From: a virus
IMG/VR virus record: IMGVR_UViG_3300003890_000014
Location: 48,814 to 112,813 of that record
DNA length: 64,000 nucleotides
Direction: 5' to 3' (one strand)
In this document: positions 1-64,000 of the stretch, one piece after another
Layout: each line of letters begins with the position of its first letter
Position numbering within the stretch: the first letter of the stretch is position 1
Position numbers and translations under genes: made by a program
Notes under the pieces: generated by a model
Told to the model about the DNA's origin: nothing
What the model saw: only the letters and a program-made list of their open reading frames with translations
The model's database searches: none

Positions 1-2981
1 ATTCCACTTGCCGAGTTCATCACCGTGAATCCAGAGACGAGTGCAGGAGATCCAGAGACTACGTTATTGAAATAACGCATATACCAATCGCCAGATGTTG
101 ACCTGTAACTAACATACATGATTCCGGTGCCAGTCTCATCGAAGGCGATGCCTCCGTGGTTGGCGATGTTTCCGCCGCTATCTAATGCGAATGTTGTAAA
201 TGACGTTGATGCCTCTGCAAAATAAAGACCATTCAAATTGTTAGAAGCACTTGTATATACAAACCATGTCCTTCGAGAAGGAGATGTTCCAAGAACATGA
301 ACTGACGCTGGTTGATTTGAAATTGTTGATATCGCAGAGGTTGACCCGATGTGAACAGGCGTTGCCCCAGTCCAAGTCCAAACTCTACCAAGATTTTGTG
401 GACCACCAGAGTTAACGCTCCACATATGAACAAGACTTCCATCCACCTTGTCTCCACCAATAGTGAGTGCGTCATAATGTTGCCCACCATCAAAGAACAT
501 TCTACCCGCTCCGCCACTAATGTCGGGGAAATCTGTAAGAACTGGAGAACTTGATAAATTGGCATAAACTGCCCAAACCTCTCTATTCGTTCCGTTACGG
601 TTATACATTAAAGCCATCTTGCCATTGTTTGCTACAAATGCTTGAGTAGGATTTGAAAGTTCAAGATTAAGAAAAACACTCGAAGGAGGATAAGACCCTG
701 CTGTAGTCTTATGTCCTAAGAAAGTCCAAGAGTTACCAGCATCGACAGTGTAATAGACAGATATTTGATCGTTGCCAGATTCAGACTGATAGCCCCACGC
801 AACTCCATATTGTTTGTTTTCAGAAAATGCGGTCCAAAAACCTGGAAGACTTCCATCAACATCTCCTCCGGTAACAAGTTTTTGAGGTGATTCGCCTTGA
901 AGTCTGATCACGTCTGAGAGAGAAGCATCTGAGATCTTCATCTGTTCTAAAGCTTCTGAAGATAGACTCTTAGCTTCGTATTTATAATCCCAAGGAATAA
1001 CTCGCATTTGTGAGTGTAAGTTATTGGTAGTGACACCTTGCGCTAGGTCTACAGGAGTTCCTAGATTGGTAACTGTGATAGTAGTTTCGTCTAAGCCGAT
1101 ATTATAAGAAACAGCACTTACAACTAACTCTGCTATATTCCCATCAGCATCAGGAAGGAAGCCGTAACGATTAGCTCCATCAGCATAAGGATCAGAATCC
1201 TGTAAAAACTTGGCTAATAAAATCTTTTTAGTAGTGGGGAAAAGTTCTGTGACATCTCCTCCGAACTTGATGTTCTGGGAAGCTCCGTTCATAGGAACAG
1301 TTTGTCCATCTTTAGGTGCAAGAGCTTGAGCAGTGTGTACCGCTACTCCGGTAACTTTGGTCACAGGAGCTGAGCCTAAAAGTCGACGAGTATAGGTGCC
1401 GTTATTTTGTCCGGCGTTAAAACGAAGAGCATCAGCGCTGGCTGAGAGGTTGACTTTAGTTCCTAAAAGGTTTGTGTCGAAAGAGTCTAAGATTTGGTTA
1501 GGTACTTTGGAAGCAAGAGCGTTTAGTTCGGCATTATCCAACGCTCCTAGAATATCTCCGCCATCAGCCGCACCGCCGCCTCCGGTGCCTAGATCTGACC
1601 AACTATCAGTGGGAAGATGTCTGAATTGAAGCTTTTGTGTTGTTGTATCCCAACGAATTTGTCCTTCAAGAGATGCGCTAGTTCCAATGTGAATAGTTGA
1701 TGGTCCAAGATAAGCGTCTTTCCATCGAAGAGCAGGAGCGCCAAGATCATAGGTATTGTCTGTGAGAGGTATTAAACTAGAAGTAATAGCATCTAGTTCT
1801 GCCACAAAGTAACTTACCTTCTCTACTTCAATTTGAGCATCTGCGGGGAGAGGTTGGGTAGAAGGTCCGGCGATAATCTCATAAATATCAACTTGGGTTC
1901 CAGAAGCTTCTTCGAAAACGACGTTGCCTACGTTATCGTTGACACCAGTAACTTTACGCTCAATATCTTGTCCGTTTACTCGAACGACGATATCTCCACG
2001 AGTTTTACCAGAATTATAATCCTGAATAAAACTAAAACCTGTAGAAAGAGTTACACGAGTTTTGAGGGATACTGTCGAAATAGAACAGTTTTGTGCTTGA
2101 GTTCCATCAGCATATCCACGAGCAACTTGAATGGTCTTTTCAGCGAGACCTACCCCATCAAAGGTATTAACCAAGAATCGCATTTCGAAAATATCGTCTG
2201 CTATTGCTGGGAAACTTGGATGAAGAGTAATTTGATTTGAGGAATTTCCGGCATTAACTTCCATGTACTCGTCAGAATAATTTCCTACTCCAACGGTAAA
2301 AGCAGCGACTTTGCGCATTTCGACGCCATTTCTAAAAAAGAAAGCGTTTTTATTATAAGAATAATTTTTAGTAAAAGTGATTGTAGTACCAGTTACTCCA
2401 GTAGTTTCGGCTACTCTCCACTGAACAACTCCACCACCGCCAGATCCCCCACCAACAAACATTACGATATCTGAGTTAGAGATATTTTGTATAGTACCAG
2501 CAATATTCTTAAGAACTACATAACCAATTGCTCGACTACCTGTTCCAGCAGGAAGTAAAGCCGCAGCTTCGGAAGCAGCTGGATCGCCAAGATCGAGTAC
2601 AAGATTATTTGCATCATCAAGAGAAATAAGAGCTTTTAAAAATTGACCAGAGGGAAGGGTGACTACTACGTCCGTACCTGGAGAAACAACGGCGGTGCCT
2701 CCAGAGATTGCAGGGAAAACGATGTTACCAGAAGAAAAAGTAGGAACTTGATCATTGATGGGTTGGATCGTTCTGCGACGATTAGTTTGAGAATTAGTTA
2801 CGACTACGTTCTCTACATTCACCGTGAGAGAGGGTGAAGTGGTAGCATTAAGTCTGAGAGGGGCTGTAAGTTCGCTATCAATTAACCGTAAGAGATCATC
2901 AAGCTCCATGTTTGCTTGGTTAGCAATTTGGGTTAATGTATCTCTTGAGATAAATTGTCTTACATCGGTTTTTGTAGCCAT
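1..2981 (-). CDS. Large tail fibre/appendage protein with Asp-box, partial
   Basis: The minus-strand frame is open from an ATG at 2979-2981 to base 1, at least 993 codons, so the C-terminus lies outside the window. An AAGGA Shine-Dalgarno precedes the ATG. Around residue 405 there is a YDLGAPALRWKDAYLG stretch, a signature I know from many phage fibre and appendage proteins. Around residue 745 the stretch YTVDAGNSWTFLG fits the Asp-box (BNR) pattern S/T-x-D-x-G-x-x-W, so the distal part may be a sialidase-like beta-propeller. It is the last gene of the baseplate/fibre group and probably makes the host-contacting fibre. An enzymatic activity on surface glycans is inference only. Fibre-like identity is well supported by composition (Gly/Ser/Thr/Asn-rich, beta) and position. 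Confidence 0.8.
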   Translation of the reverse strand, partial: MATKTDVRQFISRDTLTQIANQANMELDDLLRLIDSELTAPLRLNATTSPSLTVNVENVVVTNSQTNRRRTIQPINDQVPTFSSGNIVFPAISGGTAVVSPGTDVVVTLPSGQFLKALISLDDANNLVLDLGDPAASEAAALLPAGTGSRAIGYVVLKNIAGTIQNISNSDIVMFVGGGSGGGGVVQWRVAETTGVTGTTITFTKNYSYNKNAFFFRNGVEMRKVAAFTVGVGNYSDEYMEVNAGNSSNQITLHPSFPAIADDIFEMRFLVNTFDGVGLAEKTIQVARGYADGTQAQNCSISTVSLKTRVTLSTGFSFIQDYNSGKTRGDIVVRVNGQDIERKVTGVNDNVGNVVFEEASGTQVDIYEIIAGPSTQPLPADAQIEVEKVSYFVAELDAITSSLIPLTDNTYDLGAPALRWKDAYLGPSTIHIGTSASLEGQIRWDTTTQKLQFRHLPTDSWSDLGTGGGGAADGGDILGALDNAELNALASKVPNQILDSFDTNLLGTKVNLSASADALRFNAGQNNGTYTRRLLGSAPVTKVTGVAVHTAQALAPKDGQTVPMNGASQNIKFGGDVTELFPTTKKILLAKFLQDSDPYADGANRYGFLPDADGNIAELVVSAVSYNIGLDETTITVTNLGTPVDLAQGVTTNNLHSQMRVIPWDYKYEAKSLSSEALEQMKISDASLSDVIRLQGESPQKLVTGGDVDGSLPGFWTAFSENKQYGVAWGYQSESGNDQISVYYTVDAGNSWTFLGHKTTAGSYPPSSVFLNLELSNPTQAFVANNGKMALMYNRNGTNREVWAVYANLSSSPVLTDFPDISGGAGRMFFDGGQHYDALTIGGDKVDGSLVHMWSVNSGGPQNLGRVWTWTGATPVHIGSTSAISTISNQPASVHVLGTSPSRRTWFVYTSASNNLNGLYFAEASTSFTTFALDSGGNIANHGGIAFDETGTGIMYVSYRSTSGDWYMRYFNNVVSGSPALVSGFTVMNSASG

Positions 2982-3007
2982 TTTCTAATCCTTATATTCT
3001 TATCAAA

Positions 3008-3037
3008 ATTATAACACAATTTATGCTGATCTATCAA
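3008..3037 (-). promoter_or_regulatory. Putative sigma70-like promoter before the large fibre gene
   Basis: On the minus strand TTGATA (3032-3037) is followed after 18 bases by a perfect TATAAT (3008-3013). Transcription would start near 3001 and give a leader of about 20 bases carrying the AAGGA ribosome binding site of the fibre gene. The -35 lies over the end of the preceding small gene. Prediction from sequence match only. Confidence 0.45.
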
Positions 3038-3353
3038 TTCTAAAGTGTATACGATCTCCTATCACTAGGTCAAAAGTCAAAGTAACTTGAGTGCGAGGCG
3101 GTGAGCCTACGTAGTTGTAATCTATAACACTTTCTAATCTTATACCATTTAATCTTACTTCTAGTTCCTCAGAAGTATAGGTTTGACTAAGCGGTAGGGT
3201 GATATTAGTACCCGCCGTAACTGGTCCAGTAATCTGTCCAGGTCCAGGGCTTCCTGATACCACGTCTAATGCTTCATCGTAAATGGCTACGGAACCTCCA
3301 GTTTCATCGAAGGACCGTAAAATTCCATTTACTAACCTAGTAAATTTGGCCAT
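3021..3353 (-). CDS. Small fibre-associated protein (duplicated fibre domain)
   Basis: 110 residues. The first 17 residues (MAKFTRLVNGILRSFDE) resemble the start of the next fibre gene upstream (SKLSRVIDGVIRNVD). Residues about 40-107 (TGPVTAGTNITLPL ... LEVRLNGIRLE ... LVIGDRIHFRI) match residues about 464-540 of the 779-residue fibre protein encoded at 5468-7807, so this is a free-standing copy of a domain also built into a bigger fibre. Probably a fibre adaptor or tip-associated subunit. It sits 4 bases after the 620-residue fibre gene, in the same operon. Exact role unknown. Confidence 0.65.
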   Translation of the reverse strand: MAKFTRLVNGILRSFDETGGSVAIYDEALDVVSGSPGPGQITGPVTAGTNITLPLSQTYTSEELEVRLNGIRLESVIDYNYVGSPPRTQVTLTFDLVIGDRIHFRIDRSA

Positions 3354-3356
3354 ATA

Positions 3357-5219
3357 TTATGCTACTATACCAATCATTGGTTGAACAAAAATTCGATCTG
3401 TGTTTTCAACAAACCCGATCGGTTTTGCTGCTTCATTCGCTGTATTAGTTAAAGAAGCTCCTAAAATAAAGGCTCCGCTTGAACCTAAGAATACTGGTTT
3501 ACCAATATCTGCTCCAGCAAATGGAGTATCTGAAGATCCAAGTACATGAGTACCTAACATGATTACGTCGATATTTTCACCAGCTGATACTGCACTTGTT
3601 GAGAGTGCAATACCTATAGCATGAAATTTATCACTTACAGAAGCGTCTTTATCGGCTTTATATACTCTGCCTGCAGTTTCACCATTTAGAGCAAAACGAA
3701 CTAAGAAACTCGTATTAGCAGCCATAGATTCGCCAGCTACCATTACTTTCTTAGCAAGAGGAGCATGAGCAGTTTTTACCCCTGAAGCAGATCTAGAGAT
3801 CGAATCTCCATCGAGTTTAACTCGAACTGCATCAGAATTGATTTCGATACCATCGCCAGGGTTTACATCAATAGCTGCGCCATTGCCGCCAGTCAATCCT
3901 GAACCAGCGACATCAGATCCGAGTTTTGCTGCAGTTACTGAGGTAGCTGCAAGTTTAGCGGTTGAGATACCAAGATCTTTAACTTGAAGAGCATTGGTAG
4001 CAATTTCGATAGTCGAGTTATCAACATTAGCTTTTGTACCAGCTGCGCCTTTAGATAATGCACCAGCAGGGTCGAATTTAATACCAAGTTCATCAGAAGA
4101 AATCTGAAGAGAAGGATTAGAAGCTTCGAGTTTAACACTCAATATTCCAGCAGAGAATGCTAGACCATCCCCTGCGGCAGAAGCGTCGAGTCTTACATCA
4201 AATCCAACTTTAGTCAATCCAGTAGAAGCGGTCGTAGCTTCAAAATACTTCTGTACCCACGATGACCCACCCCATTGACGGAGAGAAGATGTTTCGTCAT
4301 CAATAGAAATCATCATCCCAACAGTAGGATTAGTTTCTACCCAAAGAGTTCCATTAAACTCAACAATATCACCAGCTTCAGCGCCATCCCAATCTACGTG
4401 TGGTGTGCCGCCATCGTGAGAAAGTACATATCTATCGCCAAGAACTTCAGTAGGAGGGGCAACGGTATTGTCTACAATATAGTCAATTGCAGAGTTCTGA
4501 AACTCAAAGTTTTGAATTAAAGAAAGAGCATTTTGAAGTTGTTCCCAACGAACTGCATCTCCGTTAGCGGAAGCGGGGGCTAGATTAGTTAGTTTATTTC
4601 CACCCATCGACTGGTTACCAGAAAAAGCTCTAGTTCCATCAACAAGAATATATTGGGTGTGATCATCTGAAGAAAGATTAAGAAGTGCGCTATGGCTAAC
4701 TTTAGAAGCATCGAAACGGATTCTAAAAATTTCATTACCAGCGGGATTAAGAATACTTTCTTCGAGAGCATTGGTAGTATTGCTTCCAACATCTACTTGG
4801 ATTTTAGGAGAAAGATAATCAGAGGTGGTGTCAGCTGCGCTCACTCGAACTTGTTTATCGTTCGATCCAGCGCCAAGGGCGGTGTTGATTCCTTGAAGAG
4901 CGCCTTTTACAGTAGCAGCAGTTGGGGTAAAGTTTGTATAGGTATTGTCATCCCCAATTAAATCAGAACCAGAAGATGCATTTGAAGATCCTAATTCAGA
5001 CTCAGTAAAATATCTTCCATCATGAGTATGTGAATTTGTACCATCAGCAAAATCAGTTCCATTCTGAAGATTGATAAGTTTATCAAGAATGGTTTTGCTA
5101 AGATCAGTACCTGCTCCACCACCAAATTTTACTTTATCAACTACTAAAGTGTTAGTTGAGATATCTACGTTTCTAATTACACCGTCTATGACTCGAGATA
5201 ATTTGCTAATATCAGACAT
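3357..5219 (-). CDS. Tail fibre protein with phage tail-repeat motifs
   Basis: 620 residues. A HTHDGRYFTESEL motif at about residues 64-75 and, near 190-230, HTQYILVDGTRAFSGNQSMG followed by NKLTNLA, are the classic elements of phage tail-fibre repeat domains. The last about 130 residues (from LAKKVMVAGESMAANTSF) form a Gly/Ala/Val-rich beta module similar in layout to the C-terminus of the neighbouring 779-residue protein; both contain GEPV/GKPV and IG(F/V) beta strands. It lies in the fibre cluster downstream of the J- and I-like baseplate genes. The ATG at 5219 directly follows the small coiled-coil gene, with an AAGGAGAA ribosome site. Confidence 0.8.
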   Translation of the reverse strand: MSDISKLSRVIDGVIRNVDISTNTLVVDKVKFGGGAGTDLSKTILDKLINLQNGTDFADGTNSHTHDGRYFTESELGSSNASSGSDLIGDDNTYTNFTPTAATVKGALQGINTALGAGSNDKQVRVSAADTTSDYLSPKIQVDVGSNTTNALEESILNPAGNEIFRIRFDASKVSHSALLNLSSDDHTQYILVDGTRAFSGNQSMGGNKLTNLAPASANGDAVRWEQLQNALSLIQNFEFQNSAIDYIVDNTVAPPTEVLGDRYVLSHDGGTPHVDWDGAEAGDIVEFNGTLWVETNPTVGMMISIDDETSSLRQWGGSSWVQKYFEATTASTGLTKVGFDVRLDASAAGDGLAFSAGILSVKLEASNPSLQISSDELGIKFDPAGALSKGAAGTKANVDNSTIEIATNALQVKDLGISTAKLAATSVTAAKLGSDVAGSGLTGGNGAAIDVNPGDGIEINSDAVRVKLDGDSISRSASGVKTAHAPLAKKVMVAGESMAANTSFLVRFALNGETAGRVYKADKDASVSDKFHAIGIALSTSAVSAGENIDVIMLGTHVLGSSDTPFAGADIGKPVFLGSSGAFILGASLTNTANEAAKPIGFVENTDRIFVQPMIGIVA

Positions 5220-5222
5220 TTG

Positions 5223-5432
5223 TTATTCTCCTTTAGGGTTCTCAGTTTGGTTTAAGGGTTCTATTAAAAATTGCATTTTGACTTGTATACCGTATATTTG
5301 TGCTATTCGATTTGCTTCATCACAAGCTTTGTCCATGATTTGTCTAAGCTTTTCGCCAATTCTTTGGCTAAGTTGATCTGCCTCTTCTTCAGACAGTTTT
5401 TCTAGATCTACTTTCCTAACTCGTTCTTCCAT
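5223..5432 (-). CDS. Small coiled-coil protein in fibre cluster
   Basis: 69 residues starting MEERVRKVDLEKLSEEE. A longer frame begins with TTG at 5453, but the ATG at 5432, with GGGA six bases before it, is the better start. The chain is strongly charged and predicted helical (LSEEEADQLSQRIGEKLRQI), with no signal peptide. It lies between two fibre genes and could be a fibre assembly chaperone by analogy with small genes next to fibres in other phages; that is inference. No family recognised. Confidence 0.6.
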   Translation of the reverse strand: MEERVRKVDLEKLSEEEADQLSQRIGEKLRQIMDKACDEANRIAQIYGIQVKMQFLIEPLNQTENPKGE

Positions 5433-5467
5433 ATTATATCCCAATCCTTTCAAACTTTTGAAATTTA

Positions 5468-7807
5468 TTATAACTGCCCTATAATAGCAACGTTTACTAT
5501 TAGATCTTTTAAAGTAGGATTAGAAGTATTTCTAGAGATTACTCCCAACCTAATAACCCAATCTCCCGCTACAAAACCACCGACGCCAATGTCAGGTTTA
5601 ACATTTGTAATATCTCCAGTTTTAGATACGTATACTGGTTCTCCATAATCTGCGGTCGTTGTAATATCTTTAAGAACTCCACTAACTACTACACTTCCTT
5701 GCGCCGCATTTACAGTGTTTGCTGCTAAGACACCTACACATGCTAAAGCTTCTGCTTCAATAGAAACATCAATATCTTCCATATAACCTAAAGAATTCAC
5801 TCTAATAGGTTTTAATTTATTAATGGTAGAACCAGTTTGATTCTCAAGTGGAACTTCGCCAGAAGCTGCGGTACCGGCACCTGCACCGATGGCGCTAATA
5901 TTTATAGTAGATCCACCGTTCTTTTTGTATTTAAGATCTCCAGTATTATCTACCCATAATCCATCTTGAGCGGGAAGTGGGTCTGAAGCTTCTCGACTAA
6001 AAGTTATACCTTTAGGATCGATAATTCCGGTAACATCGATATCACCATTAAATACTGCTATCTTACCTGGAGGTCCATTTACGGTAAAAGGAAAGCCAGG
6101 AGTAACAAGAATCGTAGAACCATTATTGTAAGCATTTTGTAAACTTACTGGTCCACCACCGCCGCCTACAAATCCACCAACTACAGCATGTCTAAAAGTA
6201 AGGCGATCTCCTACTACAAGAGGAATTTGAATCTGAACTATAGAAGAAGGATTACCTATAGTACCAACTTCAGTCCAATCATCTCCAACAAAAAGATAAA
6301 TACCATTTAAATAAAGTTCAAGTCCACCACTACCTACAATATAATACTCAGTACTATTTCCATCTCTTGAATCAAGAGGAAGACTTAAGTTGGTGGCAGG
6401 AGAAACTGGACCAGTAAATTCATTATCATTAGCTGGAGCACCAGCGACGATATCCATTTTTTCTTCATATGGATTACCATTGAGTACTGTATTTAAAAAA
6501 TTAATATTTTTAGCATTTTCTGAAATTGCGGTAACTAAGGTAGAGGCTGTGGTGAATTGTCCAGGAAGAGATGGATCTGGAAGTTCAGTATATGGTACTG
6601 AAGTAGCAGTCTCGGGGTCGAATCCTAAGAAAGTAGCAAGAGATTCAGTAGTCTCGTCATTAATTTCTTTTGCTTCGCCAGCGTCTAATTCGCCTAAACC
6701 TCTAAGATAAAGTCTAGAACCTTCTCTGTAAGCAAGCCAATATACATCGTCATCAAGGGGTACACTACCACGAGCTGAGACTCTATAGTTTGTAGCTGTT
6801 AAACCTACTGAATCATAAGTTACAGTAGTAAGAGGATCAGGAAGTTCTATCCATAGCACTTCTCCATCAGCAATAGAGATTGCATTGCCACCTTCTTGTC
6901 GAGTAAGTTGAATATTAGAGGTATTATCAAAAAGTCTTACATAAGCAATAACGTCAGAATCAAGAGGGATTCCAGAATCATCAGTAATAGTAAGTGCAGT
7001 ACCAGTCCAATAGAATCTAGCTCCTGCAGTAGCTCCTACTAAAATACTTAAACCAGTAGCTCTAAAAGAACCACCTAAAGTAATTGGAGCTTGCTCAAAC
7101 CAATAGGTTGTACCTTTAATTTCTCGAATACTGTCCATGACAGCATCAAAAAATTGTTTAAAATTCTTGATGTCTTTATCAGCACCTGTGAATTGTGTAT
7201 TGACAGGTTCAGTTCTAGATGCCCATGAAAAAGCAAAAGTTGGATTTGTACCACGACCTAATCTAAAAAACAGATCTCGTTTGTCTCGGATTGCAGTGAT
7301 TACACCTGAACCGTTTACATCAACTTCACAAACTTTAACTTTATCTGCATCGCCTGAAAAATTTGAGGTATTAATTACTAGGCTGGCTTTAAGAAAAGTG
7401 AAAGTATCTACAATTTGTGAAAACTCTGCGCCTTGCCCCCCAGCTGCAGTTGGGTCCCAAAAAGCTCTACTATCTGCGCCACCTGTATCTTGAGTTACAG
7501 AAATTTCAATGTAATTAGTGGTAGCTGGAGAAAGACTTGAGGAAGATAGGGCAGAAAGACTAGGTGCTCCAATATAAAGCACGCCATCGTCTTGGCCCAT
7601 AATAAGAGAAGAATTTGCAATGGCTACTGAAATAGTGTTAGTTCCAACGCCAGTAGCATTGAATCCAGAAAATATAAAATTTTGATTGGTCCAGGCGTTT
7701 CTTTGAATCGCTTTAAAATCTGCACAAACAAAGTCCTCGATCTTATTAAAATCAGGTAAATCGAGACGTTGATTCGGGAGGATTCTGGTCCTTTGAAGTA
7801 AAGCCAT
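5468..7807 (-). CDS. Large fibre/baseplate-associated protein
   Basis: 779 residues. N-terminus MALLQRTRILPNQRLDLPDF suggests an extended attachment arm. The body is beta-rich, with a Gly stretch (GGFVGGGGG) around 545 serving as a linker. Residues about 464-540 (TGPVSPATNLSLPL ... LELYLNGIYLF ... LVVGDRLTFRH) are a copy of the domain that makes up most of the 110-residue protein at 3021-3353. The C-terminal 130 residues (LKPIRVNSLGYMEDIDVS ... YGEPVYVSKTGDITN) resemble in layout the C-terminus of the 620-residue fibre. Its place next to the I-like gene suggests the protein joins fibres to the baseplate. RBS: AAGGATTTAACAA before the ATG at 7807. Confidence 0.7.
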   Translation of the reverse strand: MALLQRTRILPNQRLDLPDFNKIEDFVCADFKAIQRNAWTNQNFIFSGFNATGVGTNTISVAIANSSLIMGQDDGVLYIGAPSLSALSSSSLSPATTNYIEISVTQDTGGADSRAFWDPTAAGGQGAEFSQIVDTFTFLKASLVINTSNFSGDADKVKVCEVDVNGSGVITAIRDKRDLFFRLGRGTNPTFAFSWASRTEPVNTQFTGADKDIKNFKQFFDAVMDSIREIKGTTYWFEQAPITLGGSFRATGLSILVGATAGARFYWTGTALTITDDSGIPLDSDVIAYVRLFDNTSNIQLTRQEGGNAISIADGEVLWIELPDPLTTVTYDSVGLTATNYRVSARGSVPLDDDVYWLAYREGSRLYLRGLGELDAGEAKEINDETTESLATFLGFDPETATSVPYTELPDPSLPGQFTTASTLVTAISENAKNINFLNTVLNGNPYEEKMDIVAGAPANDNEFTGPVSPATNLSLPLDSRDGNSTEYYIVGSGGLELYLNGIYLFVGDDWTEVGTIGNPSSIVQIQIPLVVGDRLTFRHAVVGGFVGGGGGPVSLQNAYNNGSTILVTPGFPFTVNGPPGKIAVFNGDIDVTGIIDPKGITFSREASDPLPAQDGLWVDNTGDLKYKKNGGSTINISAIGAGAGTAASGEVPLENQTGSTINKLKPIRVNSLGYMEDIDVSIEAEALACVGVLAANTVNAAQGSVVVSGVLKDITTTADYGEPVYVSKTGDITNVKPDIGVGGFVAGDWVIRLGVISRNTSNPTLKDLIVNVAIIGQL

Positions 7808-7865
7808 TTGTTAAATCCTTATATTCTTATTCTTAATTTTCATTTTAGCACACATCCTAAAATCC

Positions 7866-9758
7866 TTATGTAAAAACCAGAGGGCCTTGTCCAGTTAAGG
7901 CTCCCCTATAATCAGGGCTTTCGGATGGACCACAAGTCCTACAAACACATTCAAATAAAACTTCTGGGAATGAGATCAGAAATCTAATGACTACTCCTGC
8001 TGCTAATAGCTTCTTAATGAGGTTCTGGGCAGCTTGGCGGGCTTCTTCAGTACCCACTACATAAACAGCGTAGTCTTCGCCTGTAACCCTTGGAATAGTA
8101 GGGGAATCTGAGATGAAATTAATTTTTCTTCCAATTAAATGCTCTTGTTGAAATATATAACTTGCGTCAATCAGTAAAGTAGAGTTATTTGGTCTGCTAT
8201 TGTACTGGATTGGGCCTTCCTGTTCAGACCTTCCAAAGTTCAATAGAATCTTACCTGGCTTATTGGGAAAGCTTGCTGCGTTCGCCACTGAAAGGGTTGG
8301 TACAATTGATCCGCTATTGACTGTGGTAGATAGTTCTGTACTAACTCCAGTTACAGTAAATAATTGACCAGTTGGATCAAACAAGTATGCAGAAGGATAG
8401 TCAGTCACAATAAGATCTGGATCTTGCTGTAAAGTAGTTATAAATCCTAATACTATATTTGCTGTACCTCCAGTAATTTGATACTCAGAGCTTCCTTCTG
8501 TAGTTCTTAGACCTACTTTTTTATAGTTACTTCCCTGACCGTGTGTAAAAGCTTCTAAAAATGTTAGCTGATTATTTATAACTTCTACTACCTCTTCTGC
8601 GGTCACTGCTGAAGGGTCAACAAAATCAGATGCATGAGTAAAAGTAACTGTAAAAGGATTCCCATCAATAGTTAGAGTTAAAGTAGAAGATACACCTAAT
8701 CCGCTAAAGTCAAATACTTCTTCATTAGAGTAAATTTCTAACTTATCTTGTTTAGGGTGAGCAGCACCTCTTAGGGTTCTCCTAAGAACTGGAACAGAAC
8801 TAGGAATTTTAATTACTAATTCATTAGGATTGATTTCGTAAACACTAGCTTTAACTTCAGTTTGTTTTACTAAAGAGAAATTTAGTCTTGCTGGAGTATT
8901 GGCATCGCCGCCTAAAATTTGGATAGAACCTAGTAGTCCTGGCGTATTTGTTCTTAAATTTAATTTATTTCCAGAAAGAGGATCTAAAAATTTACTGGCG
9001 GTTATATTTAAGTTGTGTTCAGGGTCAGCGTTAATAAATGCGACTAACTCATCTACAGATATATTAGTGATGTCATCAAAAGCGTAAGGTTTGAATCGAA
9101 GAGTCACTGCGGGTTTGTTATCTACTTTATAGTCAAGAGTTCTTACTATTCCTAAAGAAATATTACTGTTAATAGCGATATCACTATCCCATTCCATAGA
9201 TAGGTCAAGCTCAGTATCACTATGAATAGCCGATACTTTTTTATAAGTATATCCAGAAGCAGCTGAAGCTTTAATGTAATCTCCAGGAGCAAGTTCTGTT
9301 AGAAATAGAGTTCCTGTTCCTTTAACTCTTTTTGTTCCCTTAATAAAACTAGCTGTTCCTGTTAACAGACTTACTGGACCAAAATTATAGGTTTCAGTTG
9401 TTCCGCTATTAATATTTGGTCTTGTAAATCCAGCTCCCCAAAATACATCTAATAAAGAGATAATAGTTTTACGAACTTGTTTTGGATAAAAAGACATTAC
9501 AGGTATAAGTTTACGGAAGTCATCATCACCCATGCCTAAATTAGGGTCTCTTGGAACTCCTACGTTATTACCTAAATAATCTAGATATCTTCCTTCTGCC
9601 TGTTCCACAAACAATTGATCTTTTGTATTTTGAATCTGAACTACAATCTCATCATCAGATAATCCCCATGCCTTTAAAAGACCACGGATCATTACGTTAC
9701 TCTCAGCTTTATAAAAACTCGGCAAACTACGAGCCATTCTCTGAAATTTATCCGCCAT
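7866..9758 (-). CDS. Baseplate protein, P2 gpI-like N-terminus with added modules
   Basis: 630 residues. The first about 120 residues (MARSLPSFYKAESNVMIRGLL ... AEGRYLDYLGNNVGVPR ... FRKLIPVM) look like the baseplate tail protein I family that links J to the fibres. After this come beta modules. One near residue 150 (GTGTLFLTELAPGDYIKAS) and one near 380-440 (ASDFVDPSAVTAEEVVEVIN ... ITGGTANIVLGF) have close relatives inside the J-like protein at 10335-14690. A Cys pair (CVCRTCG) is near the C-terminus. Its ATG lies inside the last codons of an HNH gene (11-base overlap), preceded by AGGGA. Confidence 0.7.
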   Translation of the reverse strand: MADKFQRMARSLPSFYKAESNVMIRGLLKAWGLSDDEIVVQIQNTKDQLFVEQAEGRYLDYLGNNVGVPRDPNLGMGDDDFRKLIPVMSFYPKQVRKTIISLLDVFWGAGFTRPNINSGTTETYNFGPVSLLTGTASFIKGTKRVKGTGTLFLTELAPGDYIKASAASGYTYKKVSAIHSDTELDLSMEWDSDIAINSNISLGIVRTLDYKVDNKPAVTLRFKPYAFDDITNISVDELVAFINADPEHNLNITASKFLDPLSGNKLNLRTNTPGLLGSIQILGGDANTPARLNFSLVKQTEVKASVYEINPNELVIKIPSSVPVLRRTLRGAAHPKQDKLEIYSNEEVFDFSGLGVSSTLTLTIDGNPFTVTFTHASDFVDPSAVTAEEVVEVINNQLTFLEAFTHGQGSNYKKVGLRTTEGSSEYQITGGTANIVLGFITTLQQDPDLIVTDYPSAYLFDPTGQLFTVTGVSTELSTTVNSGSIVPTLSVANAASFPNKPGKILLNFGRSEQEGPIQYNSRPNNSTLLIDASYIFQQEHLIGRKINFISDSPTIPRVTGEDYAVYVVGTEEARQAAQNLIKKLLAAGVVIRFLISFPEVLFECVCRTCGPSESPDYRGALTGQGPLVFT

Positions 9759-10332
9759 AACGATTTCCCTTTTTAAGATTATCTTCGGCCCATAGCGGTT
9801 GTAAATTTGTATAACGAAATGCTTCTTTATATTGTTCGTTATCTTTTAGATTGAAAATTGATAAAGGTTTTATATGATCAATATGCCAACCATTTTTACC
9901 GTAATTATCCCAAGACATTTCTGGCTGAAATTTAGATTCTAAATGCTTTTTTAATTGTTCAAATGAACAATCTAGCGCTTCAAGTGTTGATCCTTGTTTC
10001 TGATTATTCTTTAATGCTAGTCTAATTCTTGCTCTCATATTTTGAGCCAATATAAATATTTCTCGTTCTTTACGGGCCTTTTTTTGCCAGTTATTTTGTT
10101 CTATTCTTATTTTATCTTTTCTAGTAATTTTATACACATTTGATAATTCTTTTACTCGTTCAGGATTTCGTAATCTCCATCGACGTAGTCTCTGTCTTTT
10201 AGCTTCGATATTAACTAGCTCATAACTCTTACAACACAACTTACACCAAGGATGTAATCCATCTACTCTTCGAGTTTGTTTATAAAACTCTAACAATTCT
10301 TTCTCGATATTGCATTTGCTACAAGTCTTCAT
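9748..10332 (-). CDS. HNH homing endonuclease
   Basis: 194 residues. Zinc-binding CxxC (CSKCN) at residues 4-7 and a second cluster (WCKLCC) near residue 30, then a basic helical middle, then the HNH core WHIDHIKPLSIFN and the closing NLQPLWAEDNLKKGN. The H-x-DH pair and the final Asn are the metal/catalytic residues of the family. It sits exactly between the J-like and I-like baseplate genes, with its start 2 bases after the J stop and its end overlapping the I-like start by 11 bases. That compact placement is typical of a free-standing homing endonuclease that spreads by cutting phages lacking it. Confidence 0.9.
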   Translation of the reverse strand: MKTCSKCNIEKELLEFYKQTRRVDGLHPWCKLCCKSYELVNIEAKRQRLRRWRLRNPERVKELSNVYKITRKDKIRIEQNNWQKKARKEREIFILAQNMRARIRLALKNNQKQGSTLEALDCSFEQLKKHLESKFQPEMSWDNYGKNGWHIDHIKPLSIFNLKDNEQYKEAFRYTNLQPLWAEDNLKKGNRYGG

Positions 10333-10334
10333 AA

Positions 10335-13300
10335 TTATCCAATAATTAAGTCTGAGCTATCAAGTCTGGCCAATTCTCCATCGGCCACGACTATATTAGA
10401 AGAATGATTTGAGATAGTAACATCGAAAACTCCGCCCACAGATTGAGCTGCTGTGACGATTTCAGATAAAACTACATCTTGACCCACGCCTCTTGAATTC
10501 ACATACTCTAAAATGGCATTTGAAATAGAGTCACTTACAGAACTGAGGCTGACACCTTCTTCTGTAGTTACATCGATAATAAGTTTTAATTTAACTAGTA
10601 CAGGAGCTAGGACTTCAAATTGAGTTCCGGCGGCTCCTATGCCTGGGTAATTATTTGGATCGTGATCAATTCCGTCAATAGTCCATTGTACTTTCTGAAT
10701 CAAACTTGTGAAATATTTGTATCCATCTACTCCTTCAACTTGAATATTTGAGAAATTAAATCCATTATTATCTCTAATAGTTCCGTTTCTAGCTAATGAG
10801 AATTCAGTTACATCAATAGGAGCATTTGATTGATCGTTCAAAGAAAGAGTATATGGGGCAGATGTGCCTTGAATATCTACTATATATGCTGAACTATTGA
10901 TTCTAAAAGTATCATTTATACTGATCTGATTTATCGTAGCACTTGCTAAAACAAACTGACCTGTAATATTATTATATGAGGATATAGTAGTTTTATGTCC
11001 CGCATTATTACCTGTTAAAAACTCTATAGTCATTCCAGTAAAATAAGATGGGATAGCAGAAGTTAGGACACTTGCTATAAAAGTGTCATAAGGAACTAAA
11101 GAATCTCCAGTAGTCACTGTACCATCTAATGAGATATCTACAAATAATCCTTTTGCTAATCCAGCTATTGAATTTACAGTAAGATCATTTACAGGTGAAC
11201 CTCCAGGGATGGATTGAATTGGTATTCCTATTTCATTTGCGGTTCCACCAGTCACATAAACTTTTCCTTTGCTTCCAGGTAATTTAGTGGCAAGCTGTAC
11301 AAAATCTCCGCTAATACCTACTACATCAGCATCGCCTACAATAGACAGCGTGGTGATATTAAAGTCATTAAGAAACTTAACTGCATTTTCAGCCGTTCTG
11401 GGTACAATAGAAAACTCATCGCCCGATGAAATTGGATTTGGTAAAGTATTAGGGAATATATCCTGATAGGTTATAATTCCTGAAACTCCAGAATAGGCAG
11501 TTACGAGTTGAACTGATCCTGTGTTCAAGCCTGCAGTCCAGTATATCCAAAACTCATTAAAGTATCCGGCATCAGTGTATTTAGAACCTAAAACAGAATC
11601 GGTAAAAGTACCAACTCCTACACCTGTGACTACTCCTTTTGCTTCTAAGGATACTGCAAAAGTTTTATTAAGGCTGTCGTTATCTAAAATTGCTACTAAG
11701 TTTTGTCCTGGGCCTAAAGTAAAACCTTTAGCTGCGGGATTCCCGTTTCTATCTGAGTTACCAGATTGAACAAATGCTAAGTTTGCTAATTGATTCTCTG
11801 CTTCTGTAGTAGAAAAAGCCAGAACAGAGTTTGCTAATCCACCTTTGATTTGAACTTTTCCTGAACTTTGAAAATTTCCAGTTCTAATTCTAACTTCATT
11901 GGTTAAAGTTGTTTCTGCTTTTCCACCAAATAACTGAGCATTTATTACTGCTACGACTTCAGCTGCAGTGGCATTCTGGGCATCGGCGAAATCAGATGCG
12001 TGTACAAAGTTAATAACTTGACATAATACAAATTTATCACCGTTTGAAATAGGATTTGAAAACCCTGCGATAGTTGAGATTTGTCCGGTTAAATTATTAT
12101 ATGAACTTACGAATCCTGTTTGTCCGTAGTTTGCTCCTGAAATCCATTCAATATAGAATCCATTAAATAAAGAAGCAGAATATCCAATCAACGAAGTATC
12201 TATAAAAGTATCATATGGGGCACTGCCATCTCCAATAGTCACAGTCCCATTAAATCCACCATCTATACAAACTATCAAATCCGAAGTAAGTCCAAGACTA
12301 TCAAAGTCATATAATTCAGGAATAGAATCTGAGAAGGCTCTTGTATTGATAGATCCAGCAGTTAGACTATCATTTGCAGATAAAGGAACTTGAAGTTCTA
12401 TCTGTCCATTAGATCGATTTAAAGTGTAGTCTGCATTTTTACCTTGTGAAAGAATACTGAAATTAATTTTAGAGGAGGCTACTGCTGCTCTATTTTCTCC
12501 TCTATAACCTTCAGTTAGATACAAAACTGTATCACTCTCGATACTTTCTATTTTTGTCCAAGAGCCAGCGCCATCTAGATTTGCTTTAATCCACTGTCCC
12601 TCTTGAAGATCAGAAGTAAATAAAGTTCCAGCTCCTGTTACTACCTTACTACCACCTGAGAAAGTGACAAGTCCATTGATAGAGGCAGGTATGCAAAATC
12701 CTAATGCTGTAGCAGCTCCGCCGCCAGTTACTTGCATCTTGGACATTTCGCTATTTTCTACTTCAGAAATTATTTTAATTTTAGTATTGTCTACTGCAAG
12801 TTCAATTTTTGATAAATTAAGTTCTTGTACAATTCGGTTATATACTTCTAAAGCAAGAGCTTGAGAAGGATTTGCAAAATCATTAGGACCAAATGATATT
12901 ACTTCAGTTTGCTCAATATCTCCATTAGCAGCTACTTCAAGTTGAGGGGAGTTCCAAATTACGATATTTCCTAAACCACCTCCGGCATTAGGATAAGCAG
13001 AGTCTAAAATAAATTTGGTATCTGATACTACAGTTAAAACTCTAGTATAAAATAGATCTGAGTCTCCAGAGAATTTAATGTAATCTCCAGGATGTACGAA
13101 TTGATTAAATGGATTTACTCCAGGAACAGTTTTAGTTACAATTCTAGAATTTGGAACCACTGTAATATCTGAGTCAGTAGTGGTAACAACATTAGTGCTT
13201 AAGTTAAAAGGTTGCGCTAAACTTATCAAAGAGGCAGTTAAACCATCTTTAGTGAGTAACTTATCATTTTTATAAAGTTTAAGAGTAAATACTTCTAACT

Positions 13301-14690
13301 CAGAGAAATTCAAAGCTTCGTTGGCTGTTGATGCTGAATCCAATTGCATGTTCTCATTTGTTCTAGTTCTAGGACTGATAATAACTTTACGACCATCTGA
13401 GTCTGTGATAGTACGTGCTTCAAATAAAGTTGCACGATTGTTGATGGCTTCCGCAATTTCAGTTGCCTCTGCTTTACTAGGAGTTTCAAAATCAGATGAT
13501 GCAAAAGTAAATGTCTCTTCATCCGTACCAATATTAAGTACTAAAGTTTCTAAACCCGAAAGATTAAAAGGTTCTACTTTTTGAGAAATAATAGTAGACT
13601 TAGCGATTGGGAAATTCTGTAATTGGAAGAATTGTTCTCCTCCAGTCGCTTGTGTAACTAATGTCTCTAATCCAATTGAACTAAAAGCGGGTTCTAAACC
13701 TCTACCGTTATCAATATAAACTTTCGTGGGACCATCGGCAATATTTACTGGAGGAATAATACTTACACTTACTACACTTGAGTTTGTATTCTCATCAATT
13801 AATCCAATAATACCGCTCTTAATAGATTGACCAGTTCCTCTAGACAAAGCTTGAATATAATCTCTAATTCTATCTCTTAAATCTTGATCTGATTCAACAT
13901 CTCGTCCATTTATAAATGGAAGTGGGTTAGTAACAGCGGCTGTTGGGAATGGAGCACTAGGAAAGGAGATTACTGAATTGGCGGGGACTTTAATTCCTCC
14001 TGGTTCTACTGCAGTGACAAGAATATTTGTTACTTCATCTTCGCCATCTAGTAAAACAACTTCTTGATTAATCTCAAATAAAACTTGCTCGCTTACATCT
14101 GATTCTGGAATTTCTACTTCAGTTCCAGCAGGAATACTTCTAATCCCTCCTTGAGCTAAAATCACACTCTCGTCTGTACCATGATCATTAATCAAAGCTA
14201 CATCTAACGAGATAGTCCAATATGATCCGTTATTAATTGGAGCAGAAGAATAAGAAATAGAACCTTCTGAATTAGCGGTGCCTCTCCCGATGTAGATTGC
14301 GCCTGAAGCAGGAAAACTGGAAGCATCGTCGATATTGATTATTGAAGATCCTGCGGTAGGTCCTGAAAGACCCGCATATAATTTTGTAGAGATTTTTGAA
14401 AAGGCTACGTCACTAATCGACACAAATCCACTATGTGGAGCAGACTGTTTTCTGCTTAGACCATATTCAGCGGCTCGCTTATCTAAATCTTCCCCTTCAG
14501 TAGTATCGAGATTATAATTGCGGATAATATTCAACATCTGAATATATTGTTGAAAATCTTCTTGTGCTGAAGTTTCGAGTAATGTGAGAGCTACTGATCC
14601 ATCAGTAAAATCTGTAATAGGAGTTTCCGCAGATAATTTAGCAGCTTGATCTGCTACAATTTGAGGAAATGATTTAGGTGTAAATTTCAT
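10335..14690 (-). CDS. Baseplate wedge protein, J-like, giant
   Basis: 1451 residues, several times larger than P2 gpJ-type proteins. The N-terminal part (ITDFTDGSVALTLLETSA; GEDLDKRAAEYGLSRK; GRDVESDQDLRDRIRDYI; SGIIGLIDENTNSS) carries the usual Baseplate_J signatures, and the last about 130 residues (VLVKLKLIIDVTTEEGVSLS) the usual J C-terminal domain. Between them lie about 900 inserted residues made of repeated beta modules: an F-x-x-x-DF ... ATA-x-EV-x-x-x-IN ... GGTAN pattern near residues 395, 605, 900 and 1150, and a GTLFTSDLQEGQWIKAN module near 680, both shared with the I-like protein. Works as the wedge that sets baseplate symmetry; the inserts may be a surface layer. Its ATG overlaps the stop of an HNH gene (ATGA). 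Confidence 0.85.
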   Translation of the reverse strand: MKFTPKSFPQIVADQAAKLSAETPITDFTDGSVALTLLETSAQEDFQQYIQMLNIIRNYNLDTTEGEDLDKRAAEYGLSRKQSAPHSGFVSISDVAFSKISTKLYAGLSGPTAGSSIINIDDASSFPASGAIYIGRGTANSEGSISYSSAPINNGSYWTISLDVALINDHGTDESVILAQGGIRSIPAGTEVEIPESDVSEQVLFEINQEVVLLDGEDEVTNILVTAVEPGGIKVPANSVISFPSAPFPTAAVTNPLPFINGRDVESDQDLRDRIRDYIQALSRGTGQSIKSGIIGLIDENTNSSVVSVSIIPPVNIADGPTKVYIDNGRGLEPAFSSIGLETLVTQATGGEQFFQLQNFPIAKSTIISQKVEPFNLSGLETLVLNIGTDEETFTFASSDFETPSKAEATEIAEAINNRATLFEARTITDSDGRKVIISPRTRTNENMQLDSASTANEALNFSELEVFTLKLYKNDKLLTKDGLTASLISLAQPFNLSTNVVTTTDSDITVVPNSRIVTKTVPGVNPFNQFVHPGDYIKFSGDSDLFYTRVLTVVSDTKFILDSAYPNAGGGLGNIVIWNSPQLEVAANGDIEQTEVISFGPNDFANPSQALALEVYNRIVQELNLSKIELAVDNTKIKIISEVENSEMSKMQVTGGGAATALGFCIPASINGLVTFSGGSKVVTGAGTLFTSDLQEGQWIKANLDGAGSWTKIESIESDTVLYLTEGYRGENRAAVASSKINFSILSQGKNADYTLNRSNGQIELQVPLSANDSLTAGSINTRAFSDSIPELYDFDSLGLTSDLIVCIDGGFNGTVTIGDGSAPYDTFIDTSLIGYSASLFNGFYIEWISGANYGQTGFVSSYNNLTGQISTIAGFSNPISNGDKFVLCQVINFVHASDFADAQNATAAEVVAVINAQLFGGKAETTLTNEVRIRTGNFQSSGKVQIKGGLANSVLAFSTTEAENQLANLAFVQSGNSDRNGNPAAKGFTLGPGQNLVAILDNDSLNKTFAVSLEAKGVVTGVGVGTFTDSVLGSKYTDAGYFNEFWIYWTAGLNTGSVQLVTAYSGVSGIITYQDIFPNTLPNPISSGDEFSIVPRTAENAVKFLNDFNITTLSIVGDADVVGISGDFVQLATKLPGSKGKVYVTGGTANEIGIPIQSIPGGSPVNDLTVNSIAGLAKGLFVDISLDGTVTTGDSLVPYDTFIASVLTSAIPSYFTGMTIEFLTGNNAGHKTTISSYNNITGQFVLASATINQISINDTFRINSSAYIVDIQGTSAPYTLSLNDQSNAPIDVTEFSLARNGTIRDNNGFNFSNIQVEGVDGYKYFTSLIQKVQWTIDGIDHDPNNYPGIGAAGTQFEVLAPVLVKLKLIIDVTTEEGVSLSSVSDSISNAILEYVNSRGVGQDVVLSEIVTAAQSVGGVFDVTISNHSSNIVVADGELARLDSSDLIIG

Positions 14691-15202
14691 ATTCTATTAC
14701 CTTTTTTAATATTATCCAAAGCTGGTAAATACTGTAAATTATAATCTACATGTAATCCTGTTATATTCTTTCCTTTAAGCGGAATGATATGGTCTACATG
14801 AAAACCTTTAGGACAATTTTTATAAATATCTTTAATCTTATCTAAGTTAGCCCATTTAGGAGTGGCGTTTAGCTTTGCGGCTCTGCGGTTTGCCTCTACG
14901 GCATTATAATATTTTCTATTAGTTTTTTTAGATATATTACTTAAGTGCCTAGCCTTCTCGCGATTATTTTCTCTCCATACTTTATTCCTTTTAAGAATAC
15001 TAAAACTACCATTTTTATAAAGCATCTTATGCCTTAAACTTTCGCAATTTTTGCAGTGGGATGCCCGACCATCTTTATGATGCTTAACCTTTTGAAATTC
15101 TACTATATTTTTAGTACTTAAACACTTAGAGCAAGTTTTAAACCCGAGAACTAAAAGTTCTATGTTATCCTTTATTTTGTAAGGCCGCCCTTTTGTTTTC
15201 AT
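14687..15202 (-). CDS. HNH homing endonuclease
   Basis: 171 residues. Zinc ribbon-like CSKC and CKNC pairs in the first 55 residues, basic centre, HNH core FHVDHIIPLKG followed by NLQYLPALDNIKKGN. It lies between the gp25-like and J-like genes; its TGA overlaps the ATG of the J-like gene. It is related in layout to the other two HNH genes in this window but clearly diverged, so it is not a recent copy. Confidence 0.9.
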   Translation of the reverse strand: MKTKGRPYKIKDNIELLVLGFKTCSKCLSTKNIVEFQKVKHHKDGRASHCKNCESLRHKMLYKNGSFSILKRNKVWRENNREKARHLSNISKKTNRKYYNAVEANRRAAKLNATPKWANLDKIKDIYKNCPKGFHVDHIIPLKGKNITGLHVDYNLQYLPALDNIKKGNRI

Positions 15203-15206
15203 ATTT

Positions 15207-15629
15207 TTATCCGTTCAAGGTGACGAACTGTAATGGAACTTGAATCCCAGTGTTTACAATCGATACTCGTAAATCCACTAATACAGTACTACCTAGTATT
15301 TTAACATTTGTATCAATATTTTCAAATCTTTCGTCTTGATTAAGAGACTTTAATATTTGAGTTTTAATACTAAAAGCGTCGGTTATTTTCTCCCCAATCC
15401 TAAGATCGGTGCCAATCTCTGGGTGATACAGAAGTCCTTTAGGCTCAATGTTAAGTTTTAAGAACACTGCTTGAGCTGCATTTTGTACTCCAGCAATCAA
15501 CTTAAAGTCATTGAAATTATTAAGTTCTAGATCGCCGTTCTGATTAATTTTAAGATCTACTCCAAGATTTTTTTCAGTCTCAGTTAGATTCTTTGTTAAT
15601 ATCGAATCTGGACCACGTAAAATAGGCAT
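15207..15629 (-). CDS. Baseplate wedge protein, gp25/W-like
   Basis: 140 residues, the normal size for the GPW/gp25 family, which forms the wedge core of contractile baseplates and resembles a sheath domain that primes sheath assembly. Features: GDLELNNFNDFKLIAGVQNAAQAV, then LLYHPEIGTDLRIGEK and a C-terminal VDLRVSIVNTG strand. Between the LysM protein and J, the usual gene order (LysM, gp25, J, I). Start 1 base after the stop of the LysM gene. Confidence 0.88.
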   Translation of the reverse strand: MPILRGPDSILTKNLTETEKNLGVDLKINQNGDLELNNFNDFKLIAGVQNAAQAVFLKLNIEPKGLLYHPEIGTDLRIGEKITDAFSIKTQILKSLNQDERFENIDTNVKILGSTVLVDLRVSIVNTGIQVPLQFVTLNG

Positions 15630-15630
15630 A

Positions 15631-17391
15631 TTAATCTGTCCCTACTAATATATATTCTCCTGGCCTCTTAATACCGTCACCACCTGCTACATCAATATAA
15701 GGAGGTTTAAGACTGTTTAAGATCACAAGTTCTGGCCATCTAGTAGCATCTCCCATCTCATTTAATGCTATACGCTCTAAAGTATCATTCTTACGAATAA
15801 CAATCTGCCTAACATTCTTTGGTCTAGAGAATGAAATAAAGTTTTGTTCTACTGGTTGATTAGGATCTGTAAATGCTTTTTGTGCGTCTTCAAAATCCTT
15901 TTCTGCGTCAGATTGAAAAGCTGAATTAGTAGCTAACAATTGATTTAGTCCACTACCTACGTTAAATACAGATCCCATTAAAAGAAACTCTTCATCACTG
16001 GCGATCTTAAGAGGATTTGGTTGATTCGTAGGAACACGACCTTTAATAGTGTCAAAGAAGCTGCTGCCCATATTAACAGAATCAGCGATATTATAAGACT
16101 GTTCAATTAAAGTATTTTTAGTAGCTTGAACAAAAGATCGAGGCATAGGAACATTTGATGCATTACTAATTAAATCTCCTAATCGTTTATCGGAATCATC
16201 TTTAGATTGTTTTTTGGCTCGTTCTTCAGCATCAGTTAAAAGCTTTTGTCTTTTGTCCATTTCTGCTAAACGACGATTCTTTTCTTTAATGCCTAATGGA
16301 TCAGCTAAACTAATATTAGAAAATTTACTTGAAGCTTCTCTGATTCCTAAAATAATATCTGTATAATTTCTCATCAAAATTGAAGGAAGAGATAAAACTG
16401 TAGCAGTCCCTTCAGCTAAATCCTCCATAGCGAATTGAATCTGTCTTAGAGGTCCGTTTACAGTTTGATCGATTGCTTGAAAAGTTTTTTGAAAGAAAGA
16501 GGAAGTTTCATTAATACCTGAGCGAACTTGTGCAATTCCTGAAGAGATGTTTGCAGATATATTCCCAATTTGGGATAAAAGATCTAGTTTATCTTTTTTA
16601 TTATTTTTTACAAATAGAGCATTTAAGGTACCAATAGCTTTGAGTACAATACGATAATTATATTGAAGAGGAGCTTTCGAATTACGTTCCATTGTAAACT
16701 CAAGCGGTTCTACAAGAAGAGATTGTCCATCTTTTTCGTTTAAAAATACTAAAAATTTATTACCGTTAGATTTAACTTTCTCGCTTGCATATCGGAGAAA
16801 GAACTGTCTTAATCCTAAAAACTCTTCATAACCAGTTACAGTAGAAGTTTTAGAATTTTTAGATCTACCTGTTGCGGGATCAACTCCGGCTGGCTCTTTA
16901 GGGGGGTCAGTGATATTTCCACCTGCAAAAATTTGGGATTGAGATCCTTCAAATTTTCCTCTTTGACCAGGGAATACACCTGTAGTTCCTTGAATCATGA
17001 TGTCTTTAAATATGACACCTTCAGTTTCTACAATAATACCTTTACGAGTTGCTGCAATATTGGTAGCAAAGATTTCTTTTTGGGTAATAGCTTGTGGAGG
17101 GATATCTAAGTAATATGTATCAGAATTAGTTTCAGCTGCAGCTATACCTCCGCCTGTTACTTGATCGCCAGAGAAAATAGCAAAACCGTATCTTACTGTA
17201 TTTGGTTTTTGGGTGTTCCCAGTCCAATTTTGGATCTTAGGGATAGATGGCAAACCGCCGTACTCGGGTTTATAAAGAGCAACGCCGCCTTTAGGAAAAG
17301 GGGTTTTGCTTCCTCCAGAGCCGAAAATCTGATTCAGAGACTCTCCAAAATCAGAGGCAATTTGTTTGAGATTTCCAATACCTATGCCCAT
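15631..17391 (-). CDS. LysM-containing baseplate/tail protein
   Basis: 586 residues. The last about 60 residues (IVIRKNDTLERIALNEMGD ... RWPELVILNSLKPPYI ... PGEYILVG) are a LysM domain like those in XkdP/gp53-type baseplate proteins that join hub and wedges. The middle is helical and charged (about residues 370-400, NRRLAEMDKRQKLL). The early part has two beta segments with a Pro/Gly linker near residue 165. Upstream RBS is AAGGATAAAAAG. It lies in the standard order before gp25. Peptidoglycan binding itself is not implied in this setting. Confidence 0.8.
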   Translation of the reverse strand: MGIGIGNLKQIASDFGESLNQIFGSGGSKTPFPKGGVALYKPEYGGLPSIPKIQNWTGNTQKPNTVRYGFAIFSGDQVTGGGIAAAETNSDTYYLDIPPQAITQKEIFATNIAATRKGIIVETEGVIFKDIMIQGTTGVFPGQRGKFEGSQSQIFAGGNITDPPKEPAGVDPATGRSKNSKTSTVTGYEEFLGLRQFFLRYASEKVKSNGNKFLVFLNEKDGQSLLVEPLEFTMERNSKAPLQYNYRIVLKAIGTLNALFVKNNKKDKLDLLSQIGNISANISSGIAQVRSGINETSSFFQKTFQAIDQTVNGPLRQIQFAMEDLAEGTATVLSLPSILMRNYTDIILGIREASSKFSNISLADPLGIKEKNRRLAEMDKRQKLLTDAEERAKKQSKDDSDKRLGDLISNASNVPMPRSFVQATKNTLIEQSYNIADSVNMGSSFFDTIKGRVPTNQPNPLKIASDEEFLLMGSVFNVGSGLNQLLATNSAFQSDAEKDFEDAQKAFTDPNQPVEQNFISFSRPKNVRQIVIRKNDTLERIALNEMGDATRWPELVILNSLKPPYIDVAGGDGIKRPGEYILVGTD

Positions 17392-17451
17392 TTTCTCTTT
17401 TTATCCTTATATTATTATTTTCTTAAGTATATCATGTTATGTCCGCTTTAT

Positions 17452-17787
17452 TTACTCAATTGTTACACTGATTTCAAATTCCCAATCCAGCATATCTAAA
17501 GATGGTAAAGCTGGGAGAGTGGGTAATGAGGGAAGAGAAAAACCTAGTGAAGGTATGGGGATAGGTAGTGTAAAAGTTGGAAGTGTGGGTAATGTTGGGA
17601 GTGCTAGATCTAAATTAGCATCAAATGTTGGGAGTGTAGGTAAAGCTGGGAGAGTGGGTAATGAGGGAAGGGAAAAACCTAGTGAAGGTATGGGGATAGG
17701 TAGTTCTGGTATTGGCATCTTCAATACCTGATTGATCAGTACTGATCCTTCAAAACTTCCTTTTGTAGTTTGAACTAATACTGACAT
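17452..17787 (-). CDS. Pro/Leu-rich repeat protein in baseplate cluster
   Basis: 111 residues. Two near-identical stretches PIPIPSLGFSLPSLPTLPAL are separated by LPTLPTLPTF triplets, so over half of the protein is a Pro-Leu-(Pro/Thr/Ser) repeat. N-terminus MSVLVQTTKGSFEGSVLIN and C-terminus WEFEISVTIE look like short beta caps. The repeat is also exact at DNA level (66-base copies). It lies between the spike-adjacent gene and the LysM protein. A rigid polyproline-like rod or tether within the hub is a reasonable guess; no family recognised. Confidence 0.6.
   Translation of the reverse strand: MSVLVQTTKGSFEGSVLINQVLKMPIPELPIPIPSLGFSLPSLPTLPALPTLPTFDANLDLALPTLPTLPTFTLPIPIPSLGFSLPSLPTLPALPSLDMLDWEFEISVTIE
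17504..17704. repeat. Two 66-base direct repeats inside the Pro/Leu-rich gene
   Basis: Copies at about 17504-17569 and 17639-17704 differ at a single base (GAAGAGAAA versus GAAGGGAAA) and are 135 bases apart. The spacing is a multiple of three, so expansion or contraction would keep the reading frame. Near-identity points to a recent duplication or gene conversion. Confidence 0.9.
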
Positions 17788-17788
17788 A

Positions 17789-18433
17789 TTAACTTATTAA
17801 ACCTCCGCTCGCTGTTCCTGCTATAAGTGCTCCACCACCTGCAGAACAAGCTCCAGTTACAGTAGAATAATTTACCTGAGCATTTGCCATAATATAATTG
17901 GCAATAGCAGTGCATTTTGCTATTAGTTGCGGAGTTGGGCCAGGAAATGGTACTAAAGATGCTACTAAAGTTGCCATAGCAGGTCCATTTAAATTTATAA
18001 TTTGTCCATTGGTTCCGACTCCAGTAAAAACTCCTGGAGTAATAAGGGTATTTGTACAAGCCCCATTAATTGTTCCTACAGAAAAAGTCACTTGTCCTAC
18101 AGTCTGAATATGTTGAACAATACCTTCACAGAAATTCATCAATTGAGGAGTTGCAAACGGGTAATCTATAGGGTCACTAGCAACAATAAAACTAGAAGCA
18201 GAACTTCCTGTCATACCAGACATAAGTCCTGCAGAAGCTCCTCCTGCAATAAGCGGCCCTCCAGAAGGGGGTACTACTCCAAATACTGTTCCTGGAAGAT
18301 TACTTACTGTACATTTAGTTTGAATCTCTAAAATAATACCAGTGGCCCAAGCTACAAGTTGAGCTGATACAGGAGACGGAAAAGCCATTGCTGATCTAAT
18401 TGCTTCTGCTAAGTCTGCTGCTATTAGCGGCAT
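17789..18433 (-). CDS. Spike-adjacent protein with threefold internal repeat
   Basis: 214 residues with no family I recognise. Three related segments, each QL plus a helix with I-x-x-x-I spacing, occur near residues 25-40 (SAQLVAWATGIILEIQT), 96-115 (TPQLMNFCEGIVQHIQ) and 167-185 (TPQLIAKCTAIANYIM). The second and third are followed by NGACT / TGACS. Gly/Ala-rich linkers (GGPLIAGGASAGLMSG; GGGALIAGTASGG) join them. The start overlaps the stop of the spike gene by one base (TAATG), so the two are translationally coupled. Probably a hub or spike-associated structural protein. Confidence 0.6.
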   Translation of the reverse strand: MPLIAADLAEAIRSAMAFPSPVSAQLVAWATGIILEIQTKCTVSNLPGTVFGVVPPSGGPLIAGGASAGLMSGMTGSSASSFIVASDPIDYPFATPQLMNFCEGIVQHIQTVGQVTFSVGTINGACTNTLITPGVFTGVGTNGQIINLNGPAMATLVASLVPFPGPTPQLIAKCTAIANYIMANAQVNYSTVTGACSAGGGALIAGTASGGLIS

Positions 18434-19689
18434 TAGATTGATCCTTTTATGGTTAATAGTAATGACTTGATAACCGTTAATGCAGAGCCTACAGCAGCAT
18501 ATGCTGCGGCATTTAGAGGAGGGGATGTTGGATATCCCAGATTTCCGATATGAGTTTCAGCAGCCATTGCTGTTGTCAAAGTATTCAATTGAACTAGTGT
18601 TTGATCAAATAAATCTAATAGTTCTGCAGCTGGAGTTCCTAAAGCTACTTGGCCGTTTTGAATAGTAATTTTTGCAATAGTGTCTTGTAATATAATACCA
18701 CCAGCATCTAATATCATCTTGCCTGATGCTTGGAGATTAATATCAGTATCTGAAAAAGCTTGTAGTTTACTCGGTAAAACGCTGAAAGCTTTTTTACCAT
18801 CACTACTACCTAAAGTGTTCTCTTCACCTATTGTAAATACGTTTCCATCTGCTTGAACTAAGGATACAGCGCCTGATTCAGCATCTAAGAATAGGTAACT
18901 ACCATCAGCTGAAGTTAGTTTAATAGAGCCATTCTTATCAATATTAAATAGGGCACCTTTTTTATGCACCATTGTAATTGACTCTTCTCCAGTAAGGTCG
19001 TTGATTTCAAATAACTGTTTTCCTGCAGTATAAACTTGGATCTTCTCCTTACCTTTATCGTTCTCAATAGTAATTCTATGACCAGTTGTGGTTTGAACTT
19101 TTCCATCTTTTCCAATTTTAAAAGTAGTTTTACTTAGAGCTGGATTTGCAGGTTGCCCATTAGCTTTCTTTGCTCCATTATAGGTAAGAATGAAATCTCC
19201 ATCCTTATTAATTTCCCATTGAAAACCTCTAAATTCACCTTTTTTATGAATGCCATCTTTCTTGGTTCCGCCCTTCTTTTTAGGATGATCAAAAGTTCCA
19301 ATTATAAAAGGTTTGTCTTTGCTACCATGTAGAAAAGCAAGTACTACGGTAGTACCATTTTTATTAGCAAAGAAGTTACTGGTATCTAATTTACCCGAAA
19401 AGGCAAATTCATTTGATTCAAGAACGGTCTCTTCAAAATCATTAACTCCAAAAATAGAAGACATTTTTCTTACATTTTTAAATATACTCTGTCCACCTTT
19501 AGCATCTCGTACACTTACATCGTATTCAATAAACTTTTTAGATATGTTAGTAGGATCATCGGTATAGATGATCTTTTCTACTTGTCCATACATGAAACGT
19601 AGCCCTTCATCGTACACATCTTGAGCAGAAGCTTCATTTCGAGTATTAAAGTAAGAATTAATTAATGTACCATTTTTAAGTTTAGTCAT
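18433..19689 (-). CDS. Baseplate central spike (gp5/gpV/VgrG-like)
   Basis: 418 residues. N-terminal OB-fold-like part (YGQVEKIIYTDDP ... EYDVSVRDAKGG), a segment VVLAFLHGSKDKPFIIGTFD typical of gpV-like spikes, then repeated short beta strands (INKDGDFILTYNG; IGKDGKVQTTTGHRITIEND; IDKNGSIKLTSADGSYLFLD) that fit a triple-stranded beta helix. The C-terminal about 70 residues are helical (LLDLFDQTLVQLNTLTTAMA). Forms the membrane-piercing needle under the hub. Directly downstream of the hub gene. Confidence 0.82.
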   Translation of the reverse strand: MTKLKNGTLINSYFNTRNEASAQDVYDEGLRFMYGQVEKIIYTDDPTNISKKFIEYDVSVRDAKGGQSIFKNVRKMSSIFGVNDFEETVLESNEFAFSGKLDTSNFFANKNGTTVVLAFLHGSKDKPFIIGTFDHPKKKGGTKKDGIHKKGEFRGFQWEINKDGDFILTYNGAKKANGQPANPALSKTTFKIGKDGKVQTTTGHRITIENDKGKEKIQVYTAGKQLFEINDLTGEESITMVHKKGALFNIDKNGSIKLTSADGSYLFLDAESGAVSLVQADGNVFTIGEENTLGSSDGKKAFSVLPSKLQAFSDTDINLQASGKMILDAGGIILQDTIAKITIQNGQVALGTPAAELLDLFDQTLVQLNTLTTAMAAETHIGNLGYPTSPPLNAAAYAAVGSALTVIKSLLLTIKGSI

Positions 19690-19692
19690 TTT

Positions 19693-21426
19693 TTATTTCT
19701 CTTTAGTCCTTAAAAAGTGACTCGTTACAACTGTAGTTGGTTCATTTGCACTTGTTGTTGGGCCAATAAATGTAGATTTATTATTACTGAATACTTGACC
19801 TCTAGAAACTCTAAATTCAGTATCATAAGAGGTAGCGCCTGTAGGCATCACTTCATAACTATGCGTATAGCCTTCAATATGAAATAGCTGTTTAATGTCT
19901 TCTATATATAGATTTTGACCTACTTCTACGTATTTATCCACACCATCTGTAATTATAGTGCCATTATAAAAACTATGAGATAGAAAGAACCAATCTTCAA
20001 GAAGCCAAACACAAAATTCACACATCTTTTTGATATTAAAAGTTGGATCTAAAGTATATGGAGTCTCAGCTTGAAAAGTCTTTAAGCCATACCTCTGAAT
20101 AGAGGGGGCGTTCATGCCCGCAGCATAAAGAGCCTCTACGTTTGTTTGGTCAATTTTTGGAGCTACGATAACATAATTAATACGTTCGTGATCACTAGTA
20201 CCTATATTTTTTTGTTTAATATCAGTACTTACAATTACGTGTTGAGGTAAGTTAGTAAAAAATCCCTTTAAGTTAGCATTCTTTATTGGATCTTTTTTTC
20301 CTGTCTTAGTAAACACATTTGTAATTTGACCTTCTTTATTTGAAAAGGGAACTTGACGTACTACTAATGCAGGCTGTAGTCTTCTAGTATCTTTTTCATT
20401 TGGGGCTGGTCTTGGACCAATTGGCACTAAATCCGTATACATTTCATTGATAACTGTATTTGATACAAACTCTAAGACTGACCAGATAGTTCCTGATGTA
20501 GGAAGGGCTTTAAATATACCTCTCCCAATTAAAGGTGATACACTCTTAAATCCTGTAGGAGTGTTAGTCTGAAGACCGATCCTAGAAGTATTAATAATAT
20601 CAATAAATGATCTTCCCAGATTTTTATTCTTTTGAGCTGGAGTACCTTTTAAAGTCTGAATTAAAGAATCAGGTACGTACCAATTTTCATTGGCTAAACT
20701 AGAAGCAGCAAGTTTTCCGCCAAAATAGAAATTTAAAAGTTTTTTAACAGCCTGATCAGGAGTAAATCCAGCACCTTTTAGTTGCTTAGAGGAATCTTTT
20801 AAGAACTCGGCTCCCAGCAAAGCTGCGGCAGATTTATTCACTACGGGATTGAAAAATAAATTTGTGTCAAAGACTTTACCAAAACTTCTACCTGTGATGA
20901 TATATTCAAGTCTAGGAGAAGCTGATCCTGGGTTATCTACTTCTATATATCTTACGTTTTCGATTATACCTAAAAATTTAAATCCACTATCGACTGTATT
21001 TGTCTTTACATCATCGTCAGAGATCTCACCACTTTTTTTCATATAGATTGTGATCCAATCTCCAGGATGAATTAAATCTAAATAATTGATGTTAGTAGGT
21101 TGATTGTTTCCGCCTTTAATTTCTTTTCCTCTTTTTAAAGTTAACGTAAAATTTCCAGAACTCGAACCTTTATTATTAGAGATTGTACAATTCAAAATGT
21201 CTTGTCGAATAGTGACTTTATTACGAATTGCGACATTCCGTTGATTAGAGAAAGCAGCCTTTGATCCTAGACTTTGATCATTAGCCACATTAATATTTGC
21301 CAATTTTACAATTCCTGCGTCTAGATATGGGTATATTACTACAGCACAAGAAGATCTCTGACTTCGATTAAAAGAAGTAGTTAAGGTTCCATCTTTTCTA
21401 CTTTTATTAATTATATTAACAGCCAT
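19693..21426 (-). CDS. Baseplate hub protein (gp27/gpD-like)
   Basis: 577 residues. NCTISNNKGSSSGNFTLTLK followed by LDLIHPGDWITIYM and later LEYIITGRSFGKVFDT are the typical beta patterns of contractile-tail hubs, which form the trimer bridging tube and spike. The C-terminal part (VGQNLYIEDIKQLFHIEGYT) is the second tube-like domain. Lies between tape measure and spike, the usual order. Its ATG overlaps the stop of the tape measure gene by one base. Confidence 0.8.
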   Translation of the reverse strand: MAVNIINKSRKDGTLTTSFNRSQRSSCAVVIYPYLDAGIVKLANINVANDQSLGSKAAFSNQRNVAIRNKVTIRQDILNCTISNNKGSSSGNFTLTLKRGKEIKGGNNQPTNINYLDLIHPGDWITIYMKKSGEISDDDVKTNTVDSGFKFLGIIENVRYIEVDNPGSASPRLEYIITGRSFGKVFDTNLFFNPVVNKSAAALLGAEFLKDSSKQLKGAGFTPDQAVKKLLNFYFGGKLAASSLANENWYVPDSLIQTLKGTPAQKNKNLGRSFIDIINTSRIGLQTNTPTGFKSVSPLIGRGIFKALPTSGTIWSVLEFVSNTVINEMYTDLVPIGPRPAPNEKDTRRLQPALVVRQVPFSNKEGQITNVFTKTGKKDPIKNANLKGFFTNLPQHVIVSTDIKQKNIGTSDHERINYVIVAPKIDQTNVEALYAAGMNAPSIQRYGLKTFQAETPYTLDPTFNIKKMCEFCVWLLEDWFFLSHSFYNGTIITDGVDKYVEVGQNLYIEDIKQLFHIEGYTHSYEVMPTGATSYDTEFRVSRGQVFSNNKSTFIGPTTSANEPTTVVTSHFLRTKEK

Positions 21427-23699
21427 TATTCGCTCCTGTTAATTCCAATATTACTGTCTTGAGAGTTTAAATATGCTGTTGCTGCTTTTACTGATTTTGC
21501 AAACTCGTCAATTGCTTTTGCAGATTGATTAATACCTATTGTAAAAGTACTAAGTCCTGCTAAAGCGCGATCATTTGCAAGTACTGCTTCATTTTGAGAT
21601 AATTGAAATTCTTTAGAACTTTGAACTCCTTTTTTTGCTGATAGCATTTCTTCTTCAGCTCGTTTTTTATCTTCAGGAGTTAGTTTCATTCCTTTAACTT
21701 CTTCTAAACGAATCTGCTCTTCAGTACGAATACTACGCTCTCCGCTTGCTAACATTCTACGAAGATTAGGATCTTGAATTCCCATTTTATCCATCATGGC
21801 TTCTATTCCACCAGTTTTTCCTTCCATGATATCTTTAGTCATACCAGCGATATCAGCCTGACCGCCGCCTTTTCGTTTTGTATTAGCTAGAATTTTCTTA
21901 ACATCTTCTTCAGTAGCATCTGAACTTAAATTCATTAAAGCACCCATTGTGCCTGTATCTAATTCTGCTCCAAATTTTCTGAAGGTATCTTGAATAGCAG
22001 TTATGTTTCCTGCTCCAGCAATACCGCCTGTAGCTGTTGATTCTTGTTTAACTAAATCTGTTAAACTCTTAGCTTGTTGAAGAGAGGCGTCTGTGACTTC
22101 TCCTCCTCCAAAACCCTTAGCAAATCCTGCCATTCTATCTGTGACAGCTCCAGTATTTACTCTACCAAAACCAGCACTTTCTTGAAGATACTGCGCAGTA
22201 GTTTGAAGAAATCTACCAGATTTACTTACATCTAAACCTGCAGCTACGCCTTTCTTAAGAACTTCTACTTGTTGAGCTGTGGCATTTGATCTAGTAGTTC
22301 CTCCTGCTCCTGCAAGTGCTTCAATAGATTTTGCTCCGGTGCCAACATCTACTCCATAGAATCTTTGTTGTTCTTGAAGATTTTGTAATGCTCCCGCAGC
22401 GCCTTTATTCCCTAATATACCTCTAGCAGTGAGAAGATGTTGGAGGGTCTCTTCTGGACGATATCCTGTACTTTTAGCGCCTACAGATTGTATATCGTTA
22501 AGAACATCGGTGGGTAGGTTCCCTCCCGCCATTGCTTGCTGTCTTAATGGGGACACTCTTCTAGCTTCGTCCATCATGGCCTGAAGTGTTCTTGTCTGTT
22601 CAACATTGGCCTCTCCTGCCATATTGGACATTATCGCACTTCCGCCTAATCCACCTGTTATTACGCCTCCTATACCTCCAATTACTCCGCCTATACCCGC
22701 TCCTACGGCGGTTCCTGCTCCTGGGATAATACTTCCTATAGCGCCGCCTAACATAGCTCCGCCTTTAATTCCTAACGCTCCTCCAGCTAAGGCTCCTCCT
22801 ACTCCCCCTATTGCTTTAGGTACTAAAGATTCTCTACCCGCTTGTCTAGACGCACTCTCAATATATCTCCCTGATGCTAAATCTTCTTGCTCTCTAAATT
22901 CTCTTTCTGCATAAAGCTTTTTTAGACCATAAAATGCTGATCCTGCGCCAGTAATTGCAACTCCTGCTTGAAGCATTCCAGAGGGATTGAATCCTTGAAG
23001 AGCTTGACCTAAAGCTCCAATCCTTCTTCCACCATCTTGTGAATTTGTAAACTTGTCCATTGCTGAAGCAAAATCAGATGGAGTCTGAGAATAATCAGAT
23101 CCATACATTCTTTCGTTCTTAGCAATTTTATTTTGAATATGATTTTGAAGTTTCTCTCTGAGAGCTGCTTGTCGTTTATTTACGTCTTCGACTTCTTTTG
23201 CTCGTTTAGCTCGTACTACTTCAAGATGTTTTAATTCATCTTTTCTTAATTTTTCAGCATTTCGTTCTGCGGCTTTTGCAGCTTTTGCTGCAGCACGCTC
23301 TTGTGCCTTCTCGGATTTAGCTTGAATTTTTTCTTCTTCTTTTTGCTTCTTATCAGCAAGTTTTGTTATTCGTTGATTTTCAAGGTAATCTAAGTGTTTC
23401 TTTTCATCTGCTGGAGTATCATAAATTTTACCAGTCTGTTTGTTAAAAGTTTGTCCTGATCTTACATTATAATATCTGCCTGTATTTTCATTAAAAACTC
23501 GTTCAATATCCTTCTTCATTTTAGAAGTAGCTTTAGTGAGTTCAACGGCAGCAGTACGGGCGCCGTCAGCAATAGCTTTACTCATACCGCTAGGATCAAT
23601 TTGCTTTTGAGTAGATAGACCTGCTTCTGCGGCTTTACGCATCTCTTCCGGTAAACCCGAGGCATCTAATTTGACTGATAATTTAATTTCTTTTGCCAT
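21426..23699 (-). CDS. Tape measure protein
   Basis: 757 residues. Lys/Glu/Ala coiled coil at about residues 95-190 (AQERAAAKAAKAAERNAEKL), then Gly/Ala-rich hydrophobic segments at about 280-360 (GGAMLGGAIGSIIPGAGTAV) like the membrane-inserting part of tape measures, then a helical C-terminal half. The length would correspond to a tail of roughly 110 nm at about 1.5 angstrom per residue (inference). It follows the two chaperone-like genes, the canonical position. Confidence 0.85.
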   Translation of the reverse strand: MAKEIKLSVKLDASGLPEEMRKAAEAGLSTQKQIDPSGMSKAIADGARTAAVELTKATSKMKKDIERVFNENTGRYYNVRSGQTFNKQTGKIYDTPADEKKHLDYLENQRITKLADKKQKEEEKIQAKSEKAQERAAAKAAKAAERNAEKLRKDELKHLEVVRAKRAKEVEDVNKRQAALREKLQNHIQNKIAKNERMYGSDYSQTPSDFASAMDKFTNSQDGGRRIGALGQALQGFNPSGMLQAGVAITGAGSAFYGLKKLYAEREFREQEDLASGRYIESASRQAGRESLVPKAIGGVGGALAGGALGIKGGAMLGGAIGSIIPGAGTAVGAGIGGVIGGIGGVITGGLGGSAIMSNMAGEANVEQTRTLQAMMDEARRVSPLRQQAMAGGNLPTDVLNDIQSVGAKSTGYRPEETLQHLLTARGILGNKGAAGALQNLQEQQRFYGVDVGTGAKSIEALAGAGGTTRSNATAQQVEVLKKGVAAGLDVSKSGRFLQTTAQYLQESAGFGRVNTGAVTDRMAGFAKGFGGGEVTDASLQQAKSLTDLVKQESTATGGIAGAGNITAIQDTFRKFGAELDTGTMGALMNLSSDATEEDVKKILANTKRKGGGQADIAGMTKDIMEGKTGGIEAMMDKMGIQDPNLRRMLASGERSIRTEEQIRLEEVKGMKLTPEDKKRAEEEMLSAKKGVQSSKEFQLSQNEAVLANDRALAGLSTFTIGINQSAKAIDEFAKSVKAATAYLNSQDSNIGINRSE

Positions 23700-23701
23700 T
23701 A

Positions 23702-24121
23702 CTAATCCTTATCATTTCCCAGAACTGAAAAATCGGTGGTTATTTTATCTGGGTATTGGTTTTTTACTGCTTCTACTTCTCTAAGATCTTCTTCTTCTGC
23801 AGCTTGAGCTAAAGCAATCATCTCTTCTGGAGACTGATAATCTTCACCCATTTCACGTTTAAGCCATTCTTCATAATTTTCAGCATCAGGATTTAACTCC
23901 TCAGATAGATTAGGCTCTTCTCTGAGTCTATGCATTTGCCTTAGAATTAGGAGTTCTTCTAGGGTCATACTCATAAGTTTATCATCGTTTGGCGGGACGT
24001 TATATTGAAAACAATACCAATTAGATAAGGCTTGCTCTAGCCCATCAAAGGTGGCTAAATTAGGATTAAGTTGATCATAAGCAAGCTTTAAGAATCGCTT
24101 ACTAACATCATACTTCTTCAT
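23702..24121 (-). CDS. Putative tail assembly chaperone, second
   Basis: 139 acidic, helical residues (EEWLKREMGEDYQSPEEM) between the first chaperone-like gene and the tape measure. Its ATG comes two bases after the upstream TAG and is in the -1 frame relative to that gene, the relation found in lambda G/GT-type pairs. A short A6 run lies just before the upstream stop, but a TAA in the -1 frame overlaps it, so a fused product would need single-codon slippage. Independent initiation looks more likely. Assignment rests on position and composition. Confidence 0.6.
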   Translation of the reverse strand: MKKYDVSKRFLKLAYDQLNPNLATFDGLEQALSNWYCFQYNVPPNDDKLMSMTLEELLILRQMHRLREEPNLSEELNPDAENYEEWLKREMGEDYQSPEEMIALAQAAEEEDLREVEAVKNQYPDKITTDFSVLGNDKD

Positions 24122-24123
24122 AA

Positions 24124-24516
24124 CTATTTCTCTTCTTTTTTAGCTTCTTCTTTCTTTTCGTCTCCGCCCCAAACTTTCTCAAACCATTCATTTTCAAAGT
24201 TAGTACAAGCTTTAAAAATTTCAAAAATCACATTAACATCATATAGTTCGTAGCCGAAGTCTGATTTCTGCCACCATTCAGGTGATTTAATTAAAGTGTG
24301 TCTAAGAGATGCAAGAATACGGTGAACTAGAAGAGTGTCTTCATCTAGACCTTTGAGTTCTTCGTTAAGACGGGCGGTAGTCTTAGCGATCTCAGATTTC
24401 ATTCGTTGATTGGGGCGTTTATAAGTAAAAGTACCATCGAACTGTTGGGCTGTTTCTGACCCTTTTATATTGATGGTAAAAGTATGCTCCATAGATGGAA
24501 GCGTTTTAATTGACAT
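24124..24516 (-). CDS. Putative tail assembly chaperone, first
   Basis: 130 residues; beta N-terminus (HTFTINIKGSETAQQFDGTF) resembling a tube-interacting domain, then helical, ending in a Lys/Glu tail (GGDEKKEEAKKEEK). Located between tube and tape measure with strong RBS AAGGAGAA. The product would bind tape measure during tail assembly. It is the first gene after the tube terminator and is probably expressed from the promoter at 24573-24601. Confidence 0.6.
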   Translation of the reverse strand: MSIKTLPSMEHTFTINIKGSETAQQFDGTFTYKRPNQRMKSEIAKTTARLNEELKGLDEDTLLVHRILASLRHTLIKSPEWWQKSDFGYELYDVNVIFEIFKACTNFENEWFEKVWGGDEKKEEAKKEEK

Positions 24517-24572
24517 TTTAGTATTCTCCTTATTTTTTTATTTTTAATTTCATTATACCACAGCCTAATCCT

Positions 24573-24601
24573 AGTATAAATGAAAAAGGCCATTAGGTCA
24601 A
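24573..24601 (-). promoter_or_regulatory. Promoter embedded in tube-gene terminator
   Basis: Minus strand: TTGACC (24596-24601), 17 bases, TATACT (24573-24578); start near 24566, leader about 50 bases with AAGGAGAA before the chaperone gene. The -35 box is part of the 3' arm of the terminator hairpin, so termination and reinitiation share the same bases. Confidence 0.6.
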
Positions 24602-24621
24602 GAAACTGATCCAACGGCCTT
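24581..24621 (-). terminator. Intrinsic terminator after sheath/tube operon
   Basis: On the minus strand a stem AAGGCCGTTGGATCAG pairs with TTGACCTAATGGCCTT (16 pairs, one mismatch, several G-U) around a TTTC loop, followed by TTTTTC. Lies 43 bases after the tube stop. Would separate the abundant sheath and tube from downstream tail genes. Confidence 0.8.
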
Positions 24622-24663
24622 AAAAAAGTGGGGAGGATACCACTTTGAGGGATAATTTACTAC

Positions 24664-25077
24664 TTACGGTCCAGCTTCATCAGATTGCTTAATGCCGACG
24701 AATGAGAGCGTCATTTGAGCTAGTGATCTAGCATCGACGTTCATGTCTTCCTGAGTACATTTTACTCGTTCGATTAAGAACAAGGTTTGACCTGTAATTC
24801 TATCGATAAGTTCAGCGGTTAACTCAGGCTGAGTTAGAATATTTTGAAGTTTAGGTCGAAGTCCGATACTAATGGCCGACTGATTTGATACTCTAAACAT
24901 GGTACAACTGAAATTAACAGTGTATCCAGTTTCAGCGTATTCAGCTGGTTCTAGTTGATCCAGGACATCTACTGGTTGGTGTGCATGAGCAACAGTATAA
25001 TTCAAAGCATTAGCGAAAGCTACCTTTCGACCATTGACTCGGAATACTACTCTTGCGCCTGACGATGTTTGACTCAT
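24664..25077 (-). CDS. Tail tube protein
   Basis: 137 residues from the ATG at 25077, chosen over an upstream in-frame ATG because AAGGAG lies directly before it. Beta-rich with VVFRVNGRKVAFANALNYTV, TGYTVNFSCTMFRV and LAQMTLSFVGIK strands, as expected for the ring-forming inner tube of a contractile tail. Right size, second abundant gene after the sheath, own terminator downstream. Confidence 0.8.
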   Translation of the reverse strand: MSQTSSGARVVFRVNGRKVAFANALNYTVAHAHQPVDVLDQLEPAEYAETGYTVNFSCTMFRVSNQSAISIGLRPKLQNILTQPELTAELIDRITGQTLFLIERVKCTQEDMNVDARSLAQMTLSFVGIKQSDEAGP

Positions 25078-25148
25078 TTTATTTTTCTCCTTATACAACC
25101 CTCATGTTAAAACAGGCGAGGGGTTACGATCTTTTTGCCTATTGTTTA

Positions 25149-25430
25149 TTAACTTTCGATATCACTCTTCAATTGTGCTGCTGCATCTTTCGTAATCATC
25201 ATGTTTTTAAGAGCACGATAAGAACGATCACTAATACTGCCAGAGGCTGCATCAATGGCTGCTGCGATATCGTCAGCGGCTTTTTTATCAGCTATGGCAA
25301 TCTCAAGTTCTCTTTTAGCTTTCTTATCTAGAGTAGCGTCAGCGGCAATTGCAGCGACCAATCGGTCAGCAGCAGCTTTGCTGCCCATTGCTTCATCTAG
25401 AATCAATTTCTGTTTCTTACTTAAAGCCAT
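25149..25430 (-). CDS. Small Ala-rich helical protein between sheath and tube
   Basis: 93 residues, Ala/Lys/Asp-rich (SKAAADRLVAAIAADATLDK; ADDIAAAIDAASGSISDRSY), all-helical, with two repeats of an A-A-D-x-(L/I)-x-A-A-I motif. Strong AGGAG ribosome site. No family recognised. Its place between two major tail proteins suggests a tail component or chaperone. Confidence 0.6.
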   Translation of the reverse strand: MALSKKQKLILDEAMGSKAAADRLVAAIAADATLDKKAKRELEIAIADKKAADDIAAAIDAASGSISDRSYRALKNMMITKDAAAQLKSDIES

Positions 25431-25442
25431 TTTTTTCTCCTA

Positions 25443-27242
25443 TTAAGCAGACTGCCTAATGTTATCCAAAGTAATTCGGTTTAATACGAAATCGATTCCT
25501 TGAACTGGAGTTATAGTGATGTCAACATTAGCTACATTTCCACTAAGGCTAACAGTCAGATCTTTCCAACCAAGGTTATTATTAGTGTCATCACCTACAA
25601 GCAATTCTTCTCGCAGAAAGGTTGACATAATAGAGATAACAGTATTTTTAATTGCTTCAGCGGTTCCGGTTTTAGCTTTCTCACCAACAAAAATTGCTTC
25701 GAGTTGCTGTCTAAGATTATAAGCAACTGTATCAGCAGCAGCAAGAACATGTGGCCTGTTAAAAACAAAATTAGCGTCTTTGCTATAAGTAGAATTATGA
25801 AGAACTACTCGGAAACCACCGCTATCAACTTCTTCAAGAGCAATTAAACCACTATCGATTGCAAGTTCAACTTGTGTTCGAGGATTGAAATCTTCATGTG
25901 AAATACCATTAGCATTCAAAAGTTTGAATGTTGCAGGAGTTCCAACTGGCATACCAGCTTGCATTCCAGCTACCATACACGCAGCTGCCCAAGGCTCTTC
26001 AGTTTTGATAGAACCATCAGAACCAAGAATATCTACATCTTGGAAAAGCATAGAAGCTCTTTCGTGATTAAGATCAAGAGAAGCATCTTGAGTATTTGCG
26101 AATGTATCTTTTATAGATACATAACAATTTCTTTCACTTCTATTCTTAGTGTTTGAGGCTAAGATACAATGTGTAACAGCCTGAAGATTTACAGAATCTA
26201 TATCAAAAGTAGAAGCTGCGTCGGTCTTTCCTTCAGCTGCTAAATCAGCAGCATCTCTCGAAATAAGAGGAACGACGATATTACAACGAGAAGCTAAAAG
26301 GGCATCGAAACCGTCTTGGAAATCACTATTAGCAGAAGCACCTTTTACTCCGCCAGTCATAAACTTTTTGGCTTGAGTAGCAATAGTACCTTCTACATCA
26401 GCGATTGAAACAGCTTCAATTAAGCTTGATTCGCCATTGATAATATCTAGTAACTCTTTTTGTTGAGCACGAAGAGTTTTAGGAGTAGTTTTAATATCAA
26501 GAGGAGTAGAAATTGGATCAAGATCAATAGCTGGTTTAGAAGCGGCTAATTTATAAGTTGTAGTGCAGGTATAAGCAGTATGATTATCTACTAAATCCAC
26601 GATATCCTGAATACTCTTATTTGCAAGAGGGATTGAAAGGTTATCAGCTGCGCCTGTCACAGTAATATCAAAAGATCCGCCCTGAATGTCAAGAGTAGCG
26701 GCACTGCCTGCACCAGTATATTGGATTACCAACATTGGAGCATAAGCATTTTCAGAAAGAACTTCTTTCTTAGAACCTTTTTGTACAGTAATGATTCGTG
26801 CATTAACATTTACAATACCTGCATCAATTTTTACACTAATTAAGCTTTCGTCTTCTCCCCAGTTTTTTGAATTAAGGGTGAATAAATTTGCAAGGGCTGC
26901 GTTCTTAAGGGTCATCGAAGCTTGAGTAGATTGATTCGTTTTATAAACTCGAATCACTGAAGCACCATTAACAACTCGTGCATCACGAGCTGGAGATACT
27001 AGTAATCTAGCTGCATCTACAATCGGTCCAGATTTATATTTATCAGAGAGGGCTGCGATGTCCTCACTCGTAAAGGTTTGAACTCCTTCTTCAGATCCAG
27101 GTGCACCACCATCGGCTTCACCGATGATTGCAACGATTCCCGTTTGTGAAAGAGGAAAACCTCCAGTCAAATTTACTTTAGTCTCAGAATATGCACCAGG
27201 CTTCCTAATGTTAGCACCAGCAAAATTTATATTAATTGCCAT
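25443..27242 (-). CDS. Tail sheath protein
   Basis: 599 residues. N-terminus NIRKPGAYSETKVNLTGGFP and GIVAIIGEADGGAPGSEEGV are classic for phage sheath proteins. The C-terminal domain is also typical (RVVLHNSTYSKDANFVFNRP; EAIFVGEKAKTGTAEAIKNT; VDITITPVQGIDFVLNRITL). Forms the contracting outer cylinder. Gene order sheath, small protein, tube. The C-terminal VLNRITLDNIRQSA strand should donate to neighbouring subunits, as known for this family. Confidence 0.92.
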   Translation of the reverse strand: MAININFAGANIRKPGAYSETKVNLTGGFPLSQTGIVAIIGEADGGAPGSEEGVQTFTSEDIAALSDKYKSGPIVDAARLLVSPARDARVVNGASVIRVYKTNQSTQASMTLKNAALANLFTLNSKNWGEDESLISVKIDAGIVNVNARIITVQKGSKKEVLSENAYAPMLVIQYTGAGSAATLDIQGGSFDITVTGAADNLSIPLANKSIQDIVDLVDNHTAYTCTTTYKLAASKPAIDLDPISTPLDIKTTPKTLRAQQKELLDIINGESSLIEAVSIADVEGTIATQAKKFMTGGVKGASANSDFQDGFDALLASRCNIVVPLISRDAADLAAEGKTDAASTFDIDSVNLQAVTHCILASNTKNRSERNCYVSIKDTFANTQDASLDLNHERASMLFQDVDILGSDGSIKTEEPWAAACMVAGMQAGMPVGTPATFKLLNANGISHEDFNPRTQVELAIDSGLIALEEVDSGGFRVVLHNSTYSKDANFVFNRPHVLAAADTVAYNLRQQLEAIFVGEKAKTGTAEAIKNTVISIMSTFLREELLVGDDTNNNLGWKDLTVSLSGNVANVDITITPVQGIDFVLNRITLDNIRQSA

Positions 27243-27258
27243 TTCAAGCTCCTATGTA

Positions 27259-27510
27259 TTAATAGCGTTTAAAAATTTTATCAAAATCTTCTTCCGTAGC
27301 TTCGTCAAGTTCGTTATTCTCAGCATATTTTTTCATTGGCGCTTTATGATGTGCTCGAATTTTTGAATTCCTCTTCATAAGCAGTTGAAAATATACATCA
27401 AAACTTAGAACTCTTTTAGTAGGTTTAGAAGTTTTTTTCTCTTCTGACTCTACTATTACTTCGCTATTTTCGTCTACTATATTTTTTTTATGAGACTTTT
27501 CAATTCCCAT
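27259..27510 (-). CDS. Small charged protein before sheath
   Basis: 83 residues: acidic/Ser N-terminus (DENSEVIVESEEKKT), then basic (VYFQLLMKRNSKIRAHHKAP), then acidic (ELDEATEEDFDKIFKRY). No membrane segment or known family. The final NELDEATEEDFDKIFKRY could be a helix. 16 bases before the sheath gene. Confidence 0.55.
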   Translation of the reverse strand: MGIEKSHKKNIVDENSEVIVESEEKKTSKPTKRVLSFDVYFQLLMKRNSKIRAHHKAPMKKYAENNELDEATEEDFDKIFKRY

Positions 27511-27556
27511 TATATCCTACTCCATTATTATATACTACAAAACTTAATTATTTCAT

Positions 27557-27721
27557 TTAATCTGAAATGTCGGTGATAACAACAGTTTCCTCACTATCAG
27601 GTTTAGGAGATGGTACTCTTAATGTCAGATCAAAACAGTCAAGTTTGTTATGTTTTCTTAAGTTGTCTTTTGCCCACAGTAGTTGTAGATTATCTAATCC
27701 CCAATTAGTACAGACTTTCAT
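27557..27721 (-). pseudogene. HNH endonuclease remnant fused to a copy of the neighbouring gene's 3' end
   Basis: A 54-codon frame (ATG 27721 to TAA 27557). Residues 3-25 (CTNWGLDNLQLLWAKDNLRK) match the C-terminal end of HNH endonucleases such as the one at 9748-10332 (NLQPLWAEDNLKKGN), but the catalytic HxDH part is missing. Residues 28-54 (DCFDLTLRVPSPKPDSEETV, then VITDISD) repeat the last residues of the upstream protein (DCFDLTLKVPAPKPDSEDTI, then VITNTSD). It starts 3 bases after that gene's stop. Best read as debris of a homing-endonuclease invasion and partial loss, not a working gene. Confidence 0.7.
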
Positions 27722-27724
27722 ATA

Positions 27725-28654
27725 TTACTCGTCAGACGTATTTGTTATCACTATAGTATCCTCACTATCGGGTTTTGGGGCTGGCACTTTTAACGTAAGG
27801 TCGAAACAATCAACAAGGTTGACTTCAGCCTGATCCCAGTCGAACTCCGTTATACAGTTCACATCTATATATCTACTAAACACATTCTCCCCCGAGAACG
27901 TATCCTCTCTATCAAATATACTAGCAGTTCCTCGGTCTAAATGCAATCCCCTGTTAATCATAGAATCTTGTCTAGATTTAAGAATATACATGACTATATA
28001 ATACAGGTACTTAGCAATATGAATGTCATCTTTTGCATGACAGCCTAAACGTATAGTTTCTCGAAGCCTAATCATTCGTCTTTCAGTACGCTTAAAATCA
28101 ATCCAGCTCTCTATTCTGCCACCTGCTGCTAAACTAGGTTCCATACCAGAGCCTATATTGATAAATTTATTTCCTGACAAATTGCTGTTGCCAGGTTTTA
28201 TATCGAACTTAGTTCCTAACGAATCCACAAAAATAAGATTTGGACATACCCCGCTTAAGTCTGCAGCGTTTATAATTGTCAATTTCCCTGTTAGAGTATC
28301 ATAAGTTCCAGGATCGACTACAGGTACAATTACGGTAGGAGTCTTATCTTCTTCTTCATCTAAGTACTCATTTCCTAGATTCTGAATTCCCTCAGACTCA
28401 TCTGCACGAATAAGTTGAATTGATATGCACGGTATGACGGTTTGAATCATGGAATGCGACTGAGTGAGTTTAATTTGATTATTTTGAATGTAAGTCTTTA
28501 GGCGAGTAATTTGAGTTATTCCAAATTGATTGATGAAATGTGCTTCTGTAAAACGACTGAATAGATCGTCTAATTTATTGGGATTAGTTTTAAGATCTCC
28601 TAATCCATCTCTGAGTACGGTTTCGATTACAAATTCTGTTAATGGAGCGCCCAT
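27725..28654 (-). CDS. Neck/tail completion protein (putative)
   Basis: 309 residues, mixed alpha/beta. Central region IESWIDFKRTERRMIRLRET and DDIHIAKYLYYIVMYILKSR; C-terminus WDQAEVNLVDCFDLTLKVPA. Located between the gp10-like connector and the sheath, where tail terminator or neck proteins are encoded. No motif proves the role. The last 28 residues are duplicated immediately downstream in the HNH remnant. Confidence 0.5.
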   Translation of the reverse strand: MGAPLTEFVIETVLRDGLGDLKTNPNKLDDLFSRFTEAHFINQFGITQITRLKTYIQNNQIKLTQSHSMIQTVIPCISIQLIRADESEGIQNLGNEYLDEEEDKTPTVIVPVVDPGTYDTLTGKLTIINAADLSGVCPNLIFVDSLGTKFDIKPGNSNLSGNKFINIGSGMEPSLAAGGRIESWIDFKRTERRMIRLRETIRLGCHAKDDIHIAKYLYYIVMYILKSRQDSMINRGLHLDRGTASIFDREDTFSGENVFSRYIDVNCITEFDWDQAEVNLVDCFDLTLKVPAPKPDSEDTIVITNTSDE

Positions 28655-28656
28655 TT

Positions 28657-29325
28657 TTATCCTTCCAACCTTTGTCTAATAACTTCTTCTAGATTCTCAT
28701 TTATAAAATCCTCTAAATCTTCAAATATCTTGGCTCCGCTAAATCCACTCCAGGGATCTGAATTATCAGAGATTCTTTTAATAGCTAAGTAAGATATTGC
28801 TCCAGAAGTGAGATTTTGTGATTTTAAAATATCCTCAATTCTATTTACAGTCACTTTTTTAGCTTCTGGTTTTTTCATTCCAGGACTAGAAAAATGAGCA
28901 ATGATATCTTGAGCATTTTTGGGATTAAAAGATTTGGCTGAAATTTTTTGTCCTGACTTAGTAACTAAATTATCGGCATCTTTTGCAAATGGGACATCGA
29001 CATATCTCTTACCATTCTCTTTATTATACTTTGCTCTAGCGCCATTTAAAATGGCGTCAGAAACTTCACCTTCTGCAAATCCATCTTCCATCCATAAAGC
29101 GAGTTTTCCATCGATTCTAATTAAAAATTCTCCAGGATTCACTTCATTAATTTCAAATCCATTATTCCAGTGTTGTTTTGCGGAATCAGATTTAAGATTA
29201 GTTTCTACAAGATGTCCTGCTTCAGCTTTAATTTGACGAGTAAATTCAGAAGTAGCTTCAGCAATAGCTTCTTCAACTTCTCTAGTAAGTTCTTCAGGAG
29301 TTTTGTCAAATTTAAACTTAAACAT
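28657..29325 (-). CDS. Neck protein, HK97 gp10-like (putative)
   Basis: 222 residues. Helical start (TPEELTREVEEAIAEATSEF), then SAKQHWNNGFEINEVNPGEF and IDGKLALWMEDGFAEGEVSD, which fits the head-tail joining HK97 gp10 pattern (S-x-W-x-x-G ... A-x-x-x-E-x-G). Helical C-terminus. Its neighbours are other connector-type genes, supporting a role at the head-tail interface. Confidence 0.55.
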   Translation of the reverse strand: MFKFKFDKTPEELTREVEEAIAEATSEFTRQIKAEAGHLVETNLKSDSAKQHWNNGFEINEVNPGEFLIRIDGKLALWMEDGFAEGEVSDAILNGARAKYNKENGKRYVDVPFAKDADNLVTKSGQKISAKSFNPKNAQDIIAHFSSPGMKKPEAKKVTVNRIEDILKSQNLTSGAISYLAIKRISDNSDPWSGFSGAKIFEDLEDFINENLEEVIRQRLEG

Positions 29326-29327
29326 AA

Positions 29328-30092
29328 TTAGCTATTTGGATCGTAATAAGTGTTAGGAGGTAATGGGTTACCTTCTTTATCTTTACGCTCCAATAAATAG
29401 TCCCTTTTAAGTACCCAAGTTTCTGGAAGTTTTACATACGTTTTATCGTCTACCGTAACTTTTTGAGATAAGATCTCGTCAGGTCTAAGATTATACTGAC
29501 TATATCGATCCCTATGAACAGCTTTAATAGCTCTAAAAATAGGGTGATGTTTATAGTAAATACTATAAACCGATTTATCAGCTGGTTTATGCGTACCAAT
29601 CCATTTAATATCTCCGTTTATGTCAATCTCAAAATCAGCTCCAATATAGAACTGTTCTCGCACATTATTAATTACTGTAAATATCCCGATAACATCACAA
29701 GCTGGATACTTTAAACGATCTGTAGAAGTTGCCTCTTGTCTTTGAATTAACTCAAAGAAGTCTTCAGCAAAGTCTAATAGTTCGACTCTAGTATAAGTGT
29801 GTAGTGTTTCTCCAGAAAGAAAAGATACAAGAATTTCGTCGATATGAAAGGTTCCCTGAATCTTAAAGATCTCGGTCAAACTTTGTTGTTGGAATAATGC
29901 TATTGTCTCTCTAGGACAAAAATCGATCATAAAATTATTACATACAGTACAATTTACATCATGATCGAAAGTTTCCAGACTTGTCATATTAGGACACAAG
30001 GTAGATCTATACACCTTGACTCTGACACCTAAGTCTCGAATCACTTGATCTAACTTATCTGGATTTATTCCGTTCGTTAGTTTGACGCTCAT
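29328..30092 (-). CDS. Neck/connector protein with Cys cluster
   Basis: 254 residues. Four Cys near residues 33-69 (TLCPN, NCTVCNN, DFCPRE) could bind one metal. Then beta strands (FHIDEILVSFLSGETLHTYT) and a C-terminal basic part (ETWVLKRDYLLERKDKEG). Lies in the connector block between head accessory and gp10-like genes. Family not recognised with certainty. Confidence 0.5.
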   Translation of the reverse strand: MSVKLTNGINPDKLDQVIRDLGVRVKVYRSTLCPNMTSLETFDHDVNCTVCNNFMIDFCPRETIALFQQQSLTEIFKIQGTFHIDEILVSFLSGETLHTYTRVELLDFAEDFFELIQRQEATSTDRLKYPACDVIGIFTVINNVREQFYIGADFEIDINGDIKWIGTHKPADKSVYSIYYKHHPIFRAIKAVHRDRYSQYNLRPDEILSQKVTVDDKTYVKLPETWVLKRDYLLERKDKEGNPLPPNTYYDPNS

Positions 30093-30102
30093 TCACAATT
30101 CC

Positions 30103-30366
30103 TTACTTCTTTTGTGAAAGTTTTTCTAATTGTTCAGAAGTTAATTGTTGATTTTTTGAGTTCTCTTGCATTATCTTTTCATAGTCAGTAGAAACTTTAA
30201 CATTAGTTATGACATTACCTGTTTGACTTTGCTTCAATGAAGAACCTAAAGTAAACGGCTTAAATAGACCTGCAGCAAGTTTTACTTTCGGTTCAGGTGC
30301 TGGAGCGGGGGCAGTTTCTACTTTTTGTTCTGTAGCTGGAGTTTGTTCTGTCTTTTGTTCATTCAT
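30103..30366 (-). CDS. Small Pro/Ala/Glu-rich protein
   Basis: 87 residues from the ATG at 30366, which has AAAGGAAG before it; an upstream in-frame ATG at 30402 lacks a good site. Disordered N-terminus (TEQKVETAPAPAPEPKVKLA), then KPFTLGSSLKQSQTGNVITN and a short helix. No family recognised. In the head accessory block. Confidence 0.5.
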   Translation of the reverse strand: MNEQKTEQTPATEQKVETAPAPAPEPKVKLAAGLFKPFTLGSSLKQSQTGNVITNVKVSTDYEKIMQENSKNQQLTSEQLEKLSQKK

Positions 30367-30367
30367 G

Positions 30368-30727
30368 TTACTTCTTTCCTTTATAGGTTTTAATGAATTC
30401 ATTTATTTGACTCTTCTTCACTATATCTTCTAAAATTTGTTTAACTTGTTCAGATTTCGCTATTCTTTTATGACCTGCGGCGGTACCGTGGCTAATATAG
30501 CGTTTATGGTCTGATGGTTCCTGAATATATTGACCGCCGTGAATGCCCACACCTATGGTAGCCGGTTTATCGCTCTTATTTCCTTTTGGAGCCTTCTTTT
30601 TACTAGGCTTCTTTTTCTTAGGAGCAGAAACACCCTCAATATTAGGTTTACCCTCAGTCTTCTTACGCTTTTTAGCCTTTAATTTTGATACAACAGCTTT
30701 TATCTGTTCTTTTGATAGTTTGGTCAT
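30368..30727 (-). CDS. Very basic protein with histidine/glycine motif
   Basis: 119 residues. Residues 15-55 are almost all Lys with Pro/Ser (KKKKPSKKKAPKGNKSDKP), followed by GVGIHGGQYIQEPSDHKRYI and a helical end. Could bind nucleic acid or the acidic scaffold; this is inference. Ends 1 base before the next gene's start. Confidence 0.5.
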   Translation of the reverse strand: MTKLSKEQIKAVVSKLKAKKRKKTEGKPNIEGVSAPKKKKPSKKKAPKGNKSDKPATIGVGIHGGQYIQEPSDHKRYISHGTAAGHKRIAKSEQVKQILEDIVKKSQINEFIKTYKGKK

Positions 30728-30728
30728 A

Positions 30729-31556
30729 TTAGGATCTTACCTCTTTTTTCTTCTTAAGTCTAGACTCTTTTACTGCTAAGGATAGCTTTTCTAGAGCAGT
30801 ATGAGCGTCGTCACGTACTTTCTTTACCTGATTAAAAGTCTTTTGGTCAATCTTTCTTTGCTGCTGCTTTCCACTAGAATCCAAATGAGGAGTACTGTAA
30901 ACTTGAGAAAGATTCTTAAGTTTTACTCTAGTTTCAATGTAGTCTTTTATCATCTTCTTCAGCTTTTCATGATCGTCTGGGTGGGTATTCAATACCACTT
31001 TATTTACAGCCTTATGATAAATTTTCATGTTTTCAGTGCTATTTGGATGAAAAGGTGATACTCCCCCTATTTCTTCTTCTCCAGGACCGTGGTGAGCTGT
31101 TCCAGAGGTTACATGAACCCATATTGAGGGGTTTGCAGAAATTTTTTTGTACTCTTGACCATCGGCCCCTTGTCTAATAGTTCCTACAGGAACACCTTTA
31201 TTTTGCTCGTTCCCATCTGTCTTGGGGAGCTTTGCCATTCCCTGATTTACGGTTTTTGGGGTTACCCCTACTCTTTGAGAAGATTCACTTAGTTGAGAGC
31301 CAACTTTTAAGGCTTTCATAAAACTTACAGCGCCTTCATTATTGATAATGCCTTTTTTTATTAAATCGGCAATTTTAGCTGTGGGGAGAGCAAACTTTAT
31401 ATTTTTATCATCTTGAAGAATAGTATACTGCTCATTCGAAGCACAGATCTTATATACATTATTGTACACTCGAAGTTTATCTCCAAACTTCATTTCTGAT
31501 TTTCCTAAAGACTTCTTTAGGAGATAGTCTTGAATGAATTTTACTTTCTTGCTCAC
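30729..31556 (-). CDS. Structural/head accessory protein, unknown
   Basis: 275 residues. KVKFIQDYLLKKSLGKSEMK at the N-terminus, a Gly/Gln-rich linker near residues 120-135 (PVGTIRQGADGQEYKKIS), WVHVTSGTAHHGPGEEEIGG, then a helical basic C-terminus. The V-G-x-x-x-x-G-x-x-Y-x-K-x-x-x-x-W-x-x-V motif (NKGVPVGTIRQGADGQEYKK) is common in short phage structural proteins. Function not known; position suggests a virion protein. Confidence 0.5.
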   Translation of the reverse strand: MSKKVKFIQDYLLKKSLGKSEMKFGDKLRVYNNVYKICASNEQYTILQDDKNIKFALPTAKIADLIKKGIINNEGAVSFMKALKVGSQLSESSQRVGVTPKTVNQGMAKLPKTDGNEQNKGVPVGTIRQGADGQEYKKISANPSIWVHVTSGTAHHGPGEEEIGGVSPFHPNSTENMKIYHKAVNKVVLNTHPDDHEKLKKMIKDYIETRVKLKNLSQVYSTPHLDSSGKQQQRKIDQKTFNQVKKVRDDAHTALEKLSLAVKESRLKKKKEVRS

Positions 31557-31559
31557 AAG

Positions 31560-32735
31560 TTATTCCTCTTGTTCTAGAGCATAAACAATTTGATTAAATT
31601 CTTCTTTATACTGATCCCAATTTCTAAGAATCTCTCTTGCAGCTTGTTCTAAATTGCTTATATCGACTCTTTCTTCATTTCGCCTTTTCCAACTAGATAA
31701 AGCTTTTTTTACTAAATTTGGATCAACTTTTGGGGCTCCTCTATAATTATCTACAAATGCTTTTACTGATTTACGTAACTCTAATTCAAAATCTCCAAAC
31801 TTAACTTTAAGAGATTTCATATCTTTTACAGGTTGTTTTTCAAGTTGATCAATACGATTATGAACCATATCAATACGTTGATGCGCTGCGTCGATTACTT
31901 GCTCTACTGTTGGGGAGGTATTTAAAGAAACAGGTACTGGAGTAGAAGGGCTATAAAGTTCTCTTAATTCCATAGTTTTTGCTATGATAGCTAAAGTCTG
32001 AGTATCAAACTTTTCAATAATTTGACCATCACGATCTTGAAAAAATCCATTATATAATCCTGGCTCTTTTTTAGAAAGAGTAAGAATACCTTTAGCAAAT
32101 GGGATCTTAGATATATCTTGAGAAGCCATGTCTTGAAGATACTTAATAAGCTGTGGACTAGCAGTTTGTTCAGCTAGAAGTTGATCTTTAGAATCAATTG
32201 AAGATTTTGTATCTTGAAAATCAATAGATTTATTAACTTTCTCTTTTTTCTTATTGCGAACAAATGCATGGAGTTTCTTTCGATTGTGAGTCATTATCAT
32301 GCCTGCAATCTGTTTAGATTGAGGATCTTGAGTTTCTACTTCTGAGGACTCACTTCCCCCTTCAGCACCATCTGCTTTTTCAATTGTTTTTAATTTAGTG
32401 TAATATTTAGGGTCTTCTGATAAATGGTCTATCGCGATCTCTTGCGCAATAGTTTTATCATTAGTGTGTTCCATTTCAACTTTTATGCCCATTGCGAGTT
32501 GTTTTTGATCAAAATCTTTTGGTTTCTTTTTATCACCTAATCCACCAGGAAGTTTATCTTTATGTTCTGTTTTCTTCATAGAAGAGGTACAAATAGCATG
32601 AGCCGATCCTACATCGTGACCTTGTCGTTTAACATCTTGAACACATCGTTCGTGTTTTTTGGGGTCAACGCCTTTAGGAGCTTTTTTTGCAAGTTCCTCT
32701 TTTTTTCGGTTTACAAAGTCTTTCGGAGATGTCAT
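31560..32735 (-). CDS. Head-associated protein with DUF5661-like domain
   Basis: 391 residues. Residues about 27-55 (KHERCVQDVKRQGHDVGSAH, then AICTSSMKK) resemble short Cys-containing motifs in phage head proteins. Residues about 75-110 (LAMGIKVEMEHTNDKTIAQE ... DHLSEDPKYYTKL) match what I recall as DUF5661. The C-terminal third is helical (QVIDAAHQRIDMVHNRIDQL). Located between connector and small accessory genes; may be an internal virion or portal-associated protein. No catalytic motif. Confidence 0.55.
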   Translation of the reverse strand: MTSPKDFVNRKKEELAKKAPKGVDPKKHERCVQDVKRQGHDVGSAHAICTSSMKKTEHKDKLPGGLGDKKKPKDFDQKQLAMGIKVEMEHTNDKTIAQEIAIDHLSEDPKYYTKLKTIEKADGAEGGSESSEVETQDPQSKQIAGMIMTHNRKKLHAFVRNKKKEKVNKSIDFQDTKSSIDSKDQLLAEQTASPQLIKYLQDMASQDISKIPFAKGILTLSKKEPGLYNGFFQDRDGQIIEKFDTQTLAIIAKTMELRELYSPSTPVPVSLNTSPTVEQVIDAAHQRIDMVHNRIDQLEKQPVKDMKSLKVKFGDFELELRKSVKAFVDNYRGAPKVDPNLVKKALSSWKRRNEERVDISNLEQAAREILRNWDQYKEEFNQIVYALEQEE

Positions 32736-32743
32736 ATAATACC

Positions 32744-33529
32744 TTATGCGATTATGGTAGGAATTGCATTGTAATACTTCTTTGCAATCTCCATCTGTTC
32801 CTTTACGGTTTTTCGATACGATTCTATTCGAGCCGAATAAACACTATAGATAGAAGATGCTGATAAACTCTTATTTACCGAAGCTCCATCTAAGCCTACT
32901 GACTCACCTGTTAATCCTGGGCCGTGTACTACATCGGCCAAAATTTCAAAAACTTTCAAAGCAGCTTGAAGTCCAATAATTTCATTAATCATAATAGGAA
33001 TCTGATCAGCGCAAAAACCTGCTATATATTCAATTTCGAACAAATGCGGCCAATAGGATTGGGTTCCATAAATCAAAGGAACATATGATCCACCTTGAGT
33101 TACAATCAAGCCGCTAAAGGTTCCTTCTACTGGAGATAATTGAATTTGGGCTGCTTCCTTCTCTAGAACATACCATTCTTTAGGATAAGAAACAAGATCT
33201 TTATTATTAGGAAACTTAGCTTTTAAAAGAGTAATTTCTTGTACAGGACGTTTCTTTAATTGGATAAAATTAAAATGGGTATAATCTAAAGCACGATAAT
33301 CATAACGTTCTTTAATAGTAGCTGGAGCTATTACAATATCCAATACGTGTTCTGCAGAAGATAAAGCAGCGTTGATCTGATGTTGAATAGTCGTATCGGG
33401 TAATGTGTTACCTTTTGTATCTGTCAAAGGTATACCAAAAAGATATCGCTCTTTTAATTGCTGAACTGTAATCAATGGTTCTAGTCTTGTAAACCCAGAA
33501 TCAGAAATTGTATTAGGTGGAAAACTCAT
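32744..33529 (-). CDS. Head-tail connector protein (putative)
   Basis: 261 residues. ITVQQLKERYLFGIPLTDTK, DTTIQHQINAALSSAEHVLD and the helical C-terminus SSIYSVYSARIESYRKTVKE fit the helical-bundle adaptor proteins that sit below the portal. IPIMINEIIGLQAALKVFEI resembles the usual membrane-free core helix. Confidence is limited since this family diverges quickly. Confidence 0.55.
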   Translation of the reverse strand: MSFPPNTISDSGFTRLEPLITVQQLKERYLFGIPLTDTKGNTLPDTTIQHQINAALSSAEHVLDIVIAPATIKERYDYRALDYTHFNFIQLKKRPVQEITLLKAKFPNNKDLVSYPKEWYVLEKEAAQIQLSPVEGTFSGLIVTQGGSYVPLIYGTQSYWPHLFEIEYIAGFCADQIPIMINEIIGLQAALKVFEILADVVHGPGLTGESVGLDGASVNKSLSASSIYSVYSARIESYRKTVKEQMEIAKKYYNAIPTIIA

Positions 33530-33539
33530 TTATACCCCT

Positions 33540-33869
33540 TTAAACGTAAAACCAAGGATCATCTCTTGTTTTTACCATTAATCGATTTCCTGGATATTCC
33601 TGTATAACTTGCAGAAATACCATCCAAGGATTTGTTTCTAAGGCTGAAGATACTAGATATTCTTTAACTTCGCCTTTAACTTTATCAGAAGACTTTTCAA
33701 CTTTATTAACAATTGACTGCATAAGATGAACATCATTAGGATTCTTATTCATCCTAGCAAGATCTGCTTGCCATTCTTTGAAGGTATCATAATGTGTTTT
33801 TTTGTTCCTAAGCATAATTGTCTCAAATATTATTAAAATTGATAAAAAAAAGTTTAATAGTCTTTTCAT
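33540..33869 (-). CDS. Small membrane-anchored protein of lysis block
   Basis: 109 residues with an N-terminal hydrophobic segment (LLNFFLSILIIFETIML) and a soluble charged remainder. The ATG overlaps the stop of the endolysin gene (ATGA), so translation is coupled. A periplasmic single-anchor topology next to endolysin and holin would suit an i-spanin, but no paired lipoprotein lies here, so this is a guess. Confidence 0.5.
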   Translation of the reverse strand: MKRLLNFFLSILIIFETIMLRNKKTHYDTFKEWQADLARMNKNPNDVHLMQSIVNKVEKSSDKVKGEVKEYLVSSALETNPWMVFLQVIQEYPGNRLMVKTRDDPWFYV

Positions 33870-34345
33870 GGTTTAAAAAATCTATTCCCTGAAGCTCCTA
33901 CTGACTTAATATCAATATGTACCCAGTTAGCTCCAACTCCGTTATCTTCCATCCGAAGTTGCCATTCTTCTAATTTATTGTTGTCTAGAAGCAGTTTTAC
34001 TACCTCATCACATGTTAACCCATTTGCATGAAAATCACATGCCTGTCCGTATAAGTGCGGAGAACCCATCGGAACTTTCACTTCTGGAAGACCTTGAGCT
34101 TTTTTCTTGGCATTAATTTGCTCATATAATTTTTTATGATATTCCATTGTTCTAAATGTAATATGTACAATAATGGGTTTATCTAAAAACTCTCTAATTA
34201 AATCCATTTTTGAAAATAAAATTTTAAGATTCTCTAAGGACGTATCGTCTACTTCACTTCCTATTTCCGCCATTCTATTTTCTTGAGGTAACCAAAGAGC
34301 TTCTTTATAGGTAAAGTATTTAGAAATTTTATCAGAAGGTTCCAT
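33866..34345 (-). CDS. Endolysin, peptidase M15-like
   Basis: 159 residues from the ATG at 34345, which has AAAGGA six bases before it. A longer frame starting at 34441 would overlap the previous gene by 74 bases. Zinc ligands of the M15 D-Ala-D-Ala peptidase fold are in place: H97 and D104 in SPHLYGQACDF, and H143 in NWVHIDI. It should cut peptide cross-links of peptidoglycan at lysis. No signal peptide, so it needs the neighbouring holin. Confidence 0.85.
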   Translation of the reverse strand: MEPSDKISKYFTYKEALWLPQENRMAEIGSEVDDTSLENLKILFSKMDLIREFLDKPIIVHITFRTMEYHKKLYEQINAKKKAQGLPEVKVPMGSPHLYGQACDFHANGLTCDEVVKLLLDNNKLEEWQLRMEDNGVGANWVHIDIKSVGASGNRFFKP

Positions 34346-34367
34346 AGGTTTCCTTTCTTCTTCCTGT

Positions 34368-34748
34368 TTAACAGGTTTGGGTTGGGGAAACCATTTGGAA
34401 AGCACTTTGTAGAAGAGCGAAAATAATATCTCCACCTTCATTCACCTTTACCTTTAAATTCTGACTAATAAGATTTAGAGTTTCTGTGTCTGTAAGAACA
34501 AATTGAATAACTGATCGATCATCTGCAAAAGGTTGGGTAGCGGTTTTAGTAAGAACTGTATTATCAGATTTTAATAGATCTATCGTAATTACAGCTCCTG
34601 CGTTTGGAATGTATCTAAGTTTTCTGTCCGTTTGATTGAGTTGTAACAAGATAGTAGCATCTGATCCTTTCACAATCTGAACTGATCCAATATCAAAAAA
34701 ATTATTTAAAGTTGCGTCTGAATTTATTACTTTGAGTGTGAGTATCAT
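34368..34748 (-). CDS. Small beta-rich protein between holin and endolysin
   Basis: 126 residues, mostly beta (QIVKGSDATILLQLNQTDRK; AGAVITIDLLKSDNTVLTKT; SVIQFVLTDTETLNLISQNL). Resembles the N-terminal sandwich domains of baseplate or receptor-binding accessory proteins, but similarity is only in pattern. No membrane segment, so not obviously a lysis protein. RBS AAGGTAAT. Confidence 0.5.
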   Translation of the reverse strand: MILTLKVINSDATLNNFFDIGSVQIVKGSDATILLQLNQTDRKLRYIPNAGAVITIDLLKSDNTVLTKTATQPFADDRSVIQFVLTDTETLNLISQNLKVKVNEGGDIIFALLQSAFQMVSPTQTC

Positions 34749-34757
34749 ATTACCTTC

Positions 34758-35123
34758 TTAAAACCATTTTAGAAGTTTACCAACTGTTAAGATTGCTGTT
34801 GCTAATCCACCCAATGCCATTGCGATTTTTACAGTAGTTTTTATCCATTTTGCTGGTTCTTCCAGCATTTCAAATCTTTCTCTATTTGCTTGCTCATGTT
34901 GATCGCACCACTTTTTTAAAGTATTTACGCCTTCAATGTGTTGATCTAAAAGCCTATTTTGGTGTTCATCTAGTTCGTTAATTCTTTTAAGTTCATACTC
35001 GGTACGCTGAATATGAAGATCAACTTTCTTATCTAAAGAGACGATATTTTCTTGCATAACATCTGAACTATCCGATATACGTCGTAGTAATTTTATTATT
35101 TCATCATCTTCATTACGGGACAT
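34758..35123 (-). CDS. Holin, XhlA-like
   Basis: 121 residues: long charged coiled coil (residues about 10-85, SLDKKVDLHIQRTEYELKRI) and one C-terminal membrane segment (KIAMALGGLATAILTVGKLL) ending LKWF. This is the layout of XhlA-type membrane proteins that work with endolysins. Two genes upstream of the M15 endolysin, which supports a role in membrane permeabilisation. Confidence 0.65.
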   Translation of the reverse strand: MSRNEDDEIIKLLRRISDSSDVMQENIVSLDKKVDLHIQRTEYELKRINELDEHQNRLLDQHIEGVNTLKKWCDQHEQANRERFEMLEEPAKWIKTTVKIAMALGGLATAILTVGKLLKWF

Positions 35124-35195
35124 ACTCTACCTTTTAAAAATAAATTTACATGGGTTTTACAAGGGCAAGGATAACTCTTCGTTTTTATTATATCA

Positions 35196-35699
35196 CTAGT
35201 CTAATGATTTTTCTGGTATAGATGCTTGCTCCAAAAGCTTGTAAAGTTTATAAGGACTCATCATCTCGAAATCTTGAACATTTAATAGTTGAGGGAAAAG
35301 CTCAGGTGTTAAAGCTTTGGCTAGTCCTGTACAAAGAAAGGACCTCTCCTCTCCCCAAGCATTTACTTTTGGGAATTCTTTACCAAAAAATCTAAAAAGT
35401 AACCCTCTCCAGCAAAAATACAAAAAAGCTTTAAAATCATAGTTATGATCATCATATTGATTTACTATACTATCCCATATAACACCTTCTTGATTTGGTT
35501 GTAGTGGCACTTCCACTGAATACACTATTTCACAGTGCTTTTTAAAAGTAGCAAACCACTTCAAATTAGTTCCTAAAAGATTGCTATGAAATACGTATTT
35601 ATCTTCTAGGACTATAGCGAAGTGACTAACAGGCTCTTTTAATCCCCATCTAATAAGTATTGATAAAGGTGCTGTTGATTTTGTAAAAATTAATTTCAT
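35196..35699 (-). CDS. NlpC/P60-like (permuted papain fold) hydrolase
   Basis: 167 residues. SHFAIVLEDKYVFHSNLLGT carries the His of a permuted NlpC/P60 (YiiX/LRAT-like) fold and FLCTGLAKAL the presumed nucleophile Cys (about residue 123). NYDFKAFLYFCWRG between them is typical for the family. Could cut peptidoglycan peptides or an amide/ester bond during entry or lysis. It sits at the start of the lysis block. Start overlaps the upstream stop (TAATG). Confidence 0.65.
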   Translation of the reverse strand: MKLIFTKSTAPLSILIRWGLKEPVSHFAIVLEDKYVFHSNLLGTNLKWFATFKKHCEIVYSVEVPLQPNQEGVIWDSIVNQYDDHNYDFKAFLYFCWRGLLFRFFGKEFPKVNAWGEERSFLCTGLAKALTPELFPQLLNVQDFEMMSPYKLYKLLEQASIPEKSLD

Positions 35700-36424
35700 T
35701 ACAATTTTTTAGTTAAATAATAATTAACGCCTACTCTACGAGTTAATCCAGAGTCAACTGCATTATAAGTTATTCTTAAATATAAACCTGCGGTAACTTT
35801 TGCATTAAGAGGATAAGTATCAATACTATGAATTGTTAAAGCTCCAGGAGTTAGTGTGCCAGGATTTTCAACCATTACAAAAGCTTTAAGAACATAAGTG
35901 GCTACTACTGGCCAAGCTTCACAGAGAAAGGAACGATAAGCTTCAGGAATAACTTCATCTTTATCATAAACACAAGCGGTAAGATAATCTCCCATTTCAC
36001 CATTCTCAATAATAATATCTCCACCCGAAACATATCTTTCTTCCGTTATTTGATAATCTATATTTTGTGAAGTATTCTTTTCTATAGAAATTAAAGAAGA
36101 GATTGCATCTCTTTTAGTTCTATATAGGGGTTGAGCAAAAGGAGCAGGATCTGGTTGGGCAGTAACAGTAACAGGAGTAGGGGCAGGTGCTGCGGGTTGG
36201 ATTATTTGTTGATGCGAAGCAACCCAGGCATCATAAGAGGATTGATTATTAAAAATTAATAAATCCAAATCTTCTTGAGAAATTAGTTCTAAATTATTGG
36301 GATTCCCAACTTCTTCATTATAAGGATATTTTTCAATAGGCCAATCTTCAGGTATTCCTGTGATTCCCCTATTTGAAAGTTCCTCTTCACTTAATGTTGA
36401 TGCTCTTTTAATTAACCAATCCAT
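35699..36424 (-). CDS. Fibre-associated protein
   Basis: 241 residues from the ATG at 36424, two bases after the fibre gene's stop; a longer in-frame ATG would run into that gene. N-terminal acidic part with EELSNRGITGIPEDWP, Pro/Ala/Thr linker at about residues 75-100 (PAAPAPTPVTVTAQPDPAPF), and C-terminal beta domain (YVSGGDIIIENGEMGDYLTA; GLYLRITYNAVDSGLTRRVG). Probably a fibre-bound structural protein. Confidence 0.5.
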   Translation of the reverse strand: MDWLIKRASTLSEEELSNRGITGIPEDWPIEKYPYNEEVGNPNNLELISQEDLDLLIFNNQSSYDAWVASHQQIIQPAAPAPTPVTVTAQPDPAPFAQPLYRTKRDAISSLISIEKNTSQNIDYQITEERYVSGGDIIIENGEMGDYLTACVYDKDEVIPEAYRSFLCEAWPVVATYVLKAFVMVENPGTLTPGALTIHSIDTYPLNAKVTAGLYLRITYNAVDSGLTRRVGVNYYLTKKL

Positions 36425-36426
36425 AA

Positions 36427-38259
36427 TTAACCTCTTGTTCTTCTCCAAGTAATATAATCAATATCTGTAGTTCTATTGGAAGTACCTAAAGTTTTTTCTA
36501 ACTTAAATACAAATTTTAAAGCAGAAGTTGGAAGTGGTACTGAAATCTTCCCAATAAAAACACTATCAATATAGATAAAAGCAGCAGAGCCATCAGCAGC
36601 AGTTACGCACTTTAATCTATACCATCTATTTGCAACAATGTCAATTCCAGTGTCTAATCTTGTTTGACTAGAAGAATTTATAACATCAGCAAACCAACGG
36701 TTAGAATATGCAACAGCAGCAACATTTGCTGTTGTGAGTACATTAGTTAAATTTGCATTTGCATCTGCATAAGTAAAAGGAATTCCTGCTACGTCTGCAG
36801 TTAAAATTAAAGTTGTAGTACCAGATGCTGTAACTGGTAATGGACCATCTGCATTAATTGATGATATTAAACTACTAACAATAGTCGAGGCTACTGGGGT
36901 TGCAGTATTATCTACTGAAGTGATATTTGCAGAAGTTGACCAAGTGAAATTTGCTCCTACGACATCTCCTGTAATAATTACTGGCTTTGTTCCACCAGTC
37001 GTTACGGCGGTAACAGTTGCGCCAACATTTGTGTTAATTGCGTTTGCTAAACCAACTGCTATTTCTGCATCTGTTGCATTCGCATCTGAAGTATAGTCAC
37101 AGTTAATACCATTAATTGTAACTCGATATAAAGTATTGTTTGCTCTTGTCCAAGTGGTTAATTGGATAGTCTTAGTAGTTGTATAAGTATAGGTATAATT
37201 AAATCCATTAATAACTTCTGTAAAGGTTTGTGTTGGGGCTTTTGAGGTTGTTACAGGAGTTACAGTTACAACTTGAGCAACAGCGGTTACAGCATAGGTA
37301 GGTTCAGAAGTAAAAATAACACCATTTGCTGGTGCTCCTGCTAGAATTCCATCCATTAATCCATATCTACAAGTAAATTTTTGAGCAGAATCTTGAAGAA
37401 TTGGAATTCTAACTCTAATTTCAAAAGATTCAGGTTGAGCACCAAGTTTTAAACGATTTACTCCATTAAAAGAGTAAACTAGAGGACGAGATGTTGCTGA
37501 TATTAAACTTGAAAGAGTGTGAATACCTTCGTAGTCATTACCTACAACAGTTGTAGCGCCGTCAATATCTGATAGCCCATTATTGTCTACTTTAGTAAAA
37601 GCGTATTGGTTGTCATTTCCTCCATTACCAGCATAAGCGTCAAACATGAAATCTTCGAAACCATCTTTTACACCAGCAAAATCAGGATTAGTTATATCAA
37701 TCAAATCAGAAACAAGTATCAACCAAGTCCCATCTGCAGTTTCATTTGTTTTAAGAGTAACTTGAACATACGAATTTACTGCTATTTGATAAAGTTGAGT
37801 ACCACCAAAAAATAGAAGTTTGATTGGGATTGATGATTGATTATAAAATTCGAATTTAGTAGAACCTAAAGCAGGAGCTTTTAATGTAGTAGCATCAGGT
37901 AATCTAATACTAAACATTGTTGAGTTGCCTGTAAAAACATTACAAAAGGCAGACTCATTATTTAAAGTTAATTCACCACCATCGGTGAGAGAAACTGCTA
38001 CTTGTCTAGGAGAATAATGAGTGTGAGTGAGGTTATTAATTCTGTGAACATGATCTGCACGAGCTTTTTTTCTAGAAGTTCCTAAAGCATTATCTAGGCC
38101 GATTACAACAGGTATATCTGTGAGATTAGCTTCTTCAATAGCATCTTGAACATTTAAAGATGAAATTTGGGAAGGTCCGGCTTCCCCATTGACTTGGGGA
38201 TTCCTATCTGCTTCAAAAGGTACGGATTGTGCTACTGGTGTAGTAAACGGTGCTGGCAT
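36427..38259 (-). CDS. Head or tail fibre with ConA-like fold and inserted repeats
   Basis: 610 residues. Residues about 60-95 (ALGTSRKKARADHVHRINNL) are the collagen-free H-x-H neck motif found in phage fibres. Around 195-325 (GFEDFMFDAYAG ... GLMDGILAGAPANGVIFTSE) and again at the C-terminus (RWYRLKCVTAADGSAAFIYI, DYITWRRTRG) are strands of a ConA/LamG-like sandwich. It is split by at least two Thr/Val/Ala-rich repeats, one containing the phage pattern YRVTINGINCDYTSDANATD-x-EIA. Probably a carbohydrate-binding decoration or whisker. Confidence 0.65.
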   Translation of the reverse strand: MPAPFTTPVAQSVPFEADRNPQVNGEAGPSQISSLNVQDAIEEANLTDIPVVIGLDNALGTSRKKARADHVHRINNLTHTHYSPRQVAVSLTDGGELTLNNESAFCNVFTGNSTMFSIRLPDATTLKAPALGSTKFEFYNQSSIPIKLLFFGGTQLYQIAVNSYVQVTLKTNETADGTWLILVSDLIDITNPDFAGVKDGFEDFMFDAYAGNGGNDNQYAFTKVDNNGLSDIDGATTVVGNDYEGIHTLSSLISATSRPLVYSFNGVNRLKLGAQPESFEIRVRIPILQDSAQKFTCRYGLMDGILAGAPANGVIFTSEPTYAVTAVAQVVTVTPVTTSKAPTQTFTEVINGFNYTYTYTTTKTIQLTTWTRANNTLYRVTINGINCDYTSDANATDAEIAVGLANAINTNVGATVTAVTTGGTKPVIITGDVVGANFTWSTSANITSVDNTATPVASTIVSSLISSINADGPLPVTASGTTTLILTADVAGIPFTYADANANLTNVLTTANVAAVAYSNRWFADVINSSSQTRLDTGIDIVANRWYRLKCVTAADGSAAFIYIDSVFIGKISVPLPTSALKFVFKLEKTLGTSNRTTDIDYITWRRTRG

Positions 38260-38651
38260 TAACTAATTTCTCCTATAGCTACATTTCCAGTTCCACTTGT
38301 TACTTTAAACCAAATTTGAGTATTTGGACCTACAGGAATCATTAAAACTTGACTTTTGAATAAATCAAAACTTTGGGTGGTATTCGAAAAACCCCATTTA
38401 ATATTAGTATCCAATCCTTCCATAATAAAATATTTTCTGTTGGGTTTAGGAGTTACTCCATCAATATTGGTTACTCCTAATTTTGGAGTAGTAGCCAATG
38501 CTAATATCTTATCAACTCCACCGTTATCAAGAACATCGGCGGTTCCAAGTTCATTTTGACTGGATACTTTAGCGCCATAAGCTTTATCTGGGCCTGTTAA
38601 GACCGTAGGATCTGCGTTTGATAAATTATCTAAATCAGAGATTGGACACAT
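38259..38651 (-). CDS. Small virion protein
   Basis: 130 residues, beta-rich (KYFIMEGLDTNIKWGFSNTT; SQVLMIPVGPNTQIWFKVTS). Probably a capsid decoration or fibre base. The stop overlaps the following fibre start (TAATG). It is the first gene after the terminator at 38694-38728. Confidence 0.55.
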   Translation of the reverse strand: MCPISDLDNLSNADPTVLTGPDKAYGAKVSSQNELGTADVLDNGGVDKILALATTPKLGVTNIDGVTPKPNRKYFIMEGLDTNIKWGFSNTTQSFDLFKSQVLMIPVGPNTQIWFKVTSGTGNVAIGEIS

Positions 38652-38693
38652 ATTTACCTCATATTTTATATGTTAAATTGTCGAAAAGCAAAT

Positions 38694-38728
38694 AAAAAAG
38701 GGGAGGGGATTATAGTCCCACTCCCCTT
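38694..38728 (-). terminator. Intrinsic terminator
   Basis: Minus strand: AAGGGGAG (38721-38728) pairs with CTCCCCTT (38698-38705), with inner GGGA/TCCC pairs and loop CTATAA, then a T6 run. Lies 26 bases after the stop of the 231-residue gene. Confidence 0.85.
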
Positions 38729-38753
38729 AATAACTTACTATATAACTATTATA

Positions 38754-39449
38754 TTAAGCGGTAGTTCTAAAATTCATCATTGAGAAGCCTACGCCAGCAG
38801 GACCAGCTTGAAGTTGTTTAGCAAAAACACACAACTTCTTATTGGTAGCGCCTGGTCGATTCAAAGGCATACTAAACTCAACGTGATCTGAGGGTCGAGC
38901 AGAGGAAGTAATTTGAGAATCTAGAATTTCTGTGATATCTGTTCGGGTTGGAATGGCGGCAGCTACGGCTAAAGCAAGTTGAAAAATTACGTTCTTATCA
39001 GAACCATAACTCCACCCACCAATCTGCATATTACCTGATATGACTGCTTTATTTTGAAGTAGTACCCAAGTTCCAGAAATAAGAGCAACTTCACCATTGG
39101 CTACGTTAGCTTTATCGGCTGCTTCAGATTGGTCTGTACCAGCATCAAAACTAACGATCAAGGAACCATCATCGGCTACATTGAGAACTTGATAAGTACT
39201 TGTAGCGACGTTTTTACCCATCGCTAGGATACCACGATCACCCGCTCCTGAGTTTTGAATATCATCAACTCCAGAACCAACAGCGTCTCCATCTGCAAAA
39301 TAAGAGAGAGCTTTATCATTACCATCGCCTAGGCGAGTGGCCAAACGGCCTTTCTCGTCAAGACGAAGTTCTCGAAGTTCTTTATCAGTGCTTAGGCTAG
39401 GGATAGCAGTGTTATACCTACCTACCAACAAACCAAAATCATCAGCCAT
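38754..39449 (-). CDS. Probable abundant head structural protein
   Basis: 231 residues, beta-rich with Ala/Gly/Asp (LNVADDGSLIVSFDAGTDQS; VALISGTWVLLQNKAVISGN; RPSDHVEFSMPLNRPGATNK). Excellent ribosome site (AAGGAG) and its own strong terminator point to high expression, as for capsid decoration or minor capsid proteins. No family recognised. Confidence 0.6.
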   Translation of the reverse strand: MADDFGLLVGRYNTAIPSLSTDKELRELRLDEKGRLATRLGDGNDKALSYFADGDAVGSGVDDIQNSGAGDRGILAMGKNVATSTYQVLNVADDGSLIVSFDAGTDQSEAADKANVANGEVALISGTWVLLQNKAVISGNMQIGGWSYGSDKNVIFQLALAVAAAIPTRTDITEILDSQITSSARPSDHVEFSMPLNRPGATNKKLCVFAKQLQAGPAGVGFSMMNFRTTA

Positions 39450-39499
39450 AAAATATGTCTCCTTAAGTTACCCAAATTAAAGGTTTTTTAAATCTTTAA

Positions 39500-39730
39500 C
39501 TACTCTATTTTATCATTAGAATCGATAAATTTACTATTTTCTTCATCGATAGCTTTATTTATGGATATAATTTCTGGTTCGGCTACTTCTTCCATAAACT
39601 TGCTCATCTTTTCTCTGAGTATACGGGCTTTTTCATGAATTTCTTTAATCTTTTCGCTGGGTTCATATTTTTCTAAAACTCCAACAATTACTTGTACTTC
39701 CATTGTTTGTTTGTTCAATCTAATAAACAT
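39500..39730 (-). CDS. Small coiled-coil protein
   Basis: 76 residues; beta start (MFIRLNKQTMEVQVIVGVLE) and charged helix (SEKIKEIHEKARILREKMSK). RBS AGGGGGAA before the ATG at 39730. Unknown. Confidence 0.55.
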   Translation of the reverse strand: MFIRLNKQTMEVQVIVGVLEKYEPSEKIKEIHEKARILREKMSKFMEEVAEPEIISINKAIDEENSKFIDSNDKIE

Positions 39731-39738
39731 AATTCCCC

Positions 39739-40302
39739 CTAATTTTTAATATATCCTTCTAGTGATACAAATGAATCAAATGAGGCGTGTATAAATCTAT
39801 CAACTTTTGCTTCTATAGATAAAACATCTCCAAGAGCGAGTCCTTTGTGCTCTTTAAATAAAAACTCTACATTTCTATCAATTGGACTACTTCTAAGTTG
39901 TTTTTTCACCGTTCCGTTAATTTTAAGTTGAAATAGCGATGGCGTACTTACTGTGCAATTTAACGAAATAATTTTTGTTTTTGCGTCAGTTGATGTAAAT
40001 GAAAATATTTCTTCAAAAACTGCAGATGTGATAGTGTCAGCAGCTTCTGCAAAAATTGGATTTAAATGATTACTGATTGATACATCGTCATTTTCAGAAT
40101 CAAGTTCAACTGGAATTACTAAATTTTCAACATTAATTGTAGCGGTAACGGGGAGAGGATTATCACTATTGATAAAATCGCCAAGGGCATCGACGAGTAA
40201 AACTCGTCTTGCATCGGCTAAATCTTCGTGCTCGTGTTGCTCAATAGAGTTTCTAGATCTAACTTGATTCTTAGGTGTTGGTTTCCAGTTAGGATCTGAC
40301 AT
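39739..40302 (-). CDS. Beta-rich virion protein
   Basis: 187 residues. After a charged N-terminus (RSRNSIEQHEHEDLADARRV) comes a sandwich of strands (PVTATINVENLVIPVELDSE; KTKIISLNCTVSTPSLFQLK; GDVLSIEAKVDRFIHASFDS). Resembles decoration or fibre-head domains in pattern. Unknown family. Confidence 0.5.
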   Translation of the reverse strand: MSDPNWKPTPKNQVRSRNSIEQHEHEDLADARRVLLVDALGDFINSDNPLPVTATINVENLVIPVELDSENDDVSISNHLNPIFAEAADTITSAVFEEIFSFTSTDAKTKIISLNCTVSTPSLFQLKINGTVKKQLRSSPIDRNVEFLFKEHKGLALGDVLSIEAKVDRFIHASFDSFVSLEGYIKN

Positions 40303-40319
40303 TAGTTATCCCATCATGC

Positions 40320-40356
40320 CTTAGTTATGAAGATGAAATTATCTTCATAACCTAAG
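40320..40356. other. Long hairpin between two head genes
   Basis: A 15-pair stem with one bulge: CTTAGTTATGAAGAT pairs with ATCTTCATAACCTAAG around loop GAAATT. No T-run follows on the minus (transcribed) strand, so it is not a normal terminator. It sits just after the stop of the 128-residue gene, and could protect mRNA ends or be an RNase III site. Confidence 0.65.
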
Positions 40357-40359
40357 ATT

Positions 40360-40746
40360 CTAATTTTCCATTATTACAACTTGGACCCCTACAACATTGG
40401 TTTTTACGCCCATAGAAATCTTATCATCATCAGATGCTCCGCAATGAAAAACTTCTGAGGAATTTGGTGGCAAAGCTAAAGCATTTGCTGCCGAAAGAAC
40501 TCCTGGGTCATCACTCATTTTTCCAGACCAAAAAAATGCTGTAGATCCAGTAGTATTTACTACTCGAACAACTGCAAAATTACTTACTGGGGTTAGAGTC
40601 GTAGAAGTTGCAATAACACTTTTAATTGTTGCTGGACTTCCATTAATACTTTTTTCTGAACCTGATGGATCATGATGTTGAGCATTTGCAATAGAGCCTG
40701 GGCTTCTCGCATGATTATTTAGACCAATTTTTGGGTTGTGCGACAT
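40360..40746 (-). CDS. Small virion protein
   Basis: 128 residues. Starts with a disordered His/Ser/Asn region (HARSPGSIANAQHHDPSGSE), then an all-beta domain (NFAVVRVVNTTGSTAFFWSG; VFHCGASDDDKISMGVKTNV). Looks like a small head decoration. RBS AGAGGAGT. Confidence 0.55.
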   Translation of the reverse strand: MSHNPKIGLNNHARSPGSIANAQHHDPSGSEKSINGSPATIKSVIATSTTLTPVSNFAVVRVVNTTGSTAFFWSGKMSDDPGVLSAANALALPPNSSEVFHCGASDDDKISMGVKTNVVGVQVVIMEN

Positions 40747-40758
40747 TTCATACTCCTC

Positions 40759-41085
40759 TTAATTTTCCTCGGTTTCACCGTGGTATTTATCATCGTGCTT
40801 TCTTCCCTCTTCGTGATTAATTTTATCAACTTTTCTTTTAAGTTTTTCAATTTCATTTCGAAAGAAGAATAACAAATCTCTGTATCTTTTTTCATTGGAT
40901 CTAACAAAATCCAATTCCAAATCTTTCCCTACGCCAAGTCTGTCTTCGAAAACAAAAGAAACCACTGGTTTATCGTTTTTTCCGATACCCAATTCAGATC
41001 TGATATATTTTAACCCGTTCATTTCTAAGAATGGACACAAGGCTAAACTATCAGTGCGGAATTCTTTGGACTTTTCATTAGACAT
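40759..41085 (-). CDS. DUF5659-like small protein
   Basis: 108 residues. EFRTDSLALCPFLEMNGLKY and PVVSFVFEDRLG ... LDFVRSNE ... YRDLLFFFRNEIEKLKRKVD fit the small phage family I recall as DUF5659 (F-x-T-x-D-L-A-L ... V-x-F-V-F-E). Acidic His-rich end. Function unknown. A promoter lies just upstream. Confidence 0.6.
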   Translation of the reverse strand: MSNEKSKEFRTDSLALCPFLEMNGLKYIRSELGIGKNDKPVVSFVFEDRLGVGKDLELDFVRSNEKRYRDLLFFFRNEIEKLKRKVDKINHEEGRKHDDKYHGETEEN

Positions 41086-41106
41086 CTATCTGTAACTCCA
41101 AGGTCC

Positions 41107-41136
41107 AGTATAGCACTATTTTAACACGAAAATCAA
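41107..41136 (-). promoter_or_regulatory. Putative promoter for small head-gene operon
   Basis: Minus strand: TTGATT (41131-41136), 18 bases, TATACT (41107-41112); start near 41100, leader about 15 bases with GGAG before the ATG at 41085. The -35 overlaps the stop region of the HNH gene. Confidence 0.5.
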
Positions 41137-41780
41137 GTCTTGTGTCTCCAAGATTCGTTGGAGTGGGTTCCATCAAAGGAGTTGTTCTTTTGTTTGTTCT
41201 CTGTGTCCGTCAAATACTGAAGATTGTCTAAAGTATGTAACCCGCACACGTTTTCGTTGATTAGGGGGATTATATGGTTTATAGTGTGTCCTTCGGGGCA
41301 GGCTTGGTAAAAGGCTTTGATACCGTCTAGGTCTGCCCACCGAGGGGTGGCATTTTCTCGTTGGAACCTGCGTTTGGCAGACTGTGCTCTAGCTGCTAAC
41401 TTTACCTCTGGTTTTGCTCCTCTAATTTTGGCATATTCGGATATCTTTTCTTTGTTAAGTTCGTAATATTTATCATGATATTCTTTCATGTATTTATCGT
41501 ATTTTTCTCGATTAGATTCTACCCATTTCTTATGTCTGGTGTTATATAACTTTTTGTTTTCTTGGTAATCTTTAGCATTCCACTCCTTTTTGCGTTGAAT
41601 TACTTTGGGAGAAGACCAATACTCTTTTAATTGATCTTTTTTTCGAATTCTATATTCCTTCATCCTAATTCTTTTACAAAACTTACACTCTTTTGAATAT
41701 CCATTTGCGGTTTGAGGATGTTTGCAAAATTCTACTAATTCATACTCTTTTTTACATACTAAACAAGATTGTTTTTCCAT
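41133..41780 (-). CDS. HNH homing endonuclease, free-standing
   Basis: 215 residues. Cys pairs CLVCKK and CKFCKR at the N-terminus form a zinc-binding head; a long Lys/Arg/Tyr-rich middle (NREKYDKYMKEYHDKYYELN) follows. The HNH core reads HTINHIIPLINENVCGLHTL instead of the usual H-x-DH, so the general base region is altered (Asn for Asp). DNLQYLTDTENKQKNN closes the motif. Between the capsid terminator and the DUF5659-like gene. A promoter at 41787-41816 would start transcription on its initiation codon. Confidence 0.85.
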   Translation of the reverse strand: MEKQSCLVCKKEYELVEFCKHPQTANGYSKECKFCKRIRMKEYRIRKKDQLKEYWSSPKVIQRKKEWNAKDYQENKKLYNTRHKKWVESNREKYDKYMKEYHDKYYELNKEKISEYAKIRGAKPEVKLAARAQSAKRRFQRENATPRWADLDGIKAFYQACPEGHTINHIIPLINENVCGLHTLDNLQYLTDTENKQKNNSFDGTHSNESWRHKT

Positions 41781-41786
41781 AAGTTA

Positions 41787-41816
41787 ACTATAGTATATTG
41801 GACGAGCGTAAGTCAA
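41787..41816 (-). promoter_or_regulatory. Promoter of the HNH gene, possibly leaderless
   Basis: Minus strand: TTGACT (41811-41816), 18 bases, TATAGT (41787-41792). Seven bases after the -10 is 41780, the A of the HNH ATG, and there is no Shine-Dalgarno in between, so a leaderless transcript is expected. It lies immediately downstream of the capsid terminator. Confidence 0.65.
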
Positions 41817-41820
41817 CTTA

Positions 41821-41858
41821 AAAAAGAACCCCTAGAAGATTTCTCCGCTAGGGGTTCA
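41821..41858 (-). terminator. Intrinsic terminator after major capsid gene
   Basis: Minus strand: GAACCCCTAG (41849-41858) and CTAGGGGTTC (41827-41836) form a perfect 10-pair stem with a 12-base loop, followed by a T6 run (41821-41826). Located 27 bases after the capsid stop. Confidence 0.92.
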
Positions 41859-41884
41859 AATTACTTAATTATATCAGTAACTTA

Positions 41885-43336
41885 CTAGGCCCTGCCAATG
41901 TTTTCGAACAAGAGGTTCTTGCGGGGAGCGAAAACGATTGGAGTTCCGTAGAGCAATTGCATCCAACGGTAAGACGTTGCAATGATTGCTAGGTCCATTT
42001 TCATCAATGGAGCAAGTTGCTTGAATCGAAGCACTTCTGCTTCGTTACTGAGCAAGTATGCTTGAGAGAGACCTGGGAGCTTATGGTTAAGATCCTTAAA
42101 GGTCGCACCAGCGCCTACAGAAGCAGGAGCTACCATACCGATAAATTCATGACCACTTGCGCTATCAGAACGATAGACAGCATAAGCAACTGCGTTAGCA
42201 GTAGCTGGGATGATGATTTCAACACGGTCGCCAGCGACCACAGCTTGAGATGCGTCAGCAGACAATGGGCCTTCACCAGCTTCACTGATAGCAGACACTT
42301 TATAGTGTTTGGTTCCAGCATCAGCAGCTGCAAATTTAGAATCTGGGTCAGCAGCTACAGCAGAAGGTGTCAATGCGCCTGGAGCAGCAGGAGAACCAGA
42401 AACTGGATCAGCAGAGGTTCGTTTTGGGCGAAGGAAAACATCGCTAACAAGAGCGTATTCGCCAGCAGAACTTACGAAGCTCTGAAGAACGAAACCAGCT
42501 TTACCATTAGCAACACCCATTGGGTTAACTCGCTCTTTAGGATAGAATTGACGAGCCAAATCCGAATGAGCTTTAGTGTCGAGCATAAGAACAGAAGGCA
42601 TACCGAAGTTTTCAACAACAATACGTCCACCATCTTCAAGAGCATCTTCATCAAGAATAGCTCCTCTCATATCTTTAATCACAGATTCTTCAACGCCGTA
42701 TCCAGTGAAAGCCTTAGCTTTAGCGGAAGCATCGGCATTACCCTTACGGATTTGCTTATCGAGTCCATCCCAAGCAAGGTCAGCTTCTGGAAGAAGAGCT
42801 GCATCAGCTCCATCAAATTTACCATTGTTAGAATAATGACCATGGCCATCGAAAAGATTTCGTTCAACGATTTCAAGAATACGCATTGTTCCGTTTTTAA
42901 TCTCACGAGCGATAGCATCGCCATGAGCATTTCGGACCAACGTATAAACGTGAGTCAATTCACGAGTCACGCCGATAAAGCGCACTCTTTGAATTTGACG
43001 TGAATAGTTAGCATCTTCCGATCGAGGAAGAGCGCCTTCACGAATAAACCCACGACCTTGATCACCGTAACGGTCAAGTCGATTGTATTCTTCAATCGTG
43101 TTGAATGCTTGATCTTTCGAAAGCATTGGCCACAATTTAATATTTTTCATTTCATAGGTCACAGACTTCAGAGAAGCATCAAGGCTTTCTACCTGTAATG
43201 CGCCACCACCCGAAAGGGTAGTAGGAGCGCCAGCATAGCCAGCTCCTGCTTCTAGGGCTTTATTAAGTTCCTCCACTTCTTTAGCGGAAGTAATCCCAGC
43301 GCCCTCGCCGAAATTAACAAAATTATACGTAGACAT
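41885..43336 (-). CDS. Major capsid protein (HK97 fold) with FN3-like insertion
   Basis: 483 residues. MKNIKLWPMLSKDQAFNTIE, RSEDANYSRQIQRVRFIGVT and the C-terminal MKMDLAIIATSYRWMQLLYG, TPIVFAPRKNLLFENIG are typical for HK97-type capsid proteins of large myoviruses. Residues about 316-425 (PAAPGALTPSAVAADPDSKF ... HYKVSAISEAGEGPLSADAS) look like a fibronectin-III/Ig-like domain placed in a surface loop. Residues 26-62 (KALEAGAGYAGAPTTLSGGG ... KSVTYE) repeat a segment in the protease, perhaps a cleavage or docking site. Strong terminator downstream; RBS AAGGAGTAC. Confidence 0.9.
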   Translation of the reverse strand: MSTYNFVNFGEGAGITSAKEVEELNKALEAGAGYAGAPTTLSGGGALQVESLDASLKSVTYEMKNIKLWPMLSKDQAFNTIEEYNRLDRYGDQGRGFIREGALPRSEDANYSRQIQRVRFIGVTRELTHVYTLVRNAHGDAIAREIKNGTMRILEIVERNLFDGHGHYSNNGKFDGADAALLPEADLAWDGLDKQIRKGNADASAKAKAFTGYGVEESVIKDMRGAILDEDALEDGGRIVVENFGMPSVLMLDTKAHSDLARQFYPKERVNPMGVANGKAGFVLQSFVSSAGEYALVSDVFLRPKRTSADPVSGSPAAPGALTPSAVAADPDSKFAAADAGTKHYKVSAISEAGEGPLSADASQAVVAGDRVEIIIPATANAVAYAVYRSDSASGHEFIGMVAPASVGAGATFKDLNHKLPGLSQAYLLSNEAEVLRFKQLAPLMKMDLAIIATSYRWMQLLYGTPIVFAPRKNLLFENIGRA

Positions 43337-43347
43337 TCATGTACTCC

Positions 43348-44217
43348 TTATTTAAGTTTCAGTTCGTTAAACAACATATCTCTTACCACTTTGTCTGAAA
43401 TATTACCTGTAGCTTCAAACTCAGCGATATTATGAGATGTTACTCCTTTTCCTGCTAACTGGAGGTCAAGCATCTTAGCAGCTACTTGAGACTTCGTAAG
43501 TTCTTGGTATTGGGAATCTCCAGACTTTTCAAGTGGTTCAAGATTAGCAATCGAACGCCTGTCGTATGCGGGTTGGGAAGCCATTTTTTCAACCTTATCG
43601 GTCAAACTTTTAATTAATTCGTCTTTTTCTTCAAGAGCTTTTTTAAGAGGTGCGATAGAATCTTCCATAACTTTGGAAAGAGTCTTTGCAAGATCTTCTT
43701 CTTTATGATCTTTCTTTTCTTCTACAGCGGGGTCTGCTTTAGCAACAGTTTCTTCTTTTTCAGATTCTTCACGCCATGCTTTAATCAATTCAATTTCATC
43801 TTCATCAAGATGAGCAGAAAGTTCTTCGATGGACTTCTTCATTTTCTTTTTATCCTTCTTCTCTTTCTTTTCTTCTTTATCTTCGTCTGCGTCATCATCG
43901 CAATCTTCAGCTTTTGCGACTTCTTCAGTCTTAGGTGTTTCATCAGACTTTTTCATCTTGTCTTTCTTTTCTTTTTCATCATCCTTGTCGTCTTCATCTT
44001 CATCATCTTCTTTCTTAGCTTTTTTAGCTTCAGAAGCTTGCTGTTCTTCTTGATGAGGCGAACCGGATTTAATTTCATCTTTTCCACCATTCACTGCAAG
44101 TTTAGTAGGCATTGCTTTAATAACTTCTTCAGTTTTAGTGGCGGGTGCTGCAGCTTCGGGTTTCATGATATCATCGACTAATTTCTCAATCGACTTTTTA
44201 ATTTCTTGTTCAGTCAC
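43348..44217 (-). CDS. Prohead scaffold/core protein
   Basis: 289 residues. Highly charged Lys/Glu/Asp runs (residues about 55-140: KKAKKEDDEDEDDKDDEKEK), coiled-coil (APLKKALEEKDELIKSLTDK), and a C-terminal globular end (SQVAAKMLDLQLAGKGVTSH). Sits between protease and capsid genes, the standard place for scaffold. Expected to be degraded during maturation. Confidence 0.8.
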   Translation of the reverse strand: MTEQEIKKSIEKLVDDIMKPEAAAPATKTEEVIKAMPTKLAVNGGKDEIKSGSPHQEEQQASEAKKAKKEDDEDEDDKDDEKEKKDKMKKSDETPKTEEVAKAEDCDDDADEDKEEKKEKKDKKKMKKSIEELSAHLDEDEIELIKAWREESEKEETVAKADPAVEEKKDHKEEDLAKTLSKVMEDSIAPLKKALEEKDELIKSLTDKVEKMASQPAYDRRSIANLEPLEKSGDSQYQELTKSQVAAKMLDLQLAGKGVTSHNIAEFEATGNISDKVVRDMLFNELKLK

Positions 44218-44238
44218 AGTTAATCTCCTTTTGATCTT

Positions 44239-45084
44239 TTAATTATCAATCTTATCCACAAAAGTTTCAAGCACCCATTCTGCGAGCTTTAGGGGGTCTT
44301 CAGAAGGATATGCCTCTTTAATGCTTTTCAATAATGATTTTACCATCTTTTTCTTTTCTTTTTTACTCTTTCCGTCATAAGTCATACTCTTAGGTTGCTT
44401 TTCAAGACTTTCCTTAGACATTGCTTCACCACCTGAGCGGGAGGTCGGAGCACTTGCATAACCTATTCCAGCGGCTAAAGCTTTCTGAGCAAACTCTACC
44501 AGCTTCTCTAATTCTGCTTTTTTGATAGAAATAAATTCTTCACTAGGGGATTCAATGGTTTCTGAACTATCTGGAATTTCTGGTGAATTCAAAGATTTAA
44601 CTAACTCTGCGTAAGTATAAGGATTTACTGGATCTAAAGTAAGAGCCACCTTATCAATACGAGCTTTTTTAATAGTTTTAGAGTCAGTAAAATCACGTTG
44701 TAAGATTTTACCTTCTACTGACATATGAACTCTAGGTCCATTACCTTTTTTCAATGATCTCAATATATTAAAGAATGCTTTTGATCGCTCTTGATGTTTA
44801 AAAAGATATCCTTTAACCATTAAACACTTCTTACCGTCTATATCTTTAAACTCTGCGTCTTCAATTTGACCAAGTACGTTTTCAGGGCCTTTGGCGTGAT
44901 CCCAATTAAAAAGACCTCTACCAGCCTTTAATACCGAAATATCTAGACCATTTTGGTCAATTGTTTCACCTTGGAGATCTTCATCAGGAGTAGATGCAAT
45001 TCCTTGTATTTTCCACTCTTCGTCTCCATTTTCTGCTTTGACAAGTTCTACTGGAACATAAAACTTAAAATCTTTATCTTTCAT
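44239..45084 (-). CDS. Prohead maturation protease
   Basis: 281 residues. Residues 1-165 follow the caudovirus prohead protease pattern: IQGIASTPDEDLQGETIDQN, H63 in FNWDHAKG, S122 in VHMSVEGK, ALTLDPVNPYTYAEL. H63/S122 are the expected catalytic pair. Residues 201-236 (KALAAGIGYASAPTSRSGGE ... PKSMTYD) repeat the N-terminal region of the capsid protein. The last 45 residues are a basic helical tail (KEKKKMVKSLLKSIKEAYPS). Confidence 0.85.
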   Translation of the reverse strand: MKDKDFKFYVPVELVKAENGDEEWKIQGIASTPDEDLQGETIDQNGLDISVLKAGRGLFNWDHAKGPENVLGQIEDAEFKDIDGKKCLMVKGYLFKHQERSKAFFNILRSLKKGNGPRVHMSVEGKILQRDFTDSKTIKKARIDKVALTLDPVNPYTYAELVKSLNSPEIPDSSETIESPSEEFISIKKAELEKLVEFAQKALAAGIGYASAPTSRSGGEAMSKESLEKQPKSMTYDGKSKKEKKKMVKSLLKSIKEAYPSEDPLKLAEWVLETFVDKIDN

Positions 45085-45145
45085 CTAAAGATCCCCTATA
45101 ATAAACTCGTTAAGTCTATTATATACCATACCCAGTGTTTTTTAT

Positions 45146-45421
45146 TTATTTTTTGACTCCCAACACTAGAAGTCGTTTTTTAATCTTTTTGAGGGCATTC
45201 TGCTCAATAGTCGTTATAGCAGATATAGACAATCTCAGTAATTTCGCTATTTCCGATAATGTATGAGATCTATTGTTATGACGAAAATATACCCAGAAAC
45301 AATTCGAATATTTTGGAGAATTTACCCACCATTCGTTATCTTTGGATAATCTTCCTAAAAATTCCCCTTGTACTTCATGATGCTTACATTTACAATCTCT
45401 AAAGTGAGGATACTTTCTCAT
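45146..45421 (-). CDS. Sigma-70 region 4-like protein, possible late regulator
   Basis: 91 residues from the ATG at 45421 with GGGAA before it (a longer frame would need TTG). The last 36 residues (RSHTLSEIAKLLRLSISAIT, TIEQNALKKIKKRLL) fit the helix-turn-helix of sigma region 4 (H-T-L-x-E-I-x-x-x-L-x-x-S-x-x-x-I-x-x-I-E-x-x-A-L-K-K). Upstream residues hold CKCKHH and several Trp, with no region 2. It is the first gene of the virion block, so it may direct RNA polymerase to late promoters; inference. Confidence 0.6.
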   Translation of the reverse strand: MRKYPHFRDCKCKHHEVQGEFLGRLSKDNEWWVNSPKYSNCFWVYFRHNNRSHTLSEIAKLLRLSISAITTIEQNALKKIKKRLLVLGVKK

Positions 45422-45506
45422 ACTTATTCCCAAACTATCATTTTCACAATTAAAAAGCAACTACCGTGCCATTAATTGTCGTTCTAGTATGTAAAAATTT
45501 TGGGTA
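45422..45506. other. Divergent intergenic region, left part
   Basis: About 85 AT-rich bases between the leftward regulator gene and the rightward promoter at 45507. No convincing leftward -35/-10 pair with 17-base spacing is seen here. It forms one end of the 380-base gene-free control region that ends at 45843. Confidence 0.4.
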
Positions 45507-45535
45507 TTGACTTTTTCATTTTTATGTGATAAAAT
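45507..45535 (+). promoter_or_regulatory. Strong sigma70-like promoter for small RNA
   Basis: TTGACT (45507-45512), 17 bases, TAAAAT (45530-45535), start near 45542. No protein frame with a ribosome site follows before the terminator at 45668-45700. Confidence 0.75.
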
Positions 45536-45541
45536 TTAGTC

Positions 45542-45700
45542 TATAAGAGCTTGTGAGCGACTTTAAGTCGCTTTGATAGCACAACTTAGAATATATCAGA
45601 CGGGTATAAGTGTATCAAGAGGTTCCCTCTTTCCCAATCAACTCATTTTTTTTTAATGCTAAAAAAGGCTTACTATAGTAAGCATTTTTCCGTTTTTTTT
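45542..45700 (+). ncRNA. Putative phage small RNA
   Basis: About 150 bases between promoter and terminator. A tight hairpin AGCGACT-TTA-AGTCGCT lies at about 45557-45573, a second AAGAGG-TTC-CCTCTT near 45617-45631, then the terminator stem. It has no open frame with a start and Shine-Dalgarno. Not tRNA: no T-loop or CCA end. The role is unknown. Confidence 0.5.
45668..45700. terminator. Bidirectional intrinsic terminator
   Basis: Perfect palindrome GCTTACTATAGTAAGC (45668-45683) followed on the plus strand by T-rich tracts (45685-45689, 45693-45700). An A6 run on the left gives a T6 run for minus-strand transcripts as well. Confidence 0.75.
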
Positions 45701-45715
45701 TCAAAAAGAATATCC

Positions 45716-45744
45716 TTGACGTTGACCCTTTATTTTGATAATGT
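45716..45744 (+). promoter_or_regulatory. Strong promoter of the rightward early operon
   Basis: TTGACG (45716-45721), 17 bases, TAATGT (45739-45744); start near 45751. It reads into the leader with a terminator at 45794-45832 and then into the aminotransferase operon. Confidence 0.75.
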
Positions 45745-45793
45745 ATTAAACATAAGAGACCTTCTAAAATGGAAGGGCCACTCTCCTTCACTA

Positions 45794-45832
45794 GGGGGTT
45801 GGGTTATTGGTTATCCCAGCCCCCGTTTTTTT
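45794..45832 (+). terminator. Leader terminator or attenuator before first gene
   Basis: Stem GGGGGTTGGG (45794-45803) with CCCAGCCCCC (45815-45824), ten pairs with one G-U, then T7 (45826-45832). Only 11 bases later the first gene starts with AAAGGA in between. Upstream, CCTTC/GGAAGG segments at about 45761-45790 can form two mutually exclusive small hairpins. A 21-codon frame (ATG near 45770, product MEGPLSFTRGLGYWLSQPPF plus F) overlaps the stem. Behaves as a candidate attenuator. Confidence 0.75.
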
Positions 45833-45843
45833 AAAGGATTAAT

Positions 45844-46095
45844 ATGAAAGTAATAAACTACAGACAATTAATCATAAATCTAGAAGATGAAAAATGGCGG
45901 ATACTTTTAGTTGAAGGGGAAGAGGCAGCTAAAGTAAAATGGGAAGAAATCGATAAAAAAATTAAAAGACTTTGGAAGTGGAGTTCTCAAGAACCTTCTA
46001 CTTTCTTTAGGCCCATACTTCGCTTAATTACAACTAAACAAAATTTAAGGGTGATAAAGAATGAAAGTTTGGAGCCAAGGCAAGATCCTAAATAA
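45844..46095 (+). CDS. Small protein, first gene of early operon
   Basis: 83 residues, basic and Trp-containing (EEIDKKIKRLWKWSSQEPST). RBS AAAGGA five bases before the ATG. Its 3' end overlaps the aminotransferase start by 35 bases. No family recognised. Confidence 0.6.
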   Translation: MKVINYRQLIINLEDEKWRILLVEGEEAAKVKWEEIDKKIKRLWKWSSQEPSTFFRPILRLITTKQNLRVIKNESLEPRQDPK

Positions 46096-46951
46096 TAAAG
46101 CTCCTATTGATAGCTTTAACTATGCAATGCATTATGCTTGTCCAGTTGTTTGGGAAGGTATTCGTTCGTATAAGCAAGATGATGATACTACCAAAATTTG
46201 GAAACTTAAAGATCATATAGATCGTCTTTTTGATTCAGCTAAAGTTTTAGATATTAAAATCCCATACTCCAAAGCTGAAGTAGAACAAGCTTGTGAAAAT
46301 ATTGTACAAGCTTCAGGAGGGGGAGATCTTTATCTTAGACCCATTGTTTATCCAAATAAAGACGCCGAGTCTATTAAACCATCTATAGATGAAATAAGAC
46401 TTGATATATATTGTTGTCCAGTACCCCCATTTCATCCTTCTAAAGAAAATGGCATTAAAGCTAAAATTTCTTCTTTAGTACGAAGTTACCCACAATATAA
46501 TATGCAGGCAAAAACAGCAGCAAATTACAATTTTATTCAGCTCGCAAGACAAGAACTCCAGAATGGGGTAGAAGATGTGTTTCTGTTAGATGCTCAAGGA
46601 TATATAGTAGAGGCGATAGTAGCCAATATTTTTCTAGTTAAAGGAGACGTGATTATGACCCCTCCAAATGCAGGAAGTATTCTTCCTGGAATTACTCGTA
46701 GATATATAGCTGAGATTTTGCAAGACGCATCTAAAATGTTTTCTAAGTATAAAAAGGTGCCACTAGTAGTAGAAAAAAATATCACTAGAGCCGATGTTTA
46801 TACAGCTGATGAGATTTTTCTTACTGGAACTTATGCAGAAATAGTTCCTGTAATTGAAGTTGATTCTAGAATTATTGGAGAAGGAAAGCCAGGATTTTAT
46901 ACTAAACTTCTGAAATATGAATATTTAAAAGCAGTAAAGGGACAAAAATGA
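46061..46951 (+). CDS. ilvE: Branched-chain amino acid aminotransferase (fold-IV PLP enzyme)
   Basis: 296 residues, normal length for IlvE. Signatures in order: FNYAMHYACPVVWEGIRSYK; R54 in HIDRLFDSA; pyridoxal lysine K151 in QAKTAANYNF; E184 in YIVEAIVANIF; PGITRRYI phosphate cup at 209-216; LTGTYAEIVPVIEVDSRIIG with GEGKPG near the end. Catalyses transamination of Leu, Ile and Val with 2-oxoglutarate. D-amino acid transaminase and aminodeoxychorismate lyase share the fold, but the WEGIRSY and GTYAEIVPV stretches favour BCAT. Starts with AAGGGTG upstream. Rare in phages; could supply or drain branched-chain amino acids during infection. Confidence 0.88.
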   Translation: MKVWSQGKILNNKAPIDSFNYAMHYACPVVWEGIRSYKQDDDTTKIWKLKDHIDRLFDSAKVLDIKIPYSKAEVEQACENIVQASGGGDLYLRPIVYPNKDAESIKPSIDEIRLDIYCCPVPPFHPSKENGIKAKISSLVRSYPQYNMQAKTAANYNFIQLARQELQNGVEDVFLLDAQGYIVEAIVANIFLVKGDVIMTPPNAGSILPGITRRYIAEILQDASKMFSKYKKVPLVVEKNITRADVYTADEIFLTGTYAEIVPVIEVDSRIIGEGKPGFYTKLLKYEYLKAVKGQK

Positions 46952-47181
46952 CACCGTTCAATGCAAAGGAATATACCGTAGAGTATGTTAGGGGTAATGT
47001 TAAGATTATAAAAAAGAATATATTTCTTGAGAATGTGACAGATATGGTTGATTTAGAATTTTGGGAATATAGATTAGAGCAAGTTAATCAGGATTTTGTA
47101 GTAGCTTTTAAGAAGTTAAATAATAAAATTGTATATACAATTTTTTGTAACTCTAGAAGCAAAGGAAGTAAATTTAAATGA
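46948..47181 (+). CDS. Small protein, unknown
   Basis: 77 residues (EYTVEYVRGNVKIIKKNIFL; DLEFWEYRLEQVNQDFVVAF), beta N-terminus and a helix. ATGA overlap with the aminotransferase stop, and ATGA overlap with the next gene. No family recognised. Confidence 0.6.
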   Translation: MTPFNAKEYTVEYVRGNVKIIKKNIFLENVTDMVDLEFWEYRLEQVNQDFVVAFKKLNNKIVYTIFCNSRSKGSKFK

Positions 47182-47761
47182 GAAATTCAAAAGCTATCAA
47201 ACCAGAATCATTAAAAGAAGATGAACCATCTTGGAAATTAAATCTTAAATTATGGTGGTGGGATCTTCCTCCTATAAAAGCTTACCACAATTTGCGAGTT
47301 ACAATTAGCAGACTGAAACGAGTATATCAATGGTCAAAGTTTATGTGGACCAATTGGGATTTTGACGCTTTATCAATTTATCCACTTTTAGAATATAAGC
47401 TAAAAAGAGTTCAGTTCTGCCTTTTAAATGGACATGCCGTGCAAGACCCTAAAGATTTAAAAGCTCTTAGAATTGCATTAAAACTCGCTAAAAGGCTTTC
47501 AATAGATTATCATGAGAATAAGCTTTATTATCGTCATGAGAGAAAATGGGGTGAACTTAAAACTTGGTTTACTCCAACTGAACGTGGAGATGGTAGCTCA
47601 TATTGGAATTCTACTAGAGCTAATATTAAAATGATCAAGATAAAGCAGCAGAGAGAGAAGATCATTTAAAGATTTTTGAAGAGGAATTAAAGTGGCGCTC
47701 AAGAGATGAGAAATTATTTTTTGAGATTTTAAGACGTTATATACGAGTATGGTGGGACTGA
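47178..47761 (+). pseudogene. Frame-broken helical protein gene
   Basis: The first frame (47178-47669) gives 163 residues with WKLNLKLWWWDLPPIKAYHN and ISRLKRVYQWSKFMWTNWDF, ending artificially in IKMIKIKQQREKII. One extra A in the A4 run at 47628-47631 would carry the protein on in the -1 frame with KNDQDKAAEREDHLKIFEEE and ILRRYIRVWWD to a TGA at 47759-47761, three bases before the next gene. That spacing matches the rest of the operon, so the intact protein is about 205 residues. No canonical slippery heptamer is present. A base error or true mutation is likely. Family unknown. Confidence 0.7.
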
Positions 47762-47764
47762 AGT

Positions 47765-48010
47765 ATGTCAAATAAATTTTTTGAAACAGACATAGAATAT
47801 CGAAAACAACTCTTAAAGGAGCTGATCGATATAGTAGGAGAATTAGGTTGGCAAGTAGCTATTCCTGAAGATATTGAAGAAGAGGAAGAAGTTCCAGGAT
47901 TGATTATAGGCACTTCTGAATATATTGACGCTGTTACTATTGCCTTAGAGGGCGGAATTGATGATATGAATTTTGACTTTGATGAAGAGGACGACGGAGA
48001 TTTCGATTAA
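47765..48010 (+). CDS. Acidic small protein
   Basis: 81 residues, helical start (YRKQLLKELIDIVGELGWQV) and a very acidic end (FDFDEEDDGDFD). No family recognised. Could be a DNA-mimic or an adaptor, but nothing proves it. The stop overlaps the next ATG (TAATG). Confidence 0.55.
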   Translation: MSNKFFETDIEYRKQLLKELIDIVGELGWQVAIPEDIEEEEEVPGLIIGTSEYIDAVTIALEGGIDDMNFDFDEEDDGDFD

Positions 48011-48213
48011 TGGAGTTACTTCTTATTCTCATTATTGTATTGTTTTTATTTTTAATAAATAAAGTACTCAATATCTCTATATCTTCAAAACCCTCTGAAA
48101 CTAAACCAGACTGTCCGCCCCACAAATGGTCATATAACTACGAAGATCGTATGCAATGTATTAAATGTAATTTTATAGCTGGAACTTTTAAAACTGATAG
48201 AGGAGATTATTAA
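48010..48213 (+). CDS. Membrane-anchored zinc-ribbon-like protein
   Basis: 67 residues. N-terminal membrane helix (ELLLILIIVLFLFLINKVL) followed by CPPHKW ... MQCIKCNF, which could bind zinc with three Cys and a His on the cytoplasmic or periplasmic side. Phage proteins with CPPHxW...CxxC ribbons are common. Function unknown. Confidence 0.55.
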   Translation: MELLLILIIVLFLFLINKVLNISISSKPSETKPDCPPHKWSYNYEDRMQCIKCNFIAGTFKTDRGDY

Positions 48214-48507
48214 ATGGATATTAAACAAAACATAGATAAGTTGCTAAAACAAATGGAACGAGAAGTGTTTTACGTAACTCTCAAAACTATCGGACTTTTA
48301 ATAGTTTCTTTAGGTATTTTGGTAACTATTACGGTTTTAACTAAAGCACCACAAATAGCTGCATTTGTGAGTTCGGCAGCTACTACGATGTTAATTATAT
48401 CAAAATTCACCAAACCTAAGTTGTTAGAACTAGAGAAAAAATACATTTCACTTGTTCAAAAAGAACTAAGTGAAGAACAAAGGAAACGATATGAAAATAA
48501 TGCTTGA
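48214..48507 (+). CDS. Membrane protein with two TM segments
   Basis: 97 residues; helices at about 22-43 (LKTIGLLIVSLGILVTITVL) and 47-65 (IAAFVSSAATTMLIISKF), charged ends. Could be a holin-type protein or an envelope stress modulator; undefined. Confidence 0.55.
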   Translation: MDIKQNIDKLLKQMEREVFYVTLKTIGLLIVSLGILVTITVLTKAPQIAAFVSSAATTMLIISKFTKPKLLELEKKYISLVQKELSEEQRKRYENNA

Positions 48508-48676
48508 TAAGTTGAGTCTAATTTTGCTAATATTAACAATATCAGGATGTACCACAGTAGATATAACAGTAGATGAATCTGAGTGTGTTCAAGTAATAGA
48601 AAGAAATGTGGTTAAAGTAGTATGTCCAGTACGAGAAAGAAAACCCAGAGAAAGAGACTTCGGAGGAAGACGATGA
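48491..48676 (+). CDS. Small lipoprotein
   Basis: 61 residues from the ATG at 48491 with AGGAAA before it. Signal peptide with lipobox LTISGC at about residues 14-19, then basic end (CPVRERKPRERDFGGRR). Predicted outer or inner membrane lipoprotein. Possibly an o-spanin-like protein given the adjacent membrane protein, but the resemblance is weak. Confidence 0.6.
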   Translation: MKIMLDKLSLILLILTISGCTTVDITVDESECVQVIERNVVKVVCPVRERKPRERDFGGRR

Positions 48677-49137
48677 AACTAAAAAAACCTAATTATTATG
48701 GAATTGATCACAGTAAAATCAATGAGAAATTTGAAGGTGATTTTACCTTTGTGAACGATATGATTATTACAGGACACAAAGAGCAATTTATTACTGGAGC
48801 AGTTTATCACGCTAAAAATCCTGATACTTCTAAAGGTTATAAAGAGTATATGTTTATTTCAGGAGTTACTGACCCAGTTCTAATGCGAACTCAGTATTTT
48901 GTTTCTGGTCGAACTGCCGAAGAAATTCAACAGGACCGATTCGTTACTGGATTACTTTGCAATAAATGTTCCACTGTAGTTTATAGCGTCAACAGATATC
49001 ACAAGGAGATGTGTGAGTGTGATAACGAAGCTTTTATCGACGGCGGGAGAGATTATATTAGATCAGGTGCCAAGAATATGGCAGATACGACACATGTACA
49101 AATTGACCTTTTAACTGATAATATTAAAAAATTATAA
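48673..49137 (+). CDS. Zinc-binding protein, DUF7695-like
   Basis: 154 residues from the ATG at 48673, chosen because GGAGGAAG precedes it. Residues about 108-150 contain C-x-x-C ... R-Y-H ... C-x-C ... DGGRDYIRSG, a phage zinc domain I recall as DUF7695. N-terminal 100 residues hold repeated F-(I/V)-(S/T)-G strands (MIITGHKEQFITGA; MFISGVTD; YFVSGRTAEE). Confidence 0.6.
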   Translation: MKLKKPNYYGIDHSKINEKFEGDFTFVNDMIITGHKEQFITGAVYHAKNPDTSKGYKEYMFISGVTDPVLMRTQYFVSGRTAEEIQQDRFVTGLLCNKCSTVVYSVNRYHKEMCECDNEAFIDGGRDYIRSGAKNMADTTHVQIDLLTDNIKKL

Positions 49138-49144
49138 AATCTAA

Positions 49145-49173
49145 TTGACTACGTCGGGTTAAAAATGTAAAGT
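49145..49173 (+). promoter_or_regulatory. Promoter of the DGC/RNR operon
   Basis: TTGACT (49145-49150) with ACGTCGG directly after, 17-base spacer, TAAAGT (49168-49173). Start near 49180, leader about 12 bases with GGAG. Member of the TTGAC-NNN-GTC promoter set in this window. Confidence 0.75.
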
Positions 49174-49191
49174 ATTGGTATGGAGTAGAAT

Positions 49192-49521
49192 GTGCCAAGA
49201 AATTTAGAACAAAAAGTAGCAATCCTTCAAGAAGACATTCGGACTCTTAATACCCTTGAGGCAAGAAGGAAGATAATTAACTTTGTTCTAGAAGAGATAG
49301 CCTTTTCTGAAGCACAGCATAGTGTAACAGAGTGGGATTTGACTGCAATGCAGTCTAACGCAGTCAACGAGTTTAACCAAGCTAATGCTTCAGCTCTCAA
49401 TATTGATCCTTCGTCTCTTAGAGTTTGGTGTTTGTTACAAGCTTTTGTCGGTTTTTTGAATAGAGAAGGGCTGATAAAATTCACATTAGAACTCAAAAAA
49501 AAGGAAATGAGGAACGTATGA
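49192..49521 (+). CDS. Unknown helical protein coupled to diguanylate cyclase
   Basis: 109 residues starting at GTG with GGAG six bases upstream. Mostly helical (NLEQKVAILQEDIRTLNTLE; ALNIDPSSLRVWCLLQAFVG). The stop overlaps the ATG of the diguanylate cyclase gene (ATGA), so the two are coupled. No family recognised; a partner or regulator of the cyclase is possible. Confidence 0.6.
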   Translation: MPRNLEQKVAILQEDIRTLNTLEARRKIINFVLEEIAFSEAQHSVTEWDLTAMQSNAVNEFNQANASALNIDPSSLRVWCLLQAFVGFLNREGLIKFTLELKKKEMRNV

Positions 49522-50345
49522 AGTTACCCTTTAGAGTAGAGCCAAAAGAGTCCTTAGAGATAGCATTTAAAGAAACTCTAGCACAACAAAAAACTGGAGA
49601 TTTATATGTTGTTTTTATTGATGGAAATTCTATTAAAAAAGTAAACGACATTTTTGGACACCTTACAGGTGATTTTGTAATCTACGAAATAGCAGAGACT
49701 ATTGTTAATAACTTAAGGTTTAAAGATCGAATTATTCGATTTGGTGGAGATGAGTTTGTACTTCTAATTAACAATTATGAAGGTTCTCATATTAAGAATT
49801 TTATTGCCCGAATTCAAACTAAAATTCGTCAAAACAATAATATTTTACAAAAGCTAAACCAACCCGTTACAGTTTCAGCAGGCGTAGTTAAATACGATAA
49901 AACCATTCATTCAGACCTAACATCAGTACTAAATGATGCGGACAAACTAATGTATGCCGCTAAAAGCGATCCTCCAGCATTTTTGAAAGTTAGCGGAGAT
50001 AAAGTGAAAGAATCACTTGACCTTCAAAATAGACGAAAATTAGACACTTCTTCAAAGCGTTTAAGGAGTTTATTTACTTGGGTAGTATGCACATTAACTA
50101 ACGAAAATCCTGAGTATGATTTAGATATTTTAACCGAAGCAGTTAGAGAAATTTGGAGAATAAATGGAAAAAAGATTTTATATAAATCTTCTATAAATGA
50201 GGTGGTACAATTAGTTAAATCTAATTATATTGTTTTATTTGGTCGTAAAAAACCAACTACGACGCAAAATACAAACTTTAGACAACAAATTATTAAAGAG
50301 TTGAATGATTTTTTACAGGATTATAAAGATAAGAAGGTATCTTAA
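49518..50345 (+). CDS. Diguanylate cyclase (GGDEF domain)
   Basis: 275 residues. Residues about 25-165 are a complete GGDEF domain: VVFIDGNSIKKVNDIFGHLT with metal Asp35, intact active site GGDEF at 76-80 (IIRFGGDEFVLL), and a consensus inhibitory site RFKD at 67-70, five residues before it. SAGVVKYD and LNDADKLMYAAK complete the fold. The remaining about 100 residues (LFTWVVCTLTNENPEYDLDI) match no domain I know. No sensor or membrane segment, so activity would be constitutive apart from product inhibition. Predicted to make c-di-GMP from two GTP and so change host motility, biofilm or lysogeny choice. Confidence 0.85.
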   Translation: MKLPFRVEPKESLEIAFKETLAQQKTGDLYVVFIDGNSIKKVNDIFGHLTGDFVIYEIAETIVNNLRFKDRIIRFGGDEFVLLINNYEGSHIKNFIARIQTKIRQNNNILQKLNQPVTVSAGVVKYDKTIHSDLTSVLNDADKLMYAAKSDPPAFLKVSGDKVKESLDLQNRRKLDTSSKRLRSLFTWVVCTLTNENPEYDLDILTEAVREIWRINGKKILYKSSINEVVQLVKSNYIVLFGRKKPTTTQNTNFRQQIIKELNDFLQDYKDKKVS

Positions 50346-50552
50346 ATGGATGTTAGATTTCAAAAACAACTCATAGAACTTAGTTTAAAAACCGCAGAAG
50401 CTGAAAAAGCTAGAGGTAGCATAGGTTTGTATGAGATTTTTAAAGCTCAAGCTGATAGAATTCAAGCAGAATTAGATAAGTATTTAAGTACGTTACCAAA
50501 ATGTAAAAAGAAAACATCTAAGAGGAGAAAAAAACGTGTTCAAAAAAGGTGA
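50346..50552 (+). CDS. Small basic helical protein
   Basis: 68 residues; helical (LIELSLKTAEAEKARGSIGL) with a strongly basic tail (KCKKKTSKRRKKRVQKR) suited to nucleic-acid binding. Overlaps the next gene by 17 bases. Family unknown. Confidence 0.55.
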   Translation: MDVRFQKQLIELSLKTAEAEKARGSIGLYEIFKAQADRIQAELDKYLSTLPKCKKKTSKRRKKRVQKR

Positions 50553-50859
50553 TTGGGTAATATCAGAACGAGAAGAATCAGGAAATCGTCCATTTAAGAT
50601 TACAGAAGAGCCTACTCCTACTACAGTATATGTAGAAGCTCATCCTATAAAATCTATTAGAACTTTTTCAGTAACTGATGATTTTGGTAAACAACATTAT
50701 ATGGAAGAACTTCGCCTAGCTACTGAAAAAGATTTTATCTCTTATCTCAGTACTTTTGACGAAGATTATGAAAAGCTTGAACAAAGCCGAGAAATTTTTA
50801 GGGCTGTATTTAGATCTTTTTTAAAAGAATCTCGCCCTGGGATTTTTCCTCAAGATTAA
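50536..50859 (+). CDS. Small protein of unknown function
   Basis: 107 residues from GTG at 50536, with GAGGAG eight bases upstream. Starts with an SH3-like strand pattern (FKKGDWVISEREESGNRPFK), then helical and acidic. FxKGDWVIS openings are common in small phage proteins. Just before the RNR gene. Confidence 0.55.
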   Translation: MFKKGDWVISEREESGNRPFKITEEPTPTTVYVEAHPIKSIRTFSVTDDFGKQHYMEELRLATEKDFISYLSTFDEDYEKLEQSREIFRAVFRSFLKESRPGIFPQD

Positions 50860-50902
50860 TAAAAATTAAATTCGCTAAAGTAAGATGAAGTTAGGAGCAG
50901 CT

Positions 50903-52780
50903 ATGAATTACTTTACAGACCCAGCATCTGAGTTTGTGTATGTGCGAACGTATTCAAGATGGATCGAAAGTCTAAGTCGAAGAGAGACTTGGCCTGAAAC
51001 AGTCGATAGATATATCAACTTTTTAGATACTCAAAGAGGAGAAATCATTACTCAAAAAGTTCTTAAAAAAATAAAAAAGTATATGTTATCTTTTGACGTA
51101 ATGCCTTCTATGAGAGCTGTTTGGGCTTCTGGACCCGCAGCTAATCAAGATAATACCACAATATTTAATTGTGCTTTTGCTGAGATGGACTCGATAGAGT
51201 CTTTTGCAGAGTGTCTTTACATTTTAATGTGTGGAACTGGATTTGGTTTTTCTGTTACAAAAGAAGCTATTGAAAAACTACCAGTAATTCCAATTTTCTC
51301 AGTCTCTCCTGATCCTGAGATAATAGTAATAGAGGATAGTAAAAAAGGATGGGCAGACAGCCTTAAAATCCTTCTGACTAGACTTTATAGCGGAAAATGC
51401 AATATTCACTTTGATTACTCTAAAATTAGACCAGAAGGAGCAAGACTAATGACTATGGGGGGTAGAGCCTCCGGTCCAGACCCTCTACGTCGTTTACATG
51501 AATTTATTAGTCATATGTTTGCTAGTGCTCAAGGTCGCAAACTAACATCTCTTGAAGTACACGACATATGCAATAAGATTGCTGAAATAGTAGTCGTAGG
51601 GGGTGTTCGTCGATCTTCTCAAATTTCTTTATCTGATCTTACCGATGAAGAAATGAGATCTGCAAAAAATCCTCCATTCCCTCCTCATAGGTTCATGGCT
51701 AATAATAGTGCTATCTATGATAAAAAACCCGATGCAGTGACTTTTCTTAAAGAGTGGGCATCGCTCGCATCAAGTGGTTCTGGAGAAAGAGGTATTTTTA
51801 ATCTAGCAGGAGCTAAAACAAAAGCCCCAAAGCGTAGAGATACTTCACTTATTAGAGGCACAAATCCATGCGCTGAGATTATGCTTAGAGATAAAGAGTT
51901 TTGTAATTTATCTGAAGTAGTTATTAAAGCAAATGATGATGTAGATACACTTTTGGATAAAGTGGAGACAGCCACTTGGATTGGGGTCATTCAAGCAACT
52001 TTCACCCATTTTCCTTATCTCAGAAAAAAATGGAAACAAAATTGCGATGAAGAGCGACTTTTAGGAGTTAGCCTGACTGGTCAGATGGATAATCCAGAAC
52101 TTCTAGTCCCCGACGTCCTAAAAGCTTTAAAGCGCAAAGCTTTAAAAGTAGCTAAACACGCATCTGATAAGTTAGGCATTCCAATGCCAGCAGCAGTGAC
52201 TTGTGTTAAACCTAGTGGTACAGTCTCTCAACTAGTAAATTCAGCAAGCGGCCTCCATGCAAGGCATTCTGATTACTATATTAGGAGATATCGAATTTCA
52301 GCCAATGATCCATTATTCGCCATGCTTAGAGATCAATCTGTTCCTCTAAAACCTGAAGTAGGTCAAAATTTTGAGAATGCAACAACTTGGGTAGTAGAGT
52401 TTCCAATTAAGTCTCCAGAAGATTGCGTAACTAGAAATGATGTAACAGCTATTGAGCAACTCGAACACTACAAAAAATTACAAGAAAATTGGTGCGAGCA
52501 TAATGCTTCTGCCACTATCTATGTTAAAGATTCAGAATGGTTTGAAGTAGGTAATTGGGTATACAGGAATTGGGAATATATCAATGGGGTATCATTTTTA
52601 CCTCATGATGGGGGCATTTATGAGCTTGCCCCTTATGAAGAAATAACCAAAGAAGAGTATGAAAAGCTTATAAAAAATTTTCCTAAAATCGACTACTCTC
52701 AACTTAGTAAATATGAATTAGAGGATAATACTCAAGGTTCTCAGGCACTCGCTTGTGTTGCTGGAATATGCGAAATTTGA
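50903..52780 (+). CDS. nrdJ: Class II (B12-dependent) ribonucleotide reductase
   Basis: 625 residues from ATG 50903, chosen because AGGAG lies five bases before it (the ATG at 50885 has no site). Monomeric RTPR type: radical-site Cys and partners C90 (FNCAF), C323/E325 (TNPCAEIML) and C334, with the 11-residue spacing of the Lactobacillus enzyme; GGVRRS and TVSQLVNSASGLHARHSDYY; C-terminal redox pair C618/C623 (CVAGIC). Reduces ribonucleoside triphosphates using adenosylcobalamin and needs no oxygen. Shorter than the 739-residue model enzyme. With dUTPase and ThyX it forms a nucleotide-supply group. Confidence 0.92.
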   Translation: MNYFTDPASEFVYVRTYSRWIESLSRRETWPETVDRYINFLDTQRGEIITQKVLKKIKKYMLSFDVMPSMRAVWASGPAANQDNTTIFNCAFAEMDSIESFAECLYILMCGTGFGFSVTKEAIEKLPVIPIFSVSPDPEIIVIEDSKKGWADSLKILLTRLYSGKCNIHFDYSKIRPEGARLMTMGGRASGPDPLRRLHEFISHMFASAQGRKLTSLEVHDICNKIAEIVVVGGVRRSSQISLSDLTDEEMRSAKNPPFPPHRFMANNSAIYDKKPDAVTFLKEWASLASSGSGERGIFNLAGAKTKAPKRRDTSLIRGTNPCAEIMLRDKEFCNLSEVVIKANDDVDTLLDKVETATWIGVIQATFTHFPYLRKKWKQNCDEERLLGVSLTGQMDNPELLVPDVLKALKRKALKVAKHASDKLGIPMPAAVTCVKPSGTVSQLVNSASGLHARHSDYYIRRYRISANDPLFAMLRDQSVPLKPEVGQNFENATTWVVEFPIKSPEDCVTRNDVTAIEQLEHYKKLQENWCEHNASATIYVKDSEWFEVGNWVYRNWEYINGVSFLPHDGGIYELAPYEEITKEEYEKLIKNFPKIDYSQLSKYELEDNTQGSQALACVAGICEI

Positions 52781-52809
52781 TTGACAACGATAGATCAATT
52801 TGATAGGTT
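52781..52809 (+). promoter_or_regulatory. Promoter of the cytochrome/dUTPase/ThyX operon
   Basis: TTGACA (52781-52786) followed by ACGATAG, 17 bases, TAGGTT (52804-52809); start near 52816. Starts directly after the RNR stop and gives a leader of about 109 bases. Confidence 0.65.
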
Positions 52810-52815
52810 ATAAAA

Positions 52816-52924
52816 ACAAGGTCCCAACAAAGCCGGACGCATCGAACCGCAAGGTCATTATAACGTGGCTGGAGGATATAGAGGAGGTATGTTGCAACCC
52901 CGCCCTGTATTTTTTGGAGGATAG
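52816..52924 (+). other. Leader RNA or mini-ORF before the cytochrome gene
   Basis: 109 bases between promoter and cytochrome ATG, GC-richer than its surroundings. It can be closed by AGCC...GGCT and holds three GGAGG-type purine runs. A frame open from 52813 and ending at TAG 52922-52924 reads Gly-rich (RIEPQGHYNVAGGYRGG), with a possible GTG start at 52865 preceded by AAGG (19 codons). Could be a mini-gene or a regulatory leader; undecided. Confidence 0.4.
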
Positions 52925-53212
52925 ATGTCTTGGGAATTAATTTTTCTTTGTTTGAGTGCGAATTACTATACAGAAGTAATTCCTACTTATACTAAAGATA
53001 TTAAACCAGTTTTCCAGAAGCATTGTGCGCAGTGCCATAATGCCAATTGGCAAACTAAAAACTGGATGGTCTATAAGACGGCATTTATTAATAGGGATTT
53101 AATTAGAACCAGAGTTCAGCAAAGAACTATGCCACCTGGAAACCTAACTAATATGACCCCTATAGAAAAAGATTTAATAATTCAATGGGTAGATAAAGGA
53201 GCAAAAGAATGA
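52925..53212 (+). CDS. Single-haem c-type cytochrome domain protein
   Basis: 95 residues. TYTKDIKPVFQKHCAQCHNA contains the haem-binding C34-x-x-C37-H38; RTMPPGNLT gives the distal ligand M69; IQWVDKGAKE is the closing helix of the fold. Short N-terminal hydrophobic stretch (ELIFLCLSAN) could be a weak signal peptide, needed because haem is attached in the periplasm. RBS GGAGG. Phage-encoded cytochromes are very unusual; related domains occur in planctomycete-type and Bacteroidota cytochromes. Role unknown. Overlaps the dUTPase start (ATGA). Confidence 0.8.
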   Translation: MSWELIFLCLSANYYTEVIPTYTKDIKPVFQKHCAQCHNANWQTKNWMVYKTAFINRDLIRTRVQQRTMPPGNLTNMTPIEKDLIIQWVDKGAKE

Positions 53213-53634
53213 TAGTAAAGGTAAAAAAACTACACCCTAGCGCAGTTATCCCAACTTACGCTAAAAACGGGGATGCAGCCTTAGATCTTACCGCTATATC
53301 GAAAGAGTGGGATGAAGAAAAAGGTTTAGTAATATTTGGAACGGGACTTGCATTCGAAATTCCACAAGGTTATGTAGGGCTTCTTTTTCCAAGAAGTTCA
53401 GTAATTAAAACTCCTCTTATTCTAGCCAACTCAGTTGGGGTGCTGGATGCTGGATATCGTGGTGAAGTAAAGTTTATGTTTAGACCAGTAGATCGTGCTC
53501 GTAAAAACTACGAAATAGGAGATAGAGTTGGGCAAATTATCATTATCCCTTTTCCTCAGATCACATTTGTTGAGGCACTAAAGTTATCGGATTCTGATCG
53601 AGGAGAAGGTGGTTTTGGGAGTACAGGTACCTAA
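53209..53634 (+). CDS. dut: dUTPase
   Basis: 141 residues, full set of trimeric dUTPase motifs: GDAALDLTAI, LFPRSS, NSVGVLDAGYRGEV, GDRVGQIIIIP and the C-terminal arm RGEGGFGSTGT. Hydrolyses dUTP to dUMP and PPi, feeding ThyX. Normal length. Confidence 0.95.
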   Translation: MIVKVKKLHPSAVIPTYAKNGDAALDLTAISKEWDEEKGLVIFGTGLAFEIPQGYVGLLFPRSSVIKTPLILANSVGVLDAGYRGEVKFMFRPVDRARKNYEIGDRVGQIIIIPFPQITFVEALKLSDSDRGEGGFGSTGT

Positions 53635-53635
53635 T

Positions 53636-53806
53636 ATGAGAAAGTTTATGAATTTTCAATCTCATCTTTTCTATAACTCTAGATTGAATTTTATTATGTT
53701 TTGGTTTTGTGTAGGAGTTAATACTTTAGCTTTTGGACCTTTGGGAGCAATTGTTATTCCAGCATTTTTGTATACATTTTATTTAGCTGGAAAGGGCGAA
53801 TTGTAA
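53636..53806 (+). CDS. Small membrane protein
   Basis: 56 residues; two hydrophobic segments (NFIMFWFCVGVNTLAF; PLGAIVIPAFLYTFYLAG). Starts right after the dUTPase stop; its stop overlaps the ThyX start (TAATG). Unknown function. Confidence 0.55.
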   Translation: MRKFMNFQSHLFYNSRLNFIMFWFCVGVNTLAFGPLGAIVIPAFLYTFYLAGKGEL

Positions 53807-54447
53807 TGTTAAAAGCTATTTATATTAATCATATGGGTAACGATTTAACTACAGTAAATGCTGCTAGAATTTCCTTTGGAAATGAAGCCGAAACACTTAC
53901 TGAACGAGACGAAAAGCTTATTGGATATTTAGCTCGAAATGAACACATGTCCCCGTTTGAACATAATGTTCTAACCGTTATGATCGAATGTCCTCTTTAT
54001 ATCCGAAGTCAGATTCACAGACATCGCACCTTCTCTTATAATGAAGTTTCTAGACGCTATACTGTCGAAAATCTTGAATTTTATGTTCCACCTGTAGAAG
54101 ATATTAGAAGCCAGTCTAAATCAAATAAACAAACTTCTGATGGGCTTTTACCACTAACTACAGCTAAAGCTATTCATAAAGCTTTTGAAACTCATTGTAA
54201 AAAGTCTTTAGAGCTTCTTGAGTTAATGATAAAAAATGGAATGGCAAGAGAACAGGCCCGAGCTATATTATCTCAAGCTTTAATGACTAAATTTTATATG
54301 ACTGGAAATCTTAGAAATTGGGTTCATTTTGTAAAATTAAGACAACACTCTCATGCTCAAAAAGAAGTTCAAGAAATTGCTCTAGCTATTAAAGCGATTA
54401 TTATAGATAAATTTCCTGTAAGTGCTAAAGCATTATTTGGGGAGTAA
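53806..54447 (+). CDS. thyX: Flavin-dependent thymidylate synthase
   Basis: 213 residues. ThyX motif R72-H-R-x7-S82 (RHRTFSYNEVSRRY), ARISFGNE, MSPFEHNVLT and LRNWVHFVKLRQHSHAQKEV are all present. Converts dUMP to dTMP with methylene-tetrahydrofolate and FAD/NADPH. Works with dUTPase upstream. Confidence 0.95.
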   Translation: MLKAIYINHMGNDLTTVNAARISFGNEAETLTERDEKLIGYLARNEHMSPFEHNVLTVMIECPLYIRSQIHRHRTFSYNEVSRRYTVENLEFYVPPVEDIRSQSKSNKQTSDGLLPLTTAKAIHKAFETHCKKSLELLELMIKNGMAREQARAILSQALMTKFYMTGNLRNWVHFVKLRQHSHAQKEVQEIALAIKAIIIDKFPVSAKALFGE

Positions 54448-54448
54448 T

Positions 54449-54670
54449 ATGCCTTTTAAATATACCGTAATAGAACTTAGTCATTGGGATGAAGTAGAAG
54501 CTGAGATTAATCGTCAAGCAGAACATGGTTGGGAACCTTTTAATATTTTTAAAAAGAATACCTATAAACCCTTAACTTCTGGAAAAGTAGAAGTACCAAT
54601 TTTAGTTCTTAGAAAAGTATTCCGCCGACCAAGAAAGAAGAAAAATGAGAATATTCATAAAACAGAATAG
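54449..54670 (+). CDS. Small protein, DUF4177-like
   Basis: 73 residues from the ATG at 54449. KYTVIELSHWDEVEAEINRQ, AEHGWEPFNIF fits the small DUF4177 beta-alpha pattern (Y-x-V ... E-x-x-x-N-x-x-A-x-x-G-W-E). Basic end (RRPRKKKNENIHKTE). Function unknown. Confidence 0.6.
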   Translation: MPFKYTVIELSHWDEVEAEINRQAEHGWEPFNIFKKNTYKPLTSGKVEVPILVLRKVFRRPRKKKNENIHKTE

Positions 54671-54912
54671 TAAAGGTGAAGCTTATCTTGATATTAAGGA
54701 TTTTAAGCAATTCTTTTGATATAAAGAAGATAGTCTATTATGACCTGTATCCTGAAGGACACATTCTTACTTTAAAATTTTTTGATAAAGATAAAAATGT
54801 TATTCCAGTTAAAAAAGTAGTTGACAACGTCGGTACAGTTCGTTATAGTGATATTCATGAGCAACGTAATCCTAAAACCAAAAAGAAATGTAGTAAACGA
54901 GTTCATAAATAA
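54645..54912 (+). pseudogene. Frame-broken small gene (possible +1 shift at TTT-TGA)
   Basis: ATG at 54645 opens MRIFIKQNSKGEAYLDIKDF and stops at TGA 54717-54719. Dropping one T of the T4 run at 54714-54717 continues with DIKKIVYYDLYPEGHILTLK and on to KKKCSKRVHK, stop 54912. The stop context TTT-TGA is a known shifty stop for +1 frameshifting, so this may be a programmed shift. A 1-base error is equally possible. The alternative start GTG 54676 gives a less natural N-terminus. The integrase promoter lies inside the 3' part. Confidence 0.6.
54821..54849 (+). promoter_or_regulatory. Promoter of the recombinase gene, leaderless
   Basis: TTGACA (54821-54826), spacer beginning ACGTCGG, 17 bases, TATAGT (54844-54849). 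Start predicted at about 54856-54857, the A of the recombinase ATG at 54857; no Shine-Dalgarno. The best match to consensus among the set. Confidence 0.75.
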
Positions 54913-55777
54913 TTTTACTTCTGAGCATACTAGAGCCGCTTATCTTCACGATGTTCAAGATTTCTTATCATTTTTTAATGGATCTGTAAATCATCCAGAA
55001 CAACTTAATCTCCAACATTTTATAGATTATAGAGACTTTTTGATCAATAATAAAAGAACAACTGCTACAATTAATCGAAAACTTTCAAGTATTAAAAGTT
55101 TAATGACCTGGTGTGCCGCCAATGGAGTCATCGCACACAATCCTGCAACAAACCTTAAGCTCCCTAAAGTGAATATTCATACCCCCACCCTAGCATTCAC
55201 TGATGACGAGGTTAAGAAAATGCTTGAATCACCTGATGACTCTACCTTTTCTGGAGTATCCCATAAGCTTATTCTTGCGTTTCTATTCTTTTTTGGTCTA
55301 CGAAGATCAGAATTGATCAATATTAAACTTGAAGATATTTATGAAGATCGAGGGGTTACTATTCTTAAAGTTAAAGGAAAAGGTGGAAAAGAGCGATTTT
55401 TACCTTTTACACCCGAATTGTTAGTTTATTTTAATGCATATAAGTATACCTATAGTTTACATTCTGGAACTAAATTAAACTCTGACGATTTTTTACTTCA
55501 AACTAGCACCTCTTCAAAAAGCTCAAAACCTATCAATCCATCCACTATATTCCGTATTGTAACTCGCTATGCCAGACAATGTGGAATTGACCGTAGAGTA
55601 AGTCCTCATAGCTGCAGGGCTACTGTAATATCTCATTTACTTGAAAATCAGATCTCTCCTCGTCATGTCGCTGATTTCGCTGGTCATAGCAATATTCAAA
55701 CTACTATAGGAATATATGATAAAAAGAGGGACGGTATTACGAACTCTGCTGCTTATAAGGTTAAATATGGGAATTAA
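54857..55777 (+). CDS. Tyrosine recombinase (phage integrase/XerD-like)
   Basis: 306 residues from the ATG at 54857. N-terminal SAM-like core-binding domain (VVNEFINNFTSEHTRAAYLH; YRDFLINNKRTTATINRKLS), then catalytic domain with R149 (GLRRSEL), K175 (VKGKGGKERF), H251 and R254 (SPHSCRAT), H277 (FAGHSN) and nucleophile Y287 (GIYDKK), all intact. Catalyses site-specific DNA recombination. Suggests a temperate phage, or resolution of genome dimers. No flanking att core is visible. Starts without a ribosome site; leaderless mRNA predicted. Confidence 0.92.
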   Translation: MSNVILKPKRNVVNEFINNFTSEHTRAAYLHDVQDFLSFFNGSVNHPEQLNLQHFIDYRDFLINNKRTTATINRKLSSIKSLMTWCAANGVIAHNPATNLKLPKVNIHTPTLAFTDDEVKKMLESPDDSTFSGVSHKLILAFLFFFGLRRSELINIKLEDIYEDRGVTILKVKGKGGKERFLPFTPELLVYFNAYKYTYSLHSGTKLNSDDFLLQTSTSSKSSKPINPSTIFRIVTRYARQCGIDRRVSPHSCRATVISHLLENQISPRHVADFAGHSNIQTTIGIYDKKRDGITNSAAYKVKYGN

Positions 55778-55913
55778 ACAAAAGTTCAAAGAACTCAAAA
55801 TTTCAAATAAACTGATTGTTGCAGGATTGGCACTTTTAACTATTCCTGGATCAAGTATTATTTTAGGAGCAATTCTTCTAAAAAAAGGTTTTAAACGACT
55901 GAGGAGAAAATAA
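55767..55913 (+). CDS. Small membrane protein
   Basis: 48 residues from the ATG at 55767 (overlaps the recombinase end by 11 bases): basic N-terminus, one TM segment (LIVAGLALLTIPGSSIILGA), basic tail. Unknown. Confidence 0.5.
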   Translation: MGIKQKFKELKISNKLIVAGLALLTIPGSSIILGAILLKKGFKRLRRK

Positions 55914-56240
55914 ATGTTTGTACCTTTAGTTGTTCTTGAGAATGAAAAGGCTATATATAATGTAGAACAAATGTTTACCATGCTCGATAAGTATGTTGCC
56001 TCTAAATCTCCCGATCTAACAATAGGTAACGTGGGATTTGTTAAATCTCAATGTTTTGGAGTTTTAAAGAGTTTTTATGACGCAAAAAAACTTCATGGGT
56101 TCAAACCCAATGAAATAGAGATTATAGTAGTACTTTTTATTATGGATAGATATTGGGTAAGCAGAGAACGGGTAGAAGCAGCTGAAGTTGTACATTCATT
56201 AAATCCTCATGTTTGGTTACGATTATACTTGACAAGATAG
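55914..56240 (+). CDS. Unknown helical protein
   Basis: 108 residues (IYNVEQMFTMLDKYVASKSP; FKPNEIEIIVVLFIMDRYWV). RBS GAGGAGAA. No family or motif recognised. Immediately follows the membrane protein. Confidence 0.55.
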   Translation: MFVPLVVLENEKAIYNVEQMFTMLDKYVASKSPDLTIGNVGFVKSQCFGVLKSFYDAKKLHGFKPNEIEIIVVLFIMDRYWVSRERVEAAEVVHSLNPHVWLRLYLTR

Positions 56241-56258
56241 GGTTAGATTTGTTAATGT
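56229..56258 (+). promoter_or_regulatory. Possible promoter before 56272 gene
   Basis: TTGACA (56229-56234), 18 bases, TAATGT (56253-56258). It lacks the GTC element of the other promoters. Start near 56265 would leave only about 7 bases before the ATG and cut into AAAGGAG, so use is uncertain. Confidence 0.35.
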
Positions 56259-56271
56259 GAAAGGAGAATAT

Positions 56272-56454
56272 ATGATGTGTAAATTTTTTGACCCATTTGA
56301 GGGACAAGAGGTTGAAATGGAATTCGAACAGGAAGTATATGAGATTCTTTGTAATATTAGTGAGAGAAAGGTTAACGGACTTCCACTGATATATAAGAGT
56401 CTTTATGAGGAGGAAGTAAAAAATGCAAGAACAGCAAACATTGCAAAAACTTAA
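56272..56454 (+). CDS. Small acidic protein
   Basis: 60 residues from the ATG at 56272 with AAAGGAG before it (MMCKFFDPFEGQEVEMEFEQ). No family recognised. Overlaps the next gene by 32 bases. Confidence 0.5.
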   Translation: MMCKFFDPFEGQEVEMEFEQEVYEILCNISERKVNGLPLIYKSLYEEEVKNARTANIAKT

Positions 56455-56638
56455 AGACCTTGAGAGCATAGCTAAAGCTTTTATAGAGCAGCCAGGTCTC
56501 GCCTCAGAAAACGAAGTAATTCTAGCAAAAGCCTTTATTAAATTGATTGGTATGTTAGAAACCTCTGAGCAAGAAAAATCATTGCTTAGAACACGACTTA
56601 AAACTATAGGAGTAATCGATGAAACCAAATCCAAATAA
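56423..56638 (+). CDS. Small helical protein
   Basis: 71 residues, helical and charged (QEQQTLQKLKDLESIAKAFI). RBS GAGGAGGAAG. Overlaps the following gene by 20 bases. Unknown. Confidence 0.55.
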   Translation: MQEQQTLQKLKDLESIAKAFIEQPGLASENEVILAKAFIKLIGMLETSEQEKSLLRTRLKTIGVIDETKSK

Positions 56639-57446
56639 ATTTCCGTCTGAATACAATCACCGAGAGTCTAAAGAAGAATATGTAGCAGAGAAGCTTCTAG
56701 GATTTATGGGTAGGTATTTAGGCTCAAAAGGCCGTTATAGATTTTCTAACCCAAGTCATTTGGTAGTGTTTAACGCCAACATTTGCACTTCTGTTGAGAA
56801 AATCTGGCACGGAGATATAGACCTTACCCTTGATCATTCGAAACTCACAGAGTTAGCAAAAACTTTAAAAAGAACTATTTTTGTTCTTAGTGAAACAGAC
56901 GGTAGGTTTGAGAATGAGAAATCTCCAAAAATAGAAAATGCGATAGCGACTTTTAAACCAGAAGGGTTTTCTTTGAGAGATGCCGAGTTTTACTATACTG
57001 ATAAAGAAAACAATCCTAGAACTATAACTGATGAAGAGTATAGAAAGCGGCATCCCATTCAACCTTCTCCTAGTATGTACGAAGATAAAGGAGAAGAGTT
57101 TACTCTTTTTAAGATGCCTTCGGTAGAAGAATTTAAGAGTAAAAGTAAGAAAGAGAGTCCTATTGATAAATTGAATAAATATTTTATTTCTAGATATAAA
57201 ACTGTAGAAAAAGCGTCTAAAGTATTTAGAAATATTTATTGGACAAAAGAATATGAAGACCAATTCAATGCTTATCTTGTTTATTGGGCAAGTAAAGTTA
57301 TGAAATATGATGACTATGAGGTCAAGAAGGCTGTTTCTTGGGCTACCTTTGACCTTCCTATGGGCCTTAGTTCTGGAGGTTTAAATCCAACCTGGGCGAA
57401 ACCTGGAAAAGTGTATCTAAGAAAGCGAAAAGATGATGAGGTATAA
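56619..57446 (+). CDS. Conserved phage protein of unknown function
   Basis: 275 residues. HLVVFNANICTSVEKIWHGD, IDLTLDHSKLTELAKTLKRT and IFVLSETDGRFENEKSP match a domain I have seen in many phage hypothetical proteins (FNANVC...KIWYGDLDLT...LYVL.E.D.RFE). C-terminal half is basic and helical (RNIYWTKEYEDQFNAYLVYW). Function unknown. Confidence 0.6.
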   Translation: MKPNPNKFPSEYNHRESKEEYVAEKLLGFMGRYLGSKGRYRFSNPSHLVVFNANICTSVEKIWHGDIDLTLDHSKLTELAKTLKRTIFVLSETDGRFENEKSPKIENAIATFKPEGFSLRDAEFYYTDKENNPRTITDEEYRKRHPIQPSPSMYEDKGEEFTLFKMPSVEEFKSKSKKESPIDKLNKYFISRYKTVEKASKVFRNIYWTKEYEDQFNAYLVYWASKVMKYDDYEVKKAVSWATFDLPMGLSSGGLNPTWAKPGKVYLRKRKDDEV

Positions 57447-57690
57447 AGTAATCCGAATAACTCAAGATTCTGAATATCCTAGATCTCCAGATACTGAGCA
57501 ATTGCTTTGGGCTAAAGAGCTTCAGGAAAAGTTTGATTTATATCATTTAACTATTGATGATATAAATTTAATCTGGAGTCAGTATTCTGAAGATTTTTGT
57601 GCAGGATGGTTGTATCCAGATAAAGAGTCAGTAGAACACGCCTTTGGCGTAGAATTGGAGGAAATAAATGATAACAGCGAAGAAAGCTAA
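57433..57690 (+). CDS. Small protein, unknown
   Basis: 85 residues (LLWAKELQEKFDLYHLTIDD; WSQYSEDFCAGWLYPDKESV), acidic end. Overlaps both neighbours (14 and 23 bases). The FCAGWL and pattern resemble small phage proteins of unknown function. Confidence 0.5.
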   Translation: MMRYKVIRITQDSEYPRSPDTEQLLWAKELQEKFDLYHLTIDDINLIWSQYSEDFCAGWLYPDKESVEHAFGVELEEINDNSEES

Positions 57691-57937
57691 AAAAATGGCT
57701 GAAAAAGAGAATAAACGCTTCTCAAAACCTATTTCTATATATGAAGTATATGTTCAGATTAAAAAACACGCTGAAATGGGATTTGACAATCTAGAAGCAA
57801 ATGTAAGAGTCGAACATGCAGAAGAGTGGGTTAAAACTTTGACAAAGTTAGGTTTTAGGGCAGGTCTGTTTGAGAATGGTTACCGAGCAACTCAGATCGA
57901 TCCTAAAAAAGTGTACGAGCTAGAAGTAAGTTGGTAA
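57668..57937 (+). CDS. Small phage protein, unknown
   Basis: 89 residues: helix KKAKKMAEKENKRFSKPISI, then IYEVYVQIKKHAEMGFDNLE and VKTLTKLGFRAGLFENGYRA ending in ELEVSW. This alpha-beta pattern with a final ISW/VSW strand is common in phage genomes. No function known. Confidence 0.55.
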   Translation: MITAKKAKKMAEKENKRFSKPISIYEVYVQIKKHAEMGFDNLEANVRVEHAEEWVKTLTKLGFRAGLFENGYRATQIDPKKVYELEVSW

Positions 57938-57962
57938 CTAATAAAATAGGAGGAAAATAGAA

Positions 57963-58355
57963 ATGAAACTAACAAGTAGAGGTAGATATTCGATTCAGGC
58001 AATCCTGGATCTAACGAATCACTCAAATGGTCGAGCAGTCCGTTTGACTGATATTGCTTCGAGACAGAAACTCTCATTGCATTATTTGGAACAACTTTTT
58101 CGAAAACTTCGAAAAGGTGGTGTAGTTAAATCAGTCAGAGGTCCAGGCGGAGGATATGTTCTTGCCAAATCTCCTACTGAAATTACAGTAGAAACTATTC
58201 TGCAGAGTGTAAATGAACTCGTAGGGTATAAAAATGCAATGGAAGTTGTAGAAACTCCTACTAAGGAGCAACTCTCCGTAGCAGCTTATCTTGGAGGAGT
58301 GGATGGAGCTATCGCAAGCAATCTCAGTAAAACGCTCAGTGAACTTACTGGATAA
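57963..58355 (+). CDS. Rrf2/IscR-like transcription regulator without Fe-S cysteines
   Basis: 130 residues, close to IscR in the first 75: MKLTSRGRYSIQAILDLTNH, LTDIASRQKLSLHYLEQLFR, KLRKGGVVKSVRGPGGGYVL. That covers the winged HTH. IscR binds a [2Fe-2S] cluster with three Cys around residues 90-110; this protein contains no Cys at all, so it would be cluster-independent and could resemble apo-IscR. The dimerisation helix at the end is present. RBS AGGAGG. Could regulate the host or the repeated phage promoters; inference. Confidence 0.85.
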   Translation: MKLTSRGRYSIQAILDLTNHSNGRAVRLTDIASRQKLSLHYLEQLFRKLRKGGVVKSVRGPGGGYVLAKSPTEITVETILQSVNELVGYKNAMEVVETPTKEQLSVAAYLGGVDGAIASNLSKTLSELTG

Positions 58356-58374
58356 CAACGTGACTTACTCCGGT

Positions 58375-58548
58375 ATGTTTAAATATGTTGTGGAGTATAT
58401 TATGGAAGGAATGACTATGCGAGCTAGATTTACTAGCGAAAAACACGCTAAGAAATTCTTTCGAACCCTGAAGAAAAATCAAGTACAAGGACTTAAATTC
58501 TTTGAGATCACTAAAAAGGGCACTTTAAGAGAGGTAAAGGTACGATGA
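58375..58548 (+). CDS. Small basic protein
   Basis: 57 residues from the ATG at 58375 (a GTG at 58360 is an alternative): MFKYVVEYIMEGMTMRARFT, KHAKKFFRTLKKNQVQGLKF. Beta-alpha-beta pattern, no known family. ATGA overlap with the next gene. Confidence 0.5.
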   Translation: MFKYVVEYIMEGMTMRARFTSEKHAKKFFRTLKKNQVQGLKFFEITKKGTLREVKVR

Positions 58549-58808
58549 TCAATCTAGATAAAATTCAACCTGAAATTGATGAAGCTTTGTTATCGCTCAG
58601 GGGAGTTAATGATAAAGCTATTTTTTTAATAAAAAGGTTGGCAAATAGTCTAGACAGAGAGATTCAACGACGTATTGAGTTAGAAGGTGACGTTGTAGAA
58701 CAACGAGAGTATATTGAGACGCTTTACGAGAAAATATCCAGTCTTGAACACAAAGTTGAACTCCTTAAGAAAGAACTCAAAATGCCTACCAGGAAAAAAG
58801 ATGGTTAA
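58545..58808 (+). CDS. Coiled-coil protein
   Basis: 87 residues, helical throughout (LIKRLANSLDREIQRRIELE; TLYEKISSLEHKVELLKKEL). Basic tail. Unknown. Confidence 0.55.
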   Translation: MINLDKIQPEIDEALLSLRGVNDKAIFLIKRLANSLDREIQRRIELEGDVVEQREYIETLYEKISSLEHKVELLKKELKMPTRKKDG

Positions 58809-58956
58809 GTTAGAAACTGAATTACTACGCCGTATAAATGAGCTTCAAGTGGTTATGGCAACCTATTCTCATATAGATGGGTTAGATTTGACTTACTGGG
58901 AGTTTTCTATAAAATTAGGTATTTATAAAGAGATTTTAGCCTTGTTAAAAAAATAG
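58801..58956 (+). CDS. Small helical protein
   Basis: 51 residues from the ATG at 58801 with AGGA upstream (KLETELLRRINELQVVMATY). Ends just before the promoter at 58957. No family. Confidence 0.5.
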   Translation: MVKLETELLRRINELQVVMATYSHIDGLDLTYWEFSIKLGIYKEILALLKK

Positions 58957-58985
58957 TTGACAATGTCGATCTGGTTTAGTAGGTT
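58957..58985 (+). promoter_or_regulatory. Promoter of the envelope cassette
   Basis: TTGACA (58957-58962) plus ATGTCG, 17 bases, TAGGTT (58980-58985); start near 58992, leader about 16 bases with AAGGA before the lipoprotein ATG at 59008. Begins one base after the previous stop. Confidence 0.65.
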
Positions 58986-59007
58986 CATAAACAGAAGGAA
59001 ATAGTTT

Positions 59008-59412
59008 ATGAAAAATCTAATCAAGACAGTAACAGTAGTAGCCACGTTAACTTTAATTTCGGTATTCTCAGGATGTGCTTCAGCGTCAAGACCAGGAGAA
59101 CCAGAATATATCAGGGAACAGGTATATCAATGCCGAGTACTCTGTACAAATGGAGAAGTCTCCATTACAAAAATTGAGGGATTAGATTGCGTGTGTAACA
59201 AACTCGATAAACAAAGTTTGATTTTTTCACCAATTATCAATAATAATTTGAGTGGTGGAAGTAGTCCTGTCTCTCAATATATCCCAGCGGCTCAGTCTGC
59301 TCCAATAGTACAAGTAATGCAACCAAGTTCCACAAATCTAGTACCAAACGGTACTGGAACTACGGTTCAAGACGCTACTGGAAGAATTATCACAAGTCAA
59401 GTAAAGGAGTAA
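59008..59412 (+). CDS. Lipoprotein
   Basis: 134 residues. Signal peptide MKNLIKTVTVVATLTLISVF with lipobox FSGC; the mature part has four more Cys (CRVLC; CVC) and a Ser/Pro/Val-rich C-terminus (QPSSTNLVPNGTGTTVQDAT). Predicted outer-membrane lipoprotein; a surface role such as exclusion of other phages is possible. First gene of the cassette. Confidence 0.7.
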   Translation: MKNLIKTVTVVATLTLISVFSGCASASRPGEPEYIREQVYQCRVLCTNGEVSITKIEGLDCVCNKLDKQSLIFSPIINNNLSGGSSPVSQYIPAAQSAPIVQVMQPSSTNLVPNGTGTTVQDATGRIITSQVKE

Positions 59413-59414
59413 GT

Positions 59415-59672
59415 ATGCCTTATATCAAGCCAGAGGATCGTGAAAAGTTCCACAGTTTATTAGACGCAATGCATCTAACTTCCATTAAGACCGCAGGAGA
59501 GTTAAATTTCTTAATCACTTGTTTAGTACATTCGTTTTTAGCAAAAACTGATCGAAAGTATCAGAACTTTAACGATGCACTTGGAGCACTTGAAGGAGCT
59601 AAATTAGAGTTATATCGCAGAGCCATCGCAAGCTATGAAGAAAAAAAGATAAAAGAAAATGGAGATGTATGA
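59415..59672 (+). CDS. Conserved phage protein, DUF6899-like
   Basis: 85 residues (MPYIKPEDREKFHSLLDAMH; GELNFLITCLVHSFL; YQNFNDALGALEGAKLELYR). I recall this as DUF6899: MPYI at the start, GELN, and YE-x-x-K-x-x-x-NGDV at the end. Function unknown. Overlaps the next ATG (ATGA). Confidence 0.65.
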   Translation: MPYIKPEDREKFHSLLDAMHLTSIKTAGELNFLITCLVHSFLAKTDRKYQNFNDALGALEGAKLELYRRAIASYEEKKIKENGDV

Positions 59673-60175
59673 AATCCAAATTAATGTGCATAGCCGCACT
59701 ATTTTTATCTCCAACTGTATATGCAGATTCGTATGCACGATACGGGGTGGGACTTTCTAAATCCGCCAAGAATAGTTTTTCAGAAACTAAAACTTTAGGA
59801 TTTGGGTACACAAATAAGATGTTTGAACTTAGACAACTATCTTTCCTAGCATATCAATATGAAGGAGGTTTTTGGGTGGATTCTCAAAGACAAGAAGGTA
59901 GAAAAGACTCTTTATATGGAAGCGCATCTTTAGGACTAGATATTTTAGCAGATTCTTTTAGAGTTACATCAATGCATGGAATCGGGTTGATCTCTAGTCC
60001 AGATACTTATTTAGGCAGTCATGGACAATTTTTTCATGATGTATGTTTAGGTCTTCAAGATGACGTAAATAAGGCAAATATTAGTTTATGTTACAAACAT
60101 ATCAGTAATGCTGGAATAGTTCCTCCTAATATAGGTAGGGATTTCATGTCGATTAAACTTGGAATACATTGGTAG
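59669..60175 (+). CDS. PagL-like lipid A deacylase
   Basis: 168 residues. Signal peptide MKSKLMCIAALFLSPTVYAD; alternating beta strands fitting an 8-stranded outer-membrane barrel (FELRQLSFLAYQYEGGFWVD; SLYGSASLGLDILA). H144 and S146 in YKHISNAGIVPPNIG match the catalytic His-Ser motif of PagL 3-O-deacylases, with N147. PagL removes the 3-O-acyl chain from lipid A at the cell surface; a phage copy would remodel LPS during infection or lysogeny. Implies a Gram-negative host. Confidence 0.75.
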   Translation: MKSKLMCIAALFLSPTVYADSYARYGVGLSKSAKNSFSETKTLGFGYTNKMFELRQLSFLAYQYEGGFWVDSQRQEGRKDSLYGSASLGLDILADSFRVTSMHGIGLISSPDTYLGSHGQFFHDVCLGLQDDVNKANISLCYKHISNAGIVPPNIGRDFMSIKLGIHW

Positions 60176-60183
60176 GAGGCAAT

Positions 60184-60867
60184 ATGAAGAAACTAGTAAT
60201 TATATTTTTAGTAATGTTTTTAGTTGGATGTGAAGGTCAACCTGGACCTCAAGGTCCGGCGGGTGATCCTGGTCCTCAAGGTCCTCCTGGAATTGCAGGC
60301 ACAAATTGTACTGTAGCACCAACTCCAGGCGGGGCTGAAATTACTTGTTCAAATGGAGCAGTAGTAGTTTTAAACGGTTCCGATGGCCAAAATGGAAATA
60401 ATGGTAACGATGGCCAAAATGGAAATCGTTGGTTCAATACTACGGTTCACGGTCCTGTACACGACTCTTATGGGTACGATAATGATTATTATTTAGATTC
60501 TACTACTGGAGATGTTTATTTTAAAGCTTCTGGTACATGGGCTTCTCCAGTATTTAATATTCGTGGTCCACAAGGTATTCAAGGTCCCGTAGGACCACAA
60601 GGACCTACTGGAGCAGCAGGGACTTGTAGTAGTTCAAATTTTTTTACCGTGAGTTCTAATGTAAATGCAGCGTCAATCACCGTAAATTGTGGCACAGGCA
60701 AAAAGGCTATTTCAGGCGGAGGCAACTGCGGCGGCGGAAAAAATCTACAAAAAAGTTGCTCTTCTAACTCAGGAGCAACTTGTAATAATTCCTTACCAGA
60801 TCAATATTGGACTATTACATGTTCAGGAGCTAACGCAGCTAATACTGCTTATGCGATTTGTTTATGA
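60184..60867 (+). CDS. Collagen-like lipoprotein
   Basis: 227 residues from the ATG at 60184 (GGAGG before it). Lipobox LVGC at 13-16, then Gly-X-Y runs GQPGPQGPAGDPGPQGPPG, GSDGQNGNNGNDGQNGN and later GPQGIQGPVGPQGPTGAAG. C-terminal Cys-rich Gly/Asn domain (GGGNCGGGKNLQKSCSSNSG). Likely a trimeric surface stalk on the host cell. Phages carry collagen repeats mostly in fibres; a lipid-anchored one is unusual. Confidence 0.75.
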   Translation: MKKLVIIFLVMFLVGCEGQPGPQGPAGDPGPQGPPGIAGTNCTVAPTPGGAEITCSNGAVVVLNGSDGQNGNNGNDGQNGNRWFNTTVHGPVHDSYGYDNDYYLDSTTGDVYFKASGTWASPVFNIRGPQGIQGPVGPQGPTGAAGTCSSSNFFTVSSNVNAASITVNCGTGKKAISGGGNCGGGKNLQKSCSSNSGATCNNSLPDQYWTITCSGANAANTAYAICL

Positions 60868-61340
60868 AAATATATATGTATCCAGATGAACTTTTGAAAC
60901 AAAAATGTAACTCAGTTACATCCTTTGGGCCAGAACTTCATAAGATATTAGATGAGATGCTATCCACTATGAAAGAGGCTAATGGAATAGGACTTTCTGC
61001 AAATCAAGTAGGATACTTAATGTGCATGTTCATCATGCTCGATAAAACAGGAAAAGTGTGGGAATTCATAAATCCTCAATTAATTGATAAAGACGGATTG
61101 CAGTACTTAAATGAAGGATGTCTCTCAGCTCCAGGAGTATTTGTACAGATTCAACGCTCAGATAACATTACTGTAAAAGCTCAAGACAGATTTGGAATAG
61201 AATTTACGATTTCTACTGATGGGTTAGAAGCAGTTTGTATTCAGCACGAGATGGATCATTTGAATGGGGAATTCTTTTTAGACAAAACAAATCGCCAGCA
61301 GCGCCGCGCGGCTTTAAGTAAGTTAGGGATTAGAAAATAA
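60864..61340 (+). CDS. def: Peptide deformylase
   Basis: 158 residues, complete PDF: GIGLSANQVG (motif 1), EGCLS with C86 (motif 2), HEMDH with H128, E129, H132 (motif 3). Iron or nickel enzyme that removes formyl from N-terminal Met of nascent proteins. Known in some marine phages, where it may sustain photosystem or capsid protein processing. Overlaps the collagen-like gene end by 4 bases. Confidence 0.93.
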   Translation: MKIYMYPDELLKQKCNSVTSFGPELHKILDEMLSTMKEANGIGLSANQVGYLMCMFIMLDKTGKVWEFINPQLIDKDGLQYLNEGCLSAPGVFVQIQRSDNITVKAQDRFGIEFTISTDGLEAVCIQHEMDHLNGEFFLDKTNRQQRRAALSKLGIRK

Positions 61341-61549
61341 CCTTAATAGAAAAAGCAGCAGAATTCGCAAAAGAAGCCCATAAAGAACAGCGACGGAAAT
61401 ACACCAACGAACCTTATTTCGTTCATTGCCATGAGGTAGCTAAAATTGTCGAGTCAATTGGTGGAACACCCTAAATGATAGCAGCAGCGTATTTAAATGA
61501 TTTGATTTATTCAGTTTATTCTGATATTGTTAAAGAGAACGAGGATTAA
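61337..61549 (+). pseudogene. Decayed HD-domain (RelA/SpoT-hydrolase-like) gene
   Basis: In one frame: LIEKAAEFAKEAHKEQRRKY, TNEPYFVHCHEVAKIVESIG, then GGTP-stop (TAA 61472-61474), then MIAAAYLND. This is the start of an HD_4-type ppGpp hydrolase family (HKEQRRK...PYFVH...VAKIV). An ATG expected at the deformylase stop (ATGA) now reads ATA. After AAAYLND the family continues with H-D...DT, but here the frame is LIYSVYSDIVKENED and stops at 61549. Start loss, internal stop and truncation make it a pseudogene. Confidence 0.75.
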
Positions 61550-61550
61550 A

Positions 61551-62225
61551 ATGAAAAAAATAGTTTTATTGATAACTATCGCTGGTTTAGCGATTTCAAT
61601 GATTGCCGCTACCCCCTCTCATAATATAGCAGAATATACCTATAATGTAGCGGGAGCTAACGGAGCAAGAGGTACGGGGTTTATAGTAAACTATAAACTA
61701 TCAACCTACTTTATCACCAATTGGCATGTATGTAATCACACAATTGACAATCATCTTCAGGTGTATGTAAATCCAGAAAAATCAGTATCTTTAGAAATTA
61801 TTAAACAAGATTCAGTACATGATCTTTGTGCTGCGGCAATGAGACCTTTAAAAGGAATACCCGTAGCCAACTACTCATATTACGATCAATATGCAGAATC
61901 TGCAGGATTTCCTGGAGGATCAAAGGATGTTGTATCTACTTCTGGAATCATTCTAAAAGAGTTAGATGTGATGTTAAATTATCCTAGACCAATTCAGGGT
62001 TGCCCTAAAAATACCCAAGCTGTTATTAGAGATAAGAATGTTCTTTATTGTCGAATTAAAATGAGAGTACAAGACACGACCTTACCAGGCCGTCCTGGAG
62101 TTTCTGGTTCTCCCGTGGTAGATTCTAAAGGAAATCTTATTGGAGTTGTGAATAGTACTAATGATAATACTGTGAGTATGATTCCATTAAGACATGTTCG
62201 AGAGTTCTTAGATTCCCTTAAGTAA
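61551..62225 (+). CDS. Exported trypsin-like serine protease
   Basis: 224 residues from the ATG at 61551. Signal peptide (MKKIVLLITIAGLAISMIAA), then catalytic triad H59 (ITNWHVC), D91 (SVHDLCAAA) and S187 (PGVSGSPVVDSKGNLIGVV). The fold resembles periplasmic DegP-like/V8-like proteases without PDZ. Four Cys could form disulfides. Likely works in the periplasm or outside on host or competitor proteins. Confidence 0.85.
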   Translation: MKKIVLLITIAGLAISMIAATPSHNIAEYTYNVAGANGARGTGFIVNYKLSTYFITNWHVCNHTIDNHLQVYVNPEKSVSLEIIKQDSVHDLCAAAMRPLKGIPVANYSYYDQYAESAGFPGGSKDVVSTSGIILKELDVMLNYPRPIQGCPKNTQAVIRDKNVLYCRIKMRVQDTTLPGRPGVSGSPVVDSKGNLIGVVNSTNDNTVSMIPLRHVREFLDSLK

Positions 62226-62233
62226 GGAGTTTT

Positions 62234-62557
62234 ATGCTAGTTCGAAGAATTTTTCATAAAGATGGCTTTCAAGTAGAGCAAGTTGATGATATCCCTACAA
62301 AAGAACCAAAAGAATGTGCTTTAATAGTGATTTATAAAGGAATTCCATTTGAGTTTGTAATGTACGATACGGACACTCCTCCTATAGATTGGAAATTTAT
62401 GTACGTCCCTTTAAAAGAAAGACATTATGAAAGTTACGACTCTTCAGATGTTGAGGTAATTAGTTTTGAAGAAGAAGTAGAATGTGATTGTGGCGGGAAA
62501 CATGTTAGTGGTACTCATGCTCATTATTGCTCTACTCAGCAGAAAGTGTTCTCATGA
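62234..62557 (+). CDS. Small protein with C-terminal zinc-like motif
   Basis: 107 residues. Beta N-terminus (LVRRIFHKDGFQVEQVDDIP), then acidic (VEVISFEEEVECDCGGKH) and C-x-C ... H-x-H-x-C (HVSGTHAHYCS), a possible zinc site. Stop overlaps the exonuclease ATG. Family unknown. Confidence 0.55.
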   Translation: MLVRRIFHKDGFQVEQVDDIPTKEPKECALIVIYKGIPFEFVMYDTDTPPIDWKFMYVPLKERHYESYDSSDVEVISFEEEVECDCGGKHVSGTHAHYCSTQQKVFS

Positions 62558-63123
62558 TTTTATTAGCACTTGATCTCGAAATGAATCAACCAAGCGGTAA
62601 GATTATCGAAATTGGCGCTGTTATAGGGGACACCACAACAGGTAAGATTATCGATAGGTTTACTCAACTTGTAAATCCAAACGAAAGACTATCTCAATAT
62701 ATTATTGGTCTAACAGGTATCACTCAAGATGACATTGATTTAGGCAGCGTCCCACTTTGGGAAGCGTTCAGAAGACTGCGGTTATTTCATAAAAAACATG
62801 ACGCATTCTGTAATCCTTTAACTTGGGGCGGGGGAGACTCTGAAGAGCTTAAAAAGCAACTTAAAGAAGAGAGTGGTCAATGGCCCGAAGGAGAAAGTTG
62901 GCCTTTTGGCCGCAGATGGATAGATGCAAAAACTCTTTATGTTTCTTGGAGAATCGCTAATGAAAAACCCATTCAAGGCGGTCTTGCAAAAGCAATGACT
63001 AATTTTAAGTTGAAATTTCATGGAAAGAAGCATAGAGCTGAAGATGATGCATTTAACACTTTCGTAATATATTTAGCTTTACTACGACAAATTAAAGGTG
63101 ACTCTAATGGAGAAAAAACCTAG
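62554..63123 (+). CDS. DEDD-family 3'-5' exonuclease
   Basis: 189 residues from the ATG at 62554 (ATGA overlap with the upstream stop). ExoI motif LALDLEMNQPSGKIIEIGAV (D, E), ExoII around NPLTWGGGD, ExoIII KKHRAEDDAFNTF (H, D): DEDDh proof-reading type. Degrades DNA or RNA 3' ends with two metal ions. Possibly repair or degradation of host RNA/DNA. Confidence 0.85.
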   Translation: MILLALDLEMNQPSGKIIEIGAVIGDTTTGKIIDRFTQLVNPNERLSQYIIGLTGITQDDIDLGSVPLWEAFRRLRLFHKKHDAFCNPLTWGGGDSEELKKQLKEESGQWPEGESWPFGRRWIDAKTLYVSWRIANEKPIQGGLAKAMTNFKLKFHGKKHRAEDDAFNTFVIYLALLRQIKGDSNGEKT

Positions 63124-63277
63124 ATTCGTAAAGTGCATTTACACAAACTGCAAAGAAATTACTCATCTGAAGGTTTATCAGATTTATGGAGATAAACCCT
63201 GTTGCTATTGGATTAAAGATGATACAAATAAAATGCAATGGATTAATAAAGAATGGTTTATTAGGATCGTATTATGA
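63107..63277 (+). CDS. Small protein, unknown
   Basis: 56 residues (MEKKPRFVKCIYTNCKEITH; YQIYGDKPCCYWIKDDTNKM; WINKEWFIRIVL), a compact beta pattern seen in short phage proteins (LT-x-x-K-x-Y ... Y-x-I-x-D-D ... F-I). Overlaps both neighbours. Confidence 0.6.
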   Translation: MEKKPRFVKCIYTNCKEITHLKVYQIYGDKPCCYWIKDDTNKMQWINKEWFIRIVL

Positions 63278-63621
63278 TGAGTGAGATGTTAATAACAGCA
63301 TTTTGTTTTCAATCTACTTTAATTTCACCTATATATCAGCCCGCTTGTTCTAAAGCAACTGAGGCTGGAGGCCGACAAAGTCAATTTATTCAAAATATAG
63401 ATCTTGCTGAAAATTACTTTAAGAATAGGGTCACATCGTACACGGGTGCCGAAGTTTGGGCTGTGTCAGCTTTTGCCTACAAAACTTACTGTGAAAAAAC
63501 CTTATCATCTAAAGTGTCTACAAAAAAAGTTCTACCTTCCTATTTACCGCATTATATAATCCCTACCTACGGATTTGATAGACATCATTCTGTTTCTACA
63601 GGTTGGGAATTTAATTTTTAA
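63274..63621 (+). CDS. Unknown protein with possible export signal
   Basis: 115 residues starting at 63274 (next Met at 63277). N-terminus hydrophobic (MLITAFCFQSTLISPIYQPA), suggestive of export. C-terminal YIIPTYGFDRHHSVSTGWEF. No family recognised. Ends before the promoter at 63623. Confidence 0.55.
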   Translation: MMSEMLITAFCFQSTLISPIYQPACSKATEAGGRQSQFIQNIDLAENYFKNRVTSYTGAEVWAVSAFAYKTYCEKTLSSKVSTKKVLPSYLPHYIIPTYGFDRHHSVSTGWEFNF

Positions 63622-63622
63622 C

Positions 63623-63651
63623 TTGACAACGTCATACCTATTTGGTATGGT
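63623..63651 (+). promoter_or_regulatory. Promoter of the frame-broken gene at 63658, leaderless
   Basis: TTGACA (63623-63628) followed by ACGTCAT, 17 bases, TATGGT (63646-63651). Transcription start is expected at 63658, the A of the next ATG. Confidence 0.65.
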
Positions 63652-63657
63652 AAAAAC

Positions 63658-63917
63658 ATGAGATTAATCTTCATACGAGTACTTTATCTTTTTTTTTAGG
63701 AATAACGGTAGGATATACAATCGGAATTAATGTATATTCTAAAATCTTTGATCCTGAAAAAACTTGGGATGATACAAAACGTCTAGCGTTCGAAACGGCT
63801 AGAGCTGGATGCGTAAAGGGCGGAGATTTAGGATGGGAGCAGTGTTCCCGTATTGCATTCATAATTTATCTAGATTTAGAGGATATTGGTAATCAAGTTA
63901 GGGAGAAGTCAAAATGA
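63658..63917 (+). pseudogene. Small gene split at a T9 run (possible slippage)
   Basis: ATG 63658 reads MRLIFIRVLYLFF then TAG at 63697-63699, after a run of nine T (63689-63697). In the -1 frame the protein continues LGITVGYTIGINVYSKIFDP, TARAGCVKGGDLGWEQCSRI to TGA 63915-63917, which overlaps the next ATG (ATGA). The run offers a T-TTT-TTT slippery heptamer in the right frame, so -1 ribosomal shift or transcriptional slippage is possible. So is a one-base deletion. Membrane N-terminus (about 20 residues). Family unknown. Confidence 0.65.
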
Positions 63918-64000
63918 TTGAGGAAACCAAAACTTCAGCCGAATGGAAAAAAACTCTAGAATTTCGAGATGTGGACATTATTGACCCTGATGGATGGGAT
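63914..64000 (+). CDS. Partial small phage protein
   Basis: First 29 codons only (MIEETKTSAEWKKTLEFRDV, DIIDPDGWD); the frame runs off the right edge. SAEWKK...I-x-D-P-D-G-W-D is a motif I know from small hypothetical phage proteins. Function unknown. Confidence 0.5.
   Translation, partial: MIEETKTSAEWKKTLEFRDVDIIDPDGWD

Follow-up and report, generated by a model that had tools for sequence, protein, structure and literature searches.

The window, the whole stretch of viral DNA analyzed here, comprises 64,000 nucleotides (bases 48814-112813 of a 112,813-bp IMG/VR viral record). It carries on its plus strand a gene for a 109-residue helical protein, hereafter the partner, followed by a gene for a 275-residue GGDEF protein. 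The partner open reading frame starts with GTG at 49192 and the cyclase frame with ATG at 49518, each behind a plausible ribosome-binding site. Both frames, with their ATGA overlap, lie where a preliminary description of this DNA had placed them, as confirmed from the sequence. The features of the locus, in window coordinates, are as follows.

49145..49173, + strand: promoter-like TTGACT-N17-TAAAGT, a copy of the recurrent motif TTGACWAYGTC-N12-TANNNT
49180..49191, + strand: ribosome-binding-site-like GGAG before the partner GTG, read from the sequence
49192..49521, + strand: 109-aa predicted helical protein, clade core gene, with GTG start and ATGA overlap with the cyclase gene
49518..50345, + strand: putative GGDEF diguanylate cyclase, 275 aa (Pfam PF00990, Foldseek folds, mapped catalytic residues), with the catalytic domain at about residues 10-150 and a helical C-terminal domain at about 160-275
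49620..49622, + strand: Asp35 codon, equivalent of PleD D327 (metal ligand), by residue mapping
49671..49673, + strand: Asp52 codon at the PleD D344 position, which governs guanine specificity (Ser/Thr in Hypr enzymes), by mapping and PMC9140294
49716..49727, + strand: RFKD (residues 67-70), RxxD inhibitory-site motif, by mapping; HPDE in the L014 homologue
49743..49757, + strand: GGDEF (residues 76-80), active-site loop, by mapping
49992..50342, + strand: C-terminal region with predicted helices at residues 163-196, 202-223, 226-241 and 252-273; alike only in the L014 homologue

Active site and C-terminal region of the GGDEF protein

Is the 275-residue protein a diguanylate cyclase? Its match to PF00990 spans residues 10-150 and is too strong to be due to chance (E = 7.6e-27; 94.5 bits against the Pfam cut-off of 23.8). 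It also matches NCBIfam TIGR00254 (E = 9.7e-27), and it is the sole GGDEF protein in the 112,813-bp record. Structure prediction, which had been proposed for both proteins, gave a GGDEF fold for the cyclase (best Foldseek match 4zvf, E = 1.1e-10, TM 0.79 by target length), and a PDB sequence search returned the GGDEF protein of Thermotoga maritima (4urg, 4urs) as top match (E = 3e-17).

Mapping onto PleD revealed that the ligand positions D35, K40, N43 and E79 are kept along with the GGDEF loop; the roles of PleD positions other than D344 are general background. The residue numbering given earlier (GGDEF at 76-80, D35, and RFKD at 67-70 with a five-residue spacing to GGDEF) is correct. The metal-binding Asp, the equivalents of Lys332, Asn335, Asp344 and Glu370, and the GGDEF motif are identical in the window protein and in those of two related phages, L014 and L012. 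Identity of these signature residues across three diverged GGDEF proteins argues for selection on catalysis. An RxxD inhibitory site (I-site) five residues before GGDEF reads RFKD in the window protein and RKND in that of L012; L014 has HPDE instead, so that feedback inhibition is not a feature of the family. The earlier view held up: the protein looks like an intact diguanylate cyclase, has an I-site, and has no N-terminal sensor domain.

The protein also departs from the usual pattern. The N-terminal DxLT motif, common in GGDEF domains and treated here as not strictly defining, is missing from the window cyclase (its PF00990 match starts at model position 16) and from the L014 homologue. Four residues after the phosphate-binding Lys, an Arg is replaced by Pro; this position is presumably the equivalent of PleD R446, a phosphate contact. 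In the alignment, the T. maritima cyclase likewise lacks that Arg. No dimerization domain was recognized in the window cyclase.

With regard to the product, Asp at the PleD D344 position has been associated with strict c-di-GMP producers and Ser/Thr with Hypr enzymes that make cGAMP (PMC9140294). In each of the clade's three GGDEF proteins, this residue is Asp. This GTP-specific Asp, together with the receptor and HD-GYP domains that the L012 operon adds (see below), makes c-di-GMP the likely product of the window protein.

The C-terminal region of about 110 residues had no match in INPHARED or the PDB, and its model is of low confidence (pLDDT about 40-68, by block). Scans with the window and L014 cyclases returned general GGDEF proteins, and the tail was matched along its length in L014 alone, at 23% identity. 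The tail had been described as matching nothing known, which is correct for INPHARED and the PDB, but it is common to this one related phage. A GGDEF domain with a helical tail and no DxLT motif appears to be new as an architecture.

The partner, its promoter, and neighboring genes

The partner is predicted to be all-helical (pLDDT 79). Neither sequence nor fold searches gave it a significant PDB match, all fold matches having E > 1; the weak, nonsignificant ones include sigma-factor domains, and a match to KorA stayed below threshold.

Taken singly, the −35/−10 site at 49145-49173, with its score of 9 of 12, does not rise above chance. Its extended form, TTGACWAYGTC-N12-TANNNT, was found at four places in the record (window positions 49145, 54821, 58957 and 63623), whereas 100 first-order Markov sequences had none, and a fifth match to the motif core lies at record position 10943. 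Because it recurs, always on the plus strand and within the block of accessory and nucleotide-metabolism genes, the motif probably represents a phage promoter class. A close relative that has no cyclase, L008, carries an alignable TTGACT-N17-TAAAGT before its partner gene; hence, the promoter belongs to the transcription unit of the partner and not to the cyclase. The dedicated early promoter proposed previously is thus present as a motif-type site but is not dedicated, and early expression of the locus would follow from its position. Separately, GACNNNGTC at the −35 region of the motif forms an inverted repeat, a possible operator.

Several other genes, in the window and in other records, drew our attention. 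A class-IV aminotransferase of the branched-chain type (window 46061-46951, +; PF01063, E = 4.9e-41) is found in all seven clade records and shares at most about 34% identity with INPHARED proteins among the matches listed. By its matches to RNR_Alpha and the class II insertion domain, the ribonucleotide reductase at window 50885-52780 (+) belongs to the B12-dependent type; in the corresponding region L008 has a reductase of similar size that is clearly divergent (L008:1750-3618, −). A 95-aa protein (window 52925-53212, +) contains a CxxCH heme motif, unusual in a phage, with a subthreshold match to cytochrome c (PF13442, E = 1.5e-4). A 232-aa collagen-like protein with GPQGPxG repeats and a lipoprotein-type signal sequence is encoded at window 60169-60867 (+). 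Trypsin-like proteases (PF13365) with hydrophobic N termini, possibly exported, lie at window 61527-62225 (+) and L002:13886-14782 (−). Record L002 also encodes a 669-aa GHKL-ATPase reminiscent of T4 rIIA (8930-10939, +; HATPase, E = 1.8e-5). In record G000, the N terminus of a 573-aa frame (G000:C1:38882-40603, −), VKQTLGPGGNPIIL, reads by eye like a GroEL-type chaperonin.

The locus in related phages

Scans of IMG/VR with the cyclase or the partner singly returned no relatives. Relatives were recovered through the major capsid protein, which yielded a clade with about 73-80% capsid identity as well as more distant phages; profile scans with the partner and with the aminotransferase added no contigs beyond these. 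A phage-database search for the gene pair had been suggested: the single-protein scans failed to find it, and the capsid route did, in L014. A GGDEF gene is present at the partner locus in three of the seven clade records that cover it, in each case downstream of the partner and near it; a search of 10 other related viral records found none. Every GGDEF-bearing unit of the clade has a promoter-like site ahead of it.

A profile detects the partner family throughout the seven clade records that span the locus, with only its C-terminal half left in two of them; the ten other related records searched, mostly more distant ones, gave no match. The partner and the class-IV aminotransferase are all that these seven records have in common in the region. 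Four of the seven have the partner without any GGDEF gene. This persistence weakens the claim of a coupling between the cyclase and the 109-aa protein, which was made from the window alone. The 109-aa protein is most likely a separate clade-core protein on a shared transcript and not an obligate cofactor, and the conserved family appears to be new. Given the recurrent adjacency, a functional link between the two proteins is possible.

L014 encodes an orthologous cyclase with GGDEF domain and tail, 32% identical overall to that of the window, with all catalytic residues kept. The two proteins share an N-terminal segment, LP..EPKE..E.AF, and a C-terminal pattern, FT....T.....PE.....L...VR..WR. 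The L014 cyclase has a promoter-like site of its own, TTGACA-N17-CATACT, between partner and cyclase, so the two may be expressed separately there.

The third phage, L012, whose capsid protein is 74% identical to that of the window phage, has a different set of genes after the partner. An apparent operon (L012:1357-3787, − strand) with a near-consensus promoter-like site upstream holds three almost abutting genes, for PilZ, receiver-GGDEF and HD-GYP proteins. The PilZ protein (E = 3.3e-6) has RxxxR and DxSxxG, the receiver-GGDEF protein is 305 aa long (GGDEF, E = 4.2e-36), and the HD-GYP protein (HD_5, E = 2.2e-27) has HHExxNGxGYP. By their domains, these genes would bring together a c-di-GMP receptor, synthase and phosphodiesterase; we found no earlier report of such a phage set in the openly licensed literature. 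The 305-aa protein matches PleD over the receiver and GGDEF domains but has Gly in the receiver where the phosphoacceptor Asp is expected. Kinase control is therefore improbable, and this receiver-GGDEF protein is probably free of it, in parallel with the sensorless window enzyme. The L012 GGDEF protein has no helical tail and is no orthologue of the window and L014 enzymes; thus, c-di-GMP genes probably entered the slot behind the partner at least twice.

The cyclase is missing from the close relatives L005 and L008 and is therefore dispensable in the clade. A capsid and aminotransferase tree groups the window phage with L005 and L008, and L014 with L009 and L011, none of these four relatives having a GGDEF gene. 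Support on this tree is weak to moderate (54-81), and the distribution of the cyclase on it looks patchy. We found no support for the idea that the gene at 50346-50552 is a homologue of the gene after the L008 partner, as in a clean insertion. Distant capsid homologues in Myxococcales, Gemmatimonadetes, Sulfuricurvum and Desulfobacterales assemblies gave no host prediction; in the phylum of the Myxococcales match, 6 of 284 genomes had capsid homologues. A hint of Bdellovibrio, from a comparison of the L012 HD-GYP protein with Bd1817, was dropped, the N-terminal half being not significant.

Known systems and the likely role of the locus

SiaC is a small activator protein encoded with the diguanylate cyclase SiaD, and the window cyclase has the SiaC-SiaD complex (7e6g) among its fold matches. 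The partner differs from SiaC in that it has no SiaC sequence or fold match and frequently occurs where no cyclase is present, so that neither SiaC homology nor dedication to the cyclase was found. The T. maritima protein (4urg, 4urs) and further structures of stand-alone GGDEF proteins have the same catalytic layout, but they are cellular enzymes whose solved chains stop shortly past the GGDEF domain, with no such helical extension.

GGDEF proteins in phages are a known kind. They had been called rare, a fair description, although clear precedents such as phage LK3 exist. Comparable by description are those of Yuavirus and Vojvodinavirus. The YuA cyclase is described, in the passage cited, as a short GGDEF-only protein (PMC10333796), and lysogens of the Bordetella phage LK3, which has a GGDEF gene, are described in the cited passage as overproducing biofilm (PMC8471281). 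These are temperate siphoviruses with known hosts, and the passages cited report no helical C-terminal domain, partner gene, or PilZ or HD-GYP neighbors. Bacillus phage G, a large myovirus, encodes gp350, annotated "GGDEF motif diguanylate cyclase," which is 33% identical to the window protein over residues 28-157; the match stops short of the C-terminal region, and the gene context is unlike. Bacillus phage SP-15, likened by description, is another large myovirus with a diguanylate cyclase (PMC5977210), and GGDEF proteins occur in sargassum-associated viruses (PMC11295528). YIP peptides of PB1-like Pseudomonas phages are described, in the passage cited, as raising c-di-GMP through YfiN (De Smet et al. 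2021, in PMC9145820); there the host YfiN is activated, whereas the window phage encodes the enzyme itself. Most INPHARED matches of the cyclase were unannotated fecal contigs or bacterial-looking records and were excluded as phage evidence. Two further viral proteins of 416-434 aa (L101:3293-4594 and L103:3305-4552, +) end in a divergent GGDEF-like domain (MDANDFKSINDELGH, HRFGGDEF) and possibly form a separate phage GGDEF family. Against this background, a recurrent c-di-GMP locus that includes a receptor-synthase-phosphodiesterase set appears to be new.

The domain, its motifs, the gene order and their recurrence in relatives are all visible in the DNA, and the reading that we hold to be reasonably probable builds on them: the window protein would be an active, sensorless cyclase that makes c-di-GMP from GTP, most likely shifting the host from motile to settled. 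Expressed from the block of nucleotide-metabolism and accessory genes, it would convert GTP to c-di-GMP in the infected cell, and c-di-GMP could feed back through the RxxD site in the window phage. The helical C-terminal domain would probably provide dimerization or partner contact, as N-terminal domains do in other cyclases. Raised c-di-GMP would turn off flagella or pili and change the envelope or exopolysaccharide to the benefit of the phage; infected cells would be expected to lose motility and take on surface or biofilm physiology. No c-di-GMP riboswitch (none reached threshold) and no PilZ, EAL or HD_5 domain was found in the window phage, so its c-di-GMP readers must be the host's; L012 would bring its own reader and eraser.

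Alternatively, the partner and the c-di-GMP enzymes may be one system, the partner being a c-di-GMP-tuned adaptor or effector with interchangeable enzymes behind it, for instance a regulator that binds RNA polymerase or DNA, or an activator as SiaC is for SiaD. The close downstream position of GGDEF in all three phages, even though the L012 genes are nonorthologous, fits this idea, as do the translational overlap in the window and the partner's weak sigma-factor and KorA matches. We nevertheless regard it as doubtful, since the partner is kept without any c-di-GMP gene in four of seven records and has no significant sequence or fold match, L014 has its promoter-like site between the two genes, and adjacency may reflect a mere insertion hotspot. 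Such a hotspot could by itself explain the locus, if the slot behind the partner collects accessory genes and the c-di-GMP genes have little or no selected role. Slot content does vary between most relatives, and the patchy placement of the cyclase, on a weakly supported tree, agrees with this. We consider cargo of this sort unlikely because catalytic residues are kept at 32% identity and because c-di-GMP functions recur at this one locus in three of seven genomes, with GGDEF in none of the 10 other relatives.

Could the domain bind GTP or c-di-GMP without catalysis? The missing DxLT, the missing Arg and the lack of a known dimerization domain would suit a degenerate GGDEF protein. In degenerate domains of this family the GGDEF motif itself is usually lost, but the metal, guanine and GGDEF residues are intact in the window and L014 proteins, and we judge this quite improbable. 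Least probable is a protein that makes another cyclic dinucleotide, as Hypr enzymes do, including in Bdellovibrio (PMC9140294), or that decoys, floods or blocks host nucleotide-signaling immunity, where the decoys in the passage cited are used by the host (PMC12657218): the specificity residue is Asp52 and not Ser/Thr in all three proteins, the L012 PilZ and HD-GYP domains fit c-di-GMP, and PADLOC matches were weak and incidental.

Beyond an active cyclase acting on host readers, a bolder version is conceivable, though we think it rather unlikely: a dedicated c-di-GMP locus of the clade, in which the helical protein is the phage's own c-di-GMP-linked effector followed by interchangeable modules, ranging from a single sensorless cyclase to a complete set for making, breaking and reading the signal (receiver-GGDEF, HD-GYP and PilZ). 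If true, the virus would operate a second-messenger circuit of its own in the host, beyond disturbing the host's. The GGDEF protein with helical tail and the 109-aa family, not described in the libraries searched, are concrete targets for biochemistry, and clade members with and without the module make a natural comparison available. In many bacteria, c-di-GMP decides between swimming and settling, and a phage synthase, joined in a relative by a likely degrading enzyme and a receptor domain, would offer a direct way into the reprogramming of this choice by phages. These data suggest that the viruses of this clade with c-di-GMP genes probably steer the motile-or-settled decision of their hosts during infection.
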